From Olsenella sp. An293 (GTDB lineage: Bacteria > Actinomycetota > Coriobacteriia > Coriobacteriales > Atopobiaceae): 64,000 bases of DNA. The notes beneath the pieces are model-generated. The model searched no databases. It saw only the letters and a program-made list of their open reading frames with translations, and was not told the DNA's origin. The first letter of the stretch is position 1. Every line of letters starts with the position of its first letter. Where the stretch lies: positions 124,001 through 188,000 of the forward strand of contig NZ_NFIT01000002.1 in the NCBI RefSeq assembly GCF_002159495.1. Direction: 5' to 3'. Positions 1 to 64,000 of this stretch are shown one piece after another. A program made the translations under genes and the position numbers.

Positions 1-498
1 GTCGAGAAGGTCTGTGGCCTCTCCCGCGTGGTCAAGGCCAACGCGCAGGTCGCCTTTGACAACGTGGCGCTCTGGCACGAGCGCGACATCAGCCACTCCT
101 CCGCGGAGCGCGTGGCCCAGGCGGACAGCTTCATCGCGCTCGACCACATGTTCCAGTGCCTCACGCGCATCGTGGACGGCCTCATCCTCTACCCGGCGCA
201 GATGCTCGCCAACCTCAACAAGACGCGCGGGCTGATCTTCTCGTCCAAGGTGCTTCTCGCTCTGGTTGAGACCGGCATCACCCGCGAGGAGGCCTACGCC
301 ATCGTGCAGGAGAACGCCATGGCCACGTGGCGCGAGGTCCAGCAGTGCGCCGGCGGCACCACGTTCCGCGAGAAGCTCGAGGCCGACCCGCGCTGCACCG
401 TGCCCGCCGCCGAGCTCGACGCGATCTTCGACCCGCGCGCCTTCCTCATCCGCGCCGGCGTGGTTTTTGACCGCCTTGAGCAGCTGAGCTTCGAGTAA
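1..498 (+). CDS. purB: Adenylosuccinate lyase, C-terminal part
   Basis: Last 165 residues of adenylosuccinate lyase, the cytoplasmic enzyme that removes fumarate from SAICAR and from adenylosuccinate in purine synthesis. The frame is open from base 1, so the N-terminal part and its start lie outside the window. The segment NVALWHERDISHSS followed by a helical C-terminal domain is typical of the bacterial PurB family. purC and purH also lie in this window but in separate transcription units, so the purine genes are dispersed. The family call is firm; the missing N-terminus cannot be judged. Confidence 0.9.
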   Translation, partial: VEKVCGLSRVVKANAQVAFDNVALWHERDISHSSAERVAQADSFIALDHMFQCLTRIVDGLILYPAQMLANLNKTRGLIFSSKVLLALVETGITREEAYAIVQENAMATWREVQQCAGGTTFREKLEADPRCTVPAAELDAIFDPRAFLIRAGVVFDRLEQLSFE

Positions 499-557
499 CC
501 GACAAGAACCGGACGCGGGAGGGGCGTCCCCTTTCCGCATCTGAGAGGAGAAGAACC

Positions 558-824
558 ATGCACTTTGACTACACCCCGCGCGGCGTCTGCTCGCGCGCCA
601 TCCACATCGACCTCACCGACGACGGCAAGACCATCGAGGCAGTCTCCTTCGAGGGCGGCTGCAACGGCAACCTCAAGGCCGTGAGCAAGCTCGTCGCCGG
701 CCACCAGGTCGACGAGATCGTGGGGATCCTCTCGGGCAACACCTGCGGCCCCCGCAACACCTCGTGCGCCGACCAGCTTTCCCGTGCGCTGACGGAGGCC
801 TCGGCCGCGGCCCAGCAGGCCTGA
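558..824 (+). CDS. TSCPD-domain protein (four-cysteine family)
   Basis: Small 88-residue protein with the conserved cysteines of the TSCPD family: one near residue 11, one in the GGCNGNL segment near residue 35, then CGPRNTSCADQL. The same domain occurs at the C-terminus of some class II ribonucleotide reductases, where it may bind metal or the C-terminal active-site region. Free-standing copies like this have no proven role. The ATG is preceded by a GAGGAG ribosome site. It lies 59 bp after purB and ends 2 bp before the next start, so it is probably co-transcribed with its neighbours. Confidence 0.75.
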   Translation: MHFDYTPRGVCSRAIHIDLTDDGKTIEAVSFEGGCNGNLKAVSKLVAGHQVDEIVGILSGNTCGPRNTSCADQLSRALTEASAAAQQA

Positions 825-826
825 GC

Positions 827-2029
827 GTGCGCGCGGCAAAGCTGACAAGACGCTCCTTCTTCAAGACCGCTGCCGCTGGCGGGGTCATTGCCGCCGCGGT
901 GGGGGTCCTGCCCGGCTGCACGCACGGTCCCGACGAGATCGACGCGGACCCCACGGTCGTGGGCGAGGACTCCGCAGAGAGCGTGCTCGAGTCGTTCACC
1001 CAGGCGGACTCCCCGCTCGCCGAGGAGCACAGCTGGACGCTGCCGCTCGGCAACGTCCTGCGTCCCGCCGAGGGCGCCTGGGCGCCTGTGATCACGGCGG
1101 GCTCGTCCGCCACGCCCATGGTCAAGGCCTCGGCCCTCTCGCTCTCGTCGGGAACGCTCGTGGAGGTCGTTCCCGCGCCGCTCGGCACCGCCGCGACGAC
1201 CGTCATCTATGACGTCCGCTGCTCGGACTCCGCCTACGCCTGGGTCGAGCTCGACCTCGTGACGCGCGCCTGGGCGCTCTACGCCTCCGCCTTCTCTGAC
1301 GGCCAGCTCTCGGGCGACACCAAGATGCTCTGGGAGGGCGCGGCCGACTACGACCCGGCCCCCTTCGCCGTCTCGGGCTCGAGCGTGATCTGGCAGGTCC
1401 AGCCCTCGACCAGTGGCTCCAAGACCACCGAGCACTCGCTGTGCTACCTCTGGCACCTCGGCGACTCCGACGCCCAGTCGGTGGTCGAGTCCCCGGGGCG
1501 CTTCGCGACGGCGCCCACGGTCAGCGCCGGGACGGTGGTCCTGGCGCCGCGCGTCCACGATGACGAAGGCGTCTTCTATGGCGTCACGGCCTACGCGCTC
1601 TCGGATGACCTCAAGACCAAGGTCGACCAGCTCGTCATGCCCGCGAGCGTGCGGCCGTTTCGTGCCGCCCGCGTGGGCGAGCGGTTTCTCGTATCGGTTG
1701 AGGCCAGCTACAGCTCGGGTGGCCTGCTCAGCAAGATGGGCACCTACATGGGCACCTCCTCGGCGGGCTTCGTCAAGCTCGACCGCGAGCCATCGGAGTG
1801 CGGCTGCGGCAAGGACGACCTCTTCGTCATCAAGAGCAACTCGTCCTACCTCGTCATTAACCTGGCCGACAAGACCTACTCGTCGCTTGCCTCCGTCGAC
1901 CGCGCGGTCGACTACGGCGAGTTCCCGGCGCGCGCGGGCGAGTGCGACCAGTTCGTGACCTTCTCGACCGTCAAAGACCCCGACACCGGCTACCCCGCTT
2001 CCGTCACGGTGCGCACCTTCCGCCTGTAA
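827..2029 (+). CDS. Tat-type secreted lipoprotein, function unknown
   Basis: 400-residue exported protein. The N-terminus has a twin-arginine motif (LTRRSFFK) followed by a hydrophobic stretch and a lipobox-like LPGC, predicting Tat export and lipid anchoring of the Cys. I chose the GTG at 827 because it directly precedes the Tat motif; an in-frame start at 764 would lie inside the upstream gene. The body is rich in beta-strand-like repeats with periodic aromatic residues, suggestive of a propeller-like extracellular domain, but I recognise no family. It lies just upstream of a two-component pair, which might sense related envelope conditions (inference). Confidence 0.7.
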   Translation: MRAAKLTRRSFFKTAAAGGVIAAAVGVLPGCTHGPDEIDADPTVVGEDSAESVLESFTQADSPLAEEHSWTLPLGNVLRPAEGAWAPVITAGSSATPMVKASALSLSSGTLVEVVPAPLGTAATTVIYDVRCSDSAYAWVELDLVTRAWALYASAFSDGQLSGDTKMLWEGAADYDPAPFAVSGSSVIWQVQPSTSGSKTTEHSLCYLWHLGDSDAQSVVESPGRFATAPTVSAGTVVLAPRVHDDEGVFYGVTAYALSDDLKTKVDQLVMPASVRPFRAARVGERFLVSVEASYSSGGLLSKMGTYMGTSSAGFVKLDREPSECGCGKDDLFVIKSNSSYLVINLADKTYSSLASVDRAVDYGEFPARAGECDQFVTFSTVKDPDTGYPASVTVRTFRL

Positions 2030-2114
2030 GAGGGAATCTTCGGCCGTCGGCTGGGGTACACTAAAGGTGCTTACGGCCGAACCCCGGCGACGACAAGGCA
2101 ACAGGGAGGCCAAC

Positions 2115-2837
2115 ATGGCTTCAGACGAGAAGAAGATCCTGCTGGTTGAGGACGAGAAGGCCATCCGCGACGCCGTCGCGGCCTACCTCGAGCGCGAGAA
2201 CTACATCGTGCGCGGGGTCGGTGACGGCCAGAGCGCGGTCGAGGAGTTCGAGAAGCACACCTTCGACCTCGTCATCTTGGACCTCATGCTGCCCAAGCTC
2301 TCGGGCGAGCGCGTCTGCCGCGCCATCCGCGAGACCTCCAACGTGCCCATCATCATGCTCACCGCAAAGGGCGAGGTCGAGGACCGCATCATCGGCCTGG
2401 AGCTCGGCGCGGACGACTACCTCATCAAGCCCTTCTCGCCGCGCGAGCTCGTCGCCCGCGTGCGCGCGCTGCTGCGCCGCGCCCACACCGAGTCCGAGCC
2501 CCAGCTCGAGGTCCTGGACTTCGGCGACCTGGTGATCGACATCTCCGGCCACAAGGTGCTCGTCGAGGGGCGCGAGGTCGACCTCACCGCCTCTGAGTTC
2601 AAGCTGCTTACCACCCTCGCGCGCTACCCCGGTCGCGTCTACACGCGCATGGAGCTCGTCGAGAAGGTCCTGGGCTACGACTTCGAGGGCTACGAGCGCA
2701 CGATCGACTCCCACGTGAAGAACCTGCGCGCCAAGCTCGGCGACGACCCGCGCAACCCGCGCTGGCTCTACACGGTCCACGGCGTCGGCTACCGCTTCGA
2801 GGCGCCCGAGAAGGCCGCCGACAAGAGCGGCCGCTAG
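2115..2837 (+). CDS. OmpR-family response regulator
   Basis: 240-residue DNA-binding response regulator. The receiver domain (about residues 6-120) has the acidic pocket VEDE, the phospho-acceptor Asp56 in LVILDLMLP, the Thr of MLTAK and the Lys of LIKPFSPRE. A winged-helix output domain follows (about 140-235). The ATG at 2115 has a GGGAGG ribosome site; an upstream in-frame start at 2067 has none. A TACACT -10-like hexamer at 2057-2062 precedes it without a good -35. The partner histidine kinase starts 10 bp downstream, so the two form an operon. The target genes are unknown. Confidence 0.92.
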   Translation: MASDEKKILLVEDEKAIRDAVAAYLERENYIVRGVGDGQSAVEEFEKHTFDLVILDLMLPKLSGERVCRAIRETSNVPIIMLTAKGEVEDRIIGLELGADDYLIKPFSPRELVARVRALLRRAHTESEPQLEVLDFGDLVIDISGHKVLVEGREVDLTASEFKLLTTLARYPGRVYTRMELVEKVLGYDFEGYERTIDSHVKNLRAKLGDDPRNPRWLYTVHGVGYRFEAPEKAADKSGR

Positions 2838-2846
2838 GGGGCGGAC

Positions 2847-4364
2847 ATGTCGGCGCGCTTCGAGACGGGCGGTGCCGAGACCCCCGAGGAGGACGCCCCC
2901 AAGAAGCGCTCCTCCCGCAGCTCGTGGAACACCATCAAGCCCTCGCCCAAGCGCGGGCGCCCGTATGCGACGAGCCTCACCATCGCCTTTGCCCTCACGG
3001 CCGTCATGACGGCCGTGGTCTTGGCCGTGGTCCTGGCGGTGGTGTGGGAGCGGCAGTTCACGGCGTACACCCGCCAGAACATGCAGGCCATCGCCGACTC
3101 CACCTCGGCGACCATCTCCGAGTCCTACCAGCGAACGGGCGTGATTGACGACGCCGTCGCCGCCGAGGCGGCCGCCGCGGCCTCGAGCCTCTCGCCCGAC
3201 ATCGTGGTCCAGATAACCGACGTCAACAACCGGGTCCTCTACGACGACACGTGGGCCGGGTCGCGCGCCTCGTCCGGCCGCCCCAAGGCGCCCTCGGTGG
3301 TGCCCACGACGCAGGGCGCGCTCGTCACCTCCTCGATCGTGGACGCCAACGGCAAGACGGTGGGCACCGTCCGGCTCTGGGCGCTCGGCTCCGATGCGCT
3401 GCTCACCAAAAGCGATGCCTCCTTCCGTGCCAACTCCTACGGCGCCATCGTCACGGCTGCTGCGATCGCCGCGATCATCGCCTGCGTGATCGGCTACTTC
3501 GTCTCGCGCGGCATGGCTCGCCCCATCCAGCGCATCACCTCAACTGCCAAGCAGATCAGAAACGGAGACCTCACGGCTCGCACGGGGGTGACCGGCCCCG
3601 ACGAGATCGGCCAGCTCGGAGAGACCTTCGATGACATGGCGAGCACCATCGAGCGCGACATCAAGCTCGAGCACCGCCTCACCGGCGACGTGGCTCACGA
3701 GCTGCGCACCCCGCTCATGGCCATGCAGGCCACGGTCGAGGCCATGCAGGACGGCGTGCTGCCCGCCGACGACGAGCACTTCGAGGTCGTGGCCTCCGAG
3801 GTCCGTCGCCTCTCGCGCCTCATCGACGCCATGCTCAAGCTCTCGCGCCTCGAGAACGGCTCGACGGAGTTCAACTGCGAGCGAACCGACGTCGCCTACC
3901 TCGTCAAGGGCCTCGTCTCCTCCCAGCACCAGCTCTTCCACGAGAAGGGCCTCCACTTGCGCTACGTCGACGAGACGCCGCACGGCGAGCTCTACGCCGA
4001 CGTCGACCCCGACCTCCTGCGCGAGGCGATCGTCAACCTCATGAGCAACGCCATGCGCTACACCAACCCCGACGGCTGGGTGAAGGTGTCGCTTCGTCAG
4101 GACCGCTCCGACATCCTCATCTCGGTGCAGGACACGGGCATCGGCATCGCCAAGGAGGACATCCCGCAGACCTTCGCGCGCTTCTGGCGCTCGGACGTGA
4201 GTCGCGAGCGCGCCTCGGGCGGACTGGGCGTGGGCCTGGCCATCACCAAGGAGATCGTCGACCGTCACAACGGCACGATCCTCGTCGAGTCCGAGGTCGG
4301 CAAGGGCACCACATTTACACTTCGCATCCCCCAGCGCCGGTCCCGCAAGCCGCAGGACAAGTAG
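2847..4364 (+). CDS. Sensor histidine kinase (HAMP-HisKA-HATPase)
   Basis: 505-residue membrane sensor kinase paired with the response regulator just upstream. It has a charged cytoplasmic N-terminus, TM1 at about 43-66, an extracellular sensor of about 130 residues and TM2 at about 200-220. A HAMP linker follows, then the HisKA box DVAHELRTPL with phospho-His284 and an HATPase domain with N box (NLMSNAMRYTN), DTGIGI and GLGVGLAI. The extracellular segment matches no ligand domain I recognise. Transcription is probably from the promoter upstream of the regulator. The downstream intergenic DNA holds two perfect 23-bp inverted repeats. Confidence 0.93.
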   Translation: MSARFETGGAETPEEDAPKKRSSRSSWNTIKPSPKRGRPYATSLTIAFALTAVMTAVVLAVVLAVVWERQFTAYTRQNMQAIADSTSATISESYQRTGVIDDAVAAEAAAAASSLSPDIVVQITDVNNRVLYDDTWAGSRASSGRPKAPSVVPTTQGALVTSSIVDANGKTVGTVRLWALGSDALLTKSDASFRANSYGAIVTAAAIAAIIACVIGYFVSRGMARPIQRITSTAKQIRNGDLTARTGVTGPDEIGQLGETFDDMASTIERDIKLEHRLTGDVAHELRTPLMAMQATVEAMQDGVLPADDEHFEVVASEVRRLSRLIDAMLKLSRLENGSTEFNCERTDVAYLVKGLVSSQHQLFHEKGLHLRYVDETPHGELYADVDPDLLREAIVNLMSNAMRYTNPDGWVKVSLRQDRSDILISVQDTGIGIAKEDIPQTFARFWRSDVSRERASGGLGVGLAITKEIVDRHNGTILVESEVGKGTTFTLRIPQRRSRKPQDK

Positions 4365-4373
4365 CCCTCTCTG

Positions 4374-4458
4374 CCCGCCGGCCCGAGGTTCTTCTCCCCG
4401 CTCAGACAGCTTCGCTGCGCAAAGAACTCGCGGATGAGAAGAACCTCGGGCCGGCGGG
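4374..4458. repeat. Perfect 23-bp inverted repeat, 39-nt spacer
   Basis: Left arm 4374-4396 and right arm 4436-4458 are exact reverse complements over 23 bases. The left arm begins CCCGCCGG and ends GGTTCTTCTC. No T-run follows on either strand, so it is not a standard intrinsic terminator although it lies just after the histidine kinase. A second perfect 23-bp repeat follows at 4524-4585. Confidence 0.85.
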
Positions 4459-4523
4459 TCCCGTGCTGCCACTGTCCTGCGGCGGCACGTCCGCTGGGTT
4501 CGATACTTATAACCATTTTTCGG

Positions 4524-4585
4524 GCCCGCCGGGTCCTTCTCCGTGCGAAGAGGACTGTTTGAGCACGGAGAAGGACCCGGCGGGC
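4524..4585. repeat. Second perfect 23-bp inverted repeat, 16-nt spacer
   Basis: Left arm 4524-4546 and right arm 4563-4585 are exact reverse complements over 23 bases. The left arm again starts with the CCCGCCGG core and contains CCTTCTC, so it is related to the repeat at 4374-4458. It ends about 10 bp upstream of a TATACT hexamer (4595-4600), the likely purC -10, so it occupies the -35 region of purC. Confidence 0.85.
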
Positions 4586-4635
4586 AGGGAACGGTATACT
4601 AATGGGTTGTTGCAAGACGTCGAAAGGATGCCGAG

Positions 4636-5517
4636 ATGGCTGAGATGGAGCTTCGTCCGGATTCGCACGGTAAGGTGCGGGACATCTACGACTGCGGGGA
4701 CAGCCTGCTCATGGTCGCGTCCGACCGCATTAGCGCCTACGACTTCATTCTTCCCGACGAGATCCCCCACAAGGGCGAGATTCTCACGCGCATCTCGGCG
4801 TTTTGGTTCGAGCGCTTCCAGGACCTCATCCCCAACCACATGATCTCCTGCGACGTGGCGGACCTGCCCGAGGAGTTCAAGCCCTACGCCGACTACCTCG
4901 CAGGGCGCTCCATGCTCGTGAAGAAGGCCCAGACCGTGCCCATCGAGTGCATCGTCCGCGGTTACCTCACCGGCTCCGGCAAGAAGACCTACGACGAGGA
5001 CGGCACCGTCTGCGGCATCAAGCTGCCCGACGGCCTGACCGAGGCCTCCAAGCTTCCCGAGCCCATCTTCACGCCCTCGACCAAGGCTGAGCTCGGCGAC
5101 CACGACGAGAACATCTCCTTCGAGCGCTGCTGCGAGATCGTGGGCACCGAGGTTGCCGAGCAGCTGCGCGACGCCTCGCTCTCCATCTACAAGGCGGCCG
5201 CCGACTATGCCGCCGAGCAGGGCATCATCATCGCCGACACCAAGTTCGAGTTTGGTTTCATCGACGGCAAGCTCACCCTCATCGACGAGTGCCTCACGCC
5301 CGACTCCAGCCGCTTCTGGCCCGCCGAGGGCTACGAGGAGGGCAAGGTCCAGCCCAGCTACGACAAGCAGTACGTGCGTGACTGGCTGCGCGCCAACTGG
5401 GACATGACCGGCGAGCCGCCGCGCATTCCCGCTGAGGTCATCGAGGGCACTTCTCGCCGCTATCAGGAGGCCTTCCAGATCATCACCGGCACCGAGTTCG
5501 TGCCGGCGCACGCGTAA
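4636..5517 (+). CDS. purC: SAICAR synthetase
   Basis: 293-residue phosphoribosylaminoimidazole-succinocarboxamide synthase, which joins aspartate to CAIR using ATP in purine synthesis. The family hallmarks are visible: GKVRDIYD near the N-terminus, SDRISAYDF, the conserved VRGYLTGSG segment and LIDECLTPDSSRFW towards the C-terminus. The likely promoter is the TATACT hexamer at 4595-4600. The gene runs 8 bp into a small membrane-protein gene and is probably co-transcribed with it. Length and motifs are normal for the family. Confidence 0.95.
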   Translation: MAEMELRPDSHGKVRDIYDCGDSLLMVASDRISAYDFILPDEIPHKGEILTRISAFWFERFQDLIPNHMISCDVADLPEEFKPYADYLAGRSMLVKKAQTVPIECIVRGYLTGSGKKTYDEDGTVCGIKLPDGLTEASKLPEPIFTPSTKAELGDHDENISFERCCEIVGTEVAEQLRDASLSIYKAAADYAAEQGIIIADTKFEFGFIDGKLTLIDECLTPDSSRFWPAEGYEEGKVQPSYDKQYVRDWLRANWDMTGEPPRIPAEVIEGTSRRYQEAFQIITGTEFVPAHA

Positions 5518-5525
5518 GGAGATCA

Positions 5526-6140
5526 ATGTCACTGCGAGACACCATCGACGGCGCCCGTCGCGAGGCGGAGGGCAACGCCGTCGGGCGCCCCAAGAAGGAA
5601 GCCGAGAACATCGGTGCCGGCGAGGAGGAGAAGAAGGGCTTCTCGCGCAGCTCCGCCGCAAAGGCGCGCCCGTCCCGCGAGGCCGCCTCGTCCGTCCGCA
5701 TGGCGTCCAAGCCCAAGAGCAGCGCCGTCCCCGGAACGGAGAGCAAGGAGGAGAAGCGCGAGCGCAAGCGTCGCGAGCGCGAGGAGCAGGACTTCCGTAA
5801 CCGCGCCTACGACCTGCTGCTTCGCAGCAACCCAGACTACAAGCGCACCGAGCGCGTGTTCTGGATCATCCTGGGCATCGGCCTGGCGCTGGCGGTCATC
5901 TCGCTCGTCTGTGTCTACCTCTTTGGCCAGGACCCGGACATGGGCTCGTGGGAGGGCATCCTCTCCGTGGGCTCGCTCGTCGCGGCCTACGGCTTCATGA
6001 TCGCGAGCTTCTTCTACGACTGGGCCAAGCGCCGTCCCTATCGCAAGGAGACCGAGGGCCGCGTCCGTGGCCTCTCCGACAAGAAGCTCCTCGAGCTGCT
6101 CGAGAAGGCGCGCGCCGAGGAGGACGCCAAGAAGAAGTAG
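5526..6140 (+). CDS. Small two-helix membrane protein, unknown function
   Basis: 204-residue protein with a highly charged cytoplasmic N-terminal half containing a Lys/Arg/Glu-rich, probably helical stretch at about residues 75-95. Two hydrophobic segments follow, at about 115-137 (WIILGIGLALAVIS) and 145-168, with another charged tail. A GGAG ribosome site overlaps the purC stop region, so it is translated with purC. I recognise no enzymatic motif. It looks like a conserved lineage-specific membrane protein. Confidence 0.65.
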   Translation: MSLRDTIDGARREAEGNAVGRPKKEAENIGAGEEEKKGFSRSSAAKARPSREAASSVRMASKPKSSAVPGTESKEEKRERKRREREEQDFRNRAYDLLLRSNPDYKRTERVFWIILGIGLALAVISLVCVYLFGQDPDMGSWEGILSVGSLVAAYGFMIASFFYDWAKRRPYRKETEGRVRGLSDKKLLELLEKARAEEDAKKK

Positions 6141-6177
6141 GCGCTCCGCGCGTCTGGGTGCTAGAATAGCGTTCCAC

Positions 6178-6253
6178 GCCTTCGTAGCTCAGGGGATAGA
6201 GCACCGCTCTCCTAAAGCGGGTGTCGGCCGTTCGAATCGGCCCGGGGGCACCA
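6178..6253 (+). tRNA. tRNA-Arg (anticodon CCT)
   Basis: 76-nt cloverleaf. The acceptor GCCTTCG pairs with CGGGGGC through two G-U pairs. The anticodon stem CCGCT/AGCGG encloses loop CTCCTAA with anticodon CCT, the T arm is GGCCG-TTCGAAT-CGGCC, and CCA is encoded. A TAGAAT hexamer at 6162-6167 with an extended TGC in front is the likely -10. Confidence 0.95.
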
Positions 6254-6261
6254 GAGAGATC

Positions 6262-6300
6262 GCAGGCCGGGGTTGGCAAGCTGCCCCGGCCTGCTATTTT
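6262..6300 (+). terminator. Intrinsic terminator after tRNA-Arg(CCT)
   Basis: An 11-bp GC-rich stem (6262-6272 with 6284-6294) is followed by TATTTT. It lies 8 bp after the tRNA CCA end. Confidence 0.85.
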
Positions 6301-6309
6301 GTCGCGGGC

Positions 6310-6443
6310 TCTTCTCGGCTCCGTCCCGTTCTCCGCGAAGAAACCGCAGTTGGATACGCTAACATCGCCCCTGGACCGCGATTTTTTCGCGGAGAACCAG
6401 AGGAGTGTCGCCGGGCGAGAAGAACGACGGAGCCAACGAGAAG
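6310..6443. repeat. Nested long-spacer inverted repeats
   Basis: The inner arms 6328-6347 and 6378-6397 are complementary at 18 of 20 bases, with a 30-nt spacer. Outside them GGCTCCGTC (6317-6325) pairs with GACGGAGCC (6426-6434), and CTTCTC pairs with GAGAAG further out. The architecture resembles the other intergenic hairpins in this window. It separates the tRNA terminator from the kinase operon. Confidence 0.65.
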
Positions 6444-6476
6444 CGCCCGCGCCCCGAAGCAAGGGGCGCGGGCGCT
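6442..6476 (-). terminator. Strong GC hairpin, possible terminator of the kinase operon
   Basis: A perfect 14-bp stem (6442-6455 with 6463-6476) has a 7-nt loop. It sits about 50 bp downstream of the minus-strand PASTA kinase stop. The T-run expected on the minus strand is weak, so the terminator role is likely but not certain. Confidence 0.5.
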
Positions 6477-6525
6477 CGCGCGTCGCGTGGGGGAGCCTAG
6501 AAGAACAGGCCGGCGCCGTTGCCGA

Positions 6526-8553
6526 TCAGGTCTCGTTTGCGTTGGTCTCACCGGAGTCGGTGTCCGTCCCCGTGTTGGGGTCGGTCTGGCCGCCGTTGCC
6601 GTAGTCGCCGGTCTCGGAGCCTCCACCGTTGCCCCCGCCGGTGGTCTCGGACTGCGTGGTGAGCGTGATCGTGGCGCCGTAGGTGGCCGAGTTGTAGACG
6701 GACTGGTCGATGACGGTGCCGTTGGCGCTGCTGCCCACCGCGAGCTGGACCACGAAGCCCTGGCTCGAGAGCATCGAGCTGGCGGTGCTGTAGCTGTAGC
6801 CAATGACGTAGGGGACGGTCACGGTCTCCACGGGCTCGGGCCCGAGCGAGATATAGATGGTCACCTCGCGGCCCTCCTCCACGGAGGTGCCGGCGGCGGG
6901 GTCGGTTCGGATGACGGTGCCCTCGGCGTCGCCGTCGCTGTGGGCGTAGTCGCGCTTGACCACGAGCCCGAGCTTGGCGAGGTCGCTCTCGGCGGAGTCG
7001 GCGTCGTGGCCCGTGACGTCAGGGACGTCGACCGTGCCTGCGCCGGAGGACAGGTGGAAGGTGATGGTGCTGCCGCGCGCGATCATCTCGCCCGGCTCGG
7101 TGTCCTGGGCGCAGACCTTGCCGGCCTCGATGTTGCCGTCCTCCTGGTCCTCGCCCTTACGACCCAGCAGGCCGTACTCCTCGCAGCGGTCCATCGCCTC
7201 CTCCTCGGTGAGGTTCTTGAGGTCGGGCACGGCGACCTTGTCGACGGGGCTCTCGCCGCTCGAGACGCGGATGTTGATCTTGGAGCCCTCCTCGGCCGTC
7301 TGCGTGGAGGTCGGGCTCTGTTCGACGACCTTGCCCTCCTCGTACTCGGCCGAGTAGGTGGTCTTGACGTCGCCGACCTCGAAGCCGCTCTCGCGAATCT
7401 TGTCGATGGCCTCCTCCTGGTCCATGCCAATGAGGTTGGGCACCGGGCGCATCGCGGCTCCGGTCTGCAGCGCCGAAATGACGACAAACGCGGCCACGGC
7501 GACGGCGACGAGCGCGCCGATGACGCCGAGCACCACGTTACGGCGGTGCTTGCGCTGCCGGGCGGCCTCCTCCTCCGCCGCCTGCTCGGTCGCGCTCTGG
7601 GCGCGGTAGCGGTTGGTGCGCTCGACGCGCGGCATCGAGGCGGTCCCGCTCGTCACGGGCTGCACGCCCGCGCCGCGGTCGATCTTGTTGGTGGCCTGCG
7701 CCGCGAGCATGGCGGTGGCGCTGTTGACGGCCTGCATGCGCCCGGCGAGGTAGTCGCGCAGGGTGTGATAGAGCTCGTCGGCCGTCTGGAAGCGCGCGGC
7801 GGGGTTCTTCTGCATGCACTTGAGGATGATCGACTCGAGGGACGGGTCGACGGCGGGGTTGAGCTGGCTGGGCGGCTTGGGCTGCTCGTTGACTTGCTTG
7901 AGCGCCACGGAGATGGCGTCGTCGCCCTGGAAGGGGACCTGGCCGGTAGCCGCCTCGTACATCACGATGCCGAGGGAGTAGATGTCGGTCGTGGGGCCGA
8001 GCTCCTTGCCCTGGGTCTGCTCGGGCGAGACGTAGTGGGCGGTACCGAGCACCGAGTTGTCCTGGGTGAGGTGGCTGTTCTTGGCGCGCGCGATGCCGAA
8101 GTCCATCACCTTGATGTTGCCGTCCGGCTGCACCATGATGTTCTGCGGCTTGATGTCGCGGTGGATGATGTCGTGCTTGTGCGCCACCGAGAGCGCCTGG
8201 GCGATCTGGGAGCCAATCTGCGCGACCTTCTTGCAGTCGAGGGCCCCGTGCTTGCGGATGCCGCTCTTGAGGTCGGTGCCGCGCAGGTACTCCATGACGA
8301 TGTAGTAGGTGTCGGCGTCCTTGCCCCAGTCGTAGACCGAGACGATGTAGGGGCTCTGCAGCGCGGCGGCCGCCTGGGCCTCCTGCTTGAAGCGAGCGGC
8401 GAAGGAGGGGTCGCTGGCGTACTGGGGCAGCATCGTCTTGATGGCGACGGTGCGGCCGAGGACCTCGTCAAGCCCTCGGTAGACCGTGGCCATGCCGCCC
8501 GTGCCGATCTTGTCCTGTACCTGGTAGCGTCCGCCGAGAATCGTCCCTGGCAT
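6526..8553 (-). CDS. pknB: PASTA-domain Ser/Thr protein kinase
   Basis: 675-residue transmembrane kinase of the PknB/PrkC type, which senses peptidoglycan fragments or lipid II and phosphorylates envelope and division proteins. The kinase domain (about 1-270) has the glycine loop GTGGMATVY, Lys39, HRDIKPQN with catalytic Asp133, and DFG. A juxtamembrane linker and one TM helix (about 340-362) lead to four PASTA-like repeats outside, ending in a Gly/Thr/Asn-rich tail. It is the last gene of the minus-strand operon that also encodes the PP2C phosphatase, FHA proteins and the RodA/PbpA fusion. Its ATG has a GGGAGAG ribosome site. Confidence 0.93.
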   Translation of the reverse strand: MPGTILGGRYQVQDKIGTGGMATVYRGLDEVLGRTVAIKTMLPQYASDPSFAARFKQEAQAAAALQSPYIVSVYDWGKDADTYYIVMEYLRGTDLKSGIRKHGALDCKKVAQIGSQIAQALSVAHKHDIIHRDIKPQNIMVQPDGNIKVMDFGIARAKNSHLTQDNSVLGTAHYVSPEQTQGKELGPTTDIYSLGIVMYEAATGQVPFQGDDAISVALKQVNEQPKPPSQLNPAVDPSLESIILKCMQKNPAARFQTADELYHTLRDYLAGRMQAVNSATAMLAAQATNKIDRGAGVQPVTSGTASMPRVERTNRYRAQSATEQAAEEEAARQRKHRRNVVLGVIGALVAVAVAAFVVISALQTGAAMRPVPNLIGMDQEEAIDKIRESGFEVGDVKTTYSAEYEEGKVVEQSPTSTQTAEEGSKINIRVSSGESPVDKVAVPDLKNLTEEEAMDRCEEYGLLGRKGEDQEDGNIEAGKVCAQDTEPGEMIARGSTITFHLSSGAGTVDVPDVTGHDADSAESDLAKLGLVVKRDYAHSDGDAEGTVIRTDPAAGTSVEEGREVTIYISLGPEPVETVTVPYVIGYSYSTASSMLSSQGFVVQLAVGSSANGTVIDQSVYNSATYGATITLTTQSETTGGGNGGGSETGDYGNGGQTDPNTGTDTDSGETNANET

Positions 8554-8669
8554 GCCGTCTCTCCCATCCCGCTCGCGGCCCCGTTGCCGCGCTTAGTCTC
8601 ACCTGCGATTGTCTGTACTGCGTCTGCGTTTCGTCTGCTCGCGTTGTCTGGTCTTCTCGCTCAGCCCCT

Positions 8670-11627
8670 TCACGTGCCGGAGCCGGTCGACTGGACCTCG
8701 AGCGCCCGCGCGAGGACCTTGCCCGCCAGCCTGGCGGCAAACCCCTCGACGTCCACTCCCTGCCCCTCGACGCAGACCGAGATGGCCAGCGTCGGGTTGT
8801 CGTACGGCGCGAAGCCGATGAAGAACGAGTTGATGTTGCCGTCCTCGACCTGGGCGGTGCCGGTCTTGCCGGCCACCTGGACCCCGTAGACCTGGGCGCC
8901 CGTGCCCGTGCCGTGGTCCACGACGCCGAGCATGGCCTCCTTGAGCTGGTCGGCGGCCTGGGCCGAGATGGCCTGGCCGAGGGAGCGCGGCGAGGTCGTC
9001 GAGGTCACCACCCCCTCGGGGGAGAGGACGTGGTCGACCACGTAGGGGTCCATGGCGACGCCGCCGTTGGCGATGGTCTGCGCCACGACCGCGTTCTGCA
9101 TGACCGAGACCTGCGGCCCGGCGGGGCTCTCGTGCTGGCCGACGGGCTGCCCGCATGCCGCCCAGGCGGTCTCCCACTCCGTCATCTCCGAGGGGACGGG
9201 CATGAGGGAGGGGAGCGTGGTGAAGTCCTGGCCGAGGTTGCGGCCGTAGCCAAAGGCGTTGGCGTAGCTCACGAGCAGGTCTGACCCCACCTCGACGCCG
9301 AGCTGGGCGAAGGCGGTGTTGGACGAGAGGGCAAAGGCCTCGCGCAGCGTGGGCTCGCCGTAGTCGTTCTCGCCGTAATTGGTGACCTCGCCGCCGCCGA
9401 TCTCGATCGAGGGGCCGGCGTAGTAGACGTCGTCGAGCGTCGCGGTGCCGGAGTCGAGCGCCGCCGCCAGCGTGACGGTCTTGAACGACGAGCCGGGCGA
9501 GTAGAGCGCCTGGGTGGTGCGGTCGAGCAGCTCGCCGCCCGTGCCCTCGGCGATGACGGTGTCGAGCTCGTCGATCGTGTAGGTGGGGCTCGAGGCCTTG
9601 GCGAGCACGGCGCCGGTCTTGGGGTTGAGGACCACGATGGCGCCCGTGTAGCCGGAGAGCGCCTCCTCGGCGGCCTGCTGGATCTGCGAGTTGATGGTGA
9701 GCGCGACGGTGGAGCCGGACTGCTGGACGCCGGCGAGCGAGTAGAGGGCGCTGCGCCAGTCGGAGTAGTCGGCGTGTCCCGTGAGGGTCTCGTTCATCGT
9801 CGCCTCGACGCCCGAGCTGCCGTACTGGGTCGAGACGTAGCCCACCGTGTGGCGCGCGAGCGAGCCCTGCGGATAGTTGCGCAGGTAGCTGCCATCGTCT
9901 TGCTGAACGCTCTCGGCGAGCGTCACGCCGTCGGAGGTGATGATGGCGCCGCGCTGGACGTAGGCGCTTCGGGCGATGGTGTGGTTGTTGGTGGGGAGGT
10001 CCTGCACGCGCTGGGCGTCGACCACCTGCACGTAGGTGAGGTTGGCGATGAGCGCGGCAAAGAGCACCGAGAAGACGGTGACCAGCCACGTGAGGCGCTT
10101 GCCGAGCGCCACGCGCCCGAGCACGCCGGACTCCTCGGTCTGCAGGCTAAAGCTCGCGCGCGCGTGGGCCCCGTGGACCACTGCGTCGGGCGCGGGGGTT
10201 GCGGCGCCGGAGAGGGAGAGCAGCTCGTCCATCTCGGAGCGCTCACCCGTGAGCCCGCTCTCCATCTGCGACTCGCGCCCGGTGCCCTCGTCGCCGGCGC
10301 GCAGCAGCAGGCCGACGATGATGAAGCAGGCGAGAAGCGAGGTGCCGCCCTGGCTCGCGAAGGGCAGGGTGACGCCGGTGAGCGGCAGCAGCTTGGTGAC
10401 GCCTCCCACGATGAGAAACGCCTGGAAGACGATGGCGCTCGTGAGGCCCACGGCGGCAAAGGCCGAGGTGTCGGTCTTGGCGCGCGCCGCCGTCGCGAAG
10501 CCGCGGACGCCGAGCAGCAGGTAGAGCATCAGCAGGCCCGCGCCGCCGAGAAGCCCCGTCTCCTCTGCGATGGCGGAGAAGATGAAGTCGCTCGAGACCA
10601 CGGGGATGAGGGTCGCCATGCCCTTGCCGATGCCGGTGCCCGTGAGCCCGCCGTCGGCGAGCGAGTAGAGGGACTGCACGATCTGGTAGCTGCCGCCCGA
10701 GGTGTCGGACCACGGGTCGATCCACATGTCGACGCGCGTCCTGACGTGGCCAAAGAGCTGGTAGCAGGCAATTCCGGCCACGGCGAGCAGAAGCACGCTC
10801 ACCACGACGTAGCTCGCGCGGCCCGTGGCGACGTAGAGCATGATCACAAAGAACGTGAAGAAGAGCAGGGCGCTGCCGAGATCGGTCTCAAAGACCACGA
10901 CGAGCAGGCTGATGCCCCACATGACCACGATCGGCAGCAGCATGCGCGGCTGCGGGAGCTTGAAGGGGCCCACCCCGCGCATGGACACCGAGAGCGCCTC
11001 GCGGTTGGCGGCCAGGTAAAACGCCAGGAAGAGAACAAGCGCGATCTTGGCGAACTCGCCGGGCTGGAAGCCAAAGCCGCCGATGAAGACCCAGAGCTTC
11101 GAGCCGTAGCGCTCCGTGCCCACGAGCATGGGCAGGACGAGAAGGACGATTCCCGCGATGCCGAGCGTGTACTTATAGCTCGCGAGCCGGTCGAGGCTGC
11201 GGATCACCGCGAGGACCGCGACCATCGCGCCCACGGAGAGGTAGAGCCACACCACCTGGCTCACCGCGGCGTCGGGCGCGAGCCGCGTGAGGAAGGTGAT
11301 GCCGATGCCCGAGAGGGCAAAGACGATGGGCAGGATGGCCGGGTCGGCGCCCGGCGCGAGGAAGCGGATCGCGACGTGGGCCGCGGCGAAGGCGCCGAGA
11401 AGCCCCAGCGGCACGCCGAGGGTCTCGATGCTGAGCGGCAGGTTGGAGGTGACGACGTACATCGCGTAGAGCAAGATGACGGGCACGGCCGCGAGCAGGA
11501 GCAAGAAGAGCTCGGTGTTCCTGCGCGAGAGGCCCCGCTCGCCGCGTGCGGGGGCGGCAGCGGCCATCGCCTCGGCGCGGCTCTGCGCGCCGCGATATCG
11601 TTCCTTGCGTCCGAACACGCTACTCAC
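8670..11627 (-). CDS. RodA/FtsW-type glycosyltransferase fused to a class B penicillin-binding protein
   Basis: 985-residue single polypeptide. The first 440 or so residues are a SEDS polytopic glycosyltransferase with about ten helices, ending in [18 protein letters not shown] linker of about 70 residues (nt about 10310-10105) follows, then one TM helix and a class B PBP: dimerisation domain, active-site SSFK, SSN and KTGTAQ. In most bacteria these are two proteins (RodA with PbpA/PBP2) that work as a complex polymerising and cross-linking lipid II. Start: GTG at 11627, overlapping the phosphatase stop by 8 bp; GTG 11618 is an alternative. The frame is uninterrupted across the junction. Confidence 0.9.
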
Positions 11628-12882
11628 CCCCGTCCGTCTGGGAGGGGTCCTCCGAGGTCTCCTGGCCCGGGGCCGGGGCGGCCCCCTCCGAGCTGACCTC
11701 CTGGGCGATCTGCGCTGCCTTCTGCTGCTCCTCGTTGATCTGGTCGTGATAGGAGTCGATGGTCGCGAGCGCGGTCTCCTCGTTCTGCACGCGGATTCCG
11801 GCCTCGAGCTGGTCTTGGACGGAGGCGGGCAGGTCGGTGACGGAGACGGCGCTCGTTCCCACGAGCTCATTCAGTGGGATGCCAAAGACGTCGCCCTTGA
11901 TGCCGCGATAGATGGCCACGGAGCCGTTGTCGATGCCCAGGTACCACTCGCCGCGGATGAAGGCGACGCTGATGAGCAGGACGGCGGCCACCACGGCGGC
12001 GATGACGCCGGTGACGCTGGCGGCACGGCGCAGCAGGCGTCGGCGCGCGGCGTCGGCGAGGCCGTCGTTGGTCACGTCGACCACGACGACGGTCACGTTG
12101 TCGGCGCCGCCGGCGGTGAGGGCGGCGGCGACGAGGTTGTCGGCGGCCTGCTGGGGGGTCGCGCTGGAGACGGCGACGGCCTCGATCTCGCTGTCGGAGA
12201 TCATGCTGGAGAGGCCGTCGGAGCACAGGATGATGCGGTCGCCGTCGTTCACCTCGAGCGAGAAGTGGTCGGCGTACATCTCGGGGTCGGATCCCAGGGC
12301 GCGGGTGATGATGGAGCGCGACGGGTGCGTGCGTGCCTCGTCCGCGGTGATCTGGCCGCAGTCCACGAGCTCCTCGACGTAGGAGTGGTCGTGGGTGATG
12401 CGCACGAGGGTGCCGTGATGGAGCACGTAGACGCGCGAGTCGCCCACGTGCGCCACGGCCATGCGGTTCTTCTCGATAAGAACGGCGGTGGCGGTGCAGC
12501 CCATGCCGGGCTTGCCGATGCCGTCCTCGGCCCCCTTGATGACCGCGAGGTTGGCGGCCTCCACCGCGGCGCCGAGAAGGACGTCGTCGGCGGTGCCGGG
12601 GGCGCGGTCGCCGATGGTCTCGACCGCGATCGAGCTTGCGACCTCGCCGGCCGCGTGCCCGCCCATGCCGTCCGAGACCACGAACAGCGGCGTGCGCAGC
12701 AGGAAGGAGTCCTCGTTGTGCCCGCGCACGAGGCCCACGTCGCTTCTCGCCCCCCACGAGATGAACTCGTTGGAGCCCGAGACCGCGTCGGCGCCGGTGC
12801 GGCCCTCGACGGGCATCTCGGCGCGTCCGGGCGCGTTGGTCGGCTCGGGCGCGGCGGTGGTCTGAAGGTCCTCGGCCGTCAT
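11620..12882 (-). CDS. pstP: PP2C-family Ser/Thr phosphatase
   Basis: 420-residue PstP-like phosphatase that reverses the action of the kinases in the same operon. The PP2C domain (about 40-270) shows metal-binding motifs: [20 protein letters not shown] (71-80), then [10 protein letters not shown] and [11 protein letters not shown]. One TM helix near residue 300 ([17 protein letters not shown]) places the catalytic domain inside and a C-terminal segment of about 110 residues outside, ending in an acidic low-complexity tail. The ATG overlaps the fhaB stop as ATGA, and the gene overlaps the next by 8 bp, indicating translational coupling. Confidence 0.93.
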
Positions 12883-13292
12883 CCGCGCGTCACCCGCATG
12901 ATGGTGTCGCCCACCTGGACTTCGTCATCCTCCCTCAGCGTGACGGGCTGGTCGATGACGTGACCGTTGACGAGGGTCCCGTTGGTGGACCCCAGGTCCT
13001 CGAGGACGAGGGCGGGCCCCTGGAGGGTGAAGCGGGCGTGCGTTGCCGAGACGTAGGGCTCGTCGATCACGATGTCGGAGGACGGCGAGCGGCCCACGAC
13101 CACGGGCCCGAGGATGTCCACGTGCAGACCGCGCAGGGTCTTCTTGCCCTTCTCGACGTCGACGGCCCAGATCGCGGAGTCGCGGCGCTGGCCGCGCACG
13201 AGGCCGACGCCCGTCCGCATGACCGCGAACAGGAACACGTACAAGACGACGACGAGAAGGATGCGTCCGGCAAACAGCACGAGGTCGATCAT
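12879..13292 (-). CDS. fhaB: Membrane-anchored FHA-domain protein
   Basis: 137-residue protein with an N-terminal TM helix (about 4-25) and a C-terminal FHA domain with the phosphothreonine-binding pattern VVGRSPSSDIVI, SATHARF and LGSTNGTLVNG. FhaB-type proteins (FipA partners) recruit phosphorylated envelope enzymes. It overlaps the genes on both sides by ATGA junctions (13289-13292 and 12879-12882), so it is part of a tightly coupled operon. Confidence 0.92.
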   Translation of the reverse strand: MIDLVLFAGRILLVVVLYVFLFAVMRTGVGLVRGQRRDSAIWAVDVEKGKKTLRGLHVDILGPVVVGRSPSSDIVIDEPYVSATHARFTLQGPALVLEDLGSTNGTLVNGHVIDQPVTLREDDEVQVGDTIMRVTRG

Positions 13293-14404
13293 CGGCGGAT
13301 CTCCCTGAACTCGAGGTTCACGAGCCCGACGGTGATGAGGTCACCGTCCTGAAGGGGGCAGGAGGTAACGTCGACGTCGTTGACGAGCGTGCCGTTGGTG
13401 GAGTTGAGGTCGGTGATGCGCCAGCCGGTGCCGTCGTGGGTCAGCTCGGCGTGGCTTCTCGAGACGTTGGGGTCGCGCAGGACGATGCTGGCCTGCGAGC
13501 GCTCACGCCCGATGACGGCGGAGGGGGCCTGCGCGGTGAAGGTGCGGCCGGTCTGCCTGTCGATGAGCAGGCAGGAGGCGGCGTCGGGGCTCTGCGGCGC
13601 GGCGGCGTAGGCGGAGCGCGCCGAGGCCTCGGACACCGCCCCGGCGGGGCTTGCCTCGCTCATGACCTGGCGCATGTCCACGAGCGGGACGCTGCGGCGC
13701 TGGGTCTGGGGCACGGGGATGCCGCCCGGCTGCGGCGCGGCGGCGACGAGGCCGGCGTCGGCGAGCGGGACGGGCATGGGCGTCGACTCCGAGGCGGACG
13801 CGACGGGGGCGGGCTCGGAGAGCTCGAAGTCAGGGGGCATCACGTCGAGGCCGGCGTCGATGGAGGGGATGGCGGCCTCGCGGCGCGGCGCGGGCGCGGC
13901 AAAGGCGTCGTGCGCCTCCTCGCGGGGGTGCGGGGTTGCCGCGGGCTTGCGGCGCGCGACCTGCGCGGCAGCGCCGCCGGCGCTCGAGCTGCCGGCCAGG
14001 AAGGCGCGCTCCTCCTCGCGCAGGCGATTGAGCGTCGACGCATCGATGTTCTCGGCAAAGACCGCGAACTTGCCGGGCTTGAGCGAGGGGTCGACCATAA
14101 AGCGCACGAGCGGGTTGCCCACGAAGGCGTAGCCCTTCTTCTGGGCTTGGGCGGTCACAAACGACGCCGTCTCGAGAGTGATCTGCTCGTAGAGCGGGCG
14201 CATGAGGGAGTCGTCGGTCGCCGAGACGAGCACGGTGTAGAGCGCCGGCGCCGTGTCGACGCCGTCGATCTCATAGGTCTCGTTCTCCATCTCGCGCGCC
14301 GCGCGCTTGGCGAGCTTCTTGAAGGAGAAGGGCTCGGTGTAGCCCTGAGGTGCGGCCCCGAACACGGAGCTGATACGTCCCTCGAAATCACTGAGGAAGC
14401 TCAT
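13289..14404 (-). CDS. fhaA: FhaA-type protein (DUF3662 plus FHA domain)
   Basis: 371-residue soluble protein. The N-terminal FhaA domain (DUF3662, about 1-125) is followed by a Pro/Ala/Ser-rich linker (about 135-280). A C-terminal FHA domain has AVIGRERSQASIVLRD, SRSHAEL and NSTNGTLVNDVDV. In mycobacteria FhaA binds phosphorylated MviN and controls the lipid II flux. The start ATG follows the upstream kinase stop by 3 bp. Order and spacing match the actinobacterial fhaA-fhaB-pstP-rodA-pbpA-pkn cluster. Confidence 0.92.
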   Translation of the reverse strand: MSFLSDFEGRISSVFGAAPQGYTEPFSFKKLAKRAAREMENETYEIDGVDTAPALYTVLVSATDDSLMRPLYEQITLETASFVTAQAQKKGYAFVGNPLVRFMVDPSLKPGKFAVFAENIDASTLNRLREEERAFLAGSSSAGGAAAQVARRKPAATPHPREEAHDAFAAPAPRREAAIPSIDAGLDVMPPDFELSEPAPVASASESTPMPVPLADAGLVAAAPQPGGIPVPQTQRRSVPLVDMRQVMSEASPAGAVSEASARSAYAAAPQSPDAASCLLIDRQTGRTFTAQAPSAVIGRERSQASIVLRDPNVSRSHAELTHDGTGWRITDLNSTNGTLVNDVDVTSCPLQDGDLITVGLVNLEFREIRR

Positions 14405-14407
14405 ACG

Positions 14408-16153
14408 TTATTCATCGCCTTCCCGGTCCTCGAAGAGCGGGCCTCTCAGGACAGTCGCAGTGCACAGAAGCACGAATAAGAGTACCGCAACTACCACGGG
14501 CTCCCCATCGGGAGTGCCCCATATACCGCCATTCTCCATCCCCGCCGCCGTGACCTGCGAGACCACGAGCAGGGCGAGGCCAAGCGCCTGGCCGGCGATC
14601 CCGGCGCCGACCGACCCGCGCATCGCGACCGCAGACGCCACGAGCGCGCAGCTCACCGAGCCCGCCGCCAGGACCCAGAAAGAGGGCTGGGACCACTCCT
14701 GCCCGAGCTCCCAGATGATGGCGGGCGCCGAGAAGCCCTGCGCGACGGCGACGTGAAAGAGGCCTCCCATCAGGTGGCCCGCGAGGCCCGTGAGCGCCGC
14801 GGGGAGCGGGTCGAGCGCATATCCCGCGAGCGCGGCCCCCGCGGAGGGCGACGGCAGGCAGCAGGGGAGGAGCAGGGCGGCGCTGCCGAGGCGGTCGGTC
14901 CGCCCGGCGAGCGCCCACCACGCGACGAGCGCGACGGCGCATGCCGCGGAGAGGGGAAAGGACTGGGGCGTGGGCGCCGCCGTCGCCAGCGCGGCCACCA
15001 GGGCGCCTCCCGCCAGGACCGACCCGAGGGGCGGCCAGAGCGCCGAGGCGCCGGCGCACACGAGCGAGGCGACGGCGATGAGCTGGTCGTCCGCGCCCGG
15101 CAGCGAGGGGATCACGAGCCGCAGCGCCGCAAAGGCGAGAAGCGCCGTGACGGCGCGCGCGATCGCGCCCGGCAGCCAGGGGTGGCTCAGGCCGAGCGCG
15201 ATCCGCGCGGTGGCGGTGGGCTCGCCGGCCTCGTCGCTCTCGGCCTGGTTGACCAGCTCGGCGAGGGAGGTCGCGCCCTCGCGCGGGCTCCCGAGGCAGG
15301 GGAGGAGCTCGTCGGAGAGCTCGAGCGCGTCGGGGGTTCTTCTCGCCGGCTGCGGGTCGAGCGCCGCGAGCAGGGCCTGCGCTGCGTCCGCGTCGAGCTC
15401 GGGGCAGGAGCGGACGACCTGGCGCGCGGCCCCGCGCTCGATCTTGTCGAGGGAGGCGGCCGCCGTCGGCGCGGCGAAGGGGCTCGCCCCCGTGAGGGCC
15501 TGGAGCGTCACGACGGCGAGGGAGAAGACATCGGTCCGCTCGTCGACGAGCATGCCCTCGATCTGCTCGGGCGGCATGTAGCCGACGGTCCCGCCGCGCG
15601 CGTCGCCGTAGCCGGCGGCGGAGGAGAGCGTCGCCATGCCAAAGTCGGCGAGCTTCACGACGCCGCGGCGGTCGATGAGGATGTTGGTGGGCTTGATGTC
15701 GAGGTGCAGCACGCGGTTCTCGTGCGCGAAGGCCAGGGCGCGCGCCACGGAGTCGACCACGTGGGCGCACTCGGCGGGCGTGAGACGGCCCCCCTCCACG
15801 CGGGCGAGCAGCTCGGCGAGGTTGAGCCCGTCGACGTACTCCATCACGAGATAGGCAAACGAGCCGTCCGACTCAAAGTCGAGCATCGTGACGATGTTTG
15901 GGTGGCTGAGCATGCAGGCGGTGCGGGCCTCGGCGAGCGCCTCGGCCGCCGTGGTGCCCGTCTCGGCGAGCAGCGGCATGCGCTTGATCGCCACGCGCCG
16001 CTGCAGGCGCAGGTCCCAGCAGGTGCAGACGGTCCCAAAGCCGCCCGTTCCGCAGCGCGCGAGCACGCGGTATCGGCCGAGAAGGACCTCGTCGGCAGGG
16101 CGCCCGCGCGCGCCACCGACGCCCGCGCCCGCTGTGCTTGGCGTGTCGCTCAC
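14408..16153 (-). CDS. Ser/Thr protein kinase with polytopic membrane C-terminus
   Basis: 581-residue kinase heading the envelope operon, in the place usually held by pknA or at the far end of the cluster. The kinase domain (about 26-280) has CGTGGFGTV, Lys57, and HLDIKPTN instead of HRD (Asp152 and Asn157 retained), then DFG. From about residue 320 to 565 there are about eight hydrophobic segments in place of a single TM and sensor domain. GTG start at 16153 with a GGAGG ribosome site 6 nt upstream. The loss of the HRD arginine suggests activation-loop phosphorylation may not be required (inference). Its start is divergent from tRNA-Leu. Confidence 0.85.
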   Translation of the reverse strand: MSDTPSTAGAGVGGARGRPADEVLLGRYRVLARCGTGGFGTVCTCWDLRLQRRVAIKRMPLLAETGTTAAEALAEARTACMLSHPNIVTMLDFESDGSFAYLVMEYVDGLNLAELLARVEGGRLTPAECAHVVDSVARALAFAHENRVLHLDIKPTNILIDRRGVVKLADFGMATLSSAAGYGDARGGTVGYMPPEQIEGMLVDERTDVFSLAVVTLQALTGASPFAAPTAAASLDKIERGAARQVVRSCPELDADAAQALLAALDPQPARRTPDALELSDELLPCLGSPREGATSLAELVNQAESDEAGEPTATARIALGLSHPWLPGAIARAVTALLAFAALRLVIPSLPGADDQLIAVASLVCAGASALWPPLGSVLAGGALVAALATAAPTPQSFPLSAACAVALVAWWALAGRTDRLGSAALLLPCCLPSPSAGAALAGYALDPLPAALTGLAGHLMGGLFHVAVAQGFSAPAIIWELGQEWSQPSFWVLAAGSVSCALVASAVAMRGSVGAGIAGQALGLALLVVSQVTAAGMENGGIWGTPDGEPVVVAVLLFVLLCTATVLRGPLFEDREGDE

Positions 16154-16214
16154 GGCTCCTCCCTCGTTTTGGCTGCGTGTGGCCGTGTGGGGTCATTCTA
16201 CCCCGAAAAAGCCC

Positions 16215-16243
16215 TTGGCAGGAGTCGGGGCATGCGCTAGAAT
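16215..16243 (+). promoter_or_regulatory. Promoter of tRNA-Leu
   Basis: TTGGCA (16215-16220), a 17-bp spacer and TAGAAT (16238-16243), about 11 bp before the tRNA 5' end. Near-consensus housekeeping promoter. Confidence 0.8.
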
Positions 16244-16254
16244 GGCCCATGCAC

Positions 16255-16341
16255 GCGGGCGTGGCGGAATTGGCAGACGCGTACGGTTCAGGTCCGTATG
16301 GGGGCAACTCCATGAAGGTTCAAGTCCTTTCGCCCGCACCA
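16255..16341 (+). tRNA. tRNA-Leu (anticodon CAG)
   Basis: 87-nt type II tRNA. The acceptor GCGGGCG pairs with CGCCCGC. The anticodon stem TACGG/CCGTA encloses TTCAGGT with anticodon CAG. There is a long variable arm, T loop TTCAAGT and encoded CCA. Confidence 0.95.
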
Positions 16342-16350
16342 TGAATGAGA

Positions 16351-16379
16351 GGGGCCTCGGCTTTCGCCGGGGCCCTTTT
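16351..16379 (+). terminator. Intrinsic terminator after tRNA-Leu
   Basis: GC-rich hairpin (GGGGCCTCGG with CCGGGGCCC, slightly imperfect) followed by TTTTG. Confidence 0.75.
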
Positions 16380-16433
16380 GCGTGCGCGTCTGCGCGATGG
16401 GCTGGCCGCGGGCCTTTTCGCCCGCGCCTGGGC

Positions 16434-16622
16434 CTACTCGGAGTCGTCCCCGAACAGGTCCCAGTCGCTCTCGCCCTTCTCGTGGTTGAAGTAGCGCCGC
16501 TTGGTCGTGCGCTCCATGATGATGGCGATGAGCAGGCACACCACGATTCCGCCGAGAATCAGGCAGATGACTCCGGTGCGGTCGTTGAAGAGCCAGGTGA
16601 GAAAGTCGCTGATCGCCTGCAT
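16434..16622 (-). CDS. 62-residue single-pass membrane protein
   Basis: Small protein with one TM helix (about residues 19-37, ICLILGGIVVCLLIAII) and an acidic tail. Its start is well supported: ATG at 16622 with a GGGAGG ribosome site, and an AT-rich promoter shared with serS. No family is recognised. It could be a small membrane modulator. It is divergent from serS, with the two starts 105 bp apart. Confidence 0.7.
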   Translation of the reverse strand: MQAISDFLTWLFNDRTGVICLILGGIVVCLLIAIIMERTTKRRYFNHEKGESDWDLFGDDSE

Positions 16623-16627
16623 TCGAT

Positions 16628-16679
16628 GCCTCCCAAGTGCGTACGAAGATTTCCGCGCACAAGTATATACTTGGGAGGC
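16628..16679. promoter_or_regulatory. Bidirectional promoter with palindromic -10 and 11-bp inverted repeat
   Basis: The 12-bp palindrome AAGTATATACTT (16661-16672) provides a TATACT -10 on both strands (16665-16670 for serS, 16662-16667 for the small gene). Around it, 11-bp arms 16628-16638 and 16669-16679 are exact inverted copies (GCCTCCCAAGT). The left arm is also the ribosome site of the small gene, so part of the symmetry may simply be two Shine-Dalgarno-like sequences. Confidence 0.6.
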
Positions 16680-16727
16680 CGCCGCCTCGCGCGGCGACGT
16701 GGCCATGGCTGAAGGCAAGGAGCTAGC

Positions 16728-18014
16728 ATGCTTGACATCAAGTTCGTCCGTGAGAACCCCGACGTCGTCGACAAGTCGTGCGCGTCCCGTCAGAACGCCC
16801 ACTGGGACCGCGAGAGGTTCTTCGAGCTCGACGAGGAGCGCCGCTCCGTCATCGCCGAGGTCGAGAAGCTCCAGGCCGAGCGCAACTCCGTCTCCAAGGA
16901 GATCGGCCAGCTCATGCGCGAGGGCAAGAAGGACGAGGCCGAGGCCGCCAAGGCGCGCGTCGCGGCCAACAAGGAGCGCATCTCCGAGCTTGACGCCCGC
17001 CGCACCGAGGTGGAGGACGCCCTGTTTGACCTGGTGTCCCGCATCCCCAACATCCCCCACGAGAGCGTCCCCTACGGCAAGGACGACTCCGACAACCCCG
17101 AGGTGCGCCGCTGGGGCACCCCGCGCGAGTTCGACTTCGAGCCCAAGGCGCACTGGGACCTGGGTCCCGCCACGGGCATGATCGACTTCGACCGCGGCGT
17201 CAAGGTCGCCGGCGCCCGCTTCTACGTGCTCGGCGGCATGGGTGCCCGCATGGAGCGCGCGCTGATCAGCTTCATGGTGGACATGCACGTCAAGGCCGGT
17301 TTCAAGGAGTGGTGGATGCCCGTCATCACCAACCGCGAGACCCTCTTTGGCACGGGCCAGCTGCCCAAGTTCGAGGACGACCTCTATCACGTCAACCCCG
17401 ACCTCTACCTCATCCCCACGGCCGAGGTCATGCTCACCAACCTGCACCGCGGCGAGGTGCTCGACGGCTCTCAGCTGCCGCTGTGGTACACGGCCTTCAC
17501 ACCGTGCTTCCGCGAGGAGGCGGGCTCGGCCGGCCGCGACACCCGCGGCATCATCCGCGTGCACCAGTTCGACAAGGTCGAGATGGTCAAGTTCGCCAAG
17601 CCCGAGGACTCGATGAACCAGCTCGAGAGCATGGTCTCCGAGGCCGAAGCGGTGCTCCAGGCGCTCGAGCTTCCCTACCACGTGGTGACGCTGTGCACCG
17701 GCGACATCGGCTTCTCCGCCGCCAAGTGCTATGACCTCGAGGTCTGGCTGCCCAGCTACAACGCCTACAAGGAGATCTCCTCCTGCTCCAACTGCTGGGA
17801 CTTCCAGGCGCGCCGCGCCAACATCCGCTACAAGGACCCGGCCGAGTTCAAGGGCACGCGCTACGTGCACACGCTCAACGGCTCCGGACTTGCCGTGGGC
17901 CGCACCATGGCGGCCATCATGGAGAACTATCAGAACGAGGACGGCTCCATCACGGTGCCCGAGGCGCTGCGGCCCTACATGGGCGGCGTCGAGGTCATCA
18001 GGCCCGAGGCGTAG
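16728..18014 (+). CDS. serS: Seryl-tRNA synthetase
   Basis: 428-residue class II synthetase that charges tRNA-Ser. It has the N-terminal coiled-coil arm (about 25-110, heptad-rich and charged). The catalytic core contains motif 2 ([20 protein letters not shown]) and motif 3 ([16 protein letters not shown]). ATG at 16728 with an AAGGAG ribosome site. A tRNA-Ser(GCT) gene lies about 4 kb downstream. Length is normal for the family. Confidence 0.97.
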
Positions 18015-18037
18015 CCTCGATTGGCCTCGTGAGGTCC

Positions 18038-18065
18038 AGGGCCGTCCGCTTGGGCGGCCCTTTTT
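18038..18065 (+). terminator. serS terminator
   Basis: Ten-bp stem 18038-18047 / 18052-18061 with one T-G pair and loop GCTT, followed by four to five T residues. Confidence 0.9.
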
Positions 18066-18079
18066 CAAAAAGTCGAGAA

Positions 18080-18106
18080 GAACATCTGTTCGAGGAACAT
18101 ATGTTC
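18080..18106 (+). promoter_or_regulatory. Two adjacent LexA-type SOS boxes
   Basis: GAACATCTGTTC (18080-18091) and GAACATATGTTC (18095-18106) both match the Gram-positive LexA pattern GAAC-N4-GTTC, only 3 bp apart. A TATGCT -10-like hexamer at 18110-18115 means the boxes cover the -35 to -10 region of the next gene. Confidence 0.8.
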
Positions 18107-18146
18107 TGATATGCTGAGGACACGTCGTCAGAGGGGAGTGGTCGAG

Positions 18147-18500
18147 GTGTTCGAGAACGAGGTCGCACGGTTTGAGAGTGCGGGGGACGTCCGCACGATG
18201 CACGTCTACGAGGAGGACGGCAGGATCGTGGTGAGGGAGGACCTCGAGGGGCCCTCCACGCTCATCGTCTACGGGGAGGATCGCCGCAGCCTGAGGGTGG
18301 CGTTTGGCCCCGAGGCGCTCGCCGCCCTGCTCGCCGCGATCGGCTTCGCCGGTTCGGCGGACTCTCTCTGGGGCTACGTGTCCCGCGAGGACCATGACAT
18401 CGTGGACCTCATGGACCTCTGCGACCAGCGGGGGATACCCTACGAGTTCAGCTCCATCGGGTCGGGCGGAGACTGCCAGCTCAGGCCCGCCGCGTGCTAG
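18147..18500 (+). CDS. Putative SOS-regulated protein of unknown function
   Basis: 117-residue acidic protein with no family I recognise. Visible are a hydrophobic alternating stretch (about 55-80) and a C-terminal segment DLMDLCDQRGIPYEF. I chose GTG 18147: GAGGGGA lies 9 nt upstream and the predicted -10 (18110-18115) would put the transcript start after the ATG at 18111. Two LexA-type boxes directly precede it, so it should be induced by DNA damage (inference). Its stop overlaps the stop of the convergent gntR gene by 3 bp (CTAG). Candidate roles include cell-cycle arrest or repair accessory, but nothing in the sequence decides. Confidence 0.6.
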   Translation: MFENEVARFESAGDVRTMHVYEEDGRIVVREDLEGPSTLIVYGEDRRSLRVAFGPEALAALLAAIGFAGSADSLWGYVSREDHDIVDLMDLCDQRGIPYEFSSIGSGGDCQLRPAAC

Positions 18501-19204
18501 GTGCGCCTCACGTCAAACTCAAAGCGGTTGCTCTCGCCGCGGTAGGTGGCTATCGAGTACTCAACGGGCGTTCCCTCTGCGTCTCGCGCGACCGTGTGGA
18601 AGAGCAGAAGAGGATCTCCCTGCTCGACGTCGAGAAGTGCGGCAGACGCGCTGTCCGCCTTGATTGCCTCAAGGCACCTATGGGCGCTCACGACGGGTCT
18701 GCCGCACTCCTCCATGGCAGCGTAGAGGCTCGTCGCGTTGAAGTCGTAGCTGCCGAGCTCAGGATAGGGGTCGCAGGGGACGTAGCTCTCCACAAAGACG
18801 TTGGGGACGTCATCGGCGTAGCGCAGGCGCACGAGGCGGTACACCTGCTCGCCCTCCTTGAGGGCTAGGGCGCGCGCGACCCCCTCGTTTGCCCCCTCGC
18901 TTCTAAAGACGAGCACAGCGGTCTTGGGCATGCGTCCGACGAGCCGCATCGCGTCCTCGAAGCTGCTGATGGTCATCGTGAACGACTGGTCCACCTTGGG
19001 CTGCGTCACGACGGTGCCGCGCCGCCGGCGCTTCTCAAGGTAGCCCTCCTCGGCGAGCAGCTTGAGCGCCTGGCGCACGGTGGGCCTGCTTACGCCATAC
19101 ATCTGGGCGAGTTCGAGCTCGGAGGGTATGACCTGTCCCTCGGGGTAGGTCCCGTCCAATATCTTGGAGAGGAGGTCTTTTCGGATGGTCTCATAGAGAG
19201 TCAT
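18497..19204 (-). CDS. GntR/HutC-family transcriptional regulator
   Basis: 235-residue repressor-type regulator. The N-terminal winged helix (about 1-70) has PSELELAQMYGVSRPTVRQALKLLAEEGYL, and the C-terminal UTRA effector domain (about 95-230) is of the HutC type, which usually binds small sugars or organic acids. It is transcribed divergently from deoC, with two palindromes in the shared region (19236-19246 and 19270-19284). It therefore probably controls the deoC-manA-reductase operon and itself. Confidence 0.9.
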   Translation of the reverse strand: MTLYETIRKDLLSKILDGTYPEGQVIPSELELAQMYGVSRPTVRQALKLLAEEGYLEKRRRRGTVVTQPKVDQSFTMTISSFEDAMRLVGRMPKTAVLVFRSEGANEGVARALALKEGEQVYRLVRLRYADDVPNVFVESYVPCDPYPELGSYDFNATSLYAAMEECGRPVVSAHRCLEAIKADSASAALLDVEQGDPLLLFHTVARDAEGTPVEYSIATYRGESNRFEFDVRRT

Positions 19205-19235
19205 TGCCTACCTCGCATGCAGAAGCTGTGAACTT

Positions 19236-19284
19236 ACATATATGTGACATATTGCGTGCCCCTGACTGTTATGTTAGCAACATA
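19236..19284. promoter_or_regulatory. Likely operator region of the GntR regulator
   Basis: TATGTTAGCAACATA (19270-19284) is a perfect 6-bp-arm palindrome with a 3-nt centre. Upstream is a second AT-rich palindrome, ACATATATGT (near 19236-19246). The region is the only AT-rich DNA between the divergent gntR and deoC genes. Confidence 0.6.
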
Positions 19285-19315
19285 TTGATCTCAAAGGAAG
19301 CAGGAGGACGCGGAC

Positions 19316-20026
19316 ATGAAGCGCTACACGCTCGATGACCTTGCTCGTCTCGTCGATCACACCAACCTGCACGCGGATGCTACGAGAGCGGACATGGAGA
19401 GGCTCTGCGGCGAGGCGAGGCGCTATCACTTTAGGATGGTCGCCATCAACTCGGTGCAGTCGAGGCTCTGCGCCGAGCTGCTCGCCGGGACGGACGTCCA
19501 CGTCGGGGCCGCCATCGGCTTTCCCCTCGGGCAGACCTCGATCGCCGTGAAGGTGTTCGAGACGCGCGACGCCATCGCAAACGGCGCCAACGAGATCGAC
19601 TACGTCGTCAACCTCACCGAGGTCAAGGCCGGAAACTGGGACTACGTTCGCGACGAGATGAGCCAGATCGTGGCGGTTTGTCGTGAGGTGGGCGTCCCTT
19701 CCAAGGTCATCTTCGAGAACTGCCTGCTCACGCGCGACGAGAAGATCGCTCTTTGTGAGGTTGCCAACGAGGTGCTCCCTACCTTCGTCAAGACCTCGAC
19801 GGGCTTCTCGACCGGCGGCGCCACGGTCGAGGACGTGCGCCTCATGCGCGAGCACGTGGATGCGCGCGTGAAGGTCAAGGCCGCCGGCGGCATCCGCACC
19901 GCGGATGACTTCCTTGCGATGGTCGCCGCCGGCGCCGAGCGCATCGGCTGCAGCGCGGGCGTCCCCATCATGGAGGAGCTGAGGTCTCGTATGGAGGCCG
20001 CGGGCATCGACCACTACGAGCTCTAG
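19316..20026 (+). CDS. deoC: Deoxyribose-phosphate aldolase
   Basis: 236-residue class I aldolase that splits 2-deoxyribose 5-phosphate into glyceraldehyde 3-phosphate and acetaldehyde. All catalytic residues are in place: the Schiff-base Lys159 in FVKTSTGFS, Asp95 in ANEIDYVVN, and Lys188 in [10 protein letters not shown]. It is first in an operon with a mannose-6-phosphate-isomerase-like gene and a nucleotide-sugar-reductase-like gene, under the divergent GntR regulator. This is not the usual deo nucleoside context (no deoA, deoB or nucleoside transporter), so the true substrate may be another sugar phosphate. Confidence 0.95.
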
Positions 20027-20034
20027 GAGGCGAG

Positions 20035-20985
20035 ATGGGACCTCTGCTGCTCAGGCCCAACTACATCTCGCCCGTCTGGTCCGGATCGCGCGTGAATGAG
20101 GCGCGCGGCATTGCGGGGGACGTGCTCTATGGCGAGTCGTTTGACGTCTCGGTGCACGAGGGGCTCGTCAACATCGTGGAGGGCGGGCCGCATGACGGCA
20201 CGCCGCTCGACGAGCTCGTGCGCGAGCACGCCGCGCAGATCATGGGTGACCTCGCCGGAGAGGATGGCATCGTCCAGGTGCTCGTGATGGACGCGGCCCA
20301 GAACCTGTCCGTGCAGGTGCACCCCGACGAGGCCTATGCCCGTGCGCACGAGGGCGACCACGAGAAGACCGAGTCCTGGTACATCTTCGCGGCGGAGCCG
20401 GGTGCCTTCATCTATTGCGGCACCACGACCGACGACGTCGACGCCCTGCGCTCCGCCGCGGCGGACGACACAATTGGCGACCGCTATTGCCGCAAGGTCC
20501 CGGTGAGCGAGGGCGACTTCATCCTCATCCCCGCGGGCACGCTGCACGCCCTCGGGGCGGGCGTCTTTGCCCTCGAGGTGGGGAGCCTCGGCTTCAAGAC
20601 CTACCGCATCTGCGACTGGGGCCGCGGACGGGAGCTCCACGTGAGGCAGGGCTTTGACGTGCTGCAGACCGGGTGCCGTCCCGAGCCCAACCACCTCGGG
20701 CCCTTTGACCCGTCCGTCCCGGCGGGCGTGCGCCGCGGCGTGACCCATCGACTGTTTGTCTCGGACGTCGTGGACGTGCGCGGATCGTGGGAGCGGCAGA
20801 TGGACGGGCGCTACGAGGTGCTCTCCTGCGTCGCGGGCACGGCGCTCGTGCGCACCGCGGAGGGCTCGGTCGAGCTGCCCTACACGCGCTCGCTGCTCAT
20901 GCCCGCGAGCGCGGGGTCATATGTCATCGAGGGAACGTGCCGGGTGCTTCGCAGCTACGCCACGCGCCCGGGCGAGGTCGCATAG
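20035..20985 (+). CDS. manA: Class I mannose-6-phosphate isomerase-like cupin enzyme
   Basis: 316-residue zinc-dependent sugar-phosphate isomerase. The metal ligands of the type I family are visible: Gln/His in LSVQVHPDE, Glu in EKTESWYI, and His in IPAGTLHALG. The C-terminal beta-domain is present. The start ATG follows deoC by 8 bp with a GGAGG site. Substrate may be mannose 6-phosphate, or another aldose phosphate given the deoC neighbour; several paralogues of this family are misannotated by default. Confidence 0.85.
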   Translation: MGPLLLRPNYISPVWSGSRVNEARGIAGDVLYGESFDVSVHEGLVNIVEGGPHDGTPLDELVREHAAQIMGDLAGEDGIVQVLVMDAAQNLSVQVHPDEAYARAHEGDHEKTESWYIFAAEPGAFIYCGTTTDDVDALRSAAADDTIGDRYCRKVPVSEGDFILIPAGTLHALGAGVFALEVGSLGFKTYRICDWGRGRELHVRQGFDVLQTGCRPEPNHLGPFDPSVPAGVRRGVTHRLFVSDVVDVRGSWERQMDGRYEVLSCVAGTALVRTAEGSVELPYTRSLLMPASAGSYVIEGTCRVLRSYATRPGEVA

Positions 20986-20995
20986 GAGGAAGGGC

Positions 20996-21862
20996 ATGAA
21001 ACGAGTTCTGGTCACGGGCGCTCGCGGCTATCTGGCGAGCCTGGCGCAGCTCTACAACGCAGGCCGCTACGAGTTCGTGCGCGTCTCGCACGCGGACGTG
21101 GACTTCCGCGACCCGGCGGGGGTCGAGGAGTTCTTCCGCGCGGCGGACTTTGACGTCTGCCTGCACATGGCGGCGGATGCCACGACGGCCCACTGCGAGC
21201 AGGACCCCGAGGGCACGCACCGCGTGAACACGGAGTCGGCGATCGCCATCGCCCGCGTCTGTCACGAGCGGGGAAGGCGCGTCGTCTTTATCTCCACCGA
21301 GCAGTGCTTCAACGCCTCCCCGGGGGAGGCGCCCTTCTCGGAGGAGGACGAGCAGGCCTCGACCACGCGCTACGGTCAGCAGAAGATGGAGGCCGACGCC
21401 TGGATTCGCGAGAACGTGGACGACTACCTCATCCTCCGCTTTTCGTGGATGTTTGGCCTGGCACTCTCGGGCGTGCGCCCCTCGCCCAACATCCTCACCA
21501 ACGTGATGTCCGTCCTGCGCCAGGGGAAGCCGGGCTCCTTCCGCGTGCACGAGCGCCGCAACATGACCTACGCCCAGCGATTTGCCGGCCAGCTGCCGCA
21601 GATTCTCGCGCTGCCGAGCGGGGCGTATCACTTTGCCAGCCAAAACGGCCGCACCACCTACGAGACCGCGCGCCTGGTCGCCGAGCGGCTGGGGTGTCCC
21701 GCGGCGGAGGTGGACCGTCTGATCTTGCCGGACGAGGAGACGTATGCGGAGCGCCCGCGCGACTTCCGCCTGGCGTCGGACAAGATTCAGGCCGCGGGCA
21801 TCGAGCTCGGGACCTTCGAGGAGGACCTGGACGCCTGTCTCAAGGACTTTGGCCTGGCATAG
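20996..21862 (+). CDS. NAD(P)-dependent RmlD/SDR-family sugar reductase
   Basis: 288-residue extended short-chain dehydrogenase. The Rossmann motif VTGARGYLAS opens the protein, the catalytic YxxxK is seen in RYGQQKMEADAW, and the active-site Ser/Thr is in ISTEQCF. The best match by pattern is dTDP-4-dehydrorhamnose reductase, but no rmlA, rmlB or rmlC is nearby. The ATG at 20996 has GGAGGAAGG just upstream and is 10 bp from manA. It is the third gene of the deoC operon, suggesting oxidation or reduction of the same sugar. Confidence 0.8.
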   Translation: MKRVLVTGARGYLASLAQLYNAGRYEFVRVSHADVDFRDPAGVEEFFRAADFDVCLHMAADATTAHCEQDPEGTHRVNTESAIAIARVCHERGRRVVFISTEQCFNASPGEAPFSEEDEQASTTRYGQQKMEADAWIRENVDDYLILRFSWMFGLALSGVRPSPNILTNVMSVLRQGKPGSFRVHERRNMTYAQRFAGQLPQILALPSGAYHFASQNGRTTYETARLVAERLGCPAAEVDRLILPDEETYAERPRDFRLASDKIQAAGIELGTFEEDLDACLKDFGLA

Positions 21863-21913
21863 GCCTTGGCGCCGTCGCGAGCGCGGCGGCGCGCCCTTCT
21901 CGCCTGATTCTGC

Positions 21914-22045
21914 GCGCCCGTCGAGTGCGGTCTGGCCCGCACTCGACGGGCGCACTTGAAGACGCCGCGCAAGAGGGCGCCCGCACTCGATGGGCGCTCT
22001 GCCCAAAACGGCCCGCACTTGTTGCCCGCACTCATGAGTGCGGGC
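21914..22045. repeat. Cluster of GCACTCGA-type palindromes
   Basis: A perfect 17-bp inverted repeat (21914-21930 / 21937-21953, 6-nt loop) is followed by a near-identical copy of its right arm at 21981-21997 (one mismatch). A perfect 22-bp palindrome at 22024-22045 carries GCCCGCACTCA in each half. The three share the GCACTC core and fill the gap between the reductase gene and the tRNA genes. Confidence 0.75.
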
Positions 22046-22058
22046 GCCGTAAACGCAA

Positions 22059-22082
22059 AAGGGGCTCCCGAAGGAGCCCCTT
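22059..22082 (-). terminator. Terminator of tRNA-Arg(ACG)
   Basis: Near-perfect hairpin AAGGGGCTCC / GGAGCCCCTT. On the minus strand it is followed by TTTTGCG, so it ends the tRNA-Arg transcript. Confidence 0.8.
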
Positions 22083-22090
22083 AGATTGCG

Positions 22091-22167
22091 TGGTGCGGCG
22101 TATAGGATTCGAACCTATGACGCCCTGATTCGTAGTCAGGTCCTCTATCCAGCTGAGGTAACGCCGC
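22091..22167 (-). tRNA. tRNA-Arg (anticodon ACG)
   Basis: 77-nt cloverleaf on the minus strand. The acceptor GCGGCGT pairs with ACGCCGC, the anticodon loop is CTACGAA (ACG), the T arm is ATAGG-TTCGAAT-CCTAT, and CCA is encoded. Confidence 0.95.
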
Positions 22168-22179
22168 GTGCAGTTGAGA

Positions 22180-22208
22180 ATAATGCCACGTGCCCTCCCG
22201 CCCGTCAA
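22180..22208 (-). promoter_or_regulatory. Promoter of tRNA-Arg(ACG)
   Basis: On the minus strand TTGACG (22208-22203), a 17-bp spacer and CATTAT (22185-22180), 13 bp before the tRNA 5' end. Confidence 0.8.
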
Positions 22209-22255
22209 GCGAGAATCCAAAAAATGTTGGAGATGTGGGCGGCTTTGCAACGAGA

Positions 22256-22288
22256 AGGGCCCGCTCCGCGCGCGGCGGGACGGGCCCT
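22256..22288 (-). terminator. Terminator-like hairpin after tRNA-Ser
   Basis: AGGGCCCG (22256-22263) pairs with CGGGCCCT (22281-22288). On the minus strand it is followed by TCTCGTTG, a weak T-rich tail. Confidence 0.6.
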
Positions 22289-22296
22289 GAGCAATC

Positions 22297-22388
22297 TGGC
22301 GGAGAGCTGGGGATTCGAACCCCAGATAGGATTTGCATCCTATACTCGCTTAGCAGGCGAGCACCTTCGGCCTCTCGGTCAGCTCTCC
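22297..22388 (-). tRNA. tRNA-Ser (anticodon GCT)
   Basis: 92-nt type II tRNA on the minus strand. Acceptor GGAGAGC/GCTCTCC, anticodon stem CTCGC/GCGAG around CTGCTAA (GCT), long variable arm, T arm TGGGG-TTCGAAT-CCCCA and encoded CCA. Confidence 0.95.
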
Positions 22389-22405
22389 GTGAGTGGTGCT
22401 AGAGC

Positions 22406-22434
22406 ATGATACCCCACAACGCCGTAACTCACAA
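22406..22434 (-). promoter_or_regulatory. Promoter of tRNA-Ser(GCT)
   Basis: On the minus strand TTGTGA (22434-22429), a 17-bp spacer and TATCAT (22411-22406). It sits immediately after the gluQ stop. Confidence 0.75.
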
Positions 22435-22436
22435 CT

Positions 22437-23426
22437 TCAACCTCTGAGCCGGTCGAGAAAAACCTCGTCCACGACGATGTCGTCGCGATGCGCGGCGATC
22501 TTGTCCCATGAGAACGACCTCACGAGCTCCTCGGGCCGCGCCTCGCAGCCCTCCTCGACAAGGCCCGCGGCCGCGGCCAGGGCCCCGACGATGCGCTCTG
22601 CCGGCACGCCGCGCTCGCGCAGCGCACCGAGGTCGAGGTCGCGGTCGCGCTTGGCGAGGCGCCGTCCGTCCGGGGCCACGAGCAGCGGAACGTGTCCATA
22701 GCGCGGCGGGTCCCATCCGAGCAGGCGCGCCAGGTAGGTCTGGCGCGCGCACGAGGGCAGCAGGTCGTGGCCGCGCACCACCTGCGTCACGCCCATGAGC
22801 GCGTCGTCCACCACCACAGCGAGCTGGTAGGCAACCACGCCGTCGCTGCGCCGCACGAGAAAGTCGCCGCAATCGCGCGCGAGCACCTCGCGGTGCGGCC
22901 CGTAGGCCAGGTCGCAGAACTCGACGGTGCCCGCCGGGTCGTCCGCCTCGGGGACGCGCAGGCGCAGCGAGGGCGGCCGGTCGGCCGCGCGACGCGCCAC
23001 CTCATCCGCCGAGAGCCCCCGGCAGGTGCCCGGGTACACGAGCGCGCCGTCCGAGGCGTGCGGCGCCGAGGCCGCGCGCAGGTCGGCGCGGGTGCAGAAG
23101 CAGGGGTAGAGTAGCCCCTGAGCTTCGAGCCGCGAGAGCGCCTCGGCGTAGACGCCCGCCCGCTCGCTCTGCCAGTGGGGCCCCTCGTCCCAGGTCATGC
23201 CGAGCCACTCGAGATCGCCGATCAGCGTCTGGGCGACCCCCGGGCGTTGGGCCCGCGGGTCAAGGTCCTCGATGCGCAGCACGATCGAGCCGCCCGCCGC
23301 CCGCGCGGAGAGCCAGGCCACGAGCGCCGAGAACACGTTTCCCAGGTGCATCCGCCCGGACGGCGTCGGCGCAAAACGCCCGCGCACGGGGCGCGCGCTC
23401 CTATCTTCGAGGCTCTTCTCGCTCAC
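22437..23426 (-). CDS. gluQ: Glutamyl-Q tRNA(Asp) synthetase
   Basis: 329-residue GluRS paralogue lacking the anticodon-binding domain. It attaches glutamate to queuosine in tRNA-Asp. Evidence: HIGH-type FAPTPSGRMHLGN, RIEDLDPRAQRPG, zinc-site cysteines CFC and YPGTC, and a KMSKS-equivalent LAKRDRDLDL. The GTG start is 2 bp after the upstream ATPase stop, so the two are translated together. A queuosine-precursor transporter (queT-like, 35117) elsewhere in the window fits queuosine use. Confidence 0.9.
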   Translation of the reverse strand: MSEKSLEDRSARPVRGRFAPTPSGRMHLGNVFSALVAWLSARAAGGSIVLRIEDLDPRAQRPGVAQTLIGDLEWLGMTWDEGPHWQSERAGVYAEALSRLEAQGLLYPCFCTRADLRAASAPHASDGALVYPGTCRGLSADEVARRAADRPPSLRLRVPEADDPAGTVEFCDLAYGPHREVLARDCGDFLVRRSDGVVAYQLAVVVDDALMGVTQVVRGHDLLPSCARQTYLARLLGWDPPRYGHVPLLVAPDGRRLAKRDRDLDLGALRERGVPAERIVGALAAAAGLVEEGCEARPEELVRSFSWDKIAAHRDDIVVDEVFLDRLRG

Positions 23427-23428
23427 GG

Positions 23429-24727
23429 CTATGCCCCCAGGGCCCGAATGGGTATGACGTAGACGCCGTCCTGCCGACGGTAGGCCGCCTCGCCTGTGCC
23501 GAGGAGCACCGCGAGGAAGGAAGGCTTGGGGGTGCGCCCAAGGCTGTCTCGCATGAGCTTGTCTCGCAGGCGAATGAGATTGGCGGCCGCCTCGGGGACC
23601 TTCTGCTCGCTGAGCTTGATCTCAAAGGCCCCCCAGCTGCCGTCCGCTCGCTCGACGATCGCATCGACCTCAAGGTCGGAGTCGTCGTGGTAATACCTCA
23701 GCGGGTGGGCGGGGGAGTCGGGGAGGGCGCGCGCGTAGACGTCGAGGTCTCTCATGCAGAGATTCTCAAAGACCATGCCAAACGTCTGCCAGTCCTGAAG
23801 AAGGGACTCTGCAGACAGCCCTAGGAGAGCCACGGGCAAGGAGGGGTCTGCGAAATAGCGTCGGGGCCTGAGCCGCATGCGCTTGGGGGATCGCGATGCG
23901 GGGACCCATCCGGGTACCTCGTCGACGAGATAGGAGCGGACGAGCAGGTCGAGGTGGGAGGCGATCTCTCGAAGCTCCGTGTCGGACGGGCTGGAGTCAT
24001 CGTGCGCATAGACGTCACGTGCGAGGGTCGCATTGGTGACAAGTTGCCCAAGGCTACGGGCCAGGGCGAGGCAAAGACGTCTGCTGACGAGCTCCTTGCC
24101 TCCGAGCTGCGGGATGCTCTGTCCGTGAAATGCGGCGAGGTAGTCGCGCGCAACGGTCTGTGCGTCCGCGGACGATCTCTCTATGGTGGCGGGCCAGCCG
24201 CCCCGGCATGCGATTTCCGCGAGCTGCGCAATGCCCGTTGGGCACTGGCAGGGAGAGAAGTTCCCGTCAAAGAGCCCTGCGAGGCTCACCCGCGCGTTTG
24301 ACTCTTCCGACTCCGTCAACGTCATCGGATGCATTCTCACCCGGCCTATTCTTCCTGCTCCGCTGTGGGTGGTCTGGTCTTGGCGCGGGGTGGACGAACC
24401 GGTGAGGATCCAGCCGCCCGGCGCGTTGGCGGCCGCGTCGACGGCATGCCGGACGGCGTCCCAGATGGTCGGAACGCGCTGCCACTCGTCGACGACATGA
24501 GGCTTCTCGCCAACGAGGGGATAGGACGGGTCGGCCTGGGAGATGGACAGGTTGGCTCCACGGTCAATGTACGTGACGCTGTTTGCATGGGCGAGGGACG
24601 ACCAGGTCTTTCCGCACCACTTTGCCCCGTATATCTCGATTGCCCCGAACAAGGTGAGGTAGCGCTCGATCTGTGTGTCGACGATGCGAGGCCGATAGGC
24701 TTCCGGACGCGTTGAGGCGACGTCCAT
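23429..24727 (-). CDS. DUF4143-type AAA ATPase
   Basis: 432-residue ATPase with the AAA_14 plus DUF4143 architecture. Walker A is IYGAKWCGKTWSS near the N-terminus, Walker B is HVVDEWQRVP, and the C-terminal part has the ExK-like signature YHDDSDLEVDAIV and WGAFEIKLSE of a nuclease-like fold. Cellular role is not established for the family; such proteins are often mobile. ATG 24727 has TTTGGAG 6 nt upstream; an in-frame TTG at 24742 is less likely. Codon use is a little less GC-biased than neighbours and the upstream region is AT-rich, hinting at acquisition. Confidence 0.85.
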   Translation of the reverse strand: MDVASTRPEAYRPRIVDTQIERYLTLFGAIEIYGAKWCGKTWSSLAHANSVTYIDRGANLSISQADPSYPLVGEKPHVVDEWQRVPTIWDAVRHAVDAAANAPGGWILTGSSTPRQDQTTHSGAGRIGRVRMHPMTLTESEESNARVSLAGLFDGNFSPCQCPTGIAQLAEIACRGGWPATIERSSADAQTVARDYLAAFHGQSIPQLGGKELVSRRLCLALARSLGQLVTNATLARDVYAHDDSSPSDTELREIASHLDLLVRSYLVDEVPGWVPASRSPKRMRLRPRRYFADPSLPVALLGLSAESLLQDWQTFGMVFENLCMRDLDVYARALPDSPAHPLRYYHDDSDLEVDAIVERADGSWGAFEIKLSEQKVPEAAANLIRLRDKLMRDSLGRTPKPSFLAVLLGTGEAAYRRQDGVYVIPIRALGA

Positions 24728-24758
24728 GTGTGCTCCAAACAAGCCGTTGACGGTGAAT

Positions 24759-24795
24759 CCTAAAATCCGAATCTAATTATACCTAAAATCCGAAT
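24759..24795. promoter_or_regulatory. AT-rich direct repeat at the ATPase promoter
   Basis: CCTAAAATCCGAAT occurs at 24759-24772 and again at 24782-24795 (23-bp period, about two helical turns). Between them ATTATA (24776-24781) gives a TATAAT -10 on the minus strand. The layout suggests an autoregulatory operator for the DUF4143 gene. Confidence 0.5.
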
Positions 24796-24855
24796 TATTT
24801 GGATACAGGAGTCCGAACTCTGAGGAGGCAGAAATACGAATCAGCGCGCTTCCCC

Positions 24856-25506
24856 TCAGAGCTCCTGCTCGTACACATAGACGTGGAAGTCGTCCGTGGC
24901 GGGGTCGGCGCCCGGCCAGTACGCCCGCGAGCGCCGCCGCATCGCGCAGCTGAGCCCCTTGTGCTCGTAGAAGCCAACGTCGCAGGCGTCGTCGGTGAGC
25001 AGGTGATAGCCCGGCGCCCCGGTCTTGCGCACGCGCTCCACCGCGGCCGAGAAGAGCCTGCCGCCGATGCCCAGGCCCTTTGCGTCGGGCGAGACGATGA
25101 GCAGCTTGATGGTGGCGGCGGTGCCGGGCGCCCCCGTCGCCGCGTACTCGCGCTCGAGCTCGGCCTCCTCCTCGACGCCGCTCATCTCCACGCGGATGGC
25201 CTCCGCGAGCTCGGGGTCCTTCTCGGCCTCCGCCGCAAGGCGCTCCTCGAGTGCGAGCCACGCGCCCGGGATGGGCTCGCTGTCGCGCTCGACCAGCAGC
25301 ACGGCGCCCAGCAGCTCGCCCTCGCGCTCCGCGAGCAGCGACCACGTGGCCTGCGCCAGGTAGTGCGAGAGCTCCACGCGCCCTGCCGCCCGCTGCGCCG
25401 CGACGGGGAAGTCGGCGAGCCACGTGCGTCCCACGAGCCCCGCCAGGGGCTCGAAGTCCTTCTCGTCAAAGGCTCTAAAGGTCAACTCGGCGTCTATTTG
25501 GGCCAT
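24856..25506 (-). CDS. GNAT-family N-acetyltransferase
   Basis: 216-residue acyl-CoA-dependent acetyltransferase. The acetyl-CoA motif A is seen as LIVSPDAKGLGIGGRLFSAAVERV, followed by GFYEHKGLS. A central insertion rich in Glu/Ala (about 85-125) separates the N- and C-terminal halves. The substrate is unknown. ATG 25506 is divergent from purH, 70 bp away. Confidence 0.8.
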   Translation of the reverse strand: MAQIDAELTFRAFDEKDFEPLAGLVGRTWLADFPVAAQRAAGRVELSHYLAQATWSLLAEREGELLGAVLLVERDSEPIPGAWLALEERLAAEAEKDPELAEAIRVEMSGVEEEAELEREYAATGAPGTAATIKLLIVSPDAKGLGIGGRLFSAAVERVRKTGAPGYHLLTDDACDVGFYEHKGLSCAMRRRSRAYWPGADPATDDFHVYVYEQEL

Positions 25507-25576
25507 CTTGTCCTCCAGCTGCGGTATCGTAGGAAACGACGGTACTACATGTCGTCGTCAAACCCAAGGAGGGCAT

Positions 25577-27208
25577 ATGGCAGACACTCCCATCAAGCGG
25601 GCGCTCGTCTCGGTCACGGACAAGACGGGCGTGGTCGACTTCGTCAAGGCGCTCGAGGACGAGTTCGGCGTCGAGGTCATCTCGACGGGCGGCACCGCGC
25701 GCGTGCTCGAGGAGGCCGGCGTTCACGTTGTGCCCATCGAGCAGTACACGGGCTTCCCCGAGATGATGGACGGCCGCGTCAAGACGCTTCACCCCAAGGT
25801 GCACGGTGGCCTGCTCGCCCGTCGCGACAACCCGGCCCACATGGCCGAGGCCGCTGAGCACGGCATCGGCATGATCGACCTGGTGTGCGTGAACCTCTAT
25901 GAGTTCGAGAAGACCGTCGCCAACCCCGACGTCACCTTCGACGACGCCATCGAGCACATCGACATCGGCGGCCCCTCCATGCTGCGCTCCGCCGCCAAGA
26001 ACGCCGACTCGGTGACCGTGGTCTCCGACCCGGCCGACTACGACGAGATTCTCGAGGAGATGCGCGTCAACGACGGCTGCACCTCGCTCGAGCTGCGCCG
26101 TTACCTGCAGCTGAAGGTCTACGAGACCACCGCCAACTATGACGCCGCCATCGCGATGTGGCTCGCCGACCGCTACGACGAGGACTTCGCCGACGACGAG
26201 TGCGACGACGAGCCGCCGCTTCCCGAGGAGCTCGGCTTCTACCTCGAGAAGGTCGATGACCTGCGCTACGGCGAGAACCCCCAGCAGTCCGCCGCCGTCT
26301 ATCGCTTTGCCGACGAGGCGGCCGACGCCTTCTCCTCCGCGAACCCCCTCGTGGGTGCCGAGCAGGTCCAGGGCAAGCCGCTCTCCTACAACAACTACCT
26401 CGACGCCGACGCCGCCTGGAACCTCGTGCGCGAGTTCGACGGACCCGCCTGCGTGATTCTCAAGCACCAGAACCCCTGCGGATCGGCCGTGGCCGACGAC
26501 ATCACCTGCGCCTACGACCGAGCGTTTGCGTGCGACCCCAAGAGCGCCTTTGGCGGCATCATCGCCTGCAACCGCGAGGTGCCCTTCGAGCTGGTGGAGC
26601 ACGCCTTTGACGAGAACGGCCAGTTCGTCGAGGTCATCATCGCGCCGAGCTACACGGCCGAGGCGATCGAGCGCATGGCCAAGCGCCCCAACCTGCGCGT
26701 GCTCGCGACGGGCGGCGCCGAGGGCCACGCCCGCTATGAGCTGCGCACCGTCGACGGCGGCGTGCTCGTCCAGAACGTCGACACCGTCGCCGAGGACCCG
26801 GCGGGCTTCACCTGCCCCACCGAGCGCAAGCCCACCGACGCCGAGATGGAAGAGCTCATGTTCGCCTGGCGCGTCTGCAAGGGCGTGAAGTCCAACGCGA
26901 TCCTGGTCTCCAAGGACAAGGCCGGCATCGGCATGGGCCCCGGCCAGCCCAACCGCGTCGACTCCGCGCTTCTCGCCTGCCAGCGCGCCGACGAGGCCTG
27001 CGAGCGCATGGGCGTCGAGAAGGGCGGCTACGCCTGCGCCTCCGACGCGTTCTTCCCGTTCCGCGACAACGTGGACGTGCTCGCCGAGCACGGCGTGACC
27101 TGCATCATCCAGCCCGGCGGCTCCAAGCGCGACGACGAGTCCATCGAGGCCTGCAACGAGCACGGCATCGCGATGGTCTTCACCGGAAACCGCCACTTCC
27201 GCCACTAA
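25577..27208 (+). CDS. purH: Bifunctional AICAR transformylase / IMP cyclohydrolase
   Basis: 543-residue enzyme for the last two steps of IMP synthesis. The N-terminal cyclohydrolase (MGS-like) domain shows [23 protein letters not shown] and [21 protein letters not shown]. The C-terminal transformylase shows [27 protein letters not shown] and [11 protein letters not shown] 25577 with an AGGAGGG ribosome site; an in-frame upstream start at 25424 lies inside the divergent acetyltransferase gene. Single-gene unit, apart from the neighbour 74 bp downstream. Confidence 0.96.
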
Positions 27209-27282
27209 GGCGAGACAGGCGGGCCTTGTTCACACGCGCCCCGGACGGCCCCGCGTCGTCCGGGGCGCACGCGGGAGGAGAG

Positions 27283-27936
27283 ATGATGGAGGAGTTTGAG
27301 CTGGGAACGCCCGCGCTGGTGTGCCGATGGCGGCTCGCCGCGCGCACGCTGCCGCTTGAGAACCGCCACCTTCGGGCGCTCTCGCAGCGGCACGTTGCCG
27401 GAAAGGCCGTCTCGACGGGCCTTGTGGCCTGGGCGAAGCAGCACATCGAGTGGACGCTCGCCGAGGGCGCGGCGGACCAGCCCGACGGGGTCCTCATGCT
27501 CGTCATGGACGAGCGCGGCCGGGCCGCTATGACCGTCGGACCCTACGAGGAGCTTCCCGATCGCTCGCTCGCGGAGCTCGCCGACCGCGCCCTCGCGGCG
27601 CGGCGGGAGGCCGCCGTCACGGGGGTTTCCCCGGAGTCTTTGTGGGTCGTCCGCAACGGCGCTCTCGTGTGGGGCGCCGAGCCTGACGAGCTTGCGTCCG
27701 GCGCGGCGTCGCTTGTCGTCGACCTTGCCCATACGCTGGGGATCTCCGTGGAGCGAGCGCCGCGACTCGCCGATGCCGCCCGAGCCGGGGAGGTCGCGCT
27801 CGACGAGGCGCTGCTTGTCTCTGACGAGCACGGGCCCGTTGCTGCCGATGGCCTGGGCGGGCCCGTCGCAGAGCGTCTCGCCCGGGGCTACGCCACGCTG
27901 CTCGAGCGCGCGGCGCGCCGGCCCCTTGGCGCATAA
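27283..27936 (+). CDS. Short class IV aminotransferase-like protein
   Basis: 217-residue protein resembling the C-terminal two thirds of PLP fold-type IV enzymes (BCAT, ADC lyase). Recognisable segments are LMLVMDERG, SLWVVRNGALVWG, LAHTLGISVERAPRL and the end EALLVSDEHGPVAADGLGGPVAERL. A candidate PLP lysine is in VAGKAVSTGL. The N-terminal domain is much shorter than in full enzymes (about 280-300 residues), so it may be inactive or specialised. ATG 27283 follows GGAGGAG. It starts 74 bp after purH. Confidence 0.5.
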   Translation: MMEEFELGTPALVCRWRLAARTLPLENRHLRALSQRHVAGKAVSTGLVAWAKQHIEWTLAEGAADQPDGVLMLVMDERGRAAMTVGPYEELPDRSLAELADRALAARREAAVTGVSPESLWVVRNGALVWGAEPDELASGAASLVVDLAHTLGISVERAPRLADAARAGEVALDEALLVSDEHGPVAADGLGGPVAERLARGYATLLERAARRPLGA

Positions 27937-27945
27937 GGGCGACGC

Positions 27946-28626
27946 TCAGCCCTCCGCCGCGGAGAGGCTCCACGCCGCGGCCGCCTCGGAGCAGATGAGC
28001 TCGAGGTCCCACGTGCGCATGCTGCGCCCGACGCTGTTCGAGTCGTGGACGACGGCCTTGCCGTCCGCCCCCAGCCGCTCGATGACGATGAAGTGCCCGA
28101 TCTCGGTGAAGGTGCCCGGGTTCATCACGCAGACGACGGGGTTTCCCGCCTCGAGGGACTCGCGCATCGCGTCGGCGGTCGCATAGATCATGGAGCCCGA
28201 GAGCCCCAGCTCGGCGGCTCCCTCGCTCATGAGGGTCCAGGACGACCCCTCTCCGTCGGTCGCGTAGCCGCCCTCGGTGCTGAACTCCGCCATCTGCACG
28301 GGGTCGAGGTCGGTGTTGCCGGTGAGATAGACGTAGACCATCGAGAGCGCCGTCGGCCCGCAGCCGGTCTTGGCGAACTTGCCGCCCGCGTAGTCCGCGT
28401 CCGACCACTGCGGGTCGATCTGGTAGAGGTAGGGCATGACGCCCTTGCGCCACTCGTCGCGCGGCGTGCTCTCCACGGTGGGCTCGTCGGCGTGCGCGAT
28501 CTCGACAGGGTCCGTGGCGACGGGCTCCTCCTGCTTGCCCTCGCACCCCAGAAGGGTCGTCGTGGCGAGAAGGGCCACGAGCAGCAGCGCCGGCCAGCGC
28601 CGCGTTCCCCTGCGGTCTCGTCTCAC
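27946..28626 (-). CDS. C39-like cysteine peptidase lipoprotein
   Basis: 226-residue exported protein. A basic N-terminus, hydrophobic stretch and LLGC lipobox predict lipid anchoring. The papain-like C39_2 domain shows the oxyanion Gln in YQIDPQWSD, nucleophile Cys in TGCGPTALSM, His in GHFIVIERLG and Asp/Asn in VHDSNS. Role could be peptide or amide cleavage at the cell surface. I chose GTG 28626 because GAGGGGG lies upstream; GTG 28647 is also possible. It converges on the aminotransferase-like gene with 9 bp between stops. Confidence 0.75.
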   Translation of the reverse strand: MRRDRRGTRRWPALLLVALLATTTLLGCEGKQEEPVATDPVEIAHADEPTVESTPRDEWRKGVMPYLYQIDPQWSDADYAGGKFAKTGCGPTALSMVYVYLTGNTDLDPVQMAEFSTEGGYATDGEGSSWTLMSEGAAELGLSGSMIYATADAMRESLEAGNPVVCVMNPGTFTEIGHFIVIERLGADGKAVVHDSNSVGRSMRTWDLELICSEAAAAWSLSAAEG

Positions 28627-28668
28627 GCGCACCCCCTCTCGTCGCACTGCTCAGCGGCGATTCTACCA

Positions 28669-28692
28669 CGGGGCGTGCGCCCGGGCGCCCCG
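28669..28692. repeat. GC-rich hairpin upstream of the C39-like gene
   Basis: CGGGGCG (28669-28675) pairs with CGCCCCG (28686-28692). The rest of the 28648-28942 gap is a mildly AT-rich stretch (28705-28800) and the nifJ promoter and leader; no gene is seen in it. Confidence 0.4.
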
Positions 28693-28807
28693 TCCGAGGG
28701 CACGGAGCGTAATTCCTAGAAAAGAGTAGGTTTTATCAGCGCTTTGTTAGCCCGCGCCCTCCTTCCGAAAAAAGGCAACGCTCGGCGAAAAATGCTACGC
28801 GGATACC

Positions 28808-28836
28808 GTGCCAACCGCCCTGCGGGAGGGTACACT
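28808..28836 (+). promoter_or_regulatory. Likely nifJ promoter
   Basis: GTGCCA (28808-28813), a 17-bp spacer and TACACT (28831-28836). The predicted leader is about 100 nt and contains a small GGGGGC/GCCCCC hairpin before the ribosome site GGAGAGG. Confidence 0.6.
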
Positions 28837-28942
28837 GTGACCATGCGTGGGCCCATGGCCCGACTCAGTCATGCGTCTTATGGGTGAGTTCACGCTGGGG
28901 GCCCGACGCCCCCGCCATCCGTCACACGACGAAGGAGAGGAT

Positions 28943-32479
<3,537 letters not shown>

Positions 32480-32520
32480 CTTCCGGCGCGAGTTCCTCTC
32501 GCTGAGCTCATAGCGTGAGC

Positions 32521-32553
32521 AAGGGCCCCCGACGCTGTTCGGGGGCCCTTTTT
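32521..32553 (+). terminator. nifJ terminator
   Basis: Perfect 12-bp stem (32521-32532 with 32539-32550), 6-nt loop, followed by TTTTT. Confidence 0.92.
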
Positions 32554-32590
32554 GCGCGGCGCCGGGGCGTCTTCGCCGACGCTCGAGGCG

Positions 32591-32715
32591 AACTCCGGGA
32601 TTTCTGTACACTGCGGCCGCCGGAGGAGGGGCAAGAAGAACCATCGAGCTCCTGAGCAGGCAAAACGCGGAACCCTCGTTCAAGGGCCCGCGCAGTGTAC
32701 AGAAAACTCAGAGTT
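32591..32715. repeat. 25-nt inverted repeat with 75-nt spacer
   Basis: Arms 32591-32615 and 32691-32715 are complementary at 22 of 25 bases, with an identical 15-base core (TTTCTGTACACTGCG). The element lies between the nifJ terminator and the convergent murT-gatD stop, with no other gene in the gap. It belongs to the set of long-arm intergenic repeats in this window. Confidence 0.75.
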
Positions 32716-32743
32716 TGTTGGGCTTCTCGTTCGCGGCGGGGCG

Positions 32744-34891
32744 CTAGTGCGTGGCGATCTTCATCGCGACGTCGTGGGCGAGGCGCTCGATGTCGTCCGC
32801 CAGCGGCGTGAGCTCGACGTCGACCCCGCGGCGGCGCAGGGCGCGCGCGATCAGCCAGTCGGTGACGCCGGGGTTCTTGGGCAGGATCGGGCCGTGGAGG
32901 TAGGTGCCCACGACGCCGTCGTGCAGCACGCCCTCGCCGCCGTCCTCGCCGTTGTTCCCGGTCCCACGGACCAGGGCGCTTCCCAGGGGCTTCTCGCCCG
33001 CCCCCAGCACGGTGCGACCGGCATGGTTCTCAAAGCCCACGATGGGCTCGGGACAGACCTCGGAACGAATGGCAACGTTGCCAATGAGGCGCGTGTCTCC
33101 CGCCGTGGTCTCGATGTCCAGCACGTGCAGGCCCTCGACGCGCTCCTCGCCCATCATGTAGTAGTGGCCGAGCAGCTGGTAGCCGCCGCAGATGGCAAGG
33201 AGGACGCCACCGTCGGCGACGTAGGTCGCGAGCTTCTCGTGCTGCCCCTGGAGCTCGTGGCACACGGCCAGCTGATCGCGGTCCGCGCCGCCGCCCAGGA
33301 GCACCACGTCTGCGTCAGAGAGGTCGAGCTCCTGGCCCATGAGGACCTGGTCCACGCGGCAGGGGATGCCGCGCCAGGCGCAGCGCTTGGAGAGCGAGGC
33401 GATGTTGCCGCCGTCGCCGTAGAGGTTGAGCGCGTCGGGGTAGAGGTGCACGATGCGAAGCGGCCGGTCCAGGGCCACGTGCGCCGTCTCCTCGCGCTCG
33501 ATCCAGGAGACCGCCTCCGCCGTGACCTGCAGGGCGGGGGCCTTCCAGGAGCTGGCAAGTCGTTCGAGCTCGGCAACCACGGGCGGGAAGGCGGTGTAGT
33601 TGGCGATCACATGGAGCTTCTCGCCTGCGTCGACGAAGCGCAGGGCGTCCTCGACGCCCTCGATGAGCTCGATTGGGCAGCCCAGCTCGGCGTACTTCAC
33701 GCGCACGGCCATGTCCTCGCGACGCGTGCCGCCCACGCAGACGCAGCGCAGGTCGGAGAGGTCGCGCAGGCGCTCGAGGTCGATGTCCCAGATCCACGAG
33801 ACGTCGTGGCCGTCCGCGTCGTTGTCGTTGAGAAAGAGGGCGAGGTAGCGGCCGTCGTCCGCGCGAACCTGCTGGATCATGCGGTTGAAGCCGGTGGGGT
33901 TCTTCGCGAGGTTGCTCACGACGGAGTAGCCGCCGTCGAGCGCATACGTCTTGCCGCGCCCGCTCGCGGGCTCGTAGGCATCGAGCACCGCTTGGAAGCC
34001 GTCCGCGCTCCCGCCGCCAAGGAGGCACGCCACGAGGGCGGCCATCACGTTGTAGACCATGTAGAGGCCGTTGTAGCGGGTGCGGACGTGGTGGCGGACG
34101 ATCTTCTCGCCGCGGCGGTCCTCGACGTCGAACTCGTACCCGCCGCAGGCGAGCGTCACGTTGACAGCGGCAAACGCGAGCTCGGGGCGCTCCCAGCCGC
34201 ACTCCGGGCAGCGGTACTTGCCCAGCTGGCCGTAGTGGACGTAGTCGTAATCGAGCGGCGCGTTGCACTTGGCACAGAAGCGGCTGTCGGAGATGCGGTC
34301 CGCCTCCAGGCCGGTGGGCTCGTCTATGCCAAAGGGCACGCCCGGGTTGTCCACGCGCGCCGCGATGGAGGCGCAGAGCGGGTCGTCGGCGTTGTAGGCG
34401 ATCGCCGTCTCGGGCGCGCGGCGCAGCGCCTCGGCGATCACGTCCTGCGTGTGGTCGATCTCGCCGTAACGGTCGAGCTGATCGCGGAAGAGGTTGAGAA
34501 GAACGAGCGCGCGCGGCCGCAGGCGGGGAAGCACGCGCACGGTGTAGAGCTCGTCGCACTCGAAGCATCCCACGCGCGGGCGCTCCGCGCGCGTCTCGAC
34601 GAGCGCGGAGGCGATGCCGGACTCCATGTTGTTGCCGGCGCGGTTGCACGCGACGCGCTCGCCGCGCGCGCCGAGCGCGTCGGCCGCGAGGCCCGTTGTC
34701 GTGGTCTTGCCGTTGGTGCCGGTCACCACCACCGAGCGCTCGAGCGCGTCTCCCAGAGAGCCGATGATCCCCGGCGCGATCTTGAGCGCCACGGCGCCCG
34801 GCGCGTTGCCGCCGCCCCGGTGAAGGAGGCGGGTCGTCCCCCAGCGCGCGGCGTCGGCCGCGAGGCAGGCGATTCTCACGCGAGGGTTCAT
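32744..34891 (-). CDS. murT-gatD: Lipid II isoglutaminyl synthase, MurT and GatD fused
   Basis: 715-residue fusion. The first 470 or so residues are MurT: the Mur ligase P-loop VVVTGTNGKTTTT, a four-cysteine zinc ribbon (CAKC...CPEC) inserted in the central domain, and the C-terminal DUF1727. The rest (from nt about 33470) is GatD, a class I glutamine amidotransferase with nucleophile Cys in LLAICGGYQLLG and His in VGTYLHGPI. The pair amidates D-glutamate of the peptidoglycan stem peptide and is normally two proteins from overlapping genes. ATG 34891 has AAAGGAG 7 nt upstream. Divergent from queT. Confidence 0.92.
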   Translation of the reverse strand: MNPRVRIACLAADAARWGTTRLLHRGGGNAPGAVALKIAPGIIGSLGDALERSVVVTGTNGKTTTTGLAADALGARGERVACNRAGNNMESGIASALVETRAERPRVGCFECDELYTVRVLPRLRPRALVLLNLFRDQLDRYGEIDHTQDVIAEALRRAPETAIAYNADDPLCASIAARVDNPGVPFGIDEPTGLEADRISDSRFCAKCNAPLDYDYVHYGQLGKYRCPECGWERPELAFAAVNVTLACGGYEFDVEDRRGEKIVRHHVRTRYNGLYMVYNVMAALVACLLGGGSADGFQAVLDAYEPASGRGKTYALDGGYSVVSNLAKNPTGFNRMIQQVRADDGRYLALFLNDNDADGHDVSWIWDIDLERLRDLSDLRCVCVGGTRREDMAVRVKYAELGCPIELIEGVEDALRFVDAGEKLHVIANYTAFPPVVAELERLASSWKAPALQVTAEAVSWIEREETAHVALDRPLRIVHLYPDALNLYGDGGNIASLSKRCAWRGIPCRVDQVLMGQELDLSDADVVLLGGGADRDQLAVCHELQGQHEKLATYVADGGVLLAICGGYQLLGHYYMMGEERVEGLHVLDIETTAGDTRLIGNVAIRSEVCPEPIVGFENHAGRTVLGAGEKPLGSALVRGTGNNGEDGGEGVLHDGVVGTYLHGPILPKNPGVTDWLIARALRRRGVDVELTPLADDIERLAHDVAMKIATH

Positions 34892-34926
34892 CCGGGCTCC
34901 TTTCCGTGGGCTTTGCCGTCGCAGCA

Positions 34927-34990
34927 ATACTAGCATGCGCGCCAGGTGCCGGCGTCAACTTGGCCGTCGTGCCTGCGACTCTGCTAGTAT
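34927..34990. promoter_or_regulatory. Divergent promoters of murT-gatD and queT
   Basis: An extended -10 TGCTAGTAT occurs on both strands: TAGTAT at 34985-34990 for queT and, on the minus strand, at 34932-34927 for murT-gatD. TTG-starting -35 candidates lie 19-20 bp upstream of each (34960 plus, 34958 minus). The queT leader is about 120 nt with two small GC hairpins; I could not match it to a preQ1 riboswitch. Confidence 0.5.
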
Positions 34991-35116
34991 CTGTTCTGTC
35001 GTGCCTGCGGGGATGCTTCTTTTGGAGTGCTTTCCACCGGGATCCCGCTGGTCGCGGGCTCGACACGCCCCTCGCGGGCGTCCAGCAAAGCCCTCCGAAG
35101 GAAAGAGAGAACAACC

Positions 35117-35743
35117 ATGGGCAACGCCACCGCAAACATCGCCGCCACGACCGAGGACCGCACGAGAAGAACGGTCCGCACGGGCATGATCGCCGCCGCA
35201 TACGCGGCCCTCACGCTCGTGACGCTGCTGTTCCTCGGCGCGCTCGCATGGGGTCCCGTGCAGTTCAGGGTCTCCGAGGCGCTCTGCGCGCTCGCCCTGT
35301 TCACGGCGGATGCCGTCCCCGGCCTCGCCCTCGGCTGCGCGCTCGCCAACCTCGCCAACATCGTGCTCTCCGGCACGGGCATGCTCGGCATGCTCGACGT
35401 CGTCTTCGGCACGCTCGCCACGGCTCTCGGCGCCTGGTTCACGTGGCGCAACCGCAGGCGCCCGGCCCTCGCGCTGCTTGGTCCCGTGATCGCCAACGCC
35501 CTCATCGTTCCCGCGTACCTGCCGCTCATGCTGCAGGGCGTGGGCTACTACACCATCCCGTTCACCAACATCGCCATCGACGGCGCCTATCCCGCGATGT
35601 ACGCCTTTGGCCTCGTGGCTACGGGCCTCGGCGAGGCGGTCGTCATGTACGTGCTCGGGCTCCCGCTTGCCCGCTCCCTCGCCAAGACACCACTGTTCCG
35701 GCAGCTTGCCGGGGGCGGCCATCCCGGCGGCGAGGTCGAGTGA
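35117..35743 (+). CDS. queT: QueT-family transporter (queuosine precursor or related)
   Basis: 208-residue integral membrane protein of the QueT family of ECF-type substrate-binding components. After a charged N-terminus it has five to six hydrophobic helices with typical sequences GPVQFRVSEALCALALFT and IAIDGAYPAMYAFG. It would import queuine or preQ1 together with a general energy-coupling module encoded elsewhere. ATG 35117; upstream in-frame starts lack a ribosome site. Its TGA overlaps the next start as GTGA. Queuosine use is supported by gluQ in the same window. Confidence 0.88.
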   Translation: MGNATANIAATTEDRTRRTVRTGMIAAAYAALTLVTLLFLGALAWGPVQFRVSEALCALALFTADAVPGLALGCALANLANIVLSGTGMLGMLDVVFGTLATALGAWFTWRNRRRPALALLGPVIANALIVPAYLPLMLQGVGYYTIPFTNIAIDGAYPAMYAFGLVATGLGEAVVMYVLGLPLARSLAKTPLFRQLAGGGHPGGEVE

Positions 35744-37230
35744 GCCCCGTCGTCGTCATACCGTCCTACTGGGCGGAGGGGGACCAGCCCGGGGCCCTCG
35801 GGGAGCGCGGCGTCTATGACTACACGACGCCGATAGACAAGCCGCTCCCCGAGCTCGAGACCTGCCTCTCCTCCCTCGAGCGGGTGCGCGGCGTCATCCG
35901 CGTCATCGTGCTCGTCGTCTGCCCGCCGGAGTGCGAGGACTCCGCCCGCGCCCGCGTCGAGAGCATCTGCCGGGCGCACCCCTCGCTCAACCCGCTCATC
36001 GTGGGCGCTCGCGAGGCCGCTCACGTGGAACGCGCGGTGGGCCGGCTCGCCCATCACCTCACGGGCGAGACCGTCGCCCTGCGCGGCTACGGGGCGATCA
36101 AGAACATGGGCCTTGCCGTGGCGGCCGTCTTTGGCCACGACGTGGTGGTCTTTCTCGATGACGACGAGGTGGTGCTCGACGAGGACTTCCTCATCAACGC
36201 GGTCTACGGTCTGGGGTCGCTCACCAGGCAGAACCTGCGGGTTCTCATCAAGAGCGGCTTTTTCGTCGACGGCTTTGACAGCCCCTACGCCGAGCCCTCG
36301 GAGGAGTGGAGCGAGCGGTACTGGTCAAAGGCGGCCGAATTCAACCGCGTGATGGAGCGCGCCCAGACCTCCGCGACGCGCGTCACGCGCTCCAACCACC
36401 TCTGCGGCGGGTGCTGCGCCCTGCACGCCGAGGCGTGGTCGCGCGTCCCCTTTGACCCCTACATCACGCGCGGCGAGGACCTCGACTACGTCCTGAACGC
36501 CCGTGCGTTTGGGCTGGACGTGTGGTTTGACAACGCGTGGTTCGTGCACCTGCAGCCGCCCGAGGAGACCGCGCCCATGCCCTCGATCTTCATGCAGGAC
36601 GTCCACCGCTGGCTCTACGAATACCGCAAGCTCGACGCCCTCAACGCCCGACGCGACCTGCGCACCATCACGCCGGAGTCCCTCAGGCCCTATCCGGGCA
36701 AGTGGCTCTCGCCGGACGTGCGCCGCCGCGTGTTCCAGACGGCGCTGCGCCGCCTCATCATGGGGCCGGATCGCCTTTCCTACCTGCGCATCATTACGCG
36801 CGGCAGGCTCGAGGCCGACCGCTTCGCCCAGGCGGCGAGCACGCGCTACCTGTCCTTTGCGATGATGTGGCCCTCCATCGTCGCCTCGCTCTGGGAGGAC
36901 CCCCTGCTTCAGGGCGCCCTCCGTCAGACGGGCGAGGTCAGGCCGCTCGCGTTCGTCGCCGAGAAGGACGAGGCGGGGCTCGAGGGGGCCGGCGAGCCGG
37001 GCGACGTCGCGCCCGACGTGGACGCCGACACCGCCGACCTCGCCGCTGGCGCGCCTGCGGACCTCGCCGCCGACACCGCCGACCTCGCTGCTGGCGCGCC
37101 TGCGGACCTCGCCGCCGACACCGCCGACCTTGTCGCCGACGCCGCCGATCAGGACACCGCGCCCGACCTCGCCGTCGACCTCGGTGACACCGGCGCCATT
37201 CTTGTCGATCAGCCCGAGGAGGGCCAATGA
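35740..37230 (+). CDS. GT2-like glycosyltransferase with acidic repeat tail
   Basis: 496-residue protein. A GT-A nucleotide-sugar-binding fold is suggested by VVVIPSYWAEGD, the metal-binding VVFLDDDEVV and a later GEDLDYVLNARAFGLDVWF. Residues about 430-490 are low complexity, with two and a third copies of a 15-residue repeat (DTADLAAGAPADLAA). No signal peptide is seen, so it probably acts on the inner face of the membrane. GTG start overlaps queT by GTGA and its stop overlaps the LytS-like gene by ATGA. Acceptor and donor are unknown. Confidence 0.75.
   Translation: MSPVVVIPSYWAEGDQPGALGERGVYDYTTPIDKPLPELETCLSSLERVRGVIRVIVLVVCPPECEDSARARVESICRAHPSLNPLIVGAREAAHVERAVGRLAHHLTGETVALRGYGAIKNMGLAVAAVFGHDVVVFLDDDEVVLDEDFLINAVYGLGSLTRQNLRVLIKSGFFVDGFDSPYAEPSEEWSERYWSKAAEFNRVMERAQTSATRVTRSNHLCGGCCALHAEAWSRVPFDPYITRGEDLDYVLNARAFGLDVWFDNAWFVHLQPPEETAPMPSIFMQDVHRWLYEYRKLDALNARRDLRTITPESLRPYPGKWLSPDVRRRVFQTALRRLIMGPDRLSYLRIITRGRLEADRFAQAASTRYLSFAMMWPSIVASLWEDPLLQGALRQTGEVRPLAFVAEKDEAGLEGAGEPGDVAPDVDADTADLAAGAPADLAADTADLAAGAPADLAADTADLVADAADQDTAPDLAVDLGDTGAILVDQPEEGQ
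37027..37131 (+). repeat. 45-bp in-frame tandem repeat in the glycosyltransferase gene
   Basis: Copies at 37027-37071 and 37072-37116 differ at one base, and a partial third copy runs to about 37131. Each unit encodes 15 Ala/Asp-rich residues, so length changes keep the frame. Confidence 0.85.
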
Positions 37231-38591
37231 GGGAGCATCCGGTCATTCCCCGCCGCGTGGTGGGGGTTCTTCTCGTCCTCTGCGCCATCGCGCTTGCCGT
37301 GCTGCTCACCTGGAGCATCGGCGACGGGCTGCTCGTGGGTGCCGCCCTTGCCGGCTGCGGTCTCGCCGCCATCATCGTATTGGGCGGCGCGCTGAGCGTG
37401 GCTCCGGTCGACTCGCGCTCCGAGGCAACGGAGCGCACCCTGCGCGTGGCCACCAATACGCTGAGCCACCTGCGCGGCGGCCTCACCGTCGAGAACGCCC
37501 GGGCCCTCTGCGCGCTGCTGTTGCCCGAGACCAACGCCGACGGCATCGCCATCACCGACCGCGCCAAGGTCCTCGCCTACGAGGGCTCGATCAAGACCCC
37601 CTTCGTCGCGGGGACCGCGAACGCCCGCCCCACGCTCGAGGTGCTCGAGAGCGGCCGCATGGAGACCTTTGTCTCGGTGGACGAGGACAGCCAGGACGTG
37701 CGGGGCTTCTCGATGGGAAGCCGTCAGGACGGGCACGCCTTCGGCATCATCGTGCCGCTGGCCGTGCAGGAGCGAACGGTTGGCGCCATCAAGTTCTACT
37801 ACCGGCGCGACCTCGACATCGATCGCACGCAGCTGGCCATCGCCGAGGGGCTGGGCATGCTGCTCTCCACGCAGCTCTCCTCCTATGAGCTCGACAAGCA
37901 GGCCGAGCTCACGGCCCGTGCCGAGGTCAAGGCGCTTCAGGCGCAGATCAACCCGCACTTTCTCTTCAACACCCTCAACACCATCGCCTCGTTCACGCGC
38001 ACCAACCCCACCAAGGCACGCGACCTGCTGCGCGAGTTCTCGACCTTCTACCGCCGGACGCTCGAGAGCTCCGAGAAGACCCTCATCCCGCTCTCACAGG
38101 AGCTCGAGCAGACTAGGCGCTACCTCAAGATCGAGAAGGCGCGCTTTGGCGAGGACCGCATCGTCGAGACCGAGCACGTCGAGGCCGGCTGCGGCGAGCT
38201 CGGCGTGCCGTCGTTTCTCATCCAGCCCATCGTCGAGAACGCCGTTCGCCACGCCATGCGCGACGAGGGTGCGCTTCACGTTGATGTTCAGGTTGCAAGC
38301 GACGGTGATGATATCCTTATTGCCGTTGCGGACGACGGCCTGGGCATGGACAAGGAGGCCGCCGACCGGCTGCTCGCCGGGGCGACGGAGCCCAGGCCCG
38401 AGCACGTCGACGGCAAGAGCTCCGGGACGGGCATGGCGCTCCGCAACGTCGCCGAGCGCGTGGAGCGCTTCTTTGGCGTGGGCTCGGGCGTCGAGATCGT
38501 GTCCAAGCCCGGCGAGGGCACGTGCGTGACGCTTCGTCTCGTGGGCGCCAGAAGAAGGCTGGCGCGTGCGGGACGGCGCGGAAAAGAATAG
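37227..38591 (+). CDS. LytS-type sensor histidine kinase
   Basis: 454-residue sensor kinase. Two N-terminal helices (about 11-55) anchor it, and a GAF-like domain (about 80-225) precedes the HisK_N region with phospho-His244 in QAQINPHFLFNTLN. The HATPase follows, with VENAVRHAMR and DDGLGMD. Unlike classical LytS it lacks the six-helix 5TM-Lyt module. ATG overlaps the glycosyltransferase stop. Its partner LytTR regulator follows after 70 bp. Operon position suggests that it senses envelope or metabolite state tied to queT and the glycosyltransferase (inference). Confidence 0.9.
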   Translation: MREHPVIPRRVVGVLLVLCAIALAVLLTWSIGDGLLVGAALAGCGLAAIIVLGGALSVAPVDSRSEATERTLRVATNTLSHLRGGLTVENARALCALLLPETNADGIAITDRAKVLAYEGSIKTPFVAGTANARPTLEVLESGRMETFVSVDEDSQDVRGFSMGSRQDGHAFGIIVPLAVQERTVGAIKFYYRRDLDIDRTQLAIAEGLGMLLSTQLSSYELDKQAELTARAEVKALQAQINPHFLFNTLNTIASFTRTNPTKARDLLREFSTFYRRTLESSEKTLIPLSQELEQTRRYLKIEKARFGEDRIVETEHVEAGCGELGVPSFLIQPIVENAVRHAMRDEGALHVDVQVASDGDDILIAVADDGLGMDKEAADRLLAGATEPRPEHVDGKSSGTGMALRNVAERVERFFGVGSGVEIVSKPGEGTCVTLRLVGARRRLARAGRRGKE

Positions 38592-38661
38592 ACTGTGTGA
38601 CGGCGGCGGGCCGCGCAATCGTGAGACGGGGACTCCGCCGAGAACGTGAAAGGGACGCACC

Positions 38662-39378
38662 ATGCGCGCGATGATCGTAGACGACGAGGCACCCGCCCGC
38701 TCCGAGCTCAAGTTCCTGCTCGAGGAGACCGGCAGGGTCGACGCCATCATGGAGGCGTCGAGCGCCCGCGAGGCCGTCGAGAAGCTGATGGAGGCAAAGG
38801 CCGACGTCATGTTCCTCGACATCCAGATGCCCAAGACCTCGGGCATGCAGCTCGCCGAGGCGCTTCATCGCCTGAAGAACCCGCCCGCGATCGTCTTTGT
38901 GACCGCCTACAGCGAGTATGCCCTCGAGGCCTTCGAGGTGGATGCCATCGACTACCTGATGAAGCCCGTGGACCCGGAGCGTCTCGCCCAGGCCCTCGAC
39001 AAGGTGCAGGCCCGCTCCAAGCCCCAGCCCCAGAGCCACTCCTCCGTGGAGCGCATTCCGGTGGTCAAGAGCGGCCGCAAGGTTCTCGTGCCCATCGACC
39101 AGATCCGCTACATCGAGGCCAAGGACGACTACTCCTGCATCTACACGGCCGACGACCGTTTCCTCTCCACGATCTCGCTCGCCAAGCTCGAGCAGAAGCT
39201 CGCCCCGCACGGCTTCTTCCGCGTGCACCGCGGCTACATCGTGAACCTCGAGTTCGTCGAGGACGTCGAGGTCATCTCCTCCGGCATCCTCCAGCTCGGC
39301 ATCAACGGGATCGAGGGCAAGAAGATCTCCGTCTCGCGCCGCCGCGTCGTCGCGCTCAAGCGCGCGCTCGGCCTCTAG
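38662..39378 (+). CDS. LytTR-family response regulator
   Basis: 238-residue regulator. The receiver has VDDEAPAR, phospho-Asp53 in MFLDIQMPKTSG and Lys in YLMKPVDPERL. The LytTR DNA-binding domain (about 135-235) has IRYIEAKDDYSCIYT and FFRVHRGYIVNLEFV. Such regulators usually bind paired direct repeats. It follows the LytS-like kinase and forms its cognate pair. Confidence 0.93.
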   Translation: MRAMIVDDEAPARSELKFLLEETGRVDAIMEASSAREAVEKLMEAKADVMFLDIQMPKTSGMQLAEALHRLKNPPAIVFVTAYSEYALEAFEVDAIDYLMKPVDPERLAQALDKVQARSKPQPQSHSSVERIPVVKSGRKVLVPIDQIRYIEAKDDYSCIYTADDRFLSTISLAKLEQKLAPHGFFRVHRGYIVNLEFVEDVEVISSGILQLGINGIEGKKISVSRRRVVALKRALGL

Positions 39379-39390
39379 CTTGGGGCTCGC

Positions 39391-39849
39391 GTGACGACGA
39401 GGTACGACATCATCTCAGATACGCACGGCTATCTCTCCCCGGAGCTGCTCGAGCAGCTGCAGGGGGCGGACGTGATCGTACACGCGGGCGACATCTGCTC
39501 GCCCTCCGACTATCGTACGCTGAGCGACATCGCGCCCGTGAAGCTGTGCCTGGGCAACAACGACTGGTCCTACGACTACGGTCCTGCGGTCAAGGACCGC
39601 ACGATTTTCATGGGCAGCGGGCTGCGCTGGCAGGTCACGCACTATCGCAAGCGTCTCAACCTGCTGAAGAGCGACATCGCCATCTTTGGGCACACCCACA
39701 CGCCCGTCCTGGAGCGCGACGAGTGGACGCACACGCTCGTGATGAACCCGGGCAGCCCCACCTATCCGCGTCGCTCGAGACCGTCGATGGGCCGCATCAT
39801 CTGCGAGGAGGGCAAGATCATCGACGCCCAGCTCATCACGCTGGGGTAG
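39391..39849 (+). CDS. YfcE/MJ0936-type phosphodiesterase
   Basis: 152-residue calcineurin-like metallophosphoesterase. The metal ligands are seen in DIISDTHG, VIVHAGDI, LGNND (for the usual GNCD) and FGHTHTP. Such enzymes hydrolyse phosphodiesters in vitro; the cellular substrate is unknown. GTG start, 12 bp after the LytTR regulator. A second family member is at 55517. Confidence 0.85.
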   Translation: MTTRYDIISDTHGYLSPELLEQLQGADVIVHAGDICSPSDYRTLSDIAPVKLCLGNNDWSYDYGPAVKDRTIFMGSGLRWQVTHYRKRLNLLKSDIAIFGHTHTPVLERDEWTHTLVMNPGSPTYPRRSRPSMGRIICEEGKIIDAQLITLG

Positions 39850-39906
39850 GGCGACGCGCCCTTCTCGGCGCCGTGAAACTCCGGCGCGGGGCGCGGGCGG
39901 CAAAGC

Positions 39907-40617
39907 CTACGCGTCTGCCCGCACGTCGCCTGCCTGCCTGTCGGCCGCCACGAACAGCGGCGCTATCGCCTTGGTGTAGAACGCCAGCCACGCGAGCGAC
40001 ACGCAAAAGCCCGCGAGCACGTCCGAGGCGTAGTGGACGCCCAGGTAGATGCGGCTCAGGCCCACCGCCACGATGACGAGGCCAAAGAAGACGCACCACA
40101 CCACGCGCATGGCGTCGCGCCGGTGGTAGCGCCAGATCATCCAGACGAGCAGGCCAAAGAAGGCCATCGCCACCATCGAGTGGCCCGAGGGGAAGCTGTA
40201 CCCGCTCTCCGCGACGAGCCGAAACCCCTCCGGTCGCGGCCGCTGCACGATGGCCTTGAGCAGCGCGCCCAGCGCCACGACGCACGCGAGGTTGACCGTC
40301 ACGCACCATCCGGGCGCCTTGCCCGGGGCGAGCGCCGCGATGACGGCGGCCATCACGGCGAGCACGACCACCGAGGCGAGCGAGGTCACCCCCTGCACGA
40401 TCGGCGTGAGCGCGTCTGAGCGCAGCCGCTCGACAAAGAGCTCGTAGGCCATGACGTCGAGGCGCAGTATCTCCCCCTCGAGGACCTCCCCCAGCAGGGC
40501 GAGAAACACCACCGTGCAGACAAGCAGCACGAGCAGGCGCAGGTTGTCCCGAACAAGCGACAGGGCGCCGCGGAGAATCCCCCGGGCGCCCCGTGCCGAG
40601 TCGTCGCCGTGCATCAT
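39907..40617 (-). CDS. PAP2-family membrane phosphatase
   Basis: 236-residue polytopic protein with about six helices. The lipid phosphatase signature is complete: KAIVQRPRP, PSGHS and SRIYLGVHYASD. It probably dephosphorylates undecaprenyl or phosphatidylglycerol phosphate at the outer face. ATG 40617 starts 1 bp after the trxA stop (a second ATG follows directly), so the two are coupled. Confidence 0.9.
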   Translation of the reverse strand: MMHGDDSARGARGILRGALSLVRDNLRLLVLLVCTVVFLALLGEVLEGEILRLDVMAYELFVERLRSDALTPIVQGVTSLASVVVLAVMAAVIAALAPGKAPGWCVTVNLACVVALGALLKAIVQRPRPEGFRLVAESGYSFPSGHSMVAMAFFGLLVWMIWRYHRRDAMRVVWCVFFGLVIVAVGLSRIYLGVHYASDVLAGFCVSLAWLAFYTKAIAPLFVAADRQAGDVRADA

Positions 40618-40618
40618 G

Positions 40619-40936
40619 CTAGAGGTTGGCCTCGAGCTCGGAGACGAGCGCGGGCTTGGGCATGTTGCCCACGATGGTGTGGACGGGCTGGCCGCCCTTG
40701 AAGAGGATGAGCGTGGGGATGGAGACGATGCGGAACCTCGTGGCGAGGTCGGCCTCGTCATCGACGTTGCACTTGTAGACGGTCAGACGGTCGGCCATCT
40801 CCTCCGAGATCTGGTCCACGACGGGGCCGAGCGCGCGGCACGGGCCGCACCACGAGGCCCAGAAGTCAACGAGGACGGGCTTGTCGGAGCCGGAAACGAC
40901 GACGTCGAAATCGGCGGTAGTGATTGCCTTGGCCAT
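40619..40936 (-). CDS. trxA: Thioredoxin
   Basis: 105-residue thioredoxin with the redox motif WCGPC (Cys30, Cys33), preceded by LVDFWAS and followed by the cis-Pro segment [12 protein letters not shown]. It reduces disulfides in the cytoplasm. The ATG has GGAGG upstream. It is the first gene of an operon with the PAP2 phosphatase. Confidence 0.97.
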
Positions 40937-41038
40937 GTGAGCCTCCTTCTCGCATTCTCTGCTTGTCAGAGCTTATGCCCGATTTACACTGGTTCAAACG
41001 GTCTAGGAAAAATTGCGACAAAATTGGTAGCAGTTATG

Positions 41039-41070
41039 TGGGACAGATGGACCGGAGGTTTCTGTCCCAC
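41039..41070. repeat. Palindromic REP-like element with GTGGGACAGA arms
   Basis: Arms 41039-41048 and 41061-41070 are perfectly complementary over 10 bp, enclosing a 12-nt loop. It lies in the gap between trxA and the next gene. Confidence 0.65.
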
Positions 41071-41090
41071 TCCGGCGGCGAAGGGGTCTC

Positions 41091-41651
41091 ATGGCATCGG
41101 AACGCGACGCGCGGCGGTGGGCGTACCTGGACAAGGCCGCGGCAGAGATTGACGCGCTGGCCGCGCGCGGGGCGCTCATGGGCGGCAACGCGTTCTCGTC
41201 GGTCCTTCTCGTCAAGGGCGAGCTCACAGATGCCGAGAAGGGCGGCGAGGCCCCGTTTTCCGGTGCAGATGGAACGGCCCTCAGGGCCTCCCTCGACCGC
41301 CTGGGCTACCCGCCCGAGGACTGGGCGTGGCTGCTCACGGTTGACGAGGCCGGCGAGCCGCTCGACGCCGTGCTCCTGCGCGAGGCCGTGTGCGCGCTCG
41401 ACCCGGCCACGCTCGTCTGCTGCGACGAGGCGGCCGCCGCGCTCCTGCGCGAGGCCTACGCCGATGACCTCGCCGCGCTCGAGTCGCTGGACGAGGCGCT
41501 TCTTGCGCCGGGCGCCGTGGCGCGCGTCCTGGGCGTGCGCTTCCTCAACCTGGGAGGCTTTGCCGCCGCCCTCGCGTCGGGGGACGCGCACGAGAAGCAG
41601 GTCATGTGGGCGCGCCTCAAGAAGGTCCCGCCACTGGGTGAGCCGTTCTAA
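41091..41651 (+). CDS. Hypothetical protein with uracil-DNA-glycosylase-like layout
   Basis: 186-residue protein. The order [16 protein letters not shown] - [19 protein letters not shown] - [18 protein letters not shown] follows the pattern of family 4 UDG-like folds (VGEAPG - GPAGRLLD - RPRVIVALG), but the GEAPG catalytic segment is not conserved. It may therefore be an inactive or specialised member, or an unrelated alpha/beta protein. ATG 41091 with AAGGGG upstream. It sits just before pgi. Confidence 0.4.
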
Positions 41652-41733
41652 ACGGCTGCCGTTCCTCGCCGGTCCCGGCGCCCGTCGCGCGGTATCCTTA
41701 ACCTATCTGTTGCAGTTCGGGGAAGGAGCTTCC

Positions 41734-43428
<1,695 letters not shown>

Positions 43429-43440
43429 CGTGAATTGGAT

Positions 43441-43467
43441 GTGAATTGGGGCCTGTCCCCAATTCAC
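43441..43467. repeat. REP-like palindrome (AATTGGGG type)
   Basis: GTGAATTGGGG and CCCCAATTCAC are exact inverted copies around CCTGT. The same palindrome family recurs at 55420-55489 and 59061-59131. Confidence 0.85.
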
Positions 43468-43488
43468 ACACAGCTCTGATGTAAGGTC

Positions 43489-43520
43489 GGCCGCCGGGCT
43501 CCCCGCCCGGCGGCCCCTTT
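43489..43520 (+). terminator. pgi terminator
   Basis: Perfect 11-bp stem (43489-43499 with 43505-43515) followed by CCTTT. Confidence 0.7.
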
Positions 43521-43614
43521 GCGCGGCGCGGCGGCAAGGGACCGGAGCTTGCGCCGCCGCTCTTCTCGCTTGCGCCGTATACTTGACGGGTTGACCCACA
43601 GAAACGGAGTCCGC

Positions 43615-44580
43615 ATGCCCATCAACATCCCTGACGGCCTGCCCGCCAAGAAGATTCTGCAGCAGGAGCGCATCTTTGCCCTCGAGGAGGAGGTCGCGAG
43701 TCACCAGGAGATCCGTCCCCTGCGCGTGGCGATCTTGAACCTCATGCCCACCAAGATTGAGACCGAGACCCAGATCCTGCGCCTCATCTCCAAGTCCCCG
43801 CTGCAGGTGAGCTGCGACTTCATGCGCGTCTCCACCCACGAGTCCACGCACGTCTCGCAGGACCATCTCGTCAAGTTCTACGACACGTTCGACGCCTTCC
43901 GTGACAAGAACTACGACGGCCTCATCATCACGGGCGCTCCGGTGGAGCACCTCGAGTACGCGGACGTGGACTACTGGGACGAGTTCTGCGAGATCGTGGA
44001 CTGGAGCCAGGAGCACGTGTTCTCGACGATGTACCTGTGCTGGGCGGCGCTCGGTGGCCTCTGGCACCTCTACGGCATCCCCAAGCGCCAGCTCGGCTCC
44101 AAGCTCTTCGGTGTGTTCAAGCAGCGCCTGTGCGACGAGTACAGCTTCCTCACCAACGGCTTCGACGAGGTCCACTACATGCCGCACTCTCGCCATGCCG
44201 CCATCGACACCGGCGAGCTGGCGCGCCACCCTGAGCTCTGCGTGCTCTCCGAGGGCTTCACGAGCGGGCCGTCCCTTCTCGCCACGCGCGACTTCCACGA
44301 GGTCTACGTGACTGGCCACTTTGAGTACGGTCGTGACACCCTGGCCGACGAGTTCTGGCGCGACTTCCACAAGGGGCTGCCCATCCGCGTGCCCGAGAAC
44401 TACTTCCCGGACGACGATCCCGAGCAGCAGCCGCTGTTCACCTGGCGTGCCCACGCCAACCTGCTCTACCGCAACTGGCTCAACTGGGTCTACCAGATGA
44501 CTCCGTACGATTTTGACGAGATTCCTGCCGCGATCGCGGATCTGCGCAGCCGCGCCACCGGCCACGTCGACAAGTTCTAG
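43615..44580 (+). CDS. metA: Homoserine O-acetyltransferase (MetA family)
   Basis: 321-residue MetA-fold acyltransferase for the first step of methionine synthesis. Catalytic Cys142 (TMYLCWAALGG), His235 and Glu237 (GHFEYGRD) fall at the canonical positions. Residue 111 is Glu in ITGAPVEHLEY; in studied MetA proteins Glu at 111 favours acetyl-CoA whereas Gly favours succinyl-CoA, so acetylation is predicted although many annotations say succinyl. ATG 43615; TATACT at 43578-43583 is the likely -10. Confidence 0.93.
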   Translation: MPINIPDGLPAKKILQQERIFALEEEVASHQEIRPLRVAILNLMPTKIETETQILRLISKSPLQVSCDFMRVSTHESTHVSQDHLVKFYDTFDAFRDKNYDGLIITGAPVEHLEYADVDYWDEFCEIVDWSQEHVFSTMYLCWAALGGLWHLYGIPKRQLGSKLFGVFKQRLCDEYSFLTNGFDEVHYMPHSRHAAIDTGELARHPELCVLSEGFTSGPSLLATRDFHEVYVTGHFEYGRDTLADEFWRDFHKGLPIRVPENYFPDDDPEQQPLFTWRAHANLLYRNWLNWVYQMTPYDFDEIPAAIADLRSRATGHVDKF

Positions 44581-44591
44581 GCGAGAAGACC

Positions 44592-45035
44592 ATGGCAGAG
44601 GAGCATCTGACAGAAGAGCTGCTTGAGCGCCTGCGCGCGTCCGCTCGTCCGGAGGCCTACCTCGACGAGGGCCTCACGATCGACCGCAAACTGTCCGACT
44701 ACCTGTACGAGCTACGCATCGAGAAAGGCCTCAAGCGCTCCACGATCATCAAGGCCTGCGGCATCAACCAGACCCAGGGCTACGACATCTTTGGCGGCAA
44801 GAGCAGGCCCGGACGTGACAAGGCAATCATGCTGTCTCTTGGCATGGGCTGCACCCTACGTGAGACGCAGCGCATCATGCGCCTGGCTGGCGTGTCGGAG
44901 CTCTGGGCCAAGGTCCGCCGCGACGCGATCATCATCTGGTGCATAGAGCACGGCATGTCCTGCCAAGAGACCGACGACGAGCTCTTCCGTCTGGGCGAGG
45001 GCACCCTCTTCAAAAACACCGGCCCGCTCACCTAG
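44592..45035 (+). CDS. Helix-turn-helix protein linked to a protein kinase
   Basis: 147-residue protein with an XRE-like HTH (about 35-80: LSDYLYELRIEKGLKRSTI and INQTQGYDIFGGKSRPGRDK). A helical C-terminal part includes IIIWCIEHGMSCQETDDELF. I know of similar small HTH proteins found next to Ser/Thr kinases in other Gram-positive anaerobes. It starts 11 bp after metA with GCGAGAAG before the ATG. The next unit (kinase) begins after a gap holding a palindromic operator, which this protein might bind (inference). Confidence 0.75.
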   Translation: MAEEHLTEELLERLRASARPEAYLDEGLTIDRKLSDYLYELRIEKGLKRSTIIKACGINQTQGYDIFGGKSRPGRDKAIMLSLGMGCTLRETQRIMRLAGVSELWAKVRRDAIIIWCIEHGMSCQETDDELFRLGEGTLFKNTGPLT

Positions 45036-45046
45036 GCCCGTCGGCA

Positions 45047-45065
45047 TTTCAGCTGACAGCTGAGG
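45047..45065. promoter_or_regulatory. Shared palindromic operator, copy 1
   Basis: TTTCAGCTGACAGCTGAGG: the core CAGCTG-A-CAGCTGAGG (45050-45065) recurs upstream of two other genes (46852 and 49982). It is 66 bp upstream of the kinase start. Confidence 0.7.
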
Positions 45066-45130
45066 ACTCAGCTACCAACGGAACCTAAGCTCTATGGAGA
45101 GAGCCTAAAGTCGAGAAGAGCGGGCAGAGG

Positions 45131-46792
45131 GTGGACGACGAGCAAATCATGCATGCCATGGATCTTGACGATGCCTATCGCGTGGATCGCGTGCTCGCCC
45201 GTGGGACGGGCGGCGTGACCGAGATTGTGACGCTGGGGGAGTCGGGCCCGTTTGTCCGCAAGCGCATACCGTCCAAGCTGGCGCGCCGGGGCGTGTGGGG
45301 CACCCTAGCCGAGTGCGACTGCGCGCGCCTGCCCCACGTGATCGCCACCTACGAGATGCCGGACGAGTTCGTGGTGGTGTGCGACTTCGTTCCCGGTGAG
45401 AACCTGGAGCAGCTCCTGTCCGCGCGCGGGCGCCTTGCCGAGAAGGATGCCACGCGCCTGGTGCTCCAGCTCTGCGAGGCTGCCACCGCACTTCACACGC
45501 ACGGCATTATCCACCGGGACATCTCGCCAACCAACGTGATAGTTGCAGCCGACGGAGCGCACCTCATTGACCTCGGGATCGCCCGCTTCCGGGCTGAGGG
45601 AGCGACGCACGACACCACGCAGCTGGGCACGCCCGGCTTTGCCTCTCCCGAGCAGTACGGCTTTGCCCAGACAGATGCCCGCTCGGACGTGTACTCGCTC
45701 GGTCGCGTGCTGGGCTACCTGCTCACCGGCACCCAGCCGGGGGTGCCCGACGCAGCGGATTACGAGCGCTCCCTCGAGGACGAGAAGGTCGTCTCGCCGC
45801 GGATGCGCGCCATTATCGAGCGCGCCTGTGCGCTCGAGCCGAGCGCGCGGTACCAGAGCGCGGAGGAGCTCGCCGGGGCGCTGGAGGGCAGGGAGCCGCC
45901 CGAGTCCGGAGGGGCGGCCGCGAGGCCCGAGGAGCCTCTCGCCCCGGGCTCGCCTGAGGAGCCGCCGCCGCGCCCGGCCGCGTCGGGCGGGAGGCGCGGG
46001 CCCTCGTTTGCCCAGGTGATCGTTGGCGCCCTGGCCGTGATCGCGCTTCTCGCAGCGATTGTTCTGATCATGCACGATGCCGGGGTGTTCCGGTCGGGTG
46101 CGGCCACCGGCGACGACTCCGCCTCGAGCGCCCAACCGCAGTCGTCCCGGCAAGACCAGGCTCTCAAGCCGGACGACTCTGCGGGAGCCCCCGTTGCCGC
46201 CCCGACAACGAGCGAAGAGAGCCCGCTCGAGGTCGTTGAGTCCGGATGGTCGGTGGACGACCAGGGGTTCGTCCACTACGGGATCGCGCTGCGCAACTCC
46301 GGTGACGCGGTCGTGGAGTACCCGGCCTACACCGTCACGGGTCGCGACGAGACGGGCGCCGTGCTCTTCTCGCAGGAGCAGGTCCTCTCATCCATTGGTG
46401 CCGGTGAGACAATCTGGTGGGGCGACCTTGCGGGCAACCCCGGCCAGCCTCCCGCCACGGTCGAGTTTTCCGCCAACGGCGTCGAGGACTACCAGGTGGG
46501 GTCGGGGGCCGAGCGCAGCGCGACGTTCGCCGTCTCGGGAGCGCGGCCCGTCTCGGACGGCCTGGGCGGGACCAACTTCGTGGGAGAGGTGACCTGCGAG
46601 CGCGATGACGGATCGGACGTCGGCAACAACGTGGCGCTCTCGGTGCTGCTGCGCGACGAGGACGGCAGCATCGTCTTTGGTGCCGTCGGCTTTGCCTCGC
46701 GCCCCGAGGTTGGGTCGACAACCACCTTCGAGGTGAGCTGTCACACCGTTCCCGACTACGCGAGCTACGAGGTCCACGCGCTGGCGTGGTAG
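45131..46792 (+). CDS. Transmembrane Ser/Thr kinase with FxLYD-like ectodomain
   Basis: 553-residue kinase. The kinase domain (about 15-250) has an irregular glycine loop (ARGTGGVTE), Lys44, HRDISPTN with Asp130 and Asn135, and DLG instead of DFG. A Pro/Ala-rich linker precedes TM 295-313. The extracellular part (about 345-553) contains an FxLYD-like beta-sandwich (VVESGWSVDDQGFVHYGIAL...GEVTCERDDG). Compared with the PASTA kinase at 6526 it has a different sensor. GTG start at 45131; the operator at 45047-45065 lies upstream. Partners are probably the surface proteins in the module. Confidence 0.88.
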   Translation: MDDEQIMHAMDLDDAYRVDRVLARGTGGVTEIVTLGESGPFVRKRIPSKLARRGVWGTLAECDCARLPHVIATYEMPDEFVVVCDFVPGENLEQLLSARGRLAEKDATRLVLQLCEAATALHTHGIIHRDISPTNVIVAADGAHLIDLGIARFRAEGATHDTTQLGTPGFASPEQYGFAQTDARSDVYSLGRVLGYLLTGTQPGVPDAADYERSLEDEKVVSPRMRAIIERACALEPSARYQSAEELAGALEGREPPESGGAAARPEEPLAPGSPEEPPPRPAASGGRRGPSFAQVIVGALAVIALLAAIVLIMHDAGVFRSGAATGDDSASSAQPQSSRQDQALKPDDSAGAPVAAPTTSEESPLEVVESGWSVDDQGFVHYGIALRNSGDAVVEYPAYTVTGRDETGAVLFSQEQVLSSIGAGETIWWGDLAGNPGQPPATVEFSANGVEDYQVGSGAERSATFAVSGARPVSDGLGGTNFVGEVTCERDDGSDVGNNVALSVLLRDEDGSIVFGAVGFASRPEVGSTTTFEVSCHTVPDYASYEVHALAW

Positions 46793-46851
46793 GGCCGCGC
46801 GGCGACGTCACGGGTGACCCCCGTTTGCCCCATATGGTGTGCGCTCGCGTA

Positions 46852-46870
46852 ATTCAGCTGCCAACTGAGG
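46852..46870. promoter_or_regulatory. Shared palindromic operator, copy 2
   Basis: ATTCAGCTGCCAACTGAGG, matching CAGYTG-N-CARCTGAGG. It lies 60 bp before the membrane-protein gene start. Confidence 0.7.
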
Positions 46871-46929
46871 AAGTGGCACCCCCTCCTTCTCAAAATGAGC
46901 GTTAGCAATAACGTCTGGAAGGAGAGGGA

Positions 46930-47475
46930 ATGAGCGAGGGAACCATGGGGGCGCCCGAGGGACGCTCCGCTGGGTGGATTGTTCCGAGGATTCTTATGGT
47001 CGTGGCGGCGCTGGGTTTTCTTGCCGCCTTCTTTCTTCCCTGGGCGTCCGCCAACGCCGAGTTTCGGGAGGCGGTGACGGCGGCACCGGACCTCGTGTTC
47101 TACGAGCCGACAGATATGACCGTTTCCGATGCCGTCGACATCTCACTCTTCGAGTATGCGCAGGTATATGGGTCCATGGGTTCCGGATGGCAAGTCTATA
47201 TGGCAATCATGTACGCCGTGCTGGGGGCGTCTGCGCTGACGCTGCTGCTTGCCGCCTTCGGCAAGCCGATCGGGGCGGCGGTCGTAGGTGCGCTCGCGTT
47301 TGCGGGCTCGCGCCTGCTCGTGTGGGACTTTGGGGACAGGGGAGTCCTTCCCAGCAGCACTCACGACTGGGGCATGGCGGCAACGGTCTACATCCCCGCG
47401 TTCGTGGTGCTTCTTGTTGCGGCGGTGTGGCTGTTCGTTCTCAAGCGTCGGGCAAAGGCCGGCGCAAACGTATAG
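46930..47475 (+). CDS. Four-helix membrane protein, unknown function
   Basis: 181-residue protein with hydrophobic helices at about 17-38, 92-112, 115-130 and 150-172 and an extracellular loop of about 50 residues rich in acidic and aromatic residues after helix 1. I recognise no family. ATG 46930 has GGAGAGG upstream, and the operator copy 2 precedes it. The lipoprotein gene follows after 16 bp, so the two form one operon under the shared operator. Confidence 0.7.
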   Translation: MSEGTMGAPEGRSAGWIVPRILMVVAALGFLAAFFLPWASANAEFREAVTAAPDLVFYEPTDMTVSDAVDISLFEYAQVYGSMGSGWQVYMAIMYAVLGASALTLLLAAFGKPIGAAVVGALAFAGSRLLVWDFGDRGVLPSSTHDWGMAATVYIPAFVVLLVAAVWLFVLKRRAKAGANV

Positions 47476-47491
47476 AGACGGGAGGCTCACG

Positions 47492-47944
47492 ATGAGGAAG
47501 CTTGTGGGGATGGCGTGCGCGGCGGTCATGGCGCTGACGCTCGCGGCCTGCGGCGGCGGTTCGGCTGACGTGCCGGAGACGACCCAGCCGGAGGAGCAGC
47601 AGGAACAGCAGGTGCCACCTGAGGAAGCAACGACAGCAGAGGAGGAGCGGCCCGCCCCCGAGGCCGAAAGCGAGGCACCGGCCTCCTCCGCAGACTTCAG
47701 GGCAACGATGGACTCCTACGAGTCATTCATGAACGATTACTGCGACTTCATGGAGACGTACTCCAGCGACTCGGCGAACGCGGTGTCAATGTTCGCGGAC
47801 TACACGACCATGATGGCGAAGTACGCCGACATGTCGGAGCAGATCGATGCCATCGATACGGAATCTCTCTCTGCCGACGACCTGGCCTATTACACCGAGG
47901 TCATGGGGCGCGTGTCCCAGCGGCTTGCGGAAGTTGGCCAATAG
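47492..47944 (+). CDS. DUF6591-like lipoprotein, short form
   Basis: 150-residue secreted lipoprotein with signal peptide MRKLVGMACAAVMALTLAAC and lipobox Cys20, an acidic Glu/Pro/Gln-rich spacer (about 25-65), and a helical C-terminal domain. That domain contains SFMNDYCDFMETYSSDS and DYTTMMAKYADM, repeated almost residue for residue in the protein at 50074, marking a shared domain. The single Cys in DYCDFMET may form a disulfide-linked dimer. ATG 47492 has GGGAGG upstream. Confidence 0.8.
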   Translation: MRKLVGMACAAVMALTLAACGGGSADVPETTQPEEQQEQQVPPEEATTAEEERPAPEAESEAPASSADFRATMDSYESFMNDYCDFMETYSSDSANAVSMFADYTTMMAKYADMSEQIDAIDTESLSADDLAYYTEVMGRVSQRLAEVGQ

Positions 47945-47971
47945 GCTCGCGAGAAGAACGGGCGAGACAGG

Positions 47972-48009
47972 GCGGGGTGGCTCCAAATCCGGGGTCGCCC
48001 CGCTTCTTT
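47972..48009 (+). terminator. Terminator of the membrane-protein/lipoprotein operon
   Basis: Imperfect 12-bp stem (GCGGGG...CCCCGC) followed by TTCTTT. Nothing further is seen in the 48010-48157 gap before the convergent gene. Confidence 0.7.
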
Positions 48010-48157
48010 GATGGTCGGCATCTGCGACCGGCGGTCATCTCGCACGTGAGTTAGTATGCGCTTCGCAGGGAGAACCTGGTGTCATCCCAGATGAGCGTCA
48101 AAAGACTCAGGCAGATGCGCGTTTTCCGACGGCTCCGAAACCTATGCGCCACTGGTC

Positions 48158-49324
48158 CTAGAGTCCCAGCACCTCGCGCTTCTTGGCGTCGAACTCCTCC
48201 TGCGAGAGGATGCCAGCGTCGAGCAGGTCCTTGAGCTTCTTGAGTGCCTCGATCTGATCGTCAAGCGACGGCGTGGCGGCGCGCTCGGACGGTGCCGGGG
48301 TTGCCGTTGGCCGCGACGCGGCGGAGGCGTCCATCGGGCTGAGCGACTGCGCGAGGTTCATGCCAAAGAGCATCCCGCCCCCGTCCCCGAGGCCGTTGTC
48401 GCGCACTCCCTGGGCAATCATCTGCTGTGCGGCAACGTTGGCGGCACGCTGCGAGACGTCCTCGTATGCGCGAACGCCCATCTTCTTCTCGGAGAACTGG
48501 CGCACGAGCTCGCGCGACTGCTCGGAGAACTCGATGTTCTCAATGGCAACGGCCACGAGCTTGAGGCCAAAACGCTCGGGCCAGGTGCCAGCGTTCTCGT
48601 CTTCCGCCGCAATGGAAGCTGCGATCTCGTTGGTTTGCGACGGCAGCTGCGATACGCGGTAGTCAACGGAGAGCGAGTTCACGGCGGCGATGTAGGAGTT
48701 GAGGAACTCGGAGAGCAGCTGTCCTCTCGCCCTGGGGTCATCGAGCGTGTAGGACGTCACGTTGGCGGGAACGAAGTTTCGAACAAAGCGCTCGGCATCA
48801 CACACGGCGACGGTGAAGCTGCCGTAGGAATAGATTTCGAGGTCGGTGCCATAGAAAAGGTCGTTGTAGGCCAGCGGGCCCCGGGTGCCAAACTTGAGGC
48901 CCCGAATCTCGCGCAGGTTGACAAACGCCACGCGCTTCTCGTCCTGGGACATTCCGGAGAAGCCGATGCGGTCCGCCGCCTGCCCAAGAAGAATCTTGCC
49001 CAGGCCCTTCTCGCGTCGGTCTCGCTCGTCAAAGACGCTCGCCTCGCCGTCTCGGTACTCAAATCCGCCTGGAGTGGTTATGACCTGCTCGATTCCCGCC
49101 TGGCTGAACACAAATGCCGCGGTGTTCTCGGGGACGAAGATTATCGAGCCGTTGGAGAGGATGTCCTCGGCGCCAAAGTTTCCGCCACGCCCGTTTTGGG
49201 CGTTCTTGCGGATGCCTGGGGAGACGATGGTGTGCTCGTCAAAGGGCGCTGCGGTGACGATGTCTTTCCATTGGTCTGCGAGGACTCCGCCGATGGAGTC
49301 AAACGCCGCGTCAAGAATACCCAT
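48158..49324 (-). CDS. SPFH/virion-core-like protein with C-terminal SHOCT
   Basis: 388-residue protein of the YdjI type: an SPFH-like membrane-associated fold (EDILSNGSIIFVPENTAAFVF, then LREIRGLKFGTRGPLAYNDLFY), a helical region SREELVRQFSEKKMG-like (about 275-300), and a C-terminal SHOCT motif (about 350-388, LKKLKDLLDAGILSQEEFDAKK). Role unknown; SPFH proteins scaffold membrane microdomains. It is transcribed in the same direction as the PH-like gene 8 bp upstream and forms an operon with it. Confidence 0.85.
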   Translation of the reverse strand: MGILDAAFDSIGGVLADQWKDIVTAAPFDEHTIVSPGIRKNAQNGRGGNFGAEDILSNGSIIFVPENTAAFVFSQAGIEQVITTPGGFEYRDGEASVFDERDRREKGLGKILLGQAADRIGFSGMSQDEKRVAFVNLREIRGLKFGTRGPLAYNDLFYGTDLEIYSYGSFTVAVCDAERFVRNFVPANVTSYTLDDPRARGQLLSEFLNSYIAAVNSLSVDYRVSQLPSQTNEIAASIAAEDENAGTWPERFGLKLVAVAIENIEFSEQSRELVRQFSEKKMGVRAYEDVSQRAANVAAQQMIAQGVRDNGLGDGGGMLFGMNLAQSLSPMDASAASRPTATPAPSERAATPSLDDQIEALKKLKDLLDAGILSQEEFDAKKREVLGL

Positions 49325-49332
49325 GGCTGCTC

Positions 49333-49920
49333 CTAGATGGTCTGCTTCGTGTCACAGTACGGGCAGATGACGGTGCTCCCGGCACGCCCCGTGATGGGAG
49401 CGTGGCACCCCATGCACCTCTTGGTTACGGATGACGGGCGCTGGCTCGCACCGTTCTTGTCGGCAGGCTTCTTGCCCCCACCGAATATGGCACCGAAGGC
49501 GCCCTTGGCTCCGTCGACAAAGTCGGCGATTTCCGGTGGGAGAGTATCCTCGGGCTGAATGCTGGAGAGATTCCCCACGGCCGCGTTTCTGATTGCCTCC
49601 GCCCATCGCTCGGCGGAGCGCTTCGTGTTTGAGGGGAAGGTTACGGAGATGGTCTCGTCGGGGTAGACCACCTGGAGATAGTAGCTCTCGCGATATTTGG
49701 TTACGAGGGCCTGGGGCTCCTCCTGCGAGCCGCGAATCCTGCTGAGAGGGCAGCGCTTCACGAACTTTGAGCGCCTGAGGAGCTCCTGGGACATCGTTGT
49801 GACAAGAACGAGGTTTTGGTTGGTGAGCACGAGCTCGTCAAGGGTGGTGTCGTCATCGAGCTTGACCGACGCCTCCTGCATGATGACGAACTCGCCGGGC
49901 TCGAGGTTGTAGTCGTCCAC
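49333..49920 (-). CDS. PH-like domain protein with C-terminal zinc ribbon
   Basis: 195-residue protein. The N-terminal half (about 1-125) resembles a bacterial PH/GRAM-type lipid-binding fold (TLDELVLTNQNLVLVTT, YYLQVVYPDETISVTF). The C-terminus has a zinc ribbon CMGCHAPITGRAGSTVICPYC. I chose GTG 49920 with GAGAGGAAG upstream; GTG 49950 is also in frame. It is first in a minus-strand operon with the SPFH protein. Operator copy 3 is between it and the divergent lipoprotein. Confidence 0.7.
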   Translation of the reverse strand: MDDYNLEPGEFVIMQEASVKLDDDTTLDELVLTNQNLVLVTTMSQELLRRSKFVKRCPLSRIRGSQEEPQALVTKYRESYYLQVVYPDETISVTFPSNTKRSAERWAEAIRNAAVGNLSSIQPEDTLPPEIADFVDGAKGAFGAIFGGGKKPADKNGASQRPSSVTKRCMGCHAPITGRAGSTVICPYCDTKQTI

Positions 49921-49978
49921 GCTTCTTCCTCTCAATACCGAATGAGGCACCCTTCATGGTAGGAAGCAGGAGCTGCGG

Positions 49979-50003
49979 TTTCCTCAGTTGACAGCTGAGG
50001 AAA
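49979..50003. promoter_or_regulatory. Shared palindromic operator, copy 3 (perfect arms)
   Basis: A 25-bp palindrome with core CCTCAGTTGACAGCTGAGG (49982-50000), between the divergent PH-like operon and the 369-aa lipoprotein gene. It can control both. It is the most symmetric of the three copies. Confidence 0.75.
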
Positions 50004-50073
50004 CCAGGAGGGCTCGCTCTCACAATGTGACTGACTTGGGTTGCTTTCAGGCACAGCGTCAAGGGAGGCACGC

Positions 50074-51183
50074 ATGAAGTGGGAGCCGGCGGGAAAGAAT
50101 GCGCCCGGAGGAAAGAGGGGCAAGAAGAACAGGCTTCTGATTGCTGTTGCCGTGATCGCCGTCATTGCAATCATTGGCCGCATAGCGAGCTGCGGCGGTG
50201 GCGGTGGAGGCGGCAATGCGACTGAGAAGCTCGAGTGGCCAACGACTGGCCTGGCAACCGTGCTGCCCAAGCCGAACTCTGACAAGGGTGAGGTCGTCAT
50301 CGACAACGACGATATGTTTGATGCCAACATTGATGGCTGGGCAAAGTCTGACTACGACGCATATGTCGAGCAATGCAAGGAGCGCGGATTCACGATCGAG
50401 GCATCGGACGGCGGAAGCACGTACGAAGCGTTCCTCGACGACGGTCATCACCTGAGGCTCATGTTCTATGACGGCATGGAACAAATGGATATTACGCTCG
50501 AGGCACCCATTGAGCTGGGTACCATCACATGGCCCACGGCTGGGGCGGGCGCCCTCGTGCCCGCGCCCACCTCGACGACGGGCAAAATCAACTCCGACAG
50601 TTCGACGCACTTCTCTGCGAGCGTGGGCGAGACGGGGCCCGAGGCGTATTCCTCATATGTCGAGGCGTGCATTGCCGCGGGGTTCAACGTTGACTACAAC
50701 CGCGGTGACGATAGCTTTACTGCAGATAACGCCGCCGGTGCTCATGTGAGCGTCAGGTACGAGGGGTTTAGCGTCATGAGCGTGTCCGTCGACGCGCCCG
50801 AGGCTTCTGCCGAGCAGGCGGAGCAGCCCGTCGAGACGCCGGCGGAGCCCGAGGCGCCCGCCCCTACGGATGGGGCCCCTGCGGCACCGTCCGAGACCAC
50901 CGCGGAGACTACGGGAACCACCTCTGACTTCCGGGCCATGGTGGATGAGTACGAGGCATTCATGAACTCCTACTGCGACTTTATGGAGACGTACAGCAGT
51001 GACTCCGGAAACGTCGTGAGCATGGCAATCGACTATGCCAGCATGATGGCTCAGTACGGAGACTGGGCAACGAAGATAGACGCCGTTGACGAGAGCGCGC
51101 TCAGCGCCGAGGACAACCAGTACTTCATTGATGCCCAGACCAGAATCAACCAGCGTCTGTGGAGCATCGGCCTAAGCGAGTAG
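50074..51183 (+). CDS. DUF6591-like surface protein, long form
   Basis: 369-residue protein with a basic N-terminus and TM/signal segment (about 22-38), a Cys at the end of it (IASCGGGGG), possibly lipid-anchored. Two related domains of about 100 residues follow (each opening TTGL... or TTG... with WPT...L-P-P), then a Pro/Glu/Ala spacer and the same C-terminal helical domain as the lipoprotein at 47492 (EYEAFMNSYCDFMETYSSDS). ATG 50074 has AGGGAGG upstream. It lies downstream of operator copy 3. Confidence 0.75.
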   Translation: MKWEPAGKNAPGGKRGKKNRLLIAVAVIAVIAIIGRIASCGGGGGGGNATEKLEWPTTGLATVLPKPNSDKGEVVIDNDDMFDANIDGWAKSDYDAYVEQCKERGFTIEASDGGSTYEAFLDDGHHLRLMFYDGMEQMDITLEAPIELGTITWPTAGAGALVPAPTSTTGKINSDSSTHFSASVGETGPEAYSSYVEACIAAGFNVDYNRGDDSFTADNAAGAHVSVRYEGFSVMSVSVDAPEASAEQAEQPVETPAEPEAPAPTDGAPAAPSETTAETTGTTSDFRAMVDEYEAFMNSYCDFMETYSSDSGNVVSMAIDYASMMAQYGDWATKIDAVDESALSAEDNQYFIDAQTRINQRLWSIGLSE

Positions 51184-51205
51184 CGCGCGACGAGAGGAAC
51201 GTCGA

Positions 51206-51241
51206 GCGGGCCCGGGCGCCTTTGACGTGCGCCCGGGCCCG
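51206..51241 (+). terminator. Terminator-like hairpin after the surface-protein gene
   Basis: A near-perfect GC-rich stem (51207-51219 with 51229-51241) has a 9-nt loop. The tail is GTCGCTC rather than T-rich, so efficiency is uncertain. Confidence 0.5.
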
Positions 51242-51254
51242 TCGCTCGGTCAGC

Positions 51255-51283
51255 CGTGGAAAAGTGACTGTCACTTTTCCACG
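51255..51283. repeat. REP-like palindrome with GTGACTGTCAC core
   Basis: CGTGGAAAAGTGA and TCACTTTTCCACG are exact inverted copies around CTG. It abuts the stop codon of the convergent minus-strand fusion gene. The core resembles that of the AATTGGGGAC palindromes. Confidence 0.8.
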
Positions 51284-53863
51284 CTAGCAGGTGGCGCCGC
51301 CGGTGACGTCCTTTGCCAGGATGGCCTCTTTGTCGATCGGGGCGGTCAGCAGCTTGTCCTGCACGTAGTCAAAGCCGAGGCGCGCGACGGTGTCGGCAAA
51401 GCGCTCGCCGCTCACGCCCTCGTCGCGGAAGAAGAGGATCGACCGCTCAACGACGTCCATGACCTCCTCCTCGCTGGTGAAGATCTTGTCCAGCGGGATG
51501 CCGTGGGCCGTCTTCTTGCCCCAGCGCCCGCCGATGTAGACCTTGCAGCCCGCAAGCCCCTCGGTCACGGCGCCAAACGGACAGCTGCCCACGCAGCGAC
51601 CGCAGTGGTTGCACAGCGACTCGTCGATGGTGATCTTGCCGTCCGGCCCCACCTGTGCGTCTCCCATGGGGCATGCCTTCACCACCTGGCAGACCTTGCA
51701 CGCGCGGCACTTCTCGAGGTCGACCTGCGGCACGCGCTGCCCGACGATGCCCAGGTCGTTGAGGTCGGGCTTGACGCACATGTTGGGGCAGCCGCCCACG
51801 GCGATCTTGAACTTGTGCGGCAACTCGATGCCGTGGTAGCCCACGTAGAAGCGCTCGTGCAGCTTCTCGGAGAGGTCAAAGGTGTCGATGAGGCCGTACT
51901 GGCAGGTGGTGCCCTTGCAGCTCACGACCGGGCGCACCTTGGAGCCGGTGCCGCCGGCGTCGAGGCCGTGGTCTTGCAGGAAGGCGATGCACGCGTCGAT
52001 CTGCTCGTACTTGACGCCCTGAATCTCCAGCGTGAGGCGCGTGGTCATGGTGACCTCGCCGGAGCCAAAGCGCTCGGCGGCCTCGGCTACGACCTTCTGC
52101 TCTGCCGAGGTCAGCTTGCCGTTGCGCGTGATCACGCGCACGTTGAAGACGTCGTCAAAGCGCTTGTCCTGCAGGCATCCCAGGCCCTTGAGGCGCTTGA
52201 TCTCCGCGGCGGGCAGCTTCGTGCCAGCCGGGCGCGGCACGCGGACCTCGTTGAACGTGATGCCACCCTCGAGTACGCGCGTGTTGGTGTAGCCGGCGGC
52301 CTTGAGGCGGTTCTGCGTAAAGTAGCCGCGCTTGCCCTTGGCGCACACGAGCAGGAGCTTCTCGTCCTTGGCATGGCCGGGCAGGCCATCCGCGCCGATC
52401 TTGGTGAGGTCGGCCCACTCCGCGCCAGGGATGGTGGGCGCAGGCAGCACGTCGATGACCTGGTAGTCCGCGGCGCCGCCGGCGGCGTACTCGGCCGGCG
52501 TGAAGCTCTCGAGCTCGCCTGCGAGCTTGTTCTCCAGGATATAGGCGGTCGTGACCAGCGGGTGGATGGCGGTCGAGAAGGGCGGTGCGTAGGAGAGGTC
52601 CATGAGGTCGAGGTCCTCGACGGCGAGCTTTTGGTAGAGCGCCGTCACCATCACGTCCACGACCTTGTCCACCGCGCCGGCACCGAGCGCCTGCACGCCG
52701 AGCAGGCGGTGCGTCGCGCGGTCCGCAATGAGCTTGATGAAAAAGCTCGAGGAGCCGGGGTAGTAGTGGGCCTTGTCGTCCACCACCGAGACCACGCCCA
52801 CCGGGTCAAAGCCCGCTTCGCGCGCGGCCGCCTCGGTGAGGCCGGTGCGGCCACCGTTGAGCGATGGCAGCAGCCGCACCACGCCGGTTCCGAGCGCGCC
52901 GGGGTAGGCCGTCGGCGTGCCCGTGAGCGTGCGGGCGATCGCGCGACCGGCGATGTTGGCCGTCGATCCCATGGCGCTCCAGAACGGGAGCCCGGTGATG
53001 GCGTTCGTGACCTCGGCGCAGTCGCCGGCGGCGTAGACGTCCGGCAGGTTGGTGGCGCCGAACTCGTCCACGAGCACGCAGCCCTTGAGCGTCTCCACGC
53101 CGGAGCCCTCGAGCCAGCCGGTGTTGGGCCGGATGCCAATGGAGAGGACCACGAGGTCGGCCGGCAGCACGCCCGCGCCGGTCTCCACTCCCTCGGCCTT
53201 GCCGTCGCCAACGATGCCCTTGAGCGGGCACGACGTCATCACGCGCACGCCGGCGGCCTTGAGCTGGCGCTGGGCGAAGCCGGCCATCTCGGGGTCGAAG
53301 ACGTTGGGCAGGATCTGCGGCATCGCGTCGATCACGGTGACGGAGAGGCCACGCGCGAGCAGGTTCTCGGCCACCTCCAGGCCGATGAAGCCGGCACCCA
53401 CCACAACAGCGCGCCGCGCGCCCGCCTCGACGGCCGCGCGGATGGCCTCCGCGTCGTCCGGCGTGCGCACGGTGAAGACGCCGGGCAGGTCGGTCCCGGG
53501 CAGGCCGGCGGGCACAAACGGCGAGGCGCCGGTGGCGATGACGAGCTTGTCGTACTTCTCGCCGTGCTCGGAGCCGTCCTTCTCGCGCACCGTGACCTCG
53601 TGCGCGGCGGCGTCGAGCGCCACCGCCTCCACGCCCGTGCGCACCTCCACGCCGGTGAGCCCCGCGTAGGCGGCCGGCGTGTTCACGATGAGCTCGCCGC
53701 GGGTCTTGATGTCGCCGCCGATGTAGTAGGGCAGCCCGCAGCCCGCGTAGCTGATGTCCTCGCCCTTGGTGACAACGGTGACGTCTGCCGAGCGGTCGCA
53801 GCGCTTGAGCTTGGCCGCAACCTTGGTTCCAGCGGCCACGCCGCCGACGATCAGGTATCTCAT
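51284..53863 (-). CDS. NADH oxidase - rhodanese - sulfite-reductase fusion protein
   Basis: 859-residue fusion. Residues 1-460: FAD/NAD pyridine nucleotide-disulfide reductase of the CoA-disulfide reductase/Nox type (VGGVAAGTK, redox Cys42 in SYAGCGLPYY, GAGFIGLEVAENL). About 465-545: rhodanese-like domain with Cys in LLLVCAKGKRG. About 550-859: siroheme/[4Fe-4S] half-repeat of dissimilatory sulfite reductases, with SCKGTTC and GGCPNMC, then two ferredoxin [4Fe-4S] motifs (CRACKVCQVVKACP and CNHCGRCVGSCP). Predicted to pass electrons from NADH to siroheme and reduce sulfite or a related S/N compound. ATG 53863 has GAGAGGA upstream. Confidence 0.9.
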   Translation of the reverse strand: MRYLIVGGVAAGTKVAAKLKRCDRSADVTVVTKGEDISYAGCGLPYYIGGDIKTRGELIVNTPAAYAGLTGVEVRTGVEAVALDAAAHEVTVREKDGSEHGEKYDKLVIATGASPFVPAGLPGTDLPGVFTVRTPDDAEAIRAAVEAGARRAVVVGAGFIGLEVAENLLARGLSVTVIDAMPQILPNVFDPEMAGFAQRQLKAAGVRVMTSCPLKGIVGDGKAEGVETGAGVLPADLVVLSIGIRPNTGWLEGSGVETLKGCVLVDEFGATNLPDVYAAGDCAEVTNAITGLPFWSAMGSTANIAGRAIARTLTGTPTAYPGALGTGVVRLLPSLNGGRTGLTEAAAREAGFDPVGVVSVVDDKAHYYPGSSSFFIKLIADRATHRLLGVQALGAGAVDKVVDVMVTALYQKLAVEDLDLMDLSYAPPFSTAIHPLVTTAYILENKLAGELESFTPAEYAAGGAADYQVIDVLPAPTIPGAEWADLTKIGADGLPGHAKDEKLLLVCAKGKRGYFTQNRLKAAGYTNTRVLEGGITFNEVRVPRPAGTKLPAAEIKRLKGLGCLQDKRFDDVFNVRVITRNGKLTSAEQKVVAEAAERFGSGEVTMTTRLTLEIQGVKYEQIDACIAFLQDHGLDAGGTGSKVRPVVSCKGTTCQYGLIDTFDLSEKLHERFYVGYHGIELPHKFKIAVGGCPNMCVKPDLNDLGIVGQRVPQVDLEKCRACKVCQVVKACPMGDAQVGPDGKITIDESLCNHCGRCVGSCPFGAVTEGLAGCKVYIGGRWGKKTAHGIPLDKIFTSEEEVMDVVERSILFFRDEGVSGERFADTVARLGFDYVQDKLLTAPIDKEAILAKDVTGGATC

Positions 53864-54003
53864 GGTGTTCCTCTCCTCTTGCGTTGCCTCGCGCAGCGCG
53901 TCCAATTCCATGGTAGGCCGAGCTGGATGTCGTTGTCCTGGGATTTGCGGCAGCGGCGAGGTCTTGGTCGCGTGAGGTCTGAACGTGTTCGGCTGGGAGA
54001 TGT

Positions 54004-54235
54004 CTGCAAAATAGCCCTCCAATCCATTTTCGGCCGGCGCCCGGAACAAAACCGCCCTTCGATCCATGGAAAAATGGGCTATCAGAGTGTCTTTCCGATT
54101 GCCGGCCGATCGGTCAACTGCGATTTTGTTCTGCAGCCTCGGCGAACGCTGCCGCATCGCCTCAAAACCTCATGGATCGAAGCTCGGTTTTGTTCTGTAC
54201 GTCGGCCAAAAATGGATCGGAGGAAGATTTTGCAG
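54004..54235. repeat. 232-bp element with 65-nt imperfect terminal inverted repeats
   Basis: The left arm 54004-54068 and the reverse complement of 54171-54235 agree at about 53-55 of 65 positions. Both arms begin CTGCAAAAT and contain GAACAAAACCG. The 102-nt middle holds one more inverted copy of the GAACAAAA motif. No coding frame is evident. It occupies about half of the 503-bp gap between the divergent fusion gene and the NifX-like gene; the rest shows nothing I can name. Confidence 0.8.
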
Positions 54236-54366
54236 GGTCGCCTGTCCCGACGCTGCGGTCTGGTTCGTCGGCGGTTTGCGCCTGACGTCGCTTGCTGCCA
54301 GAATGGCCTCGTCTAGCAGCGCGGGTGCCGGTCGTGCCGGAACGCCCGCAACGAGAGGAGATTCCC

Positions 54367-54729
54367 ATGAAGGTTGCCATCCCCACCCTCGGCAAGGGTG
54401 GTCTGGACTGCGAGCGCTCCGGTCACTTTGGCCACTGCGACTGCTTCACCGTGGTCGATGTCGAAAACGGCGAGGTGGGCGCCGTGAGCGTCATCGATAA
54501 CCCGCCCCACGAGGAGGGTGGCTGCATGCGTCCCGTGGCGCTGCTCGCCGAGAACGGCATCGACGCCATCGTTGCTGCCGGCATGGGCATGCGCCCCATG
54601 ATGGGTTTCGCGCAGGCGGGCATCACCGTCTTCTTCGAGAACCAGACCCCGGGCGTGGGCGACGTCGCGCAGATGGCCGCCTCCGGAACCCTCCCCGTCA
54701 TGGGCGAGGAGCACGCCTGTCATCACTAG
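54367..54729 (+). CDS. NifX/NifB-C-terminal-like Fe-Mo cofactor family protein
   Basis: 120-residue single-domain protein of the dinitrogenase iron-molybdenum cofactor family: MKVAIPTLGKGGLD, RSGHFGHCDCF and GAVSVIDN at the N-terminus, then a Met-rich GMGMRPMMGF segment. Members bind metal clusters or metal anions and are found in anaerobes without nitrogenase. The C-terminus ends HACHH. ATG 54367 with GAGAGGAG upstream. It is 1 bp from the chelatase-like gene. Confidence 0.88.
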   Translation: MKVAIPTLGKGGLDCERSGHFGHCDCFTVVDVENGEVGAVSVIDNPPHEEGGCMRPVALLAENGIDAIVAAGMGMRPMMGFAQAGITVFFENQTPGVGDVAQMAASGTLPVMGEEHACHH

Positions 54730-54730
54730 C

Positions 54731-55447
54731 GTGTCCGATGCCCTGGTCATAGCCGGCTGTCTCTCAGGCGAGAGTGGCGACGCGGGCGTCATGGCCCTGG
54801 TTGACGAGCTTGGCGCGGCAGTCGGCGCCGACGTGACGCTGCGCGCCCGCACGGGCGGCAGGCCCGTGGGGCGGTCGCTGCCCGAGGTGCTGGTGGACCT
54901 GCGAGAGCGCGGCGCGCGGCGCGCGATCGTGGTGACCACGCACGTGGCCGACGGCCGCTTGCAGCGCGAGGCGGCCGCCGCCGTGCGCGCCGCCGCCTCC
55001 GGCTTCGACGAGCTCCGACTCGCCCCGCCTCTGCTCGCGGACGAGAAGGACCTGGCCGCCGTCGCCCGCGCGCTCGATATGGCGCTGCCCGCGTCCCCCG
55101 GCCGCGTCACCGTCCTTGCCGGACACCGCGGCGCCGAGTGCGAGGCCGCCCTCGCTCGGTTGGAAGCCGCGCTGCGCGACCGTGGTCGCGGCGACGTGCT
55201 GGTTGACACGCCCGAGCGTCTGTCGGCGCGCGTCTCGTCGAGTTCCGAGCGGCAGGTGCTCCTCGCCCCCTTCCTCATGGCCCTTGGCCATCACGCCATT
55301 CACGACGTGCTGGTCGAGCTCCGCGCGGAGCTGGAAGGCGCCGGCCTTGACGTGGCCCCTTGGCCGCACTCCTTGGCCGAGCTCCCCGCCATCCGCGCGC
55401 TCGTCGTCGACCACGCGCTCTGTCAGTTGGGGACAGTCCCCAACTGA
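54731..55447 (+). CDS. CbiK-like sirohydrochlorin chelatase
   Basis: 238-residue protein resembling class II chelatases of the CbiK type, which insert Fe or Co into sirohydrochlorin. Candidate metal-binding His occur in VLAGHRGAE and LGHHAIHDV. Its place next to the siroheme-type fusion enzyme suggests that it makes siroheme for it (inference). GTG start 1 bp after the NifX-like stop. The last eight codons (CQLGTVPN) and the stop are supplied by a REP-like palindrome, so the native C-terminus was replaced or extended. Confidence 0.6.
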   Translation: MSDALVIAGCLSGESGDAGVMALVDELGAAVGADVTLRARTGGRPVGRSLPEVLVDLRERGARRAIVVTTHVADGRLQREAAAAVRAAASGFDELRLAPPLLADEKDLAAVARALDMALPASPGRVTVLAGHRGAECEAALARLEAALRDRGRGDVLVDTPERLSARVSSSSERQVLLAPFLMALGHHAIHDVLVELRAELEGAGLDVAPWPHSLAELPAIRALVVDHALCQLGTVPN

Positions 55448-55489
55448 CAGAAAGGTTTTATGTAAATTGGGGACTGTCCCCAACTAACA
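55420..55489. repeat. Paired REP-like palindromes
   Basis: The first copy, 55420-55450, is a perfect palindrome (TGTCAGTTGGGGAC around A). The second, 55461-55489, is imperfect. The linker AAAGGTTTTAT between them is similar to that of the pair at 59061-59131, so the pair is one composite element of about 70 bp. Confidence 0.85.
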
Positions 55490-55516
55490 GACTCGCCCGA
55501 CAGAGAGGGATCGCCC

Positions 55517-56065
55517 ATGAAGCTCGTCATCGCCTCAGATATCCACGGCGCCGCTGACGCCTGCGCCCGGCTCATGTCCGCCATCGAGGCGGAGTCTCCC
55601 GATCGCGTGGTCCTTCTGGGCGACCTGCTCTATCACGGACCGCGCAACGACCTCCCCGCGGACTATGCGCCAAAGCGCGTGATAGAGATGCTCAACTCCA
55701 TCGCTGACCGCGCGATCGCCGTGCGAGGCAACTGCGAGGCCGAGGTCGACCAGATGGTCCTCAACTTCCCCTGCATGGCCGACCACAACATCCTGGTCGA
55801 CCCCACCGCAGACGGCGACCCGTACACGCTCTTCCTCACGCACGGCCATGTCTACGGCCCCGGGTATCACAACAGCGTGGACGCATGGCCCACGCTTCCC
55901 GAGCGCTCGGCCCTGGTTTATGGCCACACGCACATCAAGGTGAGCGAGAAGAACGAGGAGCGCGGAGCGTGGGTCTTCAACCCCGGCTCCGTGGGCATCC
56001 CCAAGGACGGTTCGGCCAGCTATGGCGTCTACGAGAACGGGCACTTTGAGCATCGCCTGCTGTAG
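55517..56065 (+). CDS. yfcE: YfcE-type metallophosphoesterase
   Basis: 182-residue calcineurin-like phosphodiesterase. Metal ligands are seen in VIASDIHG, LLGDLLYHGP, VRGNCEAEVD, LTHGHVYG and YGHTHI, and the C-terminal NPGSVGIPK is typical of YfcE. ATG 55517 with GAGAGGGA upstream. It lies alone between the REP pair and the dnaK promoter. Confidence 0.93.
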   Translation: MKLVIASDIHGAADACARLMSAIEAESPDRVVLLGDLLYHGPRNDLPADYAPKRVIEMLNSIADRAIAVRGNCEAEVDQMVLNFPCMADHNILVDPTADGDPYTLFLTHGHVYGPGYHNSVDAWPTLPERSALVYGHTHIKVSEKNEERGAWVFNPGSVGIPKDGSASYGVYENGHFEHRLL

Positions 56066-56081
56066 GCCCGTCCCTCCTCAA

Positions 56082-56132
56082 CTCCACACGTCAAAAAATC
56101 TCATATGTGGAGACTTAGATAATGTATAGAAT
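56082..56132 (+). promoter_or_regulatory. dnaK promoter and candidate HspR operator
   Basis: CTCCACA (56082-56088) and TGTGGAG (56106-56112) form an inverted repeat, with weaker pairing outside. TAGAAT (56127-56132) is a -10 candidate. The repeat differs from the known streptomycete HAIR (CTTGAGT-N7-ACTCAAG), but the operon encodes HspR, so an operator is expected here. CTTTGTGGAGACTCC at 60609-60623 resembles one half. Confidence 0.5.
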
Positions 56133-56224
56133 CGAAGCGCATGGGGGATAAACTCCACCGTACAGAAAAGGAATCACGCGAGAGGGGCGCGCACGCGGCC
56201 CCGCGCAGGAAAAGGAGAGCAACC

Positions 56225-58126
<1,902 letters not shown>

Positions 58127-58156
58127 CTCGGGGCCGGCGCAACGTACTTGAGATCG

Positions 58157-58184
58157 GGGGCGGCCGCGGCTTCGCGACCGCCCC
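58157..58184 (+). terminator. Intra-operon hairpin between dnaK and grpE
   Basis: 12-bp stem (58157-58168 with 58173-58184, one mismatch/G-U) and loop GCTT, followed by only TTCG. It probably attenuates transcription so that dnaK is made in excess of grpE and dnaJ. Confidence 0.5.
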
Positions 58185-58244
58185 TTCGCAGAAGGTGGCA
58201 AGGGGAGCGCCCCTTGACCCATCGGAATGTTTGAGGAGGGTGAC

Positions 58245-59039
58245 GTGAAGGTGCCCATCGAGGTAGAGGACGAGAAGAACAAGGCCGTGGAGCCCGAGGA
58301 GACGGAGTCCGTCGAGAACACGTCGGCCGAGCCGACGGAGGCAGAGGACGGGGTCGATGCCGAGGCCGCGGCCGTCGAGCCGGAGGATCCTGGCGACAAG
58401 GACGAGGAGGCCGAGGAGCGCGCCCGCGTCGAGGCCGCCATCCGCGCCGGCGAGGAGGCCGCGGAGCGCGAGCTCGCGGCCGACGCCGGCAAGCTCCGCG
58501 AGGAGCGCGACGAGCTCCAGAAGAAGCTCTCCGACGTCGAGGACCAGATCGAGGCGGCGAAGAAGGAGGCCTCCGAGGCCACCGATCGCATGCTGCGCCT
58601 CCAGGCCGACTGGGAGAACTACCGCCGCCGTACGGCAGCCGAGCGCCTCGCCGAGAAGGAGCGCGCGGCCGAGGGGCTGGTCACCAACCTGCTCCCCGTG
58701 ATCGACGACATCGAGCGCGCCATCGAGCACGCCGGCGCCACGGAGGACAACGATCAGCTCAAGCAGTTCGTCGACGGCGTGAGCGCCGTGCACGCGAAGA
58801 TGCTGAGCGTGCTTTCCAAGGAGGGCGTCGAGCCCATCGACCCGGCGGGGAAGGCCTTCGACCCGCTTGCCCACCAGGCCGTCGGTCGCGTGGAGGACAA
58901 GGACGCGTTTGACGAGACCGTCGCGCAGGTCTACCAGAAGGGCTACAAGATGGGCGAGAAGGTCATCCGCGCCGCCATGGTGACGGTGACCTACGGCGGC
59001 CCCAAGCGCCCCGCGGAGCCTGAGGCCGAGGAGGAGTAG
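58245..59039 (+). CDS. grpE: Nucleotide exchange factor GrpE
   Basis: 264-residue DnaK exchange factor. A long acidic N-terminus (about 1-85) precedes the coiled coil (about 85-130) and core with RLQADWENYRRR and the C-terminal beta domain (VARVEDKDAFDETVAQVYQKGY-like). I chose GTG 58245, which has GAGGAGG 5 nt upstream; ATG 58227 has no ribosome site. Longer than average owing to the acidic N-terminal tail. Confidence 0.93.
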   Translation: MKVPIEVEDEKNKAVEPEETESVENTSAEPTEAEDGVDAEAAAVEPEDPGDKDEEAEERARVEAAIRAGEEAAERELAADAGKLREERDELQKKLSDVEDQIEAAKKEASEATDRMLRLQADWENYRRRTAAERLAEKERAAEGLVTNLLPVIDDIERAIEHAGATEDNDQLKQFVDGVSAVHAKMLSVLSKEGVEPIDPAGKAFDPLAHQAVGRVEDKDAFDETVAQVYQKGYKMGEKVIRAAMVTVTYGGPKRPAEPEAEEE

Positions 59040-59060
59040 CCCTTCGCGCCCGGACGCGCC

Positions 59061-59131
59061 TGTGAATTGGGGACAGTCCCCAATTCACATAAATGTTTTC
59101 TATAAATTGGGGCCTGTCCCCAATTCGCACA
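59061..59131. repeat. Paired REP-like palindromes inside the dnaK operon
   Basis: First copy 59061-59089 (perfect, TGTGAATTGGGGAC around A), second copy 59101-59131 (imperfect). The pair lies between the grpE stop and the dnaJ start with the same order and linker type (AAATGTTTTC) as the pair at 55420. Confidence 0.85.
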
Positions 59132-59152
59132 CCGAGAGGAGGCTCGTGCAAC

Positions 59153-60124
59153 ATGGCAGGTAAGCGAAGCTACTACGACGTGCTCGGCGTCAAGCGCGAC
59201 GCCTCTGACGATGAGATCAAGAAGGCGTTTCGCAAGCTCGCCGCCAAGTACCACCCCGACGCGGGCGGCGACGAGCAGAAGTTCAAGGAGGTCAGCGAGG
59301 CGTACACCACCCTCTCCGACCCGCAGAAGCGCCGCGAGTACGACCAGCTGCTGATGTTTGGCGGCATCCCGGGCGCCGACTTCGGCGGCTCGGGCGGCCG
59401 CGGACGCTACACCTACACCACCAACGTGGGCGGTGACTGGTCCGACATCTTCAACAACATGCGAGGCGGCGACGGCGGCTTCGGCGGGTTTGACTTCTCG
59501 TCGATTTTCGGCGGCGCCGCGGGGGCGCGCGCCGCGAGTAACCGGCCGACCAAGGGCAGCGACCTCACCATGTCCGTGGACGTGTCCGCCGAGGAGGCCT
59601 TCCGCGGCGCCACGCGCAAGGCCACCTATCGCGTCCCCTCGACGGGCGAGGAGCAGACCCTCACCATCAAGATCCCCGCGGGCGCGGTGGACGGCGGCAA
59701 GCTGCGCTACCGCGGCCGCGGCGAGTATGGCACCAACGGCGGCGACCGCGGCGACCTCGTGATCACCACGCACGTGGCCGAGCACCCGCTCTTCAAGCGC
59801 GACGGGGCCGACGTCCGCATGGACCTGCCCGTGAGCGTCTTCGAGGCCGCCCTCGGCGCGACGGTGGACGTGCCCACGCCCGACGGAACCGAGGTTCGCC
59901 TCAAGGTTCCCGCAGGCACGCAGGACGGCAAGACCTTCCGCTTCCGTGACCTGGGCGCCCCCAACGTCAAGCGCAAGGGCTCGCGCGGCGCGCTCTACGT
60001 AACCGTCCGCGTGAAGGTCCCCACGATGCTCACCAAGAAGGAGCGTGACGCTCTCGAGGCGCTGCGCGACGCCGACGCACGCGACTATCGCGAGGAGGTC
60101 AATCGCTATGGCACGAGGTCGTGA
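59153..60124 (+). CDS. dnaJ: DnaJ-family co-chaperone without zinc fingers
   Basis: 323-residue J protein. The J domain (about 1-70) has KYHPDAGG. A Gly/Phe-rich region (about 75-145) is followed by the C-terminal substrate domains; the CxxCxGxG zinc repeats of type I DnaJ are absent, so it is a type II (CbpA/DnaJ2-like) co-chaperone. ATG 59153; GAGGAGG is 12 nt upstream. hspR overlaps its last 17 bp. Confidence 0.93.
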
Positions 60125-60563
60125 CGAGGCCAGCGAGGGAACCGGGCGCGACAAGCCCCTCTACATGATTAGCGTGGCCGCCGAGCTCACCGGCATGCAC
60201 CCCCAGACCCTGCGCGTCTATGAGCAGAAGGGCCTGGTGACGCCCGGGCGCTCGCGCGGCAACACACGCCTGTACTCGCAGTCCGACATCGACCGGCTCA
60301 ACCTCATCTCAAAGCTCACCGACGAGGGCATCAACCTCGCGGGCGTGGTCCGCATCCTCGACATGCGCGAGCGCATGCTCGAGCGCGAGGACGAACTCGA
60401 AGAGCTTCGTCGCCGCGTGCGCCAGCTCGAAGACGAGGTCCACGAGTTCCGCATGCAGGAGAAGATCACGGCGCTCGCCCGCTACGACGGGCAGGGCAGC
60501 CCCGAGCAGGTCATGCGCCGCCTCCTCCTCAACGGCGCCCCAGGCGAGAAGAACGAGAAGTAG
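60108..60563 (+). CDS. hspR: Heat-shock repressor HspR
   Basis: 151-residue MerR-type repressor of the HspR family, which shuts off the dnaK operon with DnaK as co-repressor. The HTH is in [21 protein letters not shown] and [15 protein letters not shown], and a coiled coil follows (about 95-130). ATG 60108 overlaps dnaJ by 17 bp, with GAGGAGG upstream. This autoregulation is typical of actinobacteria; no CIRCE element is seen. Confidence 0.94.
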
Positions 60564-60663
60564 CGGCACCCCATTCGTCGAGGCGTCTTCCGCGGCGACG
60601 GCAAAACCCTTTGTGGAGACTCCGTGTGCCATTCCGTAGGATAGAGCTACGGAAGGAGGAGTC

Positions 60664-62649
60664 GTGGACGCAAAGCTCGCCAAGCTCATAGAGATTCTGC
60701 GTGACGAGGGGCAGATCAGCCCCGCCGAGCTCGCCCGACGTCTTGACGTGAGCGTGCGGACGGTCCGCACCTACGTGAGCCGTGCGAACGACCTGCTCAC
60801 GCGCGCGGACGCCCAGGGCGGGGATGGTGCGCGGCCCATGGTCGCCTCCCGCCCCAAAGGCGGCTCGTCCTCCTCCCGAGGCCGCATCGAGATGCGCAGC
60901 TCATCGGTCTATCGTCTCGAGGGCGTCGACCCCTCGCGCATCGACGAGCTGCTCGGGCGCAGCGGCTCGGAGGGCTCGCGTGCGGGGGAGGCCGTTCCCG
61001 CCACCTCGGAGCAGCGCGTCGCATACCTCATGAACGACCTGCTCTACCGCGCGGGCTGGATTACCATCGACGACCTCGCGCAGATTCTCTATGTCTCCCG
61101 CGTCACGGTGAGCGACGAGCTCAAGGAGGTCGAGCGCCGCCTCGCGCGATTCGACCTCGCCCTCGAGCGCCGCCCGCGCTACGGCATTCGCGTCACCGGG
61201 CCCGAGCTCAAGCGGCGGCTGTGCCTCGCTGCCGTCGCCGCGAGCGGGCACAGCGCGGCATCCGACGCCTCGCTCGCCTCGAGCGAGGTCGTCACCGTCA
61301 TCGACGAGTGCGTGCGCGAGGCCACGCGTCGCAACAACTTCCAGGTCAATGCCCTCGCCCATCAGAACCTAATCGTCCACATCGCCGTGGCTGTCGCACG
61401 CATCAGGGAGGGCTGCTATGTCCCCATGCCCGAGGAGCAGCTCGACAGGATTCGCTCCACGCATGAGTTCTCCGTCGCGCGCGATGTCGCGGCGCTCGTG
61501 GAGGCCCGCTTCGGCGTGGCGCTTCCCGAGGAGGAGGTCGCCTACATCGCGATCCACCTGGCCGGACGGCAGCGCCTGTACTTCTCCGCAGACGCCCCGG
61601 AGAACGACCTCGTCATTTCGGACGAGGTGTGGGACGTCGTCGCGCGCATGATCGAGCACGTGTGGACCGTCCTGCGCTTCGACTTTCGCGACGACCTCGA
61701 GCTGCGCATGAACCTCGCGCAGCACGTGACTCCGCTCGCGGTGCGCCTGCGCTTTCACATGCGCATGGACAACCCGCTGCTGTCGGACATCAAGAACCGC
61801 TACCCGCTCGCCTGGACCATGGCGGTCGAGGCGAGCGCCGTGCTCGCCGATGCCTACGACGCTCGGCTCAGCGACGAGGAGATCGGCTACGTCGCGCTGG
61901 CGTTCGAGCTTGCCCTCGAGCGCCAGAAGGGCGGCCCTTCGCGCAAGAACATCCTCATCGTCTGCGCCTCCGGCGCGGGAAGCGCGCGCCTGCTCGAGAA
62001 CCGCTATCGCAGGGAGTTCGGCGCCTACCTCGACCGCATCGAGACCTGCGACGTGGGCGGCGTCGACGCCGTCGACCTCACGGACATCGACTACGTCTTC
62101 ACCACGGTGCCCCTGGCGCACCCGCTCCCCGTTCCCGTCCGCGAGGTCGGCTTCTTCCTAGACGAGGGAGACCTCCATCTCGTGCGCGAGGCGCTCGAGG
62201 TGAGCCCCCGCCCGCAGGGCGTCGAGTCCTACTTCGACGAGCGCCTGTTCTTCTCGCATCTTGCTGCGAGGGACAAGAAGGAGGCGATCGAGCGCCTCTG
62301 CGCCCTCGTCGCCGAGCGCCGCGAGGTTCCGGAGGGCTTTGCGAGGCTCGTCTGGGAGCGCGAGAACGCGGCCCCCACAGCCTTTGGCAACAACGTGAGC
62401 ATGCCCCATCCCGCGAGGCCGTGCACGCCCGACACGTTCGTCGCCGCGGCAATCCTCGACAGGCCCGTCCTCTGGGCACCCGAGGTCTGGGTGCAGGCGA
62501 TCTTTCTCGTGAGTATCTCGACAAGCGCCGAGAAGAACCTCCAGGGGTTCTACGACAGGATTTCACGCCTCCTTCTGAGTAAAGAGGACATTCAGACGCT
62601 GATCAGCCAGCGGGACTTCACCACCCTGCTGGAGCTAGTGAACCGGTGA
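60664..62649 (+). CDS. PTS-linked BglG/MtlR-type transcriptional activator
   Basis: 661-residue multi-domain regulator. It has an N-terminal HTH (about 1-45, DEGQISPAELARRLDVS), a second HTH region (about 130-160), two PRDs (about 190-290 and 305-410) with conserved His in VNALAHQNLIVHIAVA and YIAIHLAGRQ, an EIIB-like domain (ILIVCASGAGSARLLENRY) and an EIIA-like domain with phospho-His in NNVSMPHPARP. PTS phosphorylation of these His sets activity. GTG 60664 with GGAGGAG upstream; TAGGAT near 60640 is a -10 candidate. It probably activates the following PTS genes. Confidence 0.92.
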   Translation: MDAKLAKLIEILRDEGQISPAELARRLDVSVRTVRTYVSRANDLLTRADAQGGDGARPMVASRPKGGSSSSRGRIEMRSSSVYRLEGVDPSRIDELLGRSGSEGSRAGEAVPATSEQRVAYLMNDLLYRAGWITIDDLAQILYVSRVTVSDELKEVERRLARFDLALERRPRYGIRVTGPELKRRLCLAAVAASGHSAASDASLASSEVVTVIDECVREATRRNNFQVNALAHQNLIVHIAVAVARIREGCYVPMPEEQLDRIRSTHEFSVARDVAALVEARFGVALPEEEVAYIAIHLAGRQRLYFSADAPENDLVISDEVWDVVARMIEHVWTVLRFDFRDDLELRMNLAQHVTPLAVRLRFHMRMDNPLLSDIKNRYPLAWTMAVEASAVLADAYDARLSDEEIGYVALAFELALERQKGGPSRKNILIVCASGAGSARLLENRYRREFGAYLDRIETCDVGGVDAVDLTDIDYVFTTVPLAHPLPVPVREVGFFLDEGDLHLVREALEVSPRPQGVESYFDERLFFSHLAARDKKEAIERLCALVAERREVPEGFARLVWERENAAPTAFGNNVSMPHPARPCTPDTFVAAAILDRPVLWAPEVWVQAIFLVSISTSAEKNLQGFYDRISRLLLSKEDIQTLISQRDFTTLLELVNR

Positions 62650-62680
62650 ACACGCACGCATCATGACGAAAGGAGGAACG

Positions 62681-63010
62681 ATGGACGAGAGCAAGTACGA
62701 GAACGCCATGCAGATCATCCTGCACGCGGGTAACGCCAAGTCTGCCGCGCTCATGGCGGTTGACGATGCGGCCGAGGGAGACTTCGGTGCGGCGAGGGAG
62801 CATCTCGCGGAGGCTCAGAGAGAGATGCACGAGGCGCATGACACCCAGCTCTCCCTCATCCAAGGGGAGGCCAACGGCGAGGGCGTCGAGGTGAACATCA
62901 TCCTCGTGCACGCTCAGGACCACCTGAGCATGGCGATTACGGCAAGCGACGTGGCCGAGCGCATGGTCGAGATGTACGAGCGCATGGCCCGAATCGAGTC
63001 GGGAAAGTAA
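62681..63010 (+). CDS. celC: PTS lactose/cellobiose-type EIIA
   Basis: 109-residue helical EIIA of the Lac family. The likely phospho-His is His77 in ILVHAQDHLSMAI (His81 nearby), and the family segments AGNAKSAALMA and AREHL are present. It takes phosphate from HPr and passes it to EIIB. ATG 62681 with AAAGGAGG upstream. First structural gene of the PTS operon. Confidence 0.92.
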   Translation: MDESKYENAMQIILHAGNAKSAALMAVDDAAEGDFGAAREHLAEAQREMHEAHDTQLSLIQGEANGEGVEVNIILVHAQDHLSMAITASDVAERMVEMYERMARIESGK

Positions 63011-63068
63011 CGGGACCGACCAGAGTGGAGCATCGGGGTCGATCCCGAGCAGAAAGAGGAGCTGAGCT

Positions 63069-63377
63069 ATGAACATCATGCTGGCATGCGCCGCAGGAAT
63101 GTCGACGTCCCTGGTGGTAAGCAAGATGCGTGAGGCCGCCGAGAGCCAGGGCAAGGACTACAAGATCTGGGCAGTCGAGCAGGGGCAGGTGGAGTCGGAG
63201 CTCGGCAACTTCGACGTCCTGCTCCTGGGGCCCCAGATTCGCCACATGGAGCGCAGGCTTGCCAAGGTGGTCGGGGACGCTGCCCCGGTCGCCGTCATCA
63301 ACCCGATGGCCTATGGTCGCTGCGACGGAGCCGCCGTGCTCAAGCAGGCCGAGGAGCTCGTGGCTGCCGGCAGGTAG
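63069..63377 (+). CDS. celA: PTS lactose/cellobiose-type EIIB
   Basis: 102-residue EIIB of the cellobiose type with phospho-Cys7 in MLACAAGMSTSLVV and the later GPQIRHM. It relays phosphate from EIIA to the sugar bound by EIIC. ATG 63069 has GAGGAG upstream. 58 bp after EIIA and 82 bp before EIIC. Confidence 0.92.
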   Translation: MNIMLACAAGMSTSLVVSKMREAAESQGKDYKIWAVEQGQVESELGNFDVLLLGPQIRHMERRLAKVVGDAAPVAVINPMAYGRCDGAAVLKQAEELVAAGR

Positions 63378-63459
63378 CGCCTGACGGAGCCCGACGCTCC
63401 GGGCACACATCAAGACAACCCATCGTACGTCCATGACGCTCTGAAAGGAGTGATACCCC

Positions 63460-64000
63460 ATGCTTGACAAGTTTACGGACCTCATGGAGCGCATCCTGAC
63501 TCCCGTTGCTGACTTCATGAACGGGAACAAGTACGTGGTGGCAATTCAGAAGGCGTTTACTACCTACACCCCCATCGTCATCACCGGCTCGTTTGCGTTC
63601 ATGCTGAACCTCATGCTCTGCTCCACCTCGAGCGGGCTCGCCCAGTTCGCGGGATTCGAGTGGCTTGCGAACTACGCCAACATCTTCAGCACGGTCAATT
63701 ACGCCTGCATCTCCTGCATGGCCCTCTGGATCGCATTCCTTGTCGCCTACTCCATTGGCGAGCAGGATGGGCAGAAGCCGCTCATCTGCGGTCTCATCTC
63801 GGTGGTCTGCTTCATCACCGTGCTCGACCCCGAGAACATCGCCGGCAGCCTCGATGCCTCCGCCCTCTTCCTGGCATTTTTCGTGGGCATCGGGTCGATG
63901 GCGATCTTCAACGGCCTCATGCGCTTCGAGCGCATCAAGATTAAGCTGCCCGAGTCCGTTCCCGAGATGATTGCCAACAGCTTCAACGCGCTCATCCCAG
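63460..64000 (+). CDS. celB: PTS lactose/cellobiose-type EIIC, N-terminal part
   Basis: First 180 residues of the membrane permease EIIC; the frame is open to the window end. It has an amphipathic start (MLDKFTDLMERILTPVADFM) and then hydrophobic helices with FTTYTPIVITGSFAF, ISCMALWIAFLVAYSIG and FLAFFVGIGSMAIFNGL. Aryl/beta-glucosides such as cellobiose or N,N'-diacetylchitobiose are the expected substrates for this family. ATG 63460 with AAAGGAG upstream. Confidence 0.9.
   Translation, partial: MLDKFTDLMERILTPVADFMNGNKYVVAIQKAFTTYTPIVITGSFAFMLNLMLCSTSSGLAQFAGFEWLANYANIFSTVNYACISCMALWIAFLVAYSIGEQDGQKPLICGLISVVCFITVLDPENIAGSLDASALFLAFFVGIGSMAIFNGLMRFERIKIKLPESVPEMIANSFNALIP

Follow-up and report, generated by a model that had tools for sequence, protein, structure and literature searches.

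A putative NADH-dependent sulfite reductase fused to a CoADR-rhodanese module, and its proposed siroheme-precursor supply, in Olsenella

Introduction

A 64,000-nucleotide stretch of the Olsenella sp. An293 genome, here called the window, encodes a single protein with the parts of a persulfide reductase, a rhodanese and a siroheme sulfite reductase, and it raises two questions: what does this protein reduce, and from where does its cofactor come? The protein probably reduces sulfite with NADH and probably owes its cofactor to salvage of sirohydrochlorin, precorrin-2 or siroheme; we infer its activity, substrate and cofactor, as well as the transporter specificity, from sequence comparison. If true, NADH-driven sulfite reduction could proceed in one soluble chain, and Clostridia would offer a naturally split counterpart for comparison. 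A literature search combining sulfite reductase and rhodanese with disulfide reductase or siroheme returned no match.

Overall architecture of the fusion protein

The fusion gene (51284..53863, minus strand) encodes 859 residues that form a CoADR/persulfide reductase module, a rhodanese and an Fsr-type siroheme sulfite reductase half. The sequence-only reading had this span exactly, and the strand is minus. Its view of three modules in one protein is borne out by the Pfam domains, by 76 of the 80 relatives kept in the homologue scan, which match residues 1–859 over the full span, and by a dN/dS of 0.20–0.22 against six near relatives, a value that argues against a chance fusion. The 859-residue start is preferred over a 957-residue open reading frame from 54157 because Met1 is invariant across 52 aligned sequences; the alignment used for the predicted fold holds 52 of 81 sequences.

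Domains were called with Pfam at curated cut-offs. Pyr_redox_2 (residues 2–286), Pyr_redox_dim (338–434), NIR_SIR_ferr (572–630), NIR_SIR (640–838) and Fer4_6/Fer4_2/Fer4 (743–767) all exceed them, as does Rhodanese PF00581 at residues 478–535, with 23.4 bits against 22.2. The two-cluster model Fer4_7 (residues 718–765) scores 24.8, slightly below its cut-off of 27, and the first ferredoxin cluster is assigned from its four cysteines.

The FAD/NADH CoA-(di/per)sulfide reductase module occupies residues 1–440 (52544..53863, minus strand), with the active-site Cys42 placed in GCGLPY (codon 53738–53740, minus strand). It is followed by the rhodanese domain at about residues 455–540 (52244..52501, minus strand), which carries Cys507 (codon 52343–52345, minus strand); both cysteines are kept in 80 of 80 rows. 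The best PDB matches of the N half are the persulfide reductases 6pfz and 8a56, and Foldseek also pairs its fold with 8a56 (TMt 0.91), the 50 matches listed covering the N half only and including none to the reductase half. The N-terminal 540 residues, the active Cys and the rhodanese Cys are shared with the NADH persulfide reductase/CoADR-RHD enzymes (Npsr 3nta, 6pfz, CoAPR 8a56 and B. anthracis CoADR-RHD 3icr), from which the present system differs in having a sulfite reductase half fused or encoded alongside. The CoA-disulfide reductase equivalog TIGR03385 scores 357.8 against a cut-off of 578.8.

Active site of the reductase half

The siroheme/[4Fe-4S] reductase half (residues 561–859; 51287..52183, minus strand) has Fsr 7npa as its closest structure (E 5e-35) and conserves R576, R609, R644, K684 and K686. 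The anion-binding residues of MjFsr are Arg355, Arg423, Lys460 and Lys462, the assimilatory type has Arg388, and DsrA has a threonine. The four MjFsr residues correspond to R576, R644, K684 and K686, respectively, and the assimilatory Arg388 to R609. With L057, which has an internal stop, excluded from the residue-conservation and C-terminus counts, the three arginines are kept in 80 of 80 rows and the two lysines in 79 of the 79 rows with letters at these positions.

We consider an NADH-dependent, ammonia-forming nitrite reductase resembling NirB highly improbable, since the protein retains the SiR-type Lys-x-Lys together with the assimilatory Arg; the NiR signature is Lys-x-Asn. The FAD region nevertheless matches NirB TIGR02374 with 219.6 bits, below the cut-off of 578.35, and MtFsr prefers nitrite with a lower Km than for sulfite, which renders the sulfite assignment less firm.

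In the sulfite reductase that we favor, the ligands of the siroheme-coupled cluster would be supplied by CKGTTC (51902..51919, minus strand) and CPNMC (C692 and C696; 51776..51790, minus strand). The canonical C-X5-C-Xn-C-X3-C is not matched: the four cysteines are present, with the first pair spaced C-X4-C instead in 80 of 80 loci, and we therefore file the protein as a variant and not as Fsr. The second half of the motif, GCPN[NM]C, occurs in 78 of 80 loci (C692 in 79 and C696 in 78 of the 79 rows with letters). In the predicted structure, the siroheme-cluster loop 647–653 is poorly modelled (pLDDT < 50). Two ferredoxin-type [4Fe-4S] sites, C719/C722/C725/C731 and C751/C754/C757/C761 (51581..51709, minus strand), are complete in 78 of the 78 rows with letters.

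The chain ends in a GGATC tail (51287..51301, minus strand) with Cys859 as the last residue. The tail consensus is GGA[TS]C, and 76 of 80 rows end in ATC or ASC, the other four being cut short where the match or the contig ends. Residues 857–859 have pLDDT < 50 in the predicted structure. DsrC has a flexible arm with a conserved Cys at or next to its end, and Cys859 might form part of a redox arm of this kind. Neither the C-X4-C motif nor the terminal Cys had been picked up by the earlier reading.

Together, these elements suggest a path for electrons and sulfur. NADH would reduce the FAD of the CoADR-type module, and electrons would pass via the two ferredoxin [4Fe-4S] clusters to the siroheme-[4Fe-4S] center, where, judging from the conserved residues, sulfite would be reduced to sulfide. 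More tentatively, the likeliest task of Cys507, Cys42 and a mobile Cys859 would be to trap a sulfane-sulfur product or intermediate and reduce it, as in NADH persulfide reductases. The rhodanese may carry an intermediate, as proposed earlier.

Comparison with known sulfite and nitrite reductases

The siroheme-site residues, the two ferredoxin clusters and the one-chain arrangement with a flavin donor module are shared with Fsr (7npa, 7np8). The two differ in the donor, which is an NADH CoADR-rhodanese here and an N-terminal F420H2 dehydrogenase in Fsr (PMC3448663), and also in C-X4-C and the terminal Cys. The same source (Susanti and Mukhopadhyay 2012, PMC3448663) describes in AsrC/group III Dsr-LP the Dsr-like half, the siroheme cluster and the two further [4Fe-4S] sites that are found here. 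The AsrC model TIGR02912 scores 98.7 against a cut-off of 324.1. AsrC acts with AsrA and AsrB. The nitrite reductase large subunit NirB places an NADH-FAD module and a siroheme half in one chain, with other intermediate clusters and no known rhodanese. Identity as Fsr, AsrC, NirB or the TIGR03385 enzyme is ruled out by the CoADR-RHD N half, C-X4-C and the scores below cut-off.

A split version in Clostridia

Sixty clostridial loci (L104–L163), hand-picked from a list of places, provide a comparison. A separate CoADR-rhodanese gene directly adjoins the reductase gene in 16 of the 60. The Cys tail tracks the CoADR-rhodanese partner, being present in 34 of 35 rows with it and 4 of 39 without, an association that lacks significance on the tree, with two independent contrasts on the starred branches and 8 on the best tree. 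This tree comprises the window, 14 of the 80 fused loci and 59 of the 60 fetched loci; L153, ambiguous through a probable frameshift, was left out.

A YeiH-type membrane protein cluster, one member of which was checked with Pfam (PF03601), lies near 7 of the 60 clostridial homologues, all of them with the partner. YeiE/YeiH is described as a sulfite-stress system. The one LysR neighbor compared may be a YeiE orthologue, but its matches to other LysR proteins rank ahead of YeiE (8sbh, E 1.6e-15). With the conserved Fsr substrate residues, this neighborhood supports the earlier proposal of NADH-linked sulfite reduction. It also bears on a role mainly as a reductase of CoA-persulfide, polysulfide or thiosulfate-derived sulfane, with the reductase half as an accessory electron sink or itself acting on persulfide, and free sulfite not the physiological substrate. 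The complete CoADR-RHD of the N half, with its two invariant cysteines, and a terminal Cys that follows the CoADR-RHD partner are what this role would predict, yet we regard it as unlikely, as none of the five Fsr active-site residues has been lost and the YeiH-type neighbors indicate sulfite.

The Clostridia likewise inform the choice of cofactor for the proposed sulfite reductase. Clostridial carriers also have C-X4-C; among the 11 in which synthesis genes were sought, 10 encode HemC, CobA and SirC, and 9 encode HemB. Siroheme genes lie near the reductase gene in both Coriobacteriales and Clostridia (SirC of L109 by Pfam). Could the reductase half of Coriobacteriales that lack siroheme synthesis be siroheme-free, using a bare [4Fe-4S] cluster or another tetrapyrrole, with C-X4-C reflecting this change? 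HemB in 0 of 37 carriers and the non-canonical motif would fit, but the motif is shared with clostridial carriers that have siroheme genes, such genes lie nearby in both groups and the substrate residues are unchanged, making this improbable. Siroheme loss as the main reason for C-X4-C is rejected, given the same clostridial carriers.

Siroheme synthesis genes and the CbiK-like chelatase

A search for HemB, HemC, CobA and SirC found none of the four in the genome, which is 99.75% complete. The absence of these four rules out de novo synthesis of siroheme by the organism. A CbiK-like chelatase of 238 residues (54731..55447, plus strand; PF06180, E 2.5e-12, 47.1 bits against a cut-off of 26.2) is divergent from the fusion as described earlier, although not adjacent to it: a NifX-like protein of the dinitrogenase Fe-Mo cofactor family (54367..54729, plus strand; PF02579, E 1.8e-18, and synteny) stands between them. 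The NCBIfam cobaltochelatase model scores 45.1 against 400. His132 and His188, which we take to be metal ligands, are invariant in 24 of 24 aligned homologues.

The sequence-only reading held that CbiK could make the siroheme and named missing synthesis genes as its refutation. Only the last step fits CbiK, as HemB, HemC, CobA and SirC are missing; taken literally, their absence refutes that reading, but comparison across genomes favors uptake of a late precursor over siroheme loss. None of the 37 Coriobacteriales carriers has HemB, and 33 of them lack HemC; SirC is kept by 15 and CobA by 7 of the same 37. Within the organism's genus, all 22 fusion carriers have CbiK, two of them below the curated cut-off, and G124, the sole non-carrier, lacks it. 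Late siroheme genes adjoin the fusion in relatives, as read from sequence, with HMM matches for some genomes. Tetrapyrrole precursor salvagers, defined for cobamides, keep the late pathway and lack early steps according to Shelton et al. 2018 (PMC6461909), and this pattern fits our genome, where the four enzymes searched are gone and CbiK is kept. The difference is that the end product here would be siroheme for one enzyme. Collinsella aerofaciens is a proposed precorrin-2 auxotroph (PMC6593275). If salvage is true, sulfide production in these gut anaerobes relies on a cofactor precursor from neighbors or host.

A candidate importer

A FecBCD-type ABC transporter is encoded on contig C33 of the same genome, with its binding protein at C33:82229-83314. 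Co-occurrence and synteny suggest that this transporter takes up a late precursor, sirohydrochlorin and precorrin-2 being the likeliest cargo, and that the CbiK-like protein encoded near the fusion inserts the iron. The transporter is found in 32 of 33 hemC-negative and 0 of 4 hemC-positive carriers, counts that ignore relatedness; the four hemC-positive carriers also lack HemB and would thus need another import. One carrier, G158, has CbiK only, without the transporter, and hemC is present in 6 of the 41 non-carriers that have the transporter. In other genomes the transporter mostly adjoins CbiK, and in L006, L048 and L174 it is the next feature downstream of the fusion. Two small proteins encoded between CbiK and the transporter have no Pfam match. 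None of the 151 genomes that lack both CbiK and the fusion gives a strong match, weak matches in G032, G046 and G055 being left out of the counts. The transporters near the clostridial reductase genes were rejected as orthologues of the coriobacterial one, the permeases sharing about 29–35% and the binding protein being unmatched.

The salvage part of our reading, and this part only, competes with uptake of heme, a corrinoid or an iron chelate unrelated to siroheme, which we place not far short of an even chance. The best permease model is BtuC, at 203.4 under a cut-off of 334, and a B12 importer would be unsurprising beside corrin genes. Against such cargo stand the transporter's absence from all four hemC-positive carriers, its position downstream of the fusion at three loci and the lack of strong matches in the genomes that have neither CbiK nor fusion. 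Within the literature searched, siroheme or sirohydrochlorin uptake led to a paper on Aspergillus, and precorrin-2 or sirohydrochlorin uptake to a review mentioning precorrin-2 auxotrophs. If precursor import is true, an isobacteriochlorin-precursor transporter could be named and tested.

A broader proposal, which we advance tentatively and at clearly less than even chance, is that the Coriobacteriales of the gut are auxotrophic for siroheme precursors and devote a FecBCD-family importer to sirohydrochlorin, precorrin-2 or siroheme. Some species would load the imported macrocycle with cobalt to make B12; others would load it with iron to equip an NADH-driven sulfite reductase. This reductase would perform a new one-chain chemistry, its C-terminal Cys passing sulfur from the siroheme site to the built-in rhodanese/persulfide reductase.

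Architecture and conservation of the fusion

The fusion gene (51284–53863, minus strand) encodes an 859-residue protein in which Pfam places, above its cut-offs, Pyr_redox_2, Pyr_redox_dim, Rhodanese, NIR_SIR_ferr, NIR_SIR and Fer4-type domains. In sequence searches the first 540 residues resemble persulfide reductases (6pfz, E 2.5e-92; the CoA-persulfide reductase 8a56, E 1.9e-91), and the reductase half, searched alone, resembles the F420-dependent sulfite reductase (Fsr) 7npa (E 5e-35). The AlphaFold2 model has a mean pLDDT of 85.2 and a pTM of 0.67, with pLDDT below 50 at the siroheme loop (647–653) and the tail (857–859); the 50 Foldseek matches listed cover the N half alone, with 8a56 on top. 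A single scan across 84,980 species genomes returned 299 relatives, and the best 80 were used: Olsenella, Thermophilibacter and Collinsella kin first, then Lachnospiraceae and Oscillospiraceae. Among these best 80 of 299, residues 1–859 are matched by 76, and GCGLPY and the rhodanese Cys are each kept in all 80. Met1 shows no variation in 52 aligned sequences, and dN/dS against six relatives is 0.20–0.22. The sequence-only reading, which had joined a CoA-disulfide reductase (CoADR) module, a rhodanese and a siroheme reductase half in one protein, is borne out by the Pfam domains and full-length matches: the fusion is real and conserved. Its most probable function is NADH-dependent reduction of sulfite on salvaged siroheme, with electrons passing from NADH through the protein. 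Observed directly are the architecture, the conserved residues, C-X4-C, the terminal Cys, the lack of HemB, HemC, CobA and SirC and the patterns of co-occurrence; activity, substrate, siroheme content, electron path, the part played by the tail and the specificity of the transporter are inferred. An antisense open frame of 1029 residues (51227–54316, plus strand) spans the entire gene; it was rejected as a gene and read as a GC-rich shadow frame.

The siroheme site and the likely substrate

The Fsr structure paper describes sulfite as bound by Arg355, Arg423, Lys460 and Lys462, takes Arg388 as a hallmark of the assimilatory type, and gives the canonical cluster motif as C-X5-C-Xn-C-X3-C. Aligning the window and 79 loci (from the best 80 of 299 relatives) with a stretch of MjFsr places the four sulfite ligands at R576, R644, K684 and K686 of the fusion and Arg388 at R609; R576, R644 and R609 are kept in 80/80, and K684 and K686 in 79/79. 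The cluster Cys are similarly constant (C649 and C654, 80/80; C692, 79/79; C696, 78/79), as are the eight ferredoxin Cys (78/78). The first siroheme-cluster motif is CKGTTCQYG, hence C-X4-C, in all of the best 80 of 299 relatives. As judged from this alignment, conservation of the Fsr residues and cluster Cys argues for the substrate site of a sulfite reductase, with a cluster loop one residue short.

Gene neighbours speak for the same substrate. The genes lying up to 3.5 kb from 60 clostridial reductase loci were grouped into clusters, and one member per cluster type was scanned with Pfam. A LysR regulator lies near 22 of these loci and a YeiH-type membrane protein near seven, all seven having the CoADR–rhodanese partner; the YeiH-type member scanned is PF03601, the family of YeiH. 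Among the first 81 loci, 29 likewise have a LysR cluster, identified from sequences and by Pfam for two members, and in most of them it is transcribed divergently from the fused gene. In Salmonella, YeiE and YeiH are described as a sulfite-stress system (PMC12880088). The YeiH-type and LysR neighbours favour sulfite; nitrite is a possible alternative, because it is the preferred substrate of MtFsr according to the Fsr structure paper.

The C-terminal Cys and the split clostridial version

The fusion ends in Cys859, and ATC or ASC closes 76 of 80 rows, the remaining four breaking off at the match or contig end. Within the class to which one clostridial carrier belongs, 96 of 393 genomes contain a homologue of the reductase half at E 1e-20 or below, usually standing alone as a protein of roughly 300 residues, and the 60 clostridial places were taken from these. 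C-X4-C is present in 58/60: 57 scored as such plus L126, whose score of X5 stems from an additional Cys ahead of the motif. Of the other two, L128 is truncated and L163 was left unparsed. Four loci carry the fused form. At 16, the reductase gene stands right next to a CoADR–rhodanese gene of its own, so that the fusion exists there in naturally split form.

On a tree of 74 rows (the window, 14 chosen fused loci and 59 of the 60 clostridial loci), 34 have both partner and tail and 35 have neither; only the partner is present in L137, and only the tail in L108, L140, L142 and L143. Eight changes of partner are required on this tree, with only two independent contrasts on starred branches; by count the link is strong, but phylogenetically the test is a weak one. 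From this co-occurrence, the terminal Cys may cooperate with the CoADR–rhodanese module, perhaps as an arm carrying sulfur. In L113, L134 and L136 (Clostridia), which have neither an adjacent CoADR–rhodanese partner nor the Cys tail, the standalone reductase gene adjoins, by sequence, genes for a CcdA-like membrane protein and a thioredoxin-fold lipoprotein.

Siroheme synthesis in fusion carriers

A single NIR_SIR match is present in the window's genome, which is 2.31 Mb long and 99.75% complete, and searches of it for HemC, CobA, SirC and HemB found none. With at least 84% identity over the reductase half, the fusion is carried by 37 of 247 genomes of the order. The window's genus accounts for 22 of them, out of its 23 genomes, and a single further family for the remaining 15. 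Among these carriers HemB occurs in none, HemC in 4, CobA in 7, SirC in 15 and CbiK in 33, two of the CbiK matches (G039, G143) being below the curated cut-off and that of G037 sitting in a corrin operon away from the fusion. Over 14 control genomes the pathway searches gave matches in between 9 (SirC) and 13 (CobA), and CbiK was found in 6. HemC, CobA and SirC are present in 10, and HemB in 9, of the 11 clostridial carriers tested.

CbiK alone stands beside the fusion in most loci of the window's genus, where it is present in 22/22 carriers and missing from the single non-carrier, G124. Neighbours named from translated sequences are CbiK-SirC, HemC and CobA-HemD in L028; CbiK-SirC and CobA-HemD in L025; HemC, CobA-HemD and a CbiK match in L032; SirC and CobA-HemD in L033; and CbiK-SirC in L020 and L022, whose genomes have neither HemC nor CobA. 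Siroheme-pathway neighbours, recognised from sequence and, for the SirC of L109, with Pfam, also occur at clostridial reductase genes L106, L109, L145 and L162. H132 and H188 of CbiK are unvaried in 24/24 aligned homologues and cbiK dN/dS against six relatives is 0.26–0.35; with the co-occurrence, CbiK is therefore a constrained protein linked to the fusion.

A NifX-like gene (54367–54729) lies between the fusion and cbiK, 88–98% identical across the Olsenella-type loci having one; it also occurs in L025, L029 and L032, and L110 has, by sequence, a NifX-like ORF a few kb from its split genes. The palindromic repeat TTGGGGACAGTCCC has 10 strand matches with at most two mismatches against 0.37 expected, at five sites of the window (43446–43462, 55427–55443, 55467–55483, 59067–59083, 59107–59123). 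One copy overlaps the cbiK-like 3′ end, so the last residues, QLGTVPN, derive from the repeat.

A candidate importer

G200 is the sole carrier of the 37 in which HemB, HemC, CobA, SirC and CbiK are all missing, and in its locus (L006; same contig position, 100% match) a FecBCD-type ABC operon lies directly downstream of the fusion. In L048 and in L174, which is the G134 locus, the gene immediately downstream of the fusion encodes a related binding protein. Binding-protein orthologues occur in 32/37 carriers (50–62% identity, G200 itself excepted; that of G159 split over two contigs) and were not found in five, the four with HemC plus G158 (transporter versus HemC, Fisher p 7.6e-5, relatedness uncorrected). 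In the window's genome the binding protein (contig C33:82229–83314) is 58% identical to that of L006, the permease 75% and the ATPase 56%.

In a control across the order, strong transporter matches occur in 73/96 genomes having CbiK or the fusion and in 0/151 with neither, the weak matches G032 and G046 (two) falling within the latter. In 38 of the 41 non-carriers with a strong match, a CbiK start lies within 5 kb; hemC is present in 6/41, which counts against a simple rule. Published accounts propose Collinsella aerofaciens as a precorrin-2 auxotroph (PMC6593275; PMC8123684) and demonstrate ALA salvage in three species (PMC6461909). A candidate importer for sirohydrochlorin or precorrin-2 would link the co-occurrence and auxotrophy facts. 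Its main rival is import of a corrinoid or heme; corrin genes near the transporter in sampled loci are CbiF-CbiG and CbiH (L184), CbiH (L183), CbiH and CobB (L186), CbiD (L187) and CbiL (L189).

FecBCD-type ABC genes that are not orthologous to the coriobacterial transporter also lie near the clostridial reductase gene (L104, L116–L118, L148–L152, L154, L156, L157, L159 and others), with FecB-type binding proteins near 21/60 loci and a permease cluster near 20/60.
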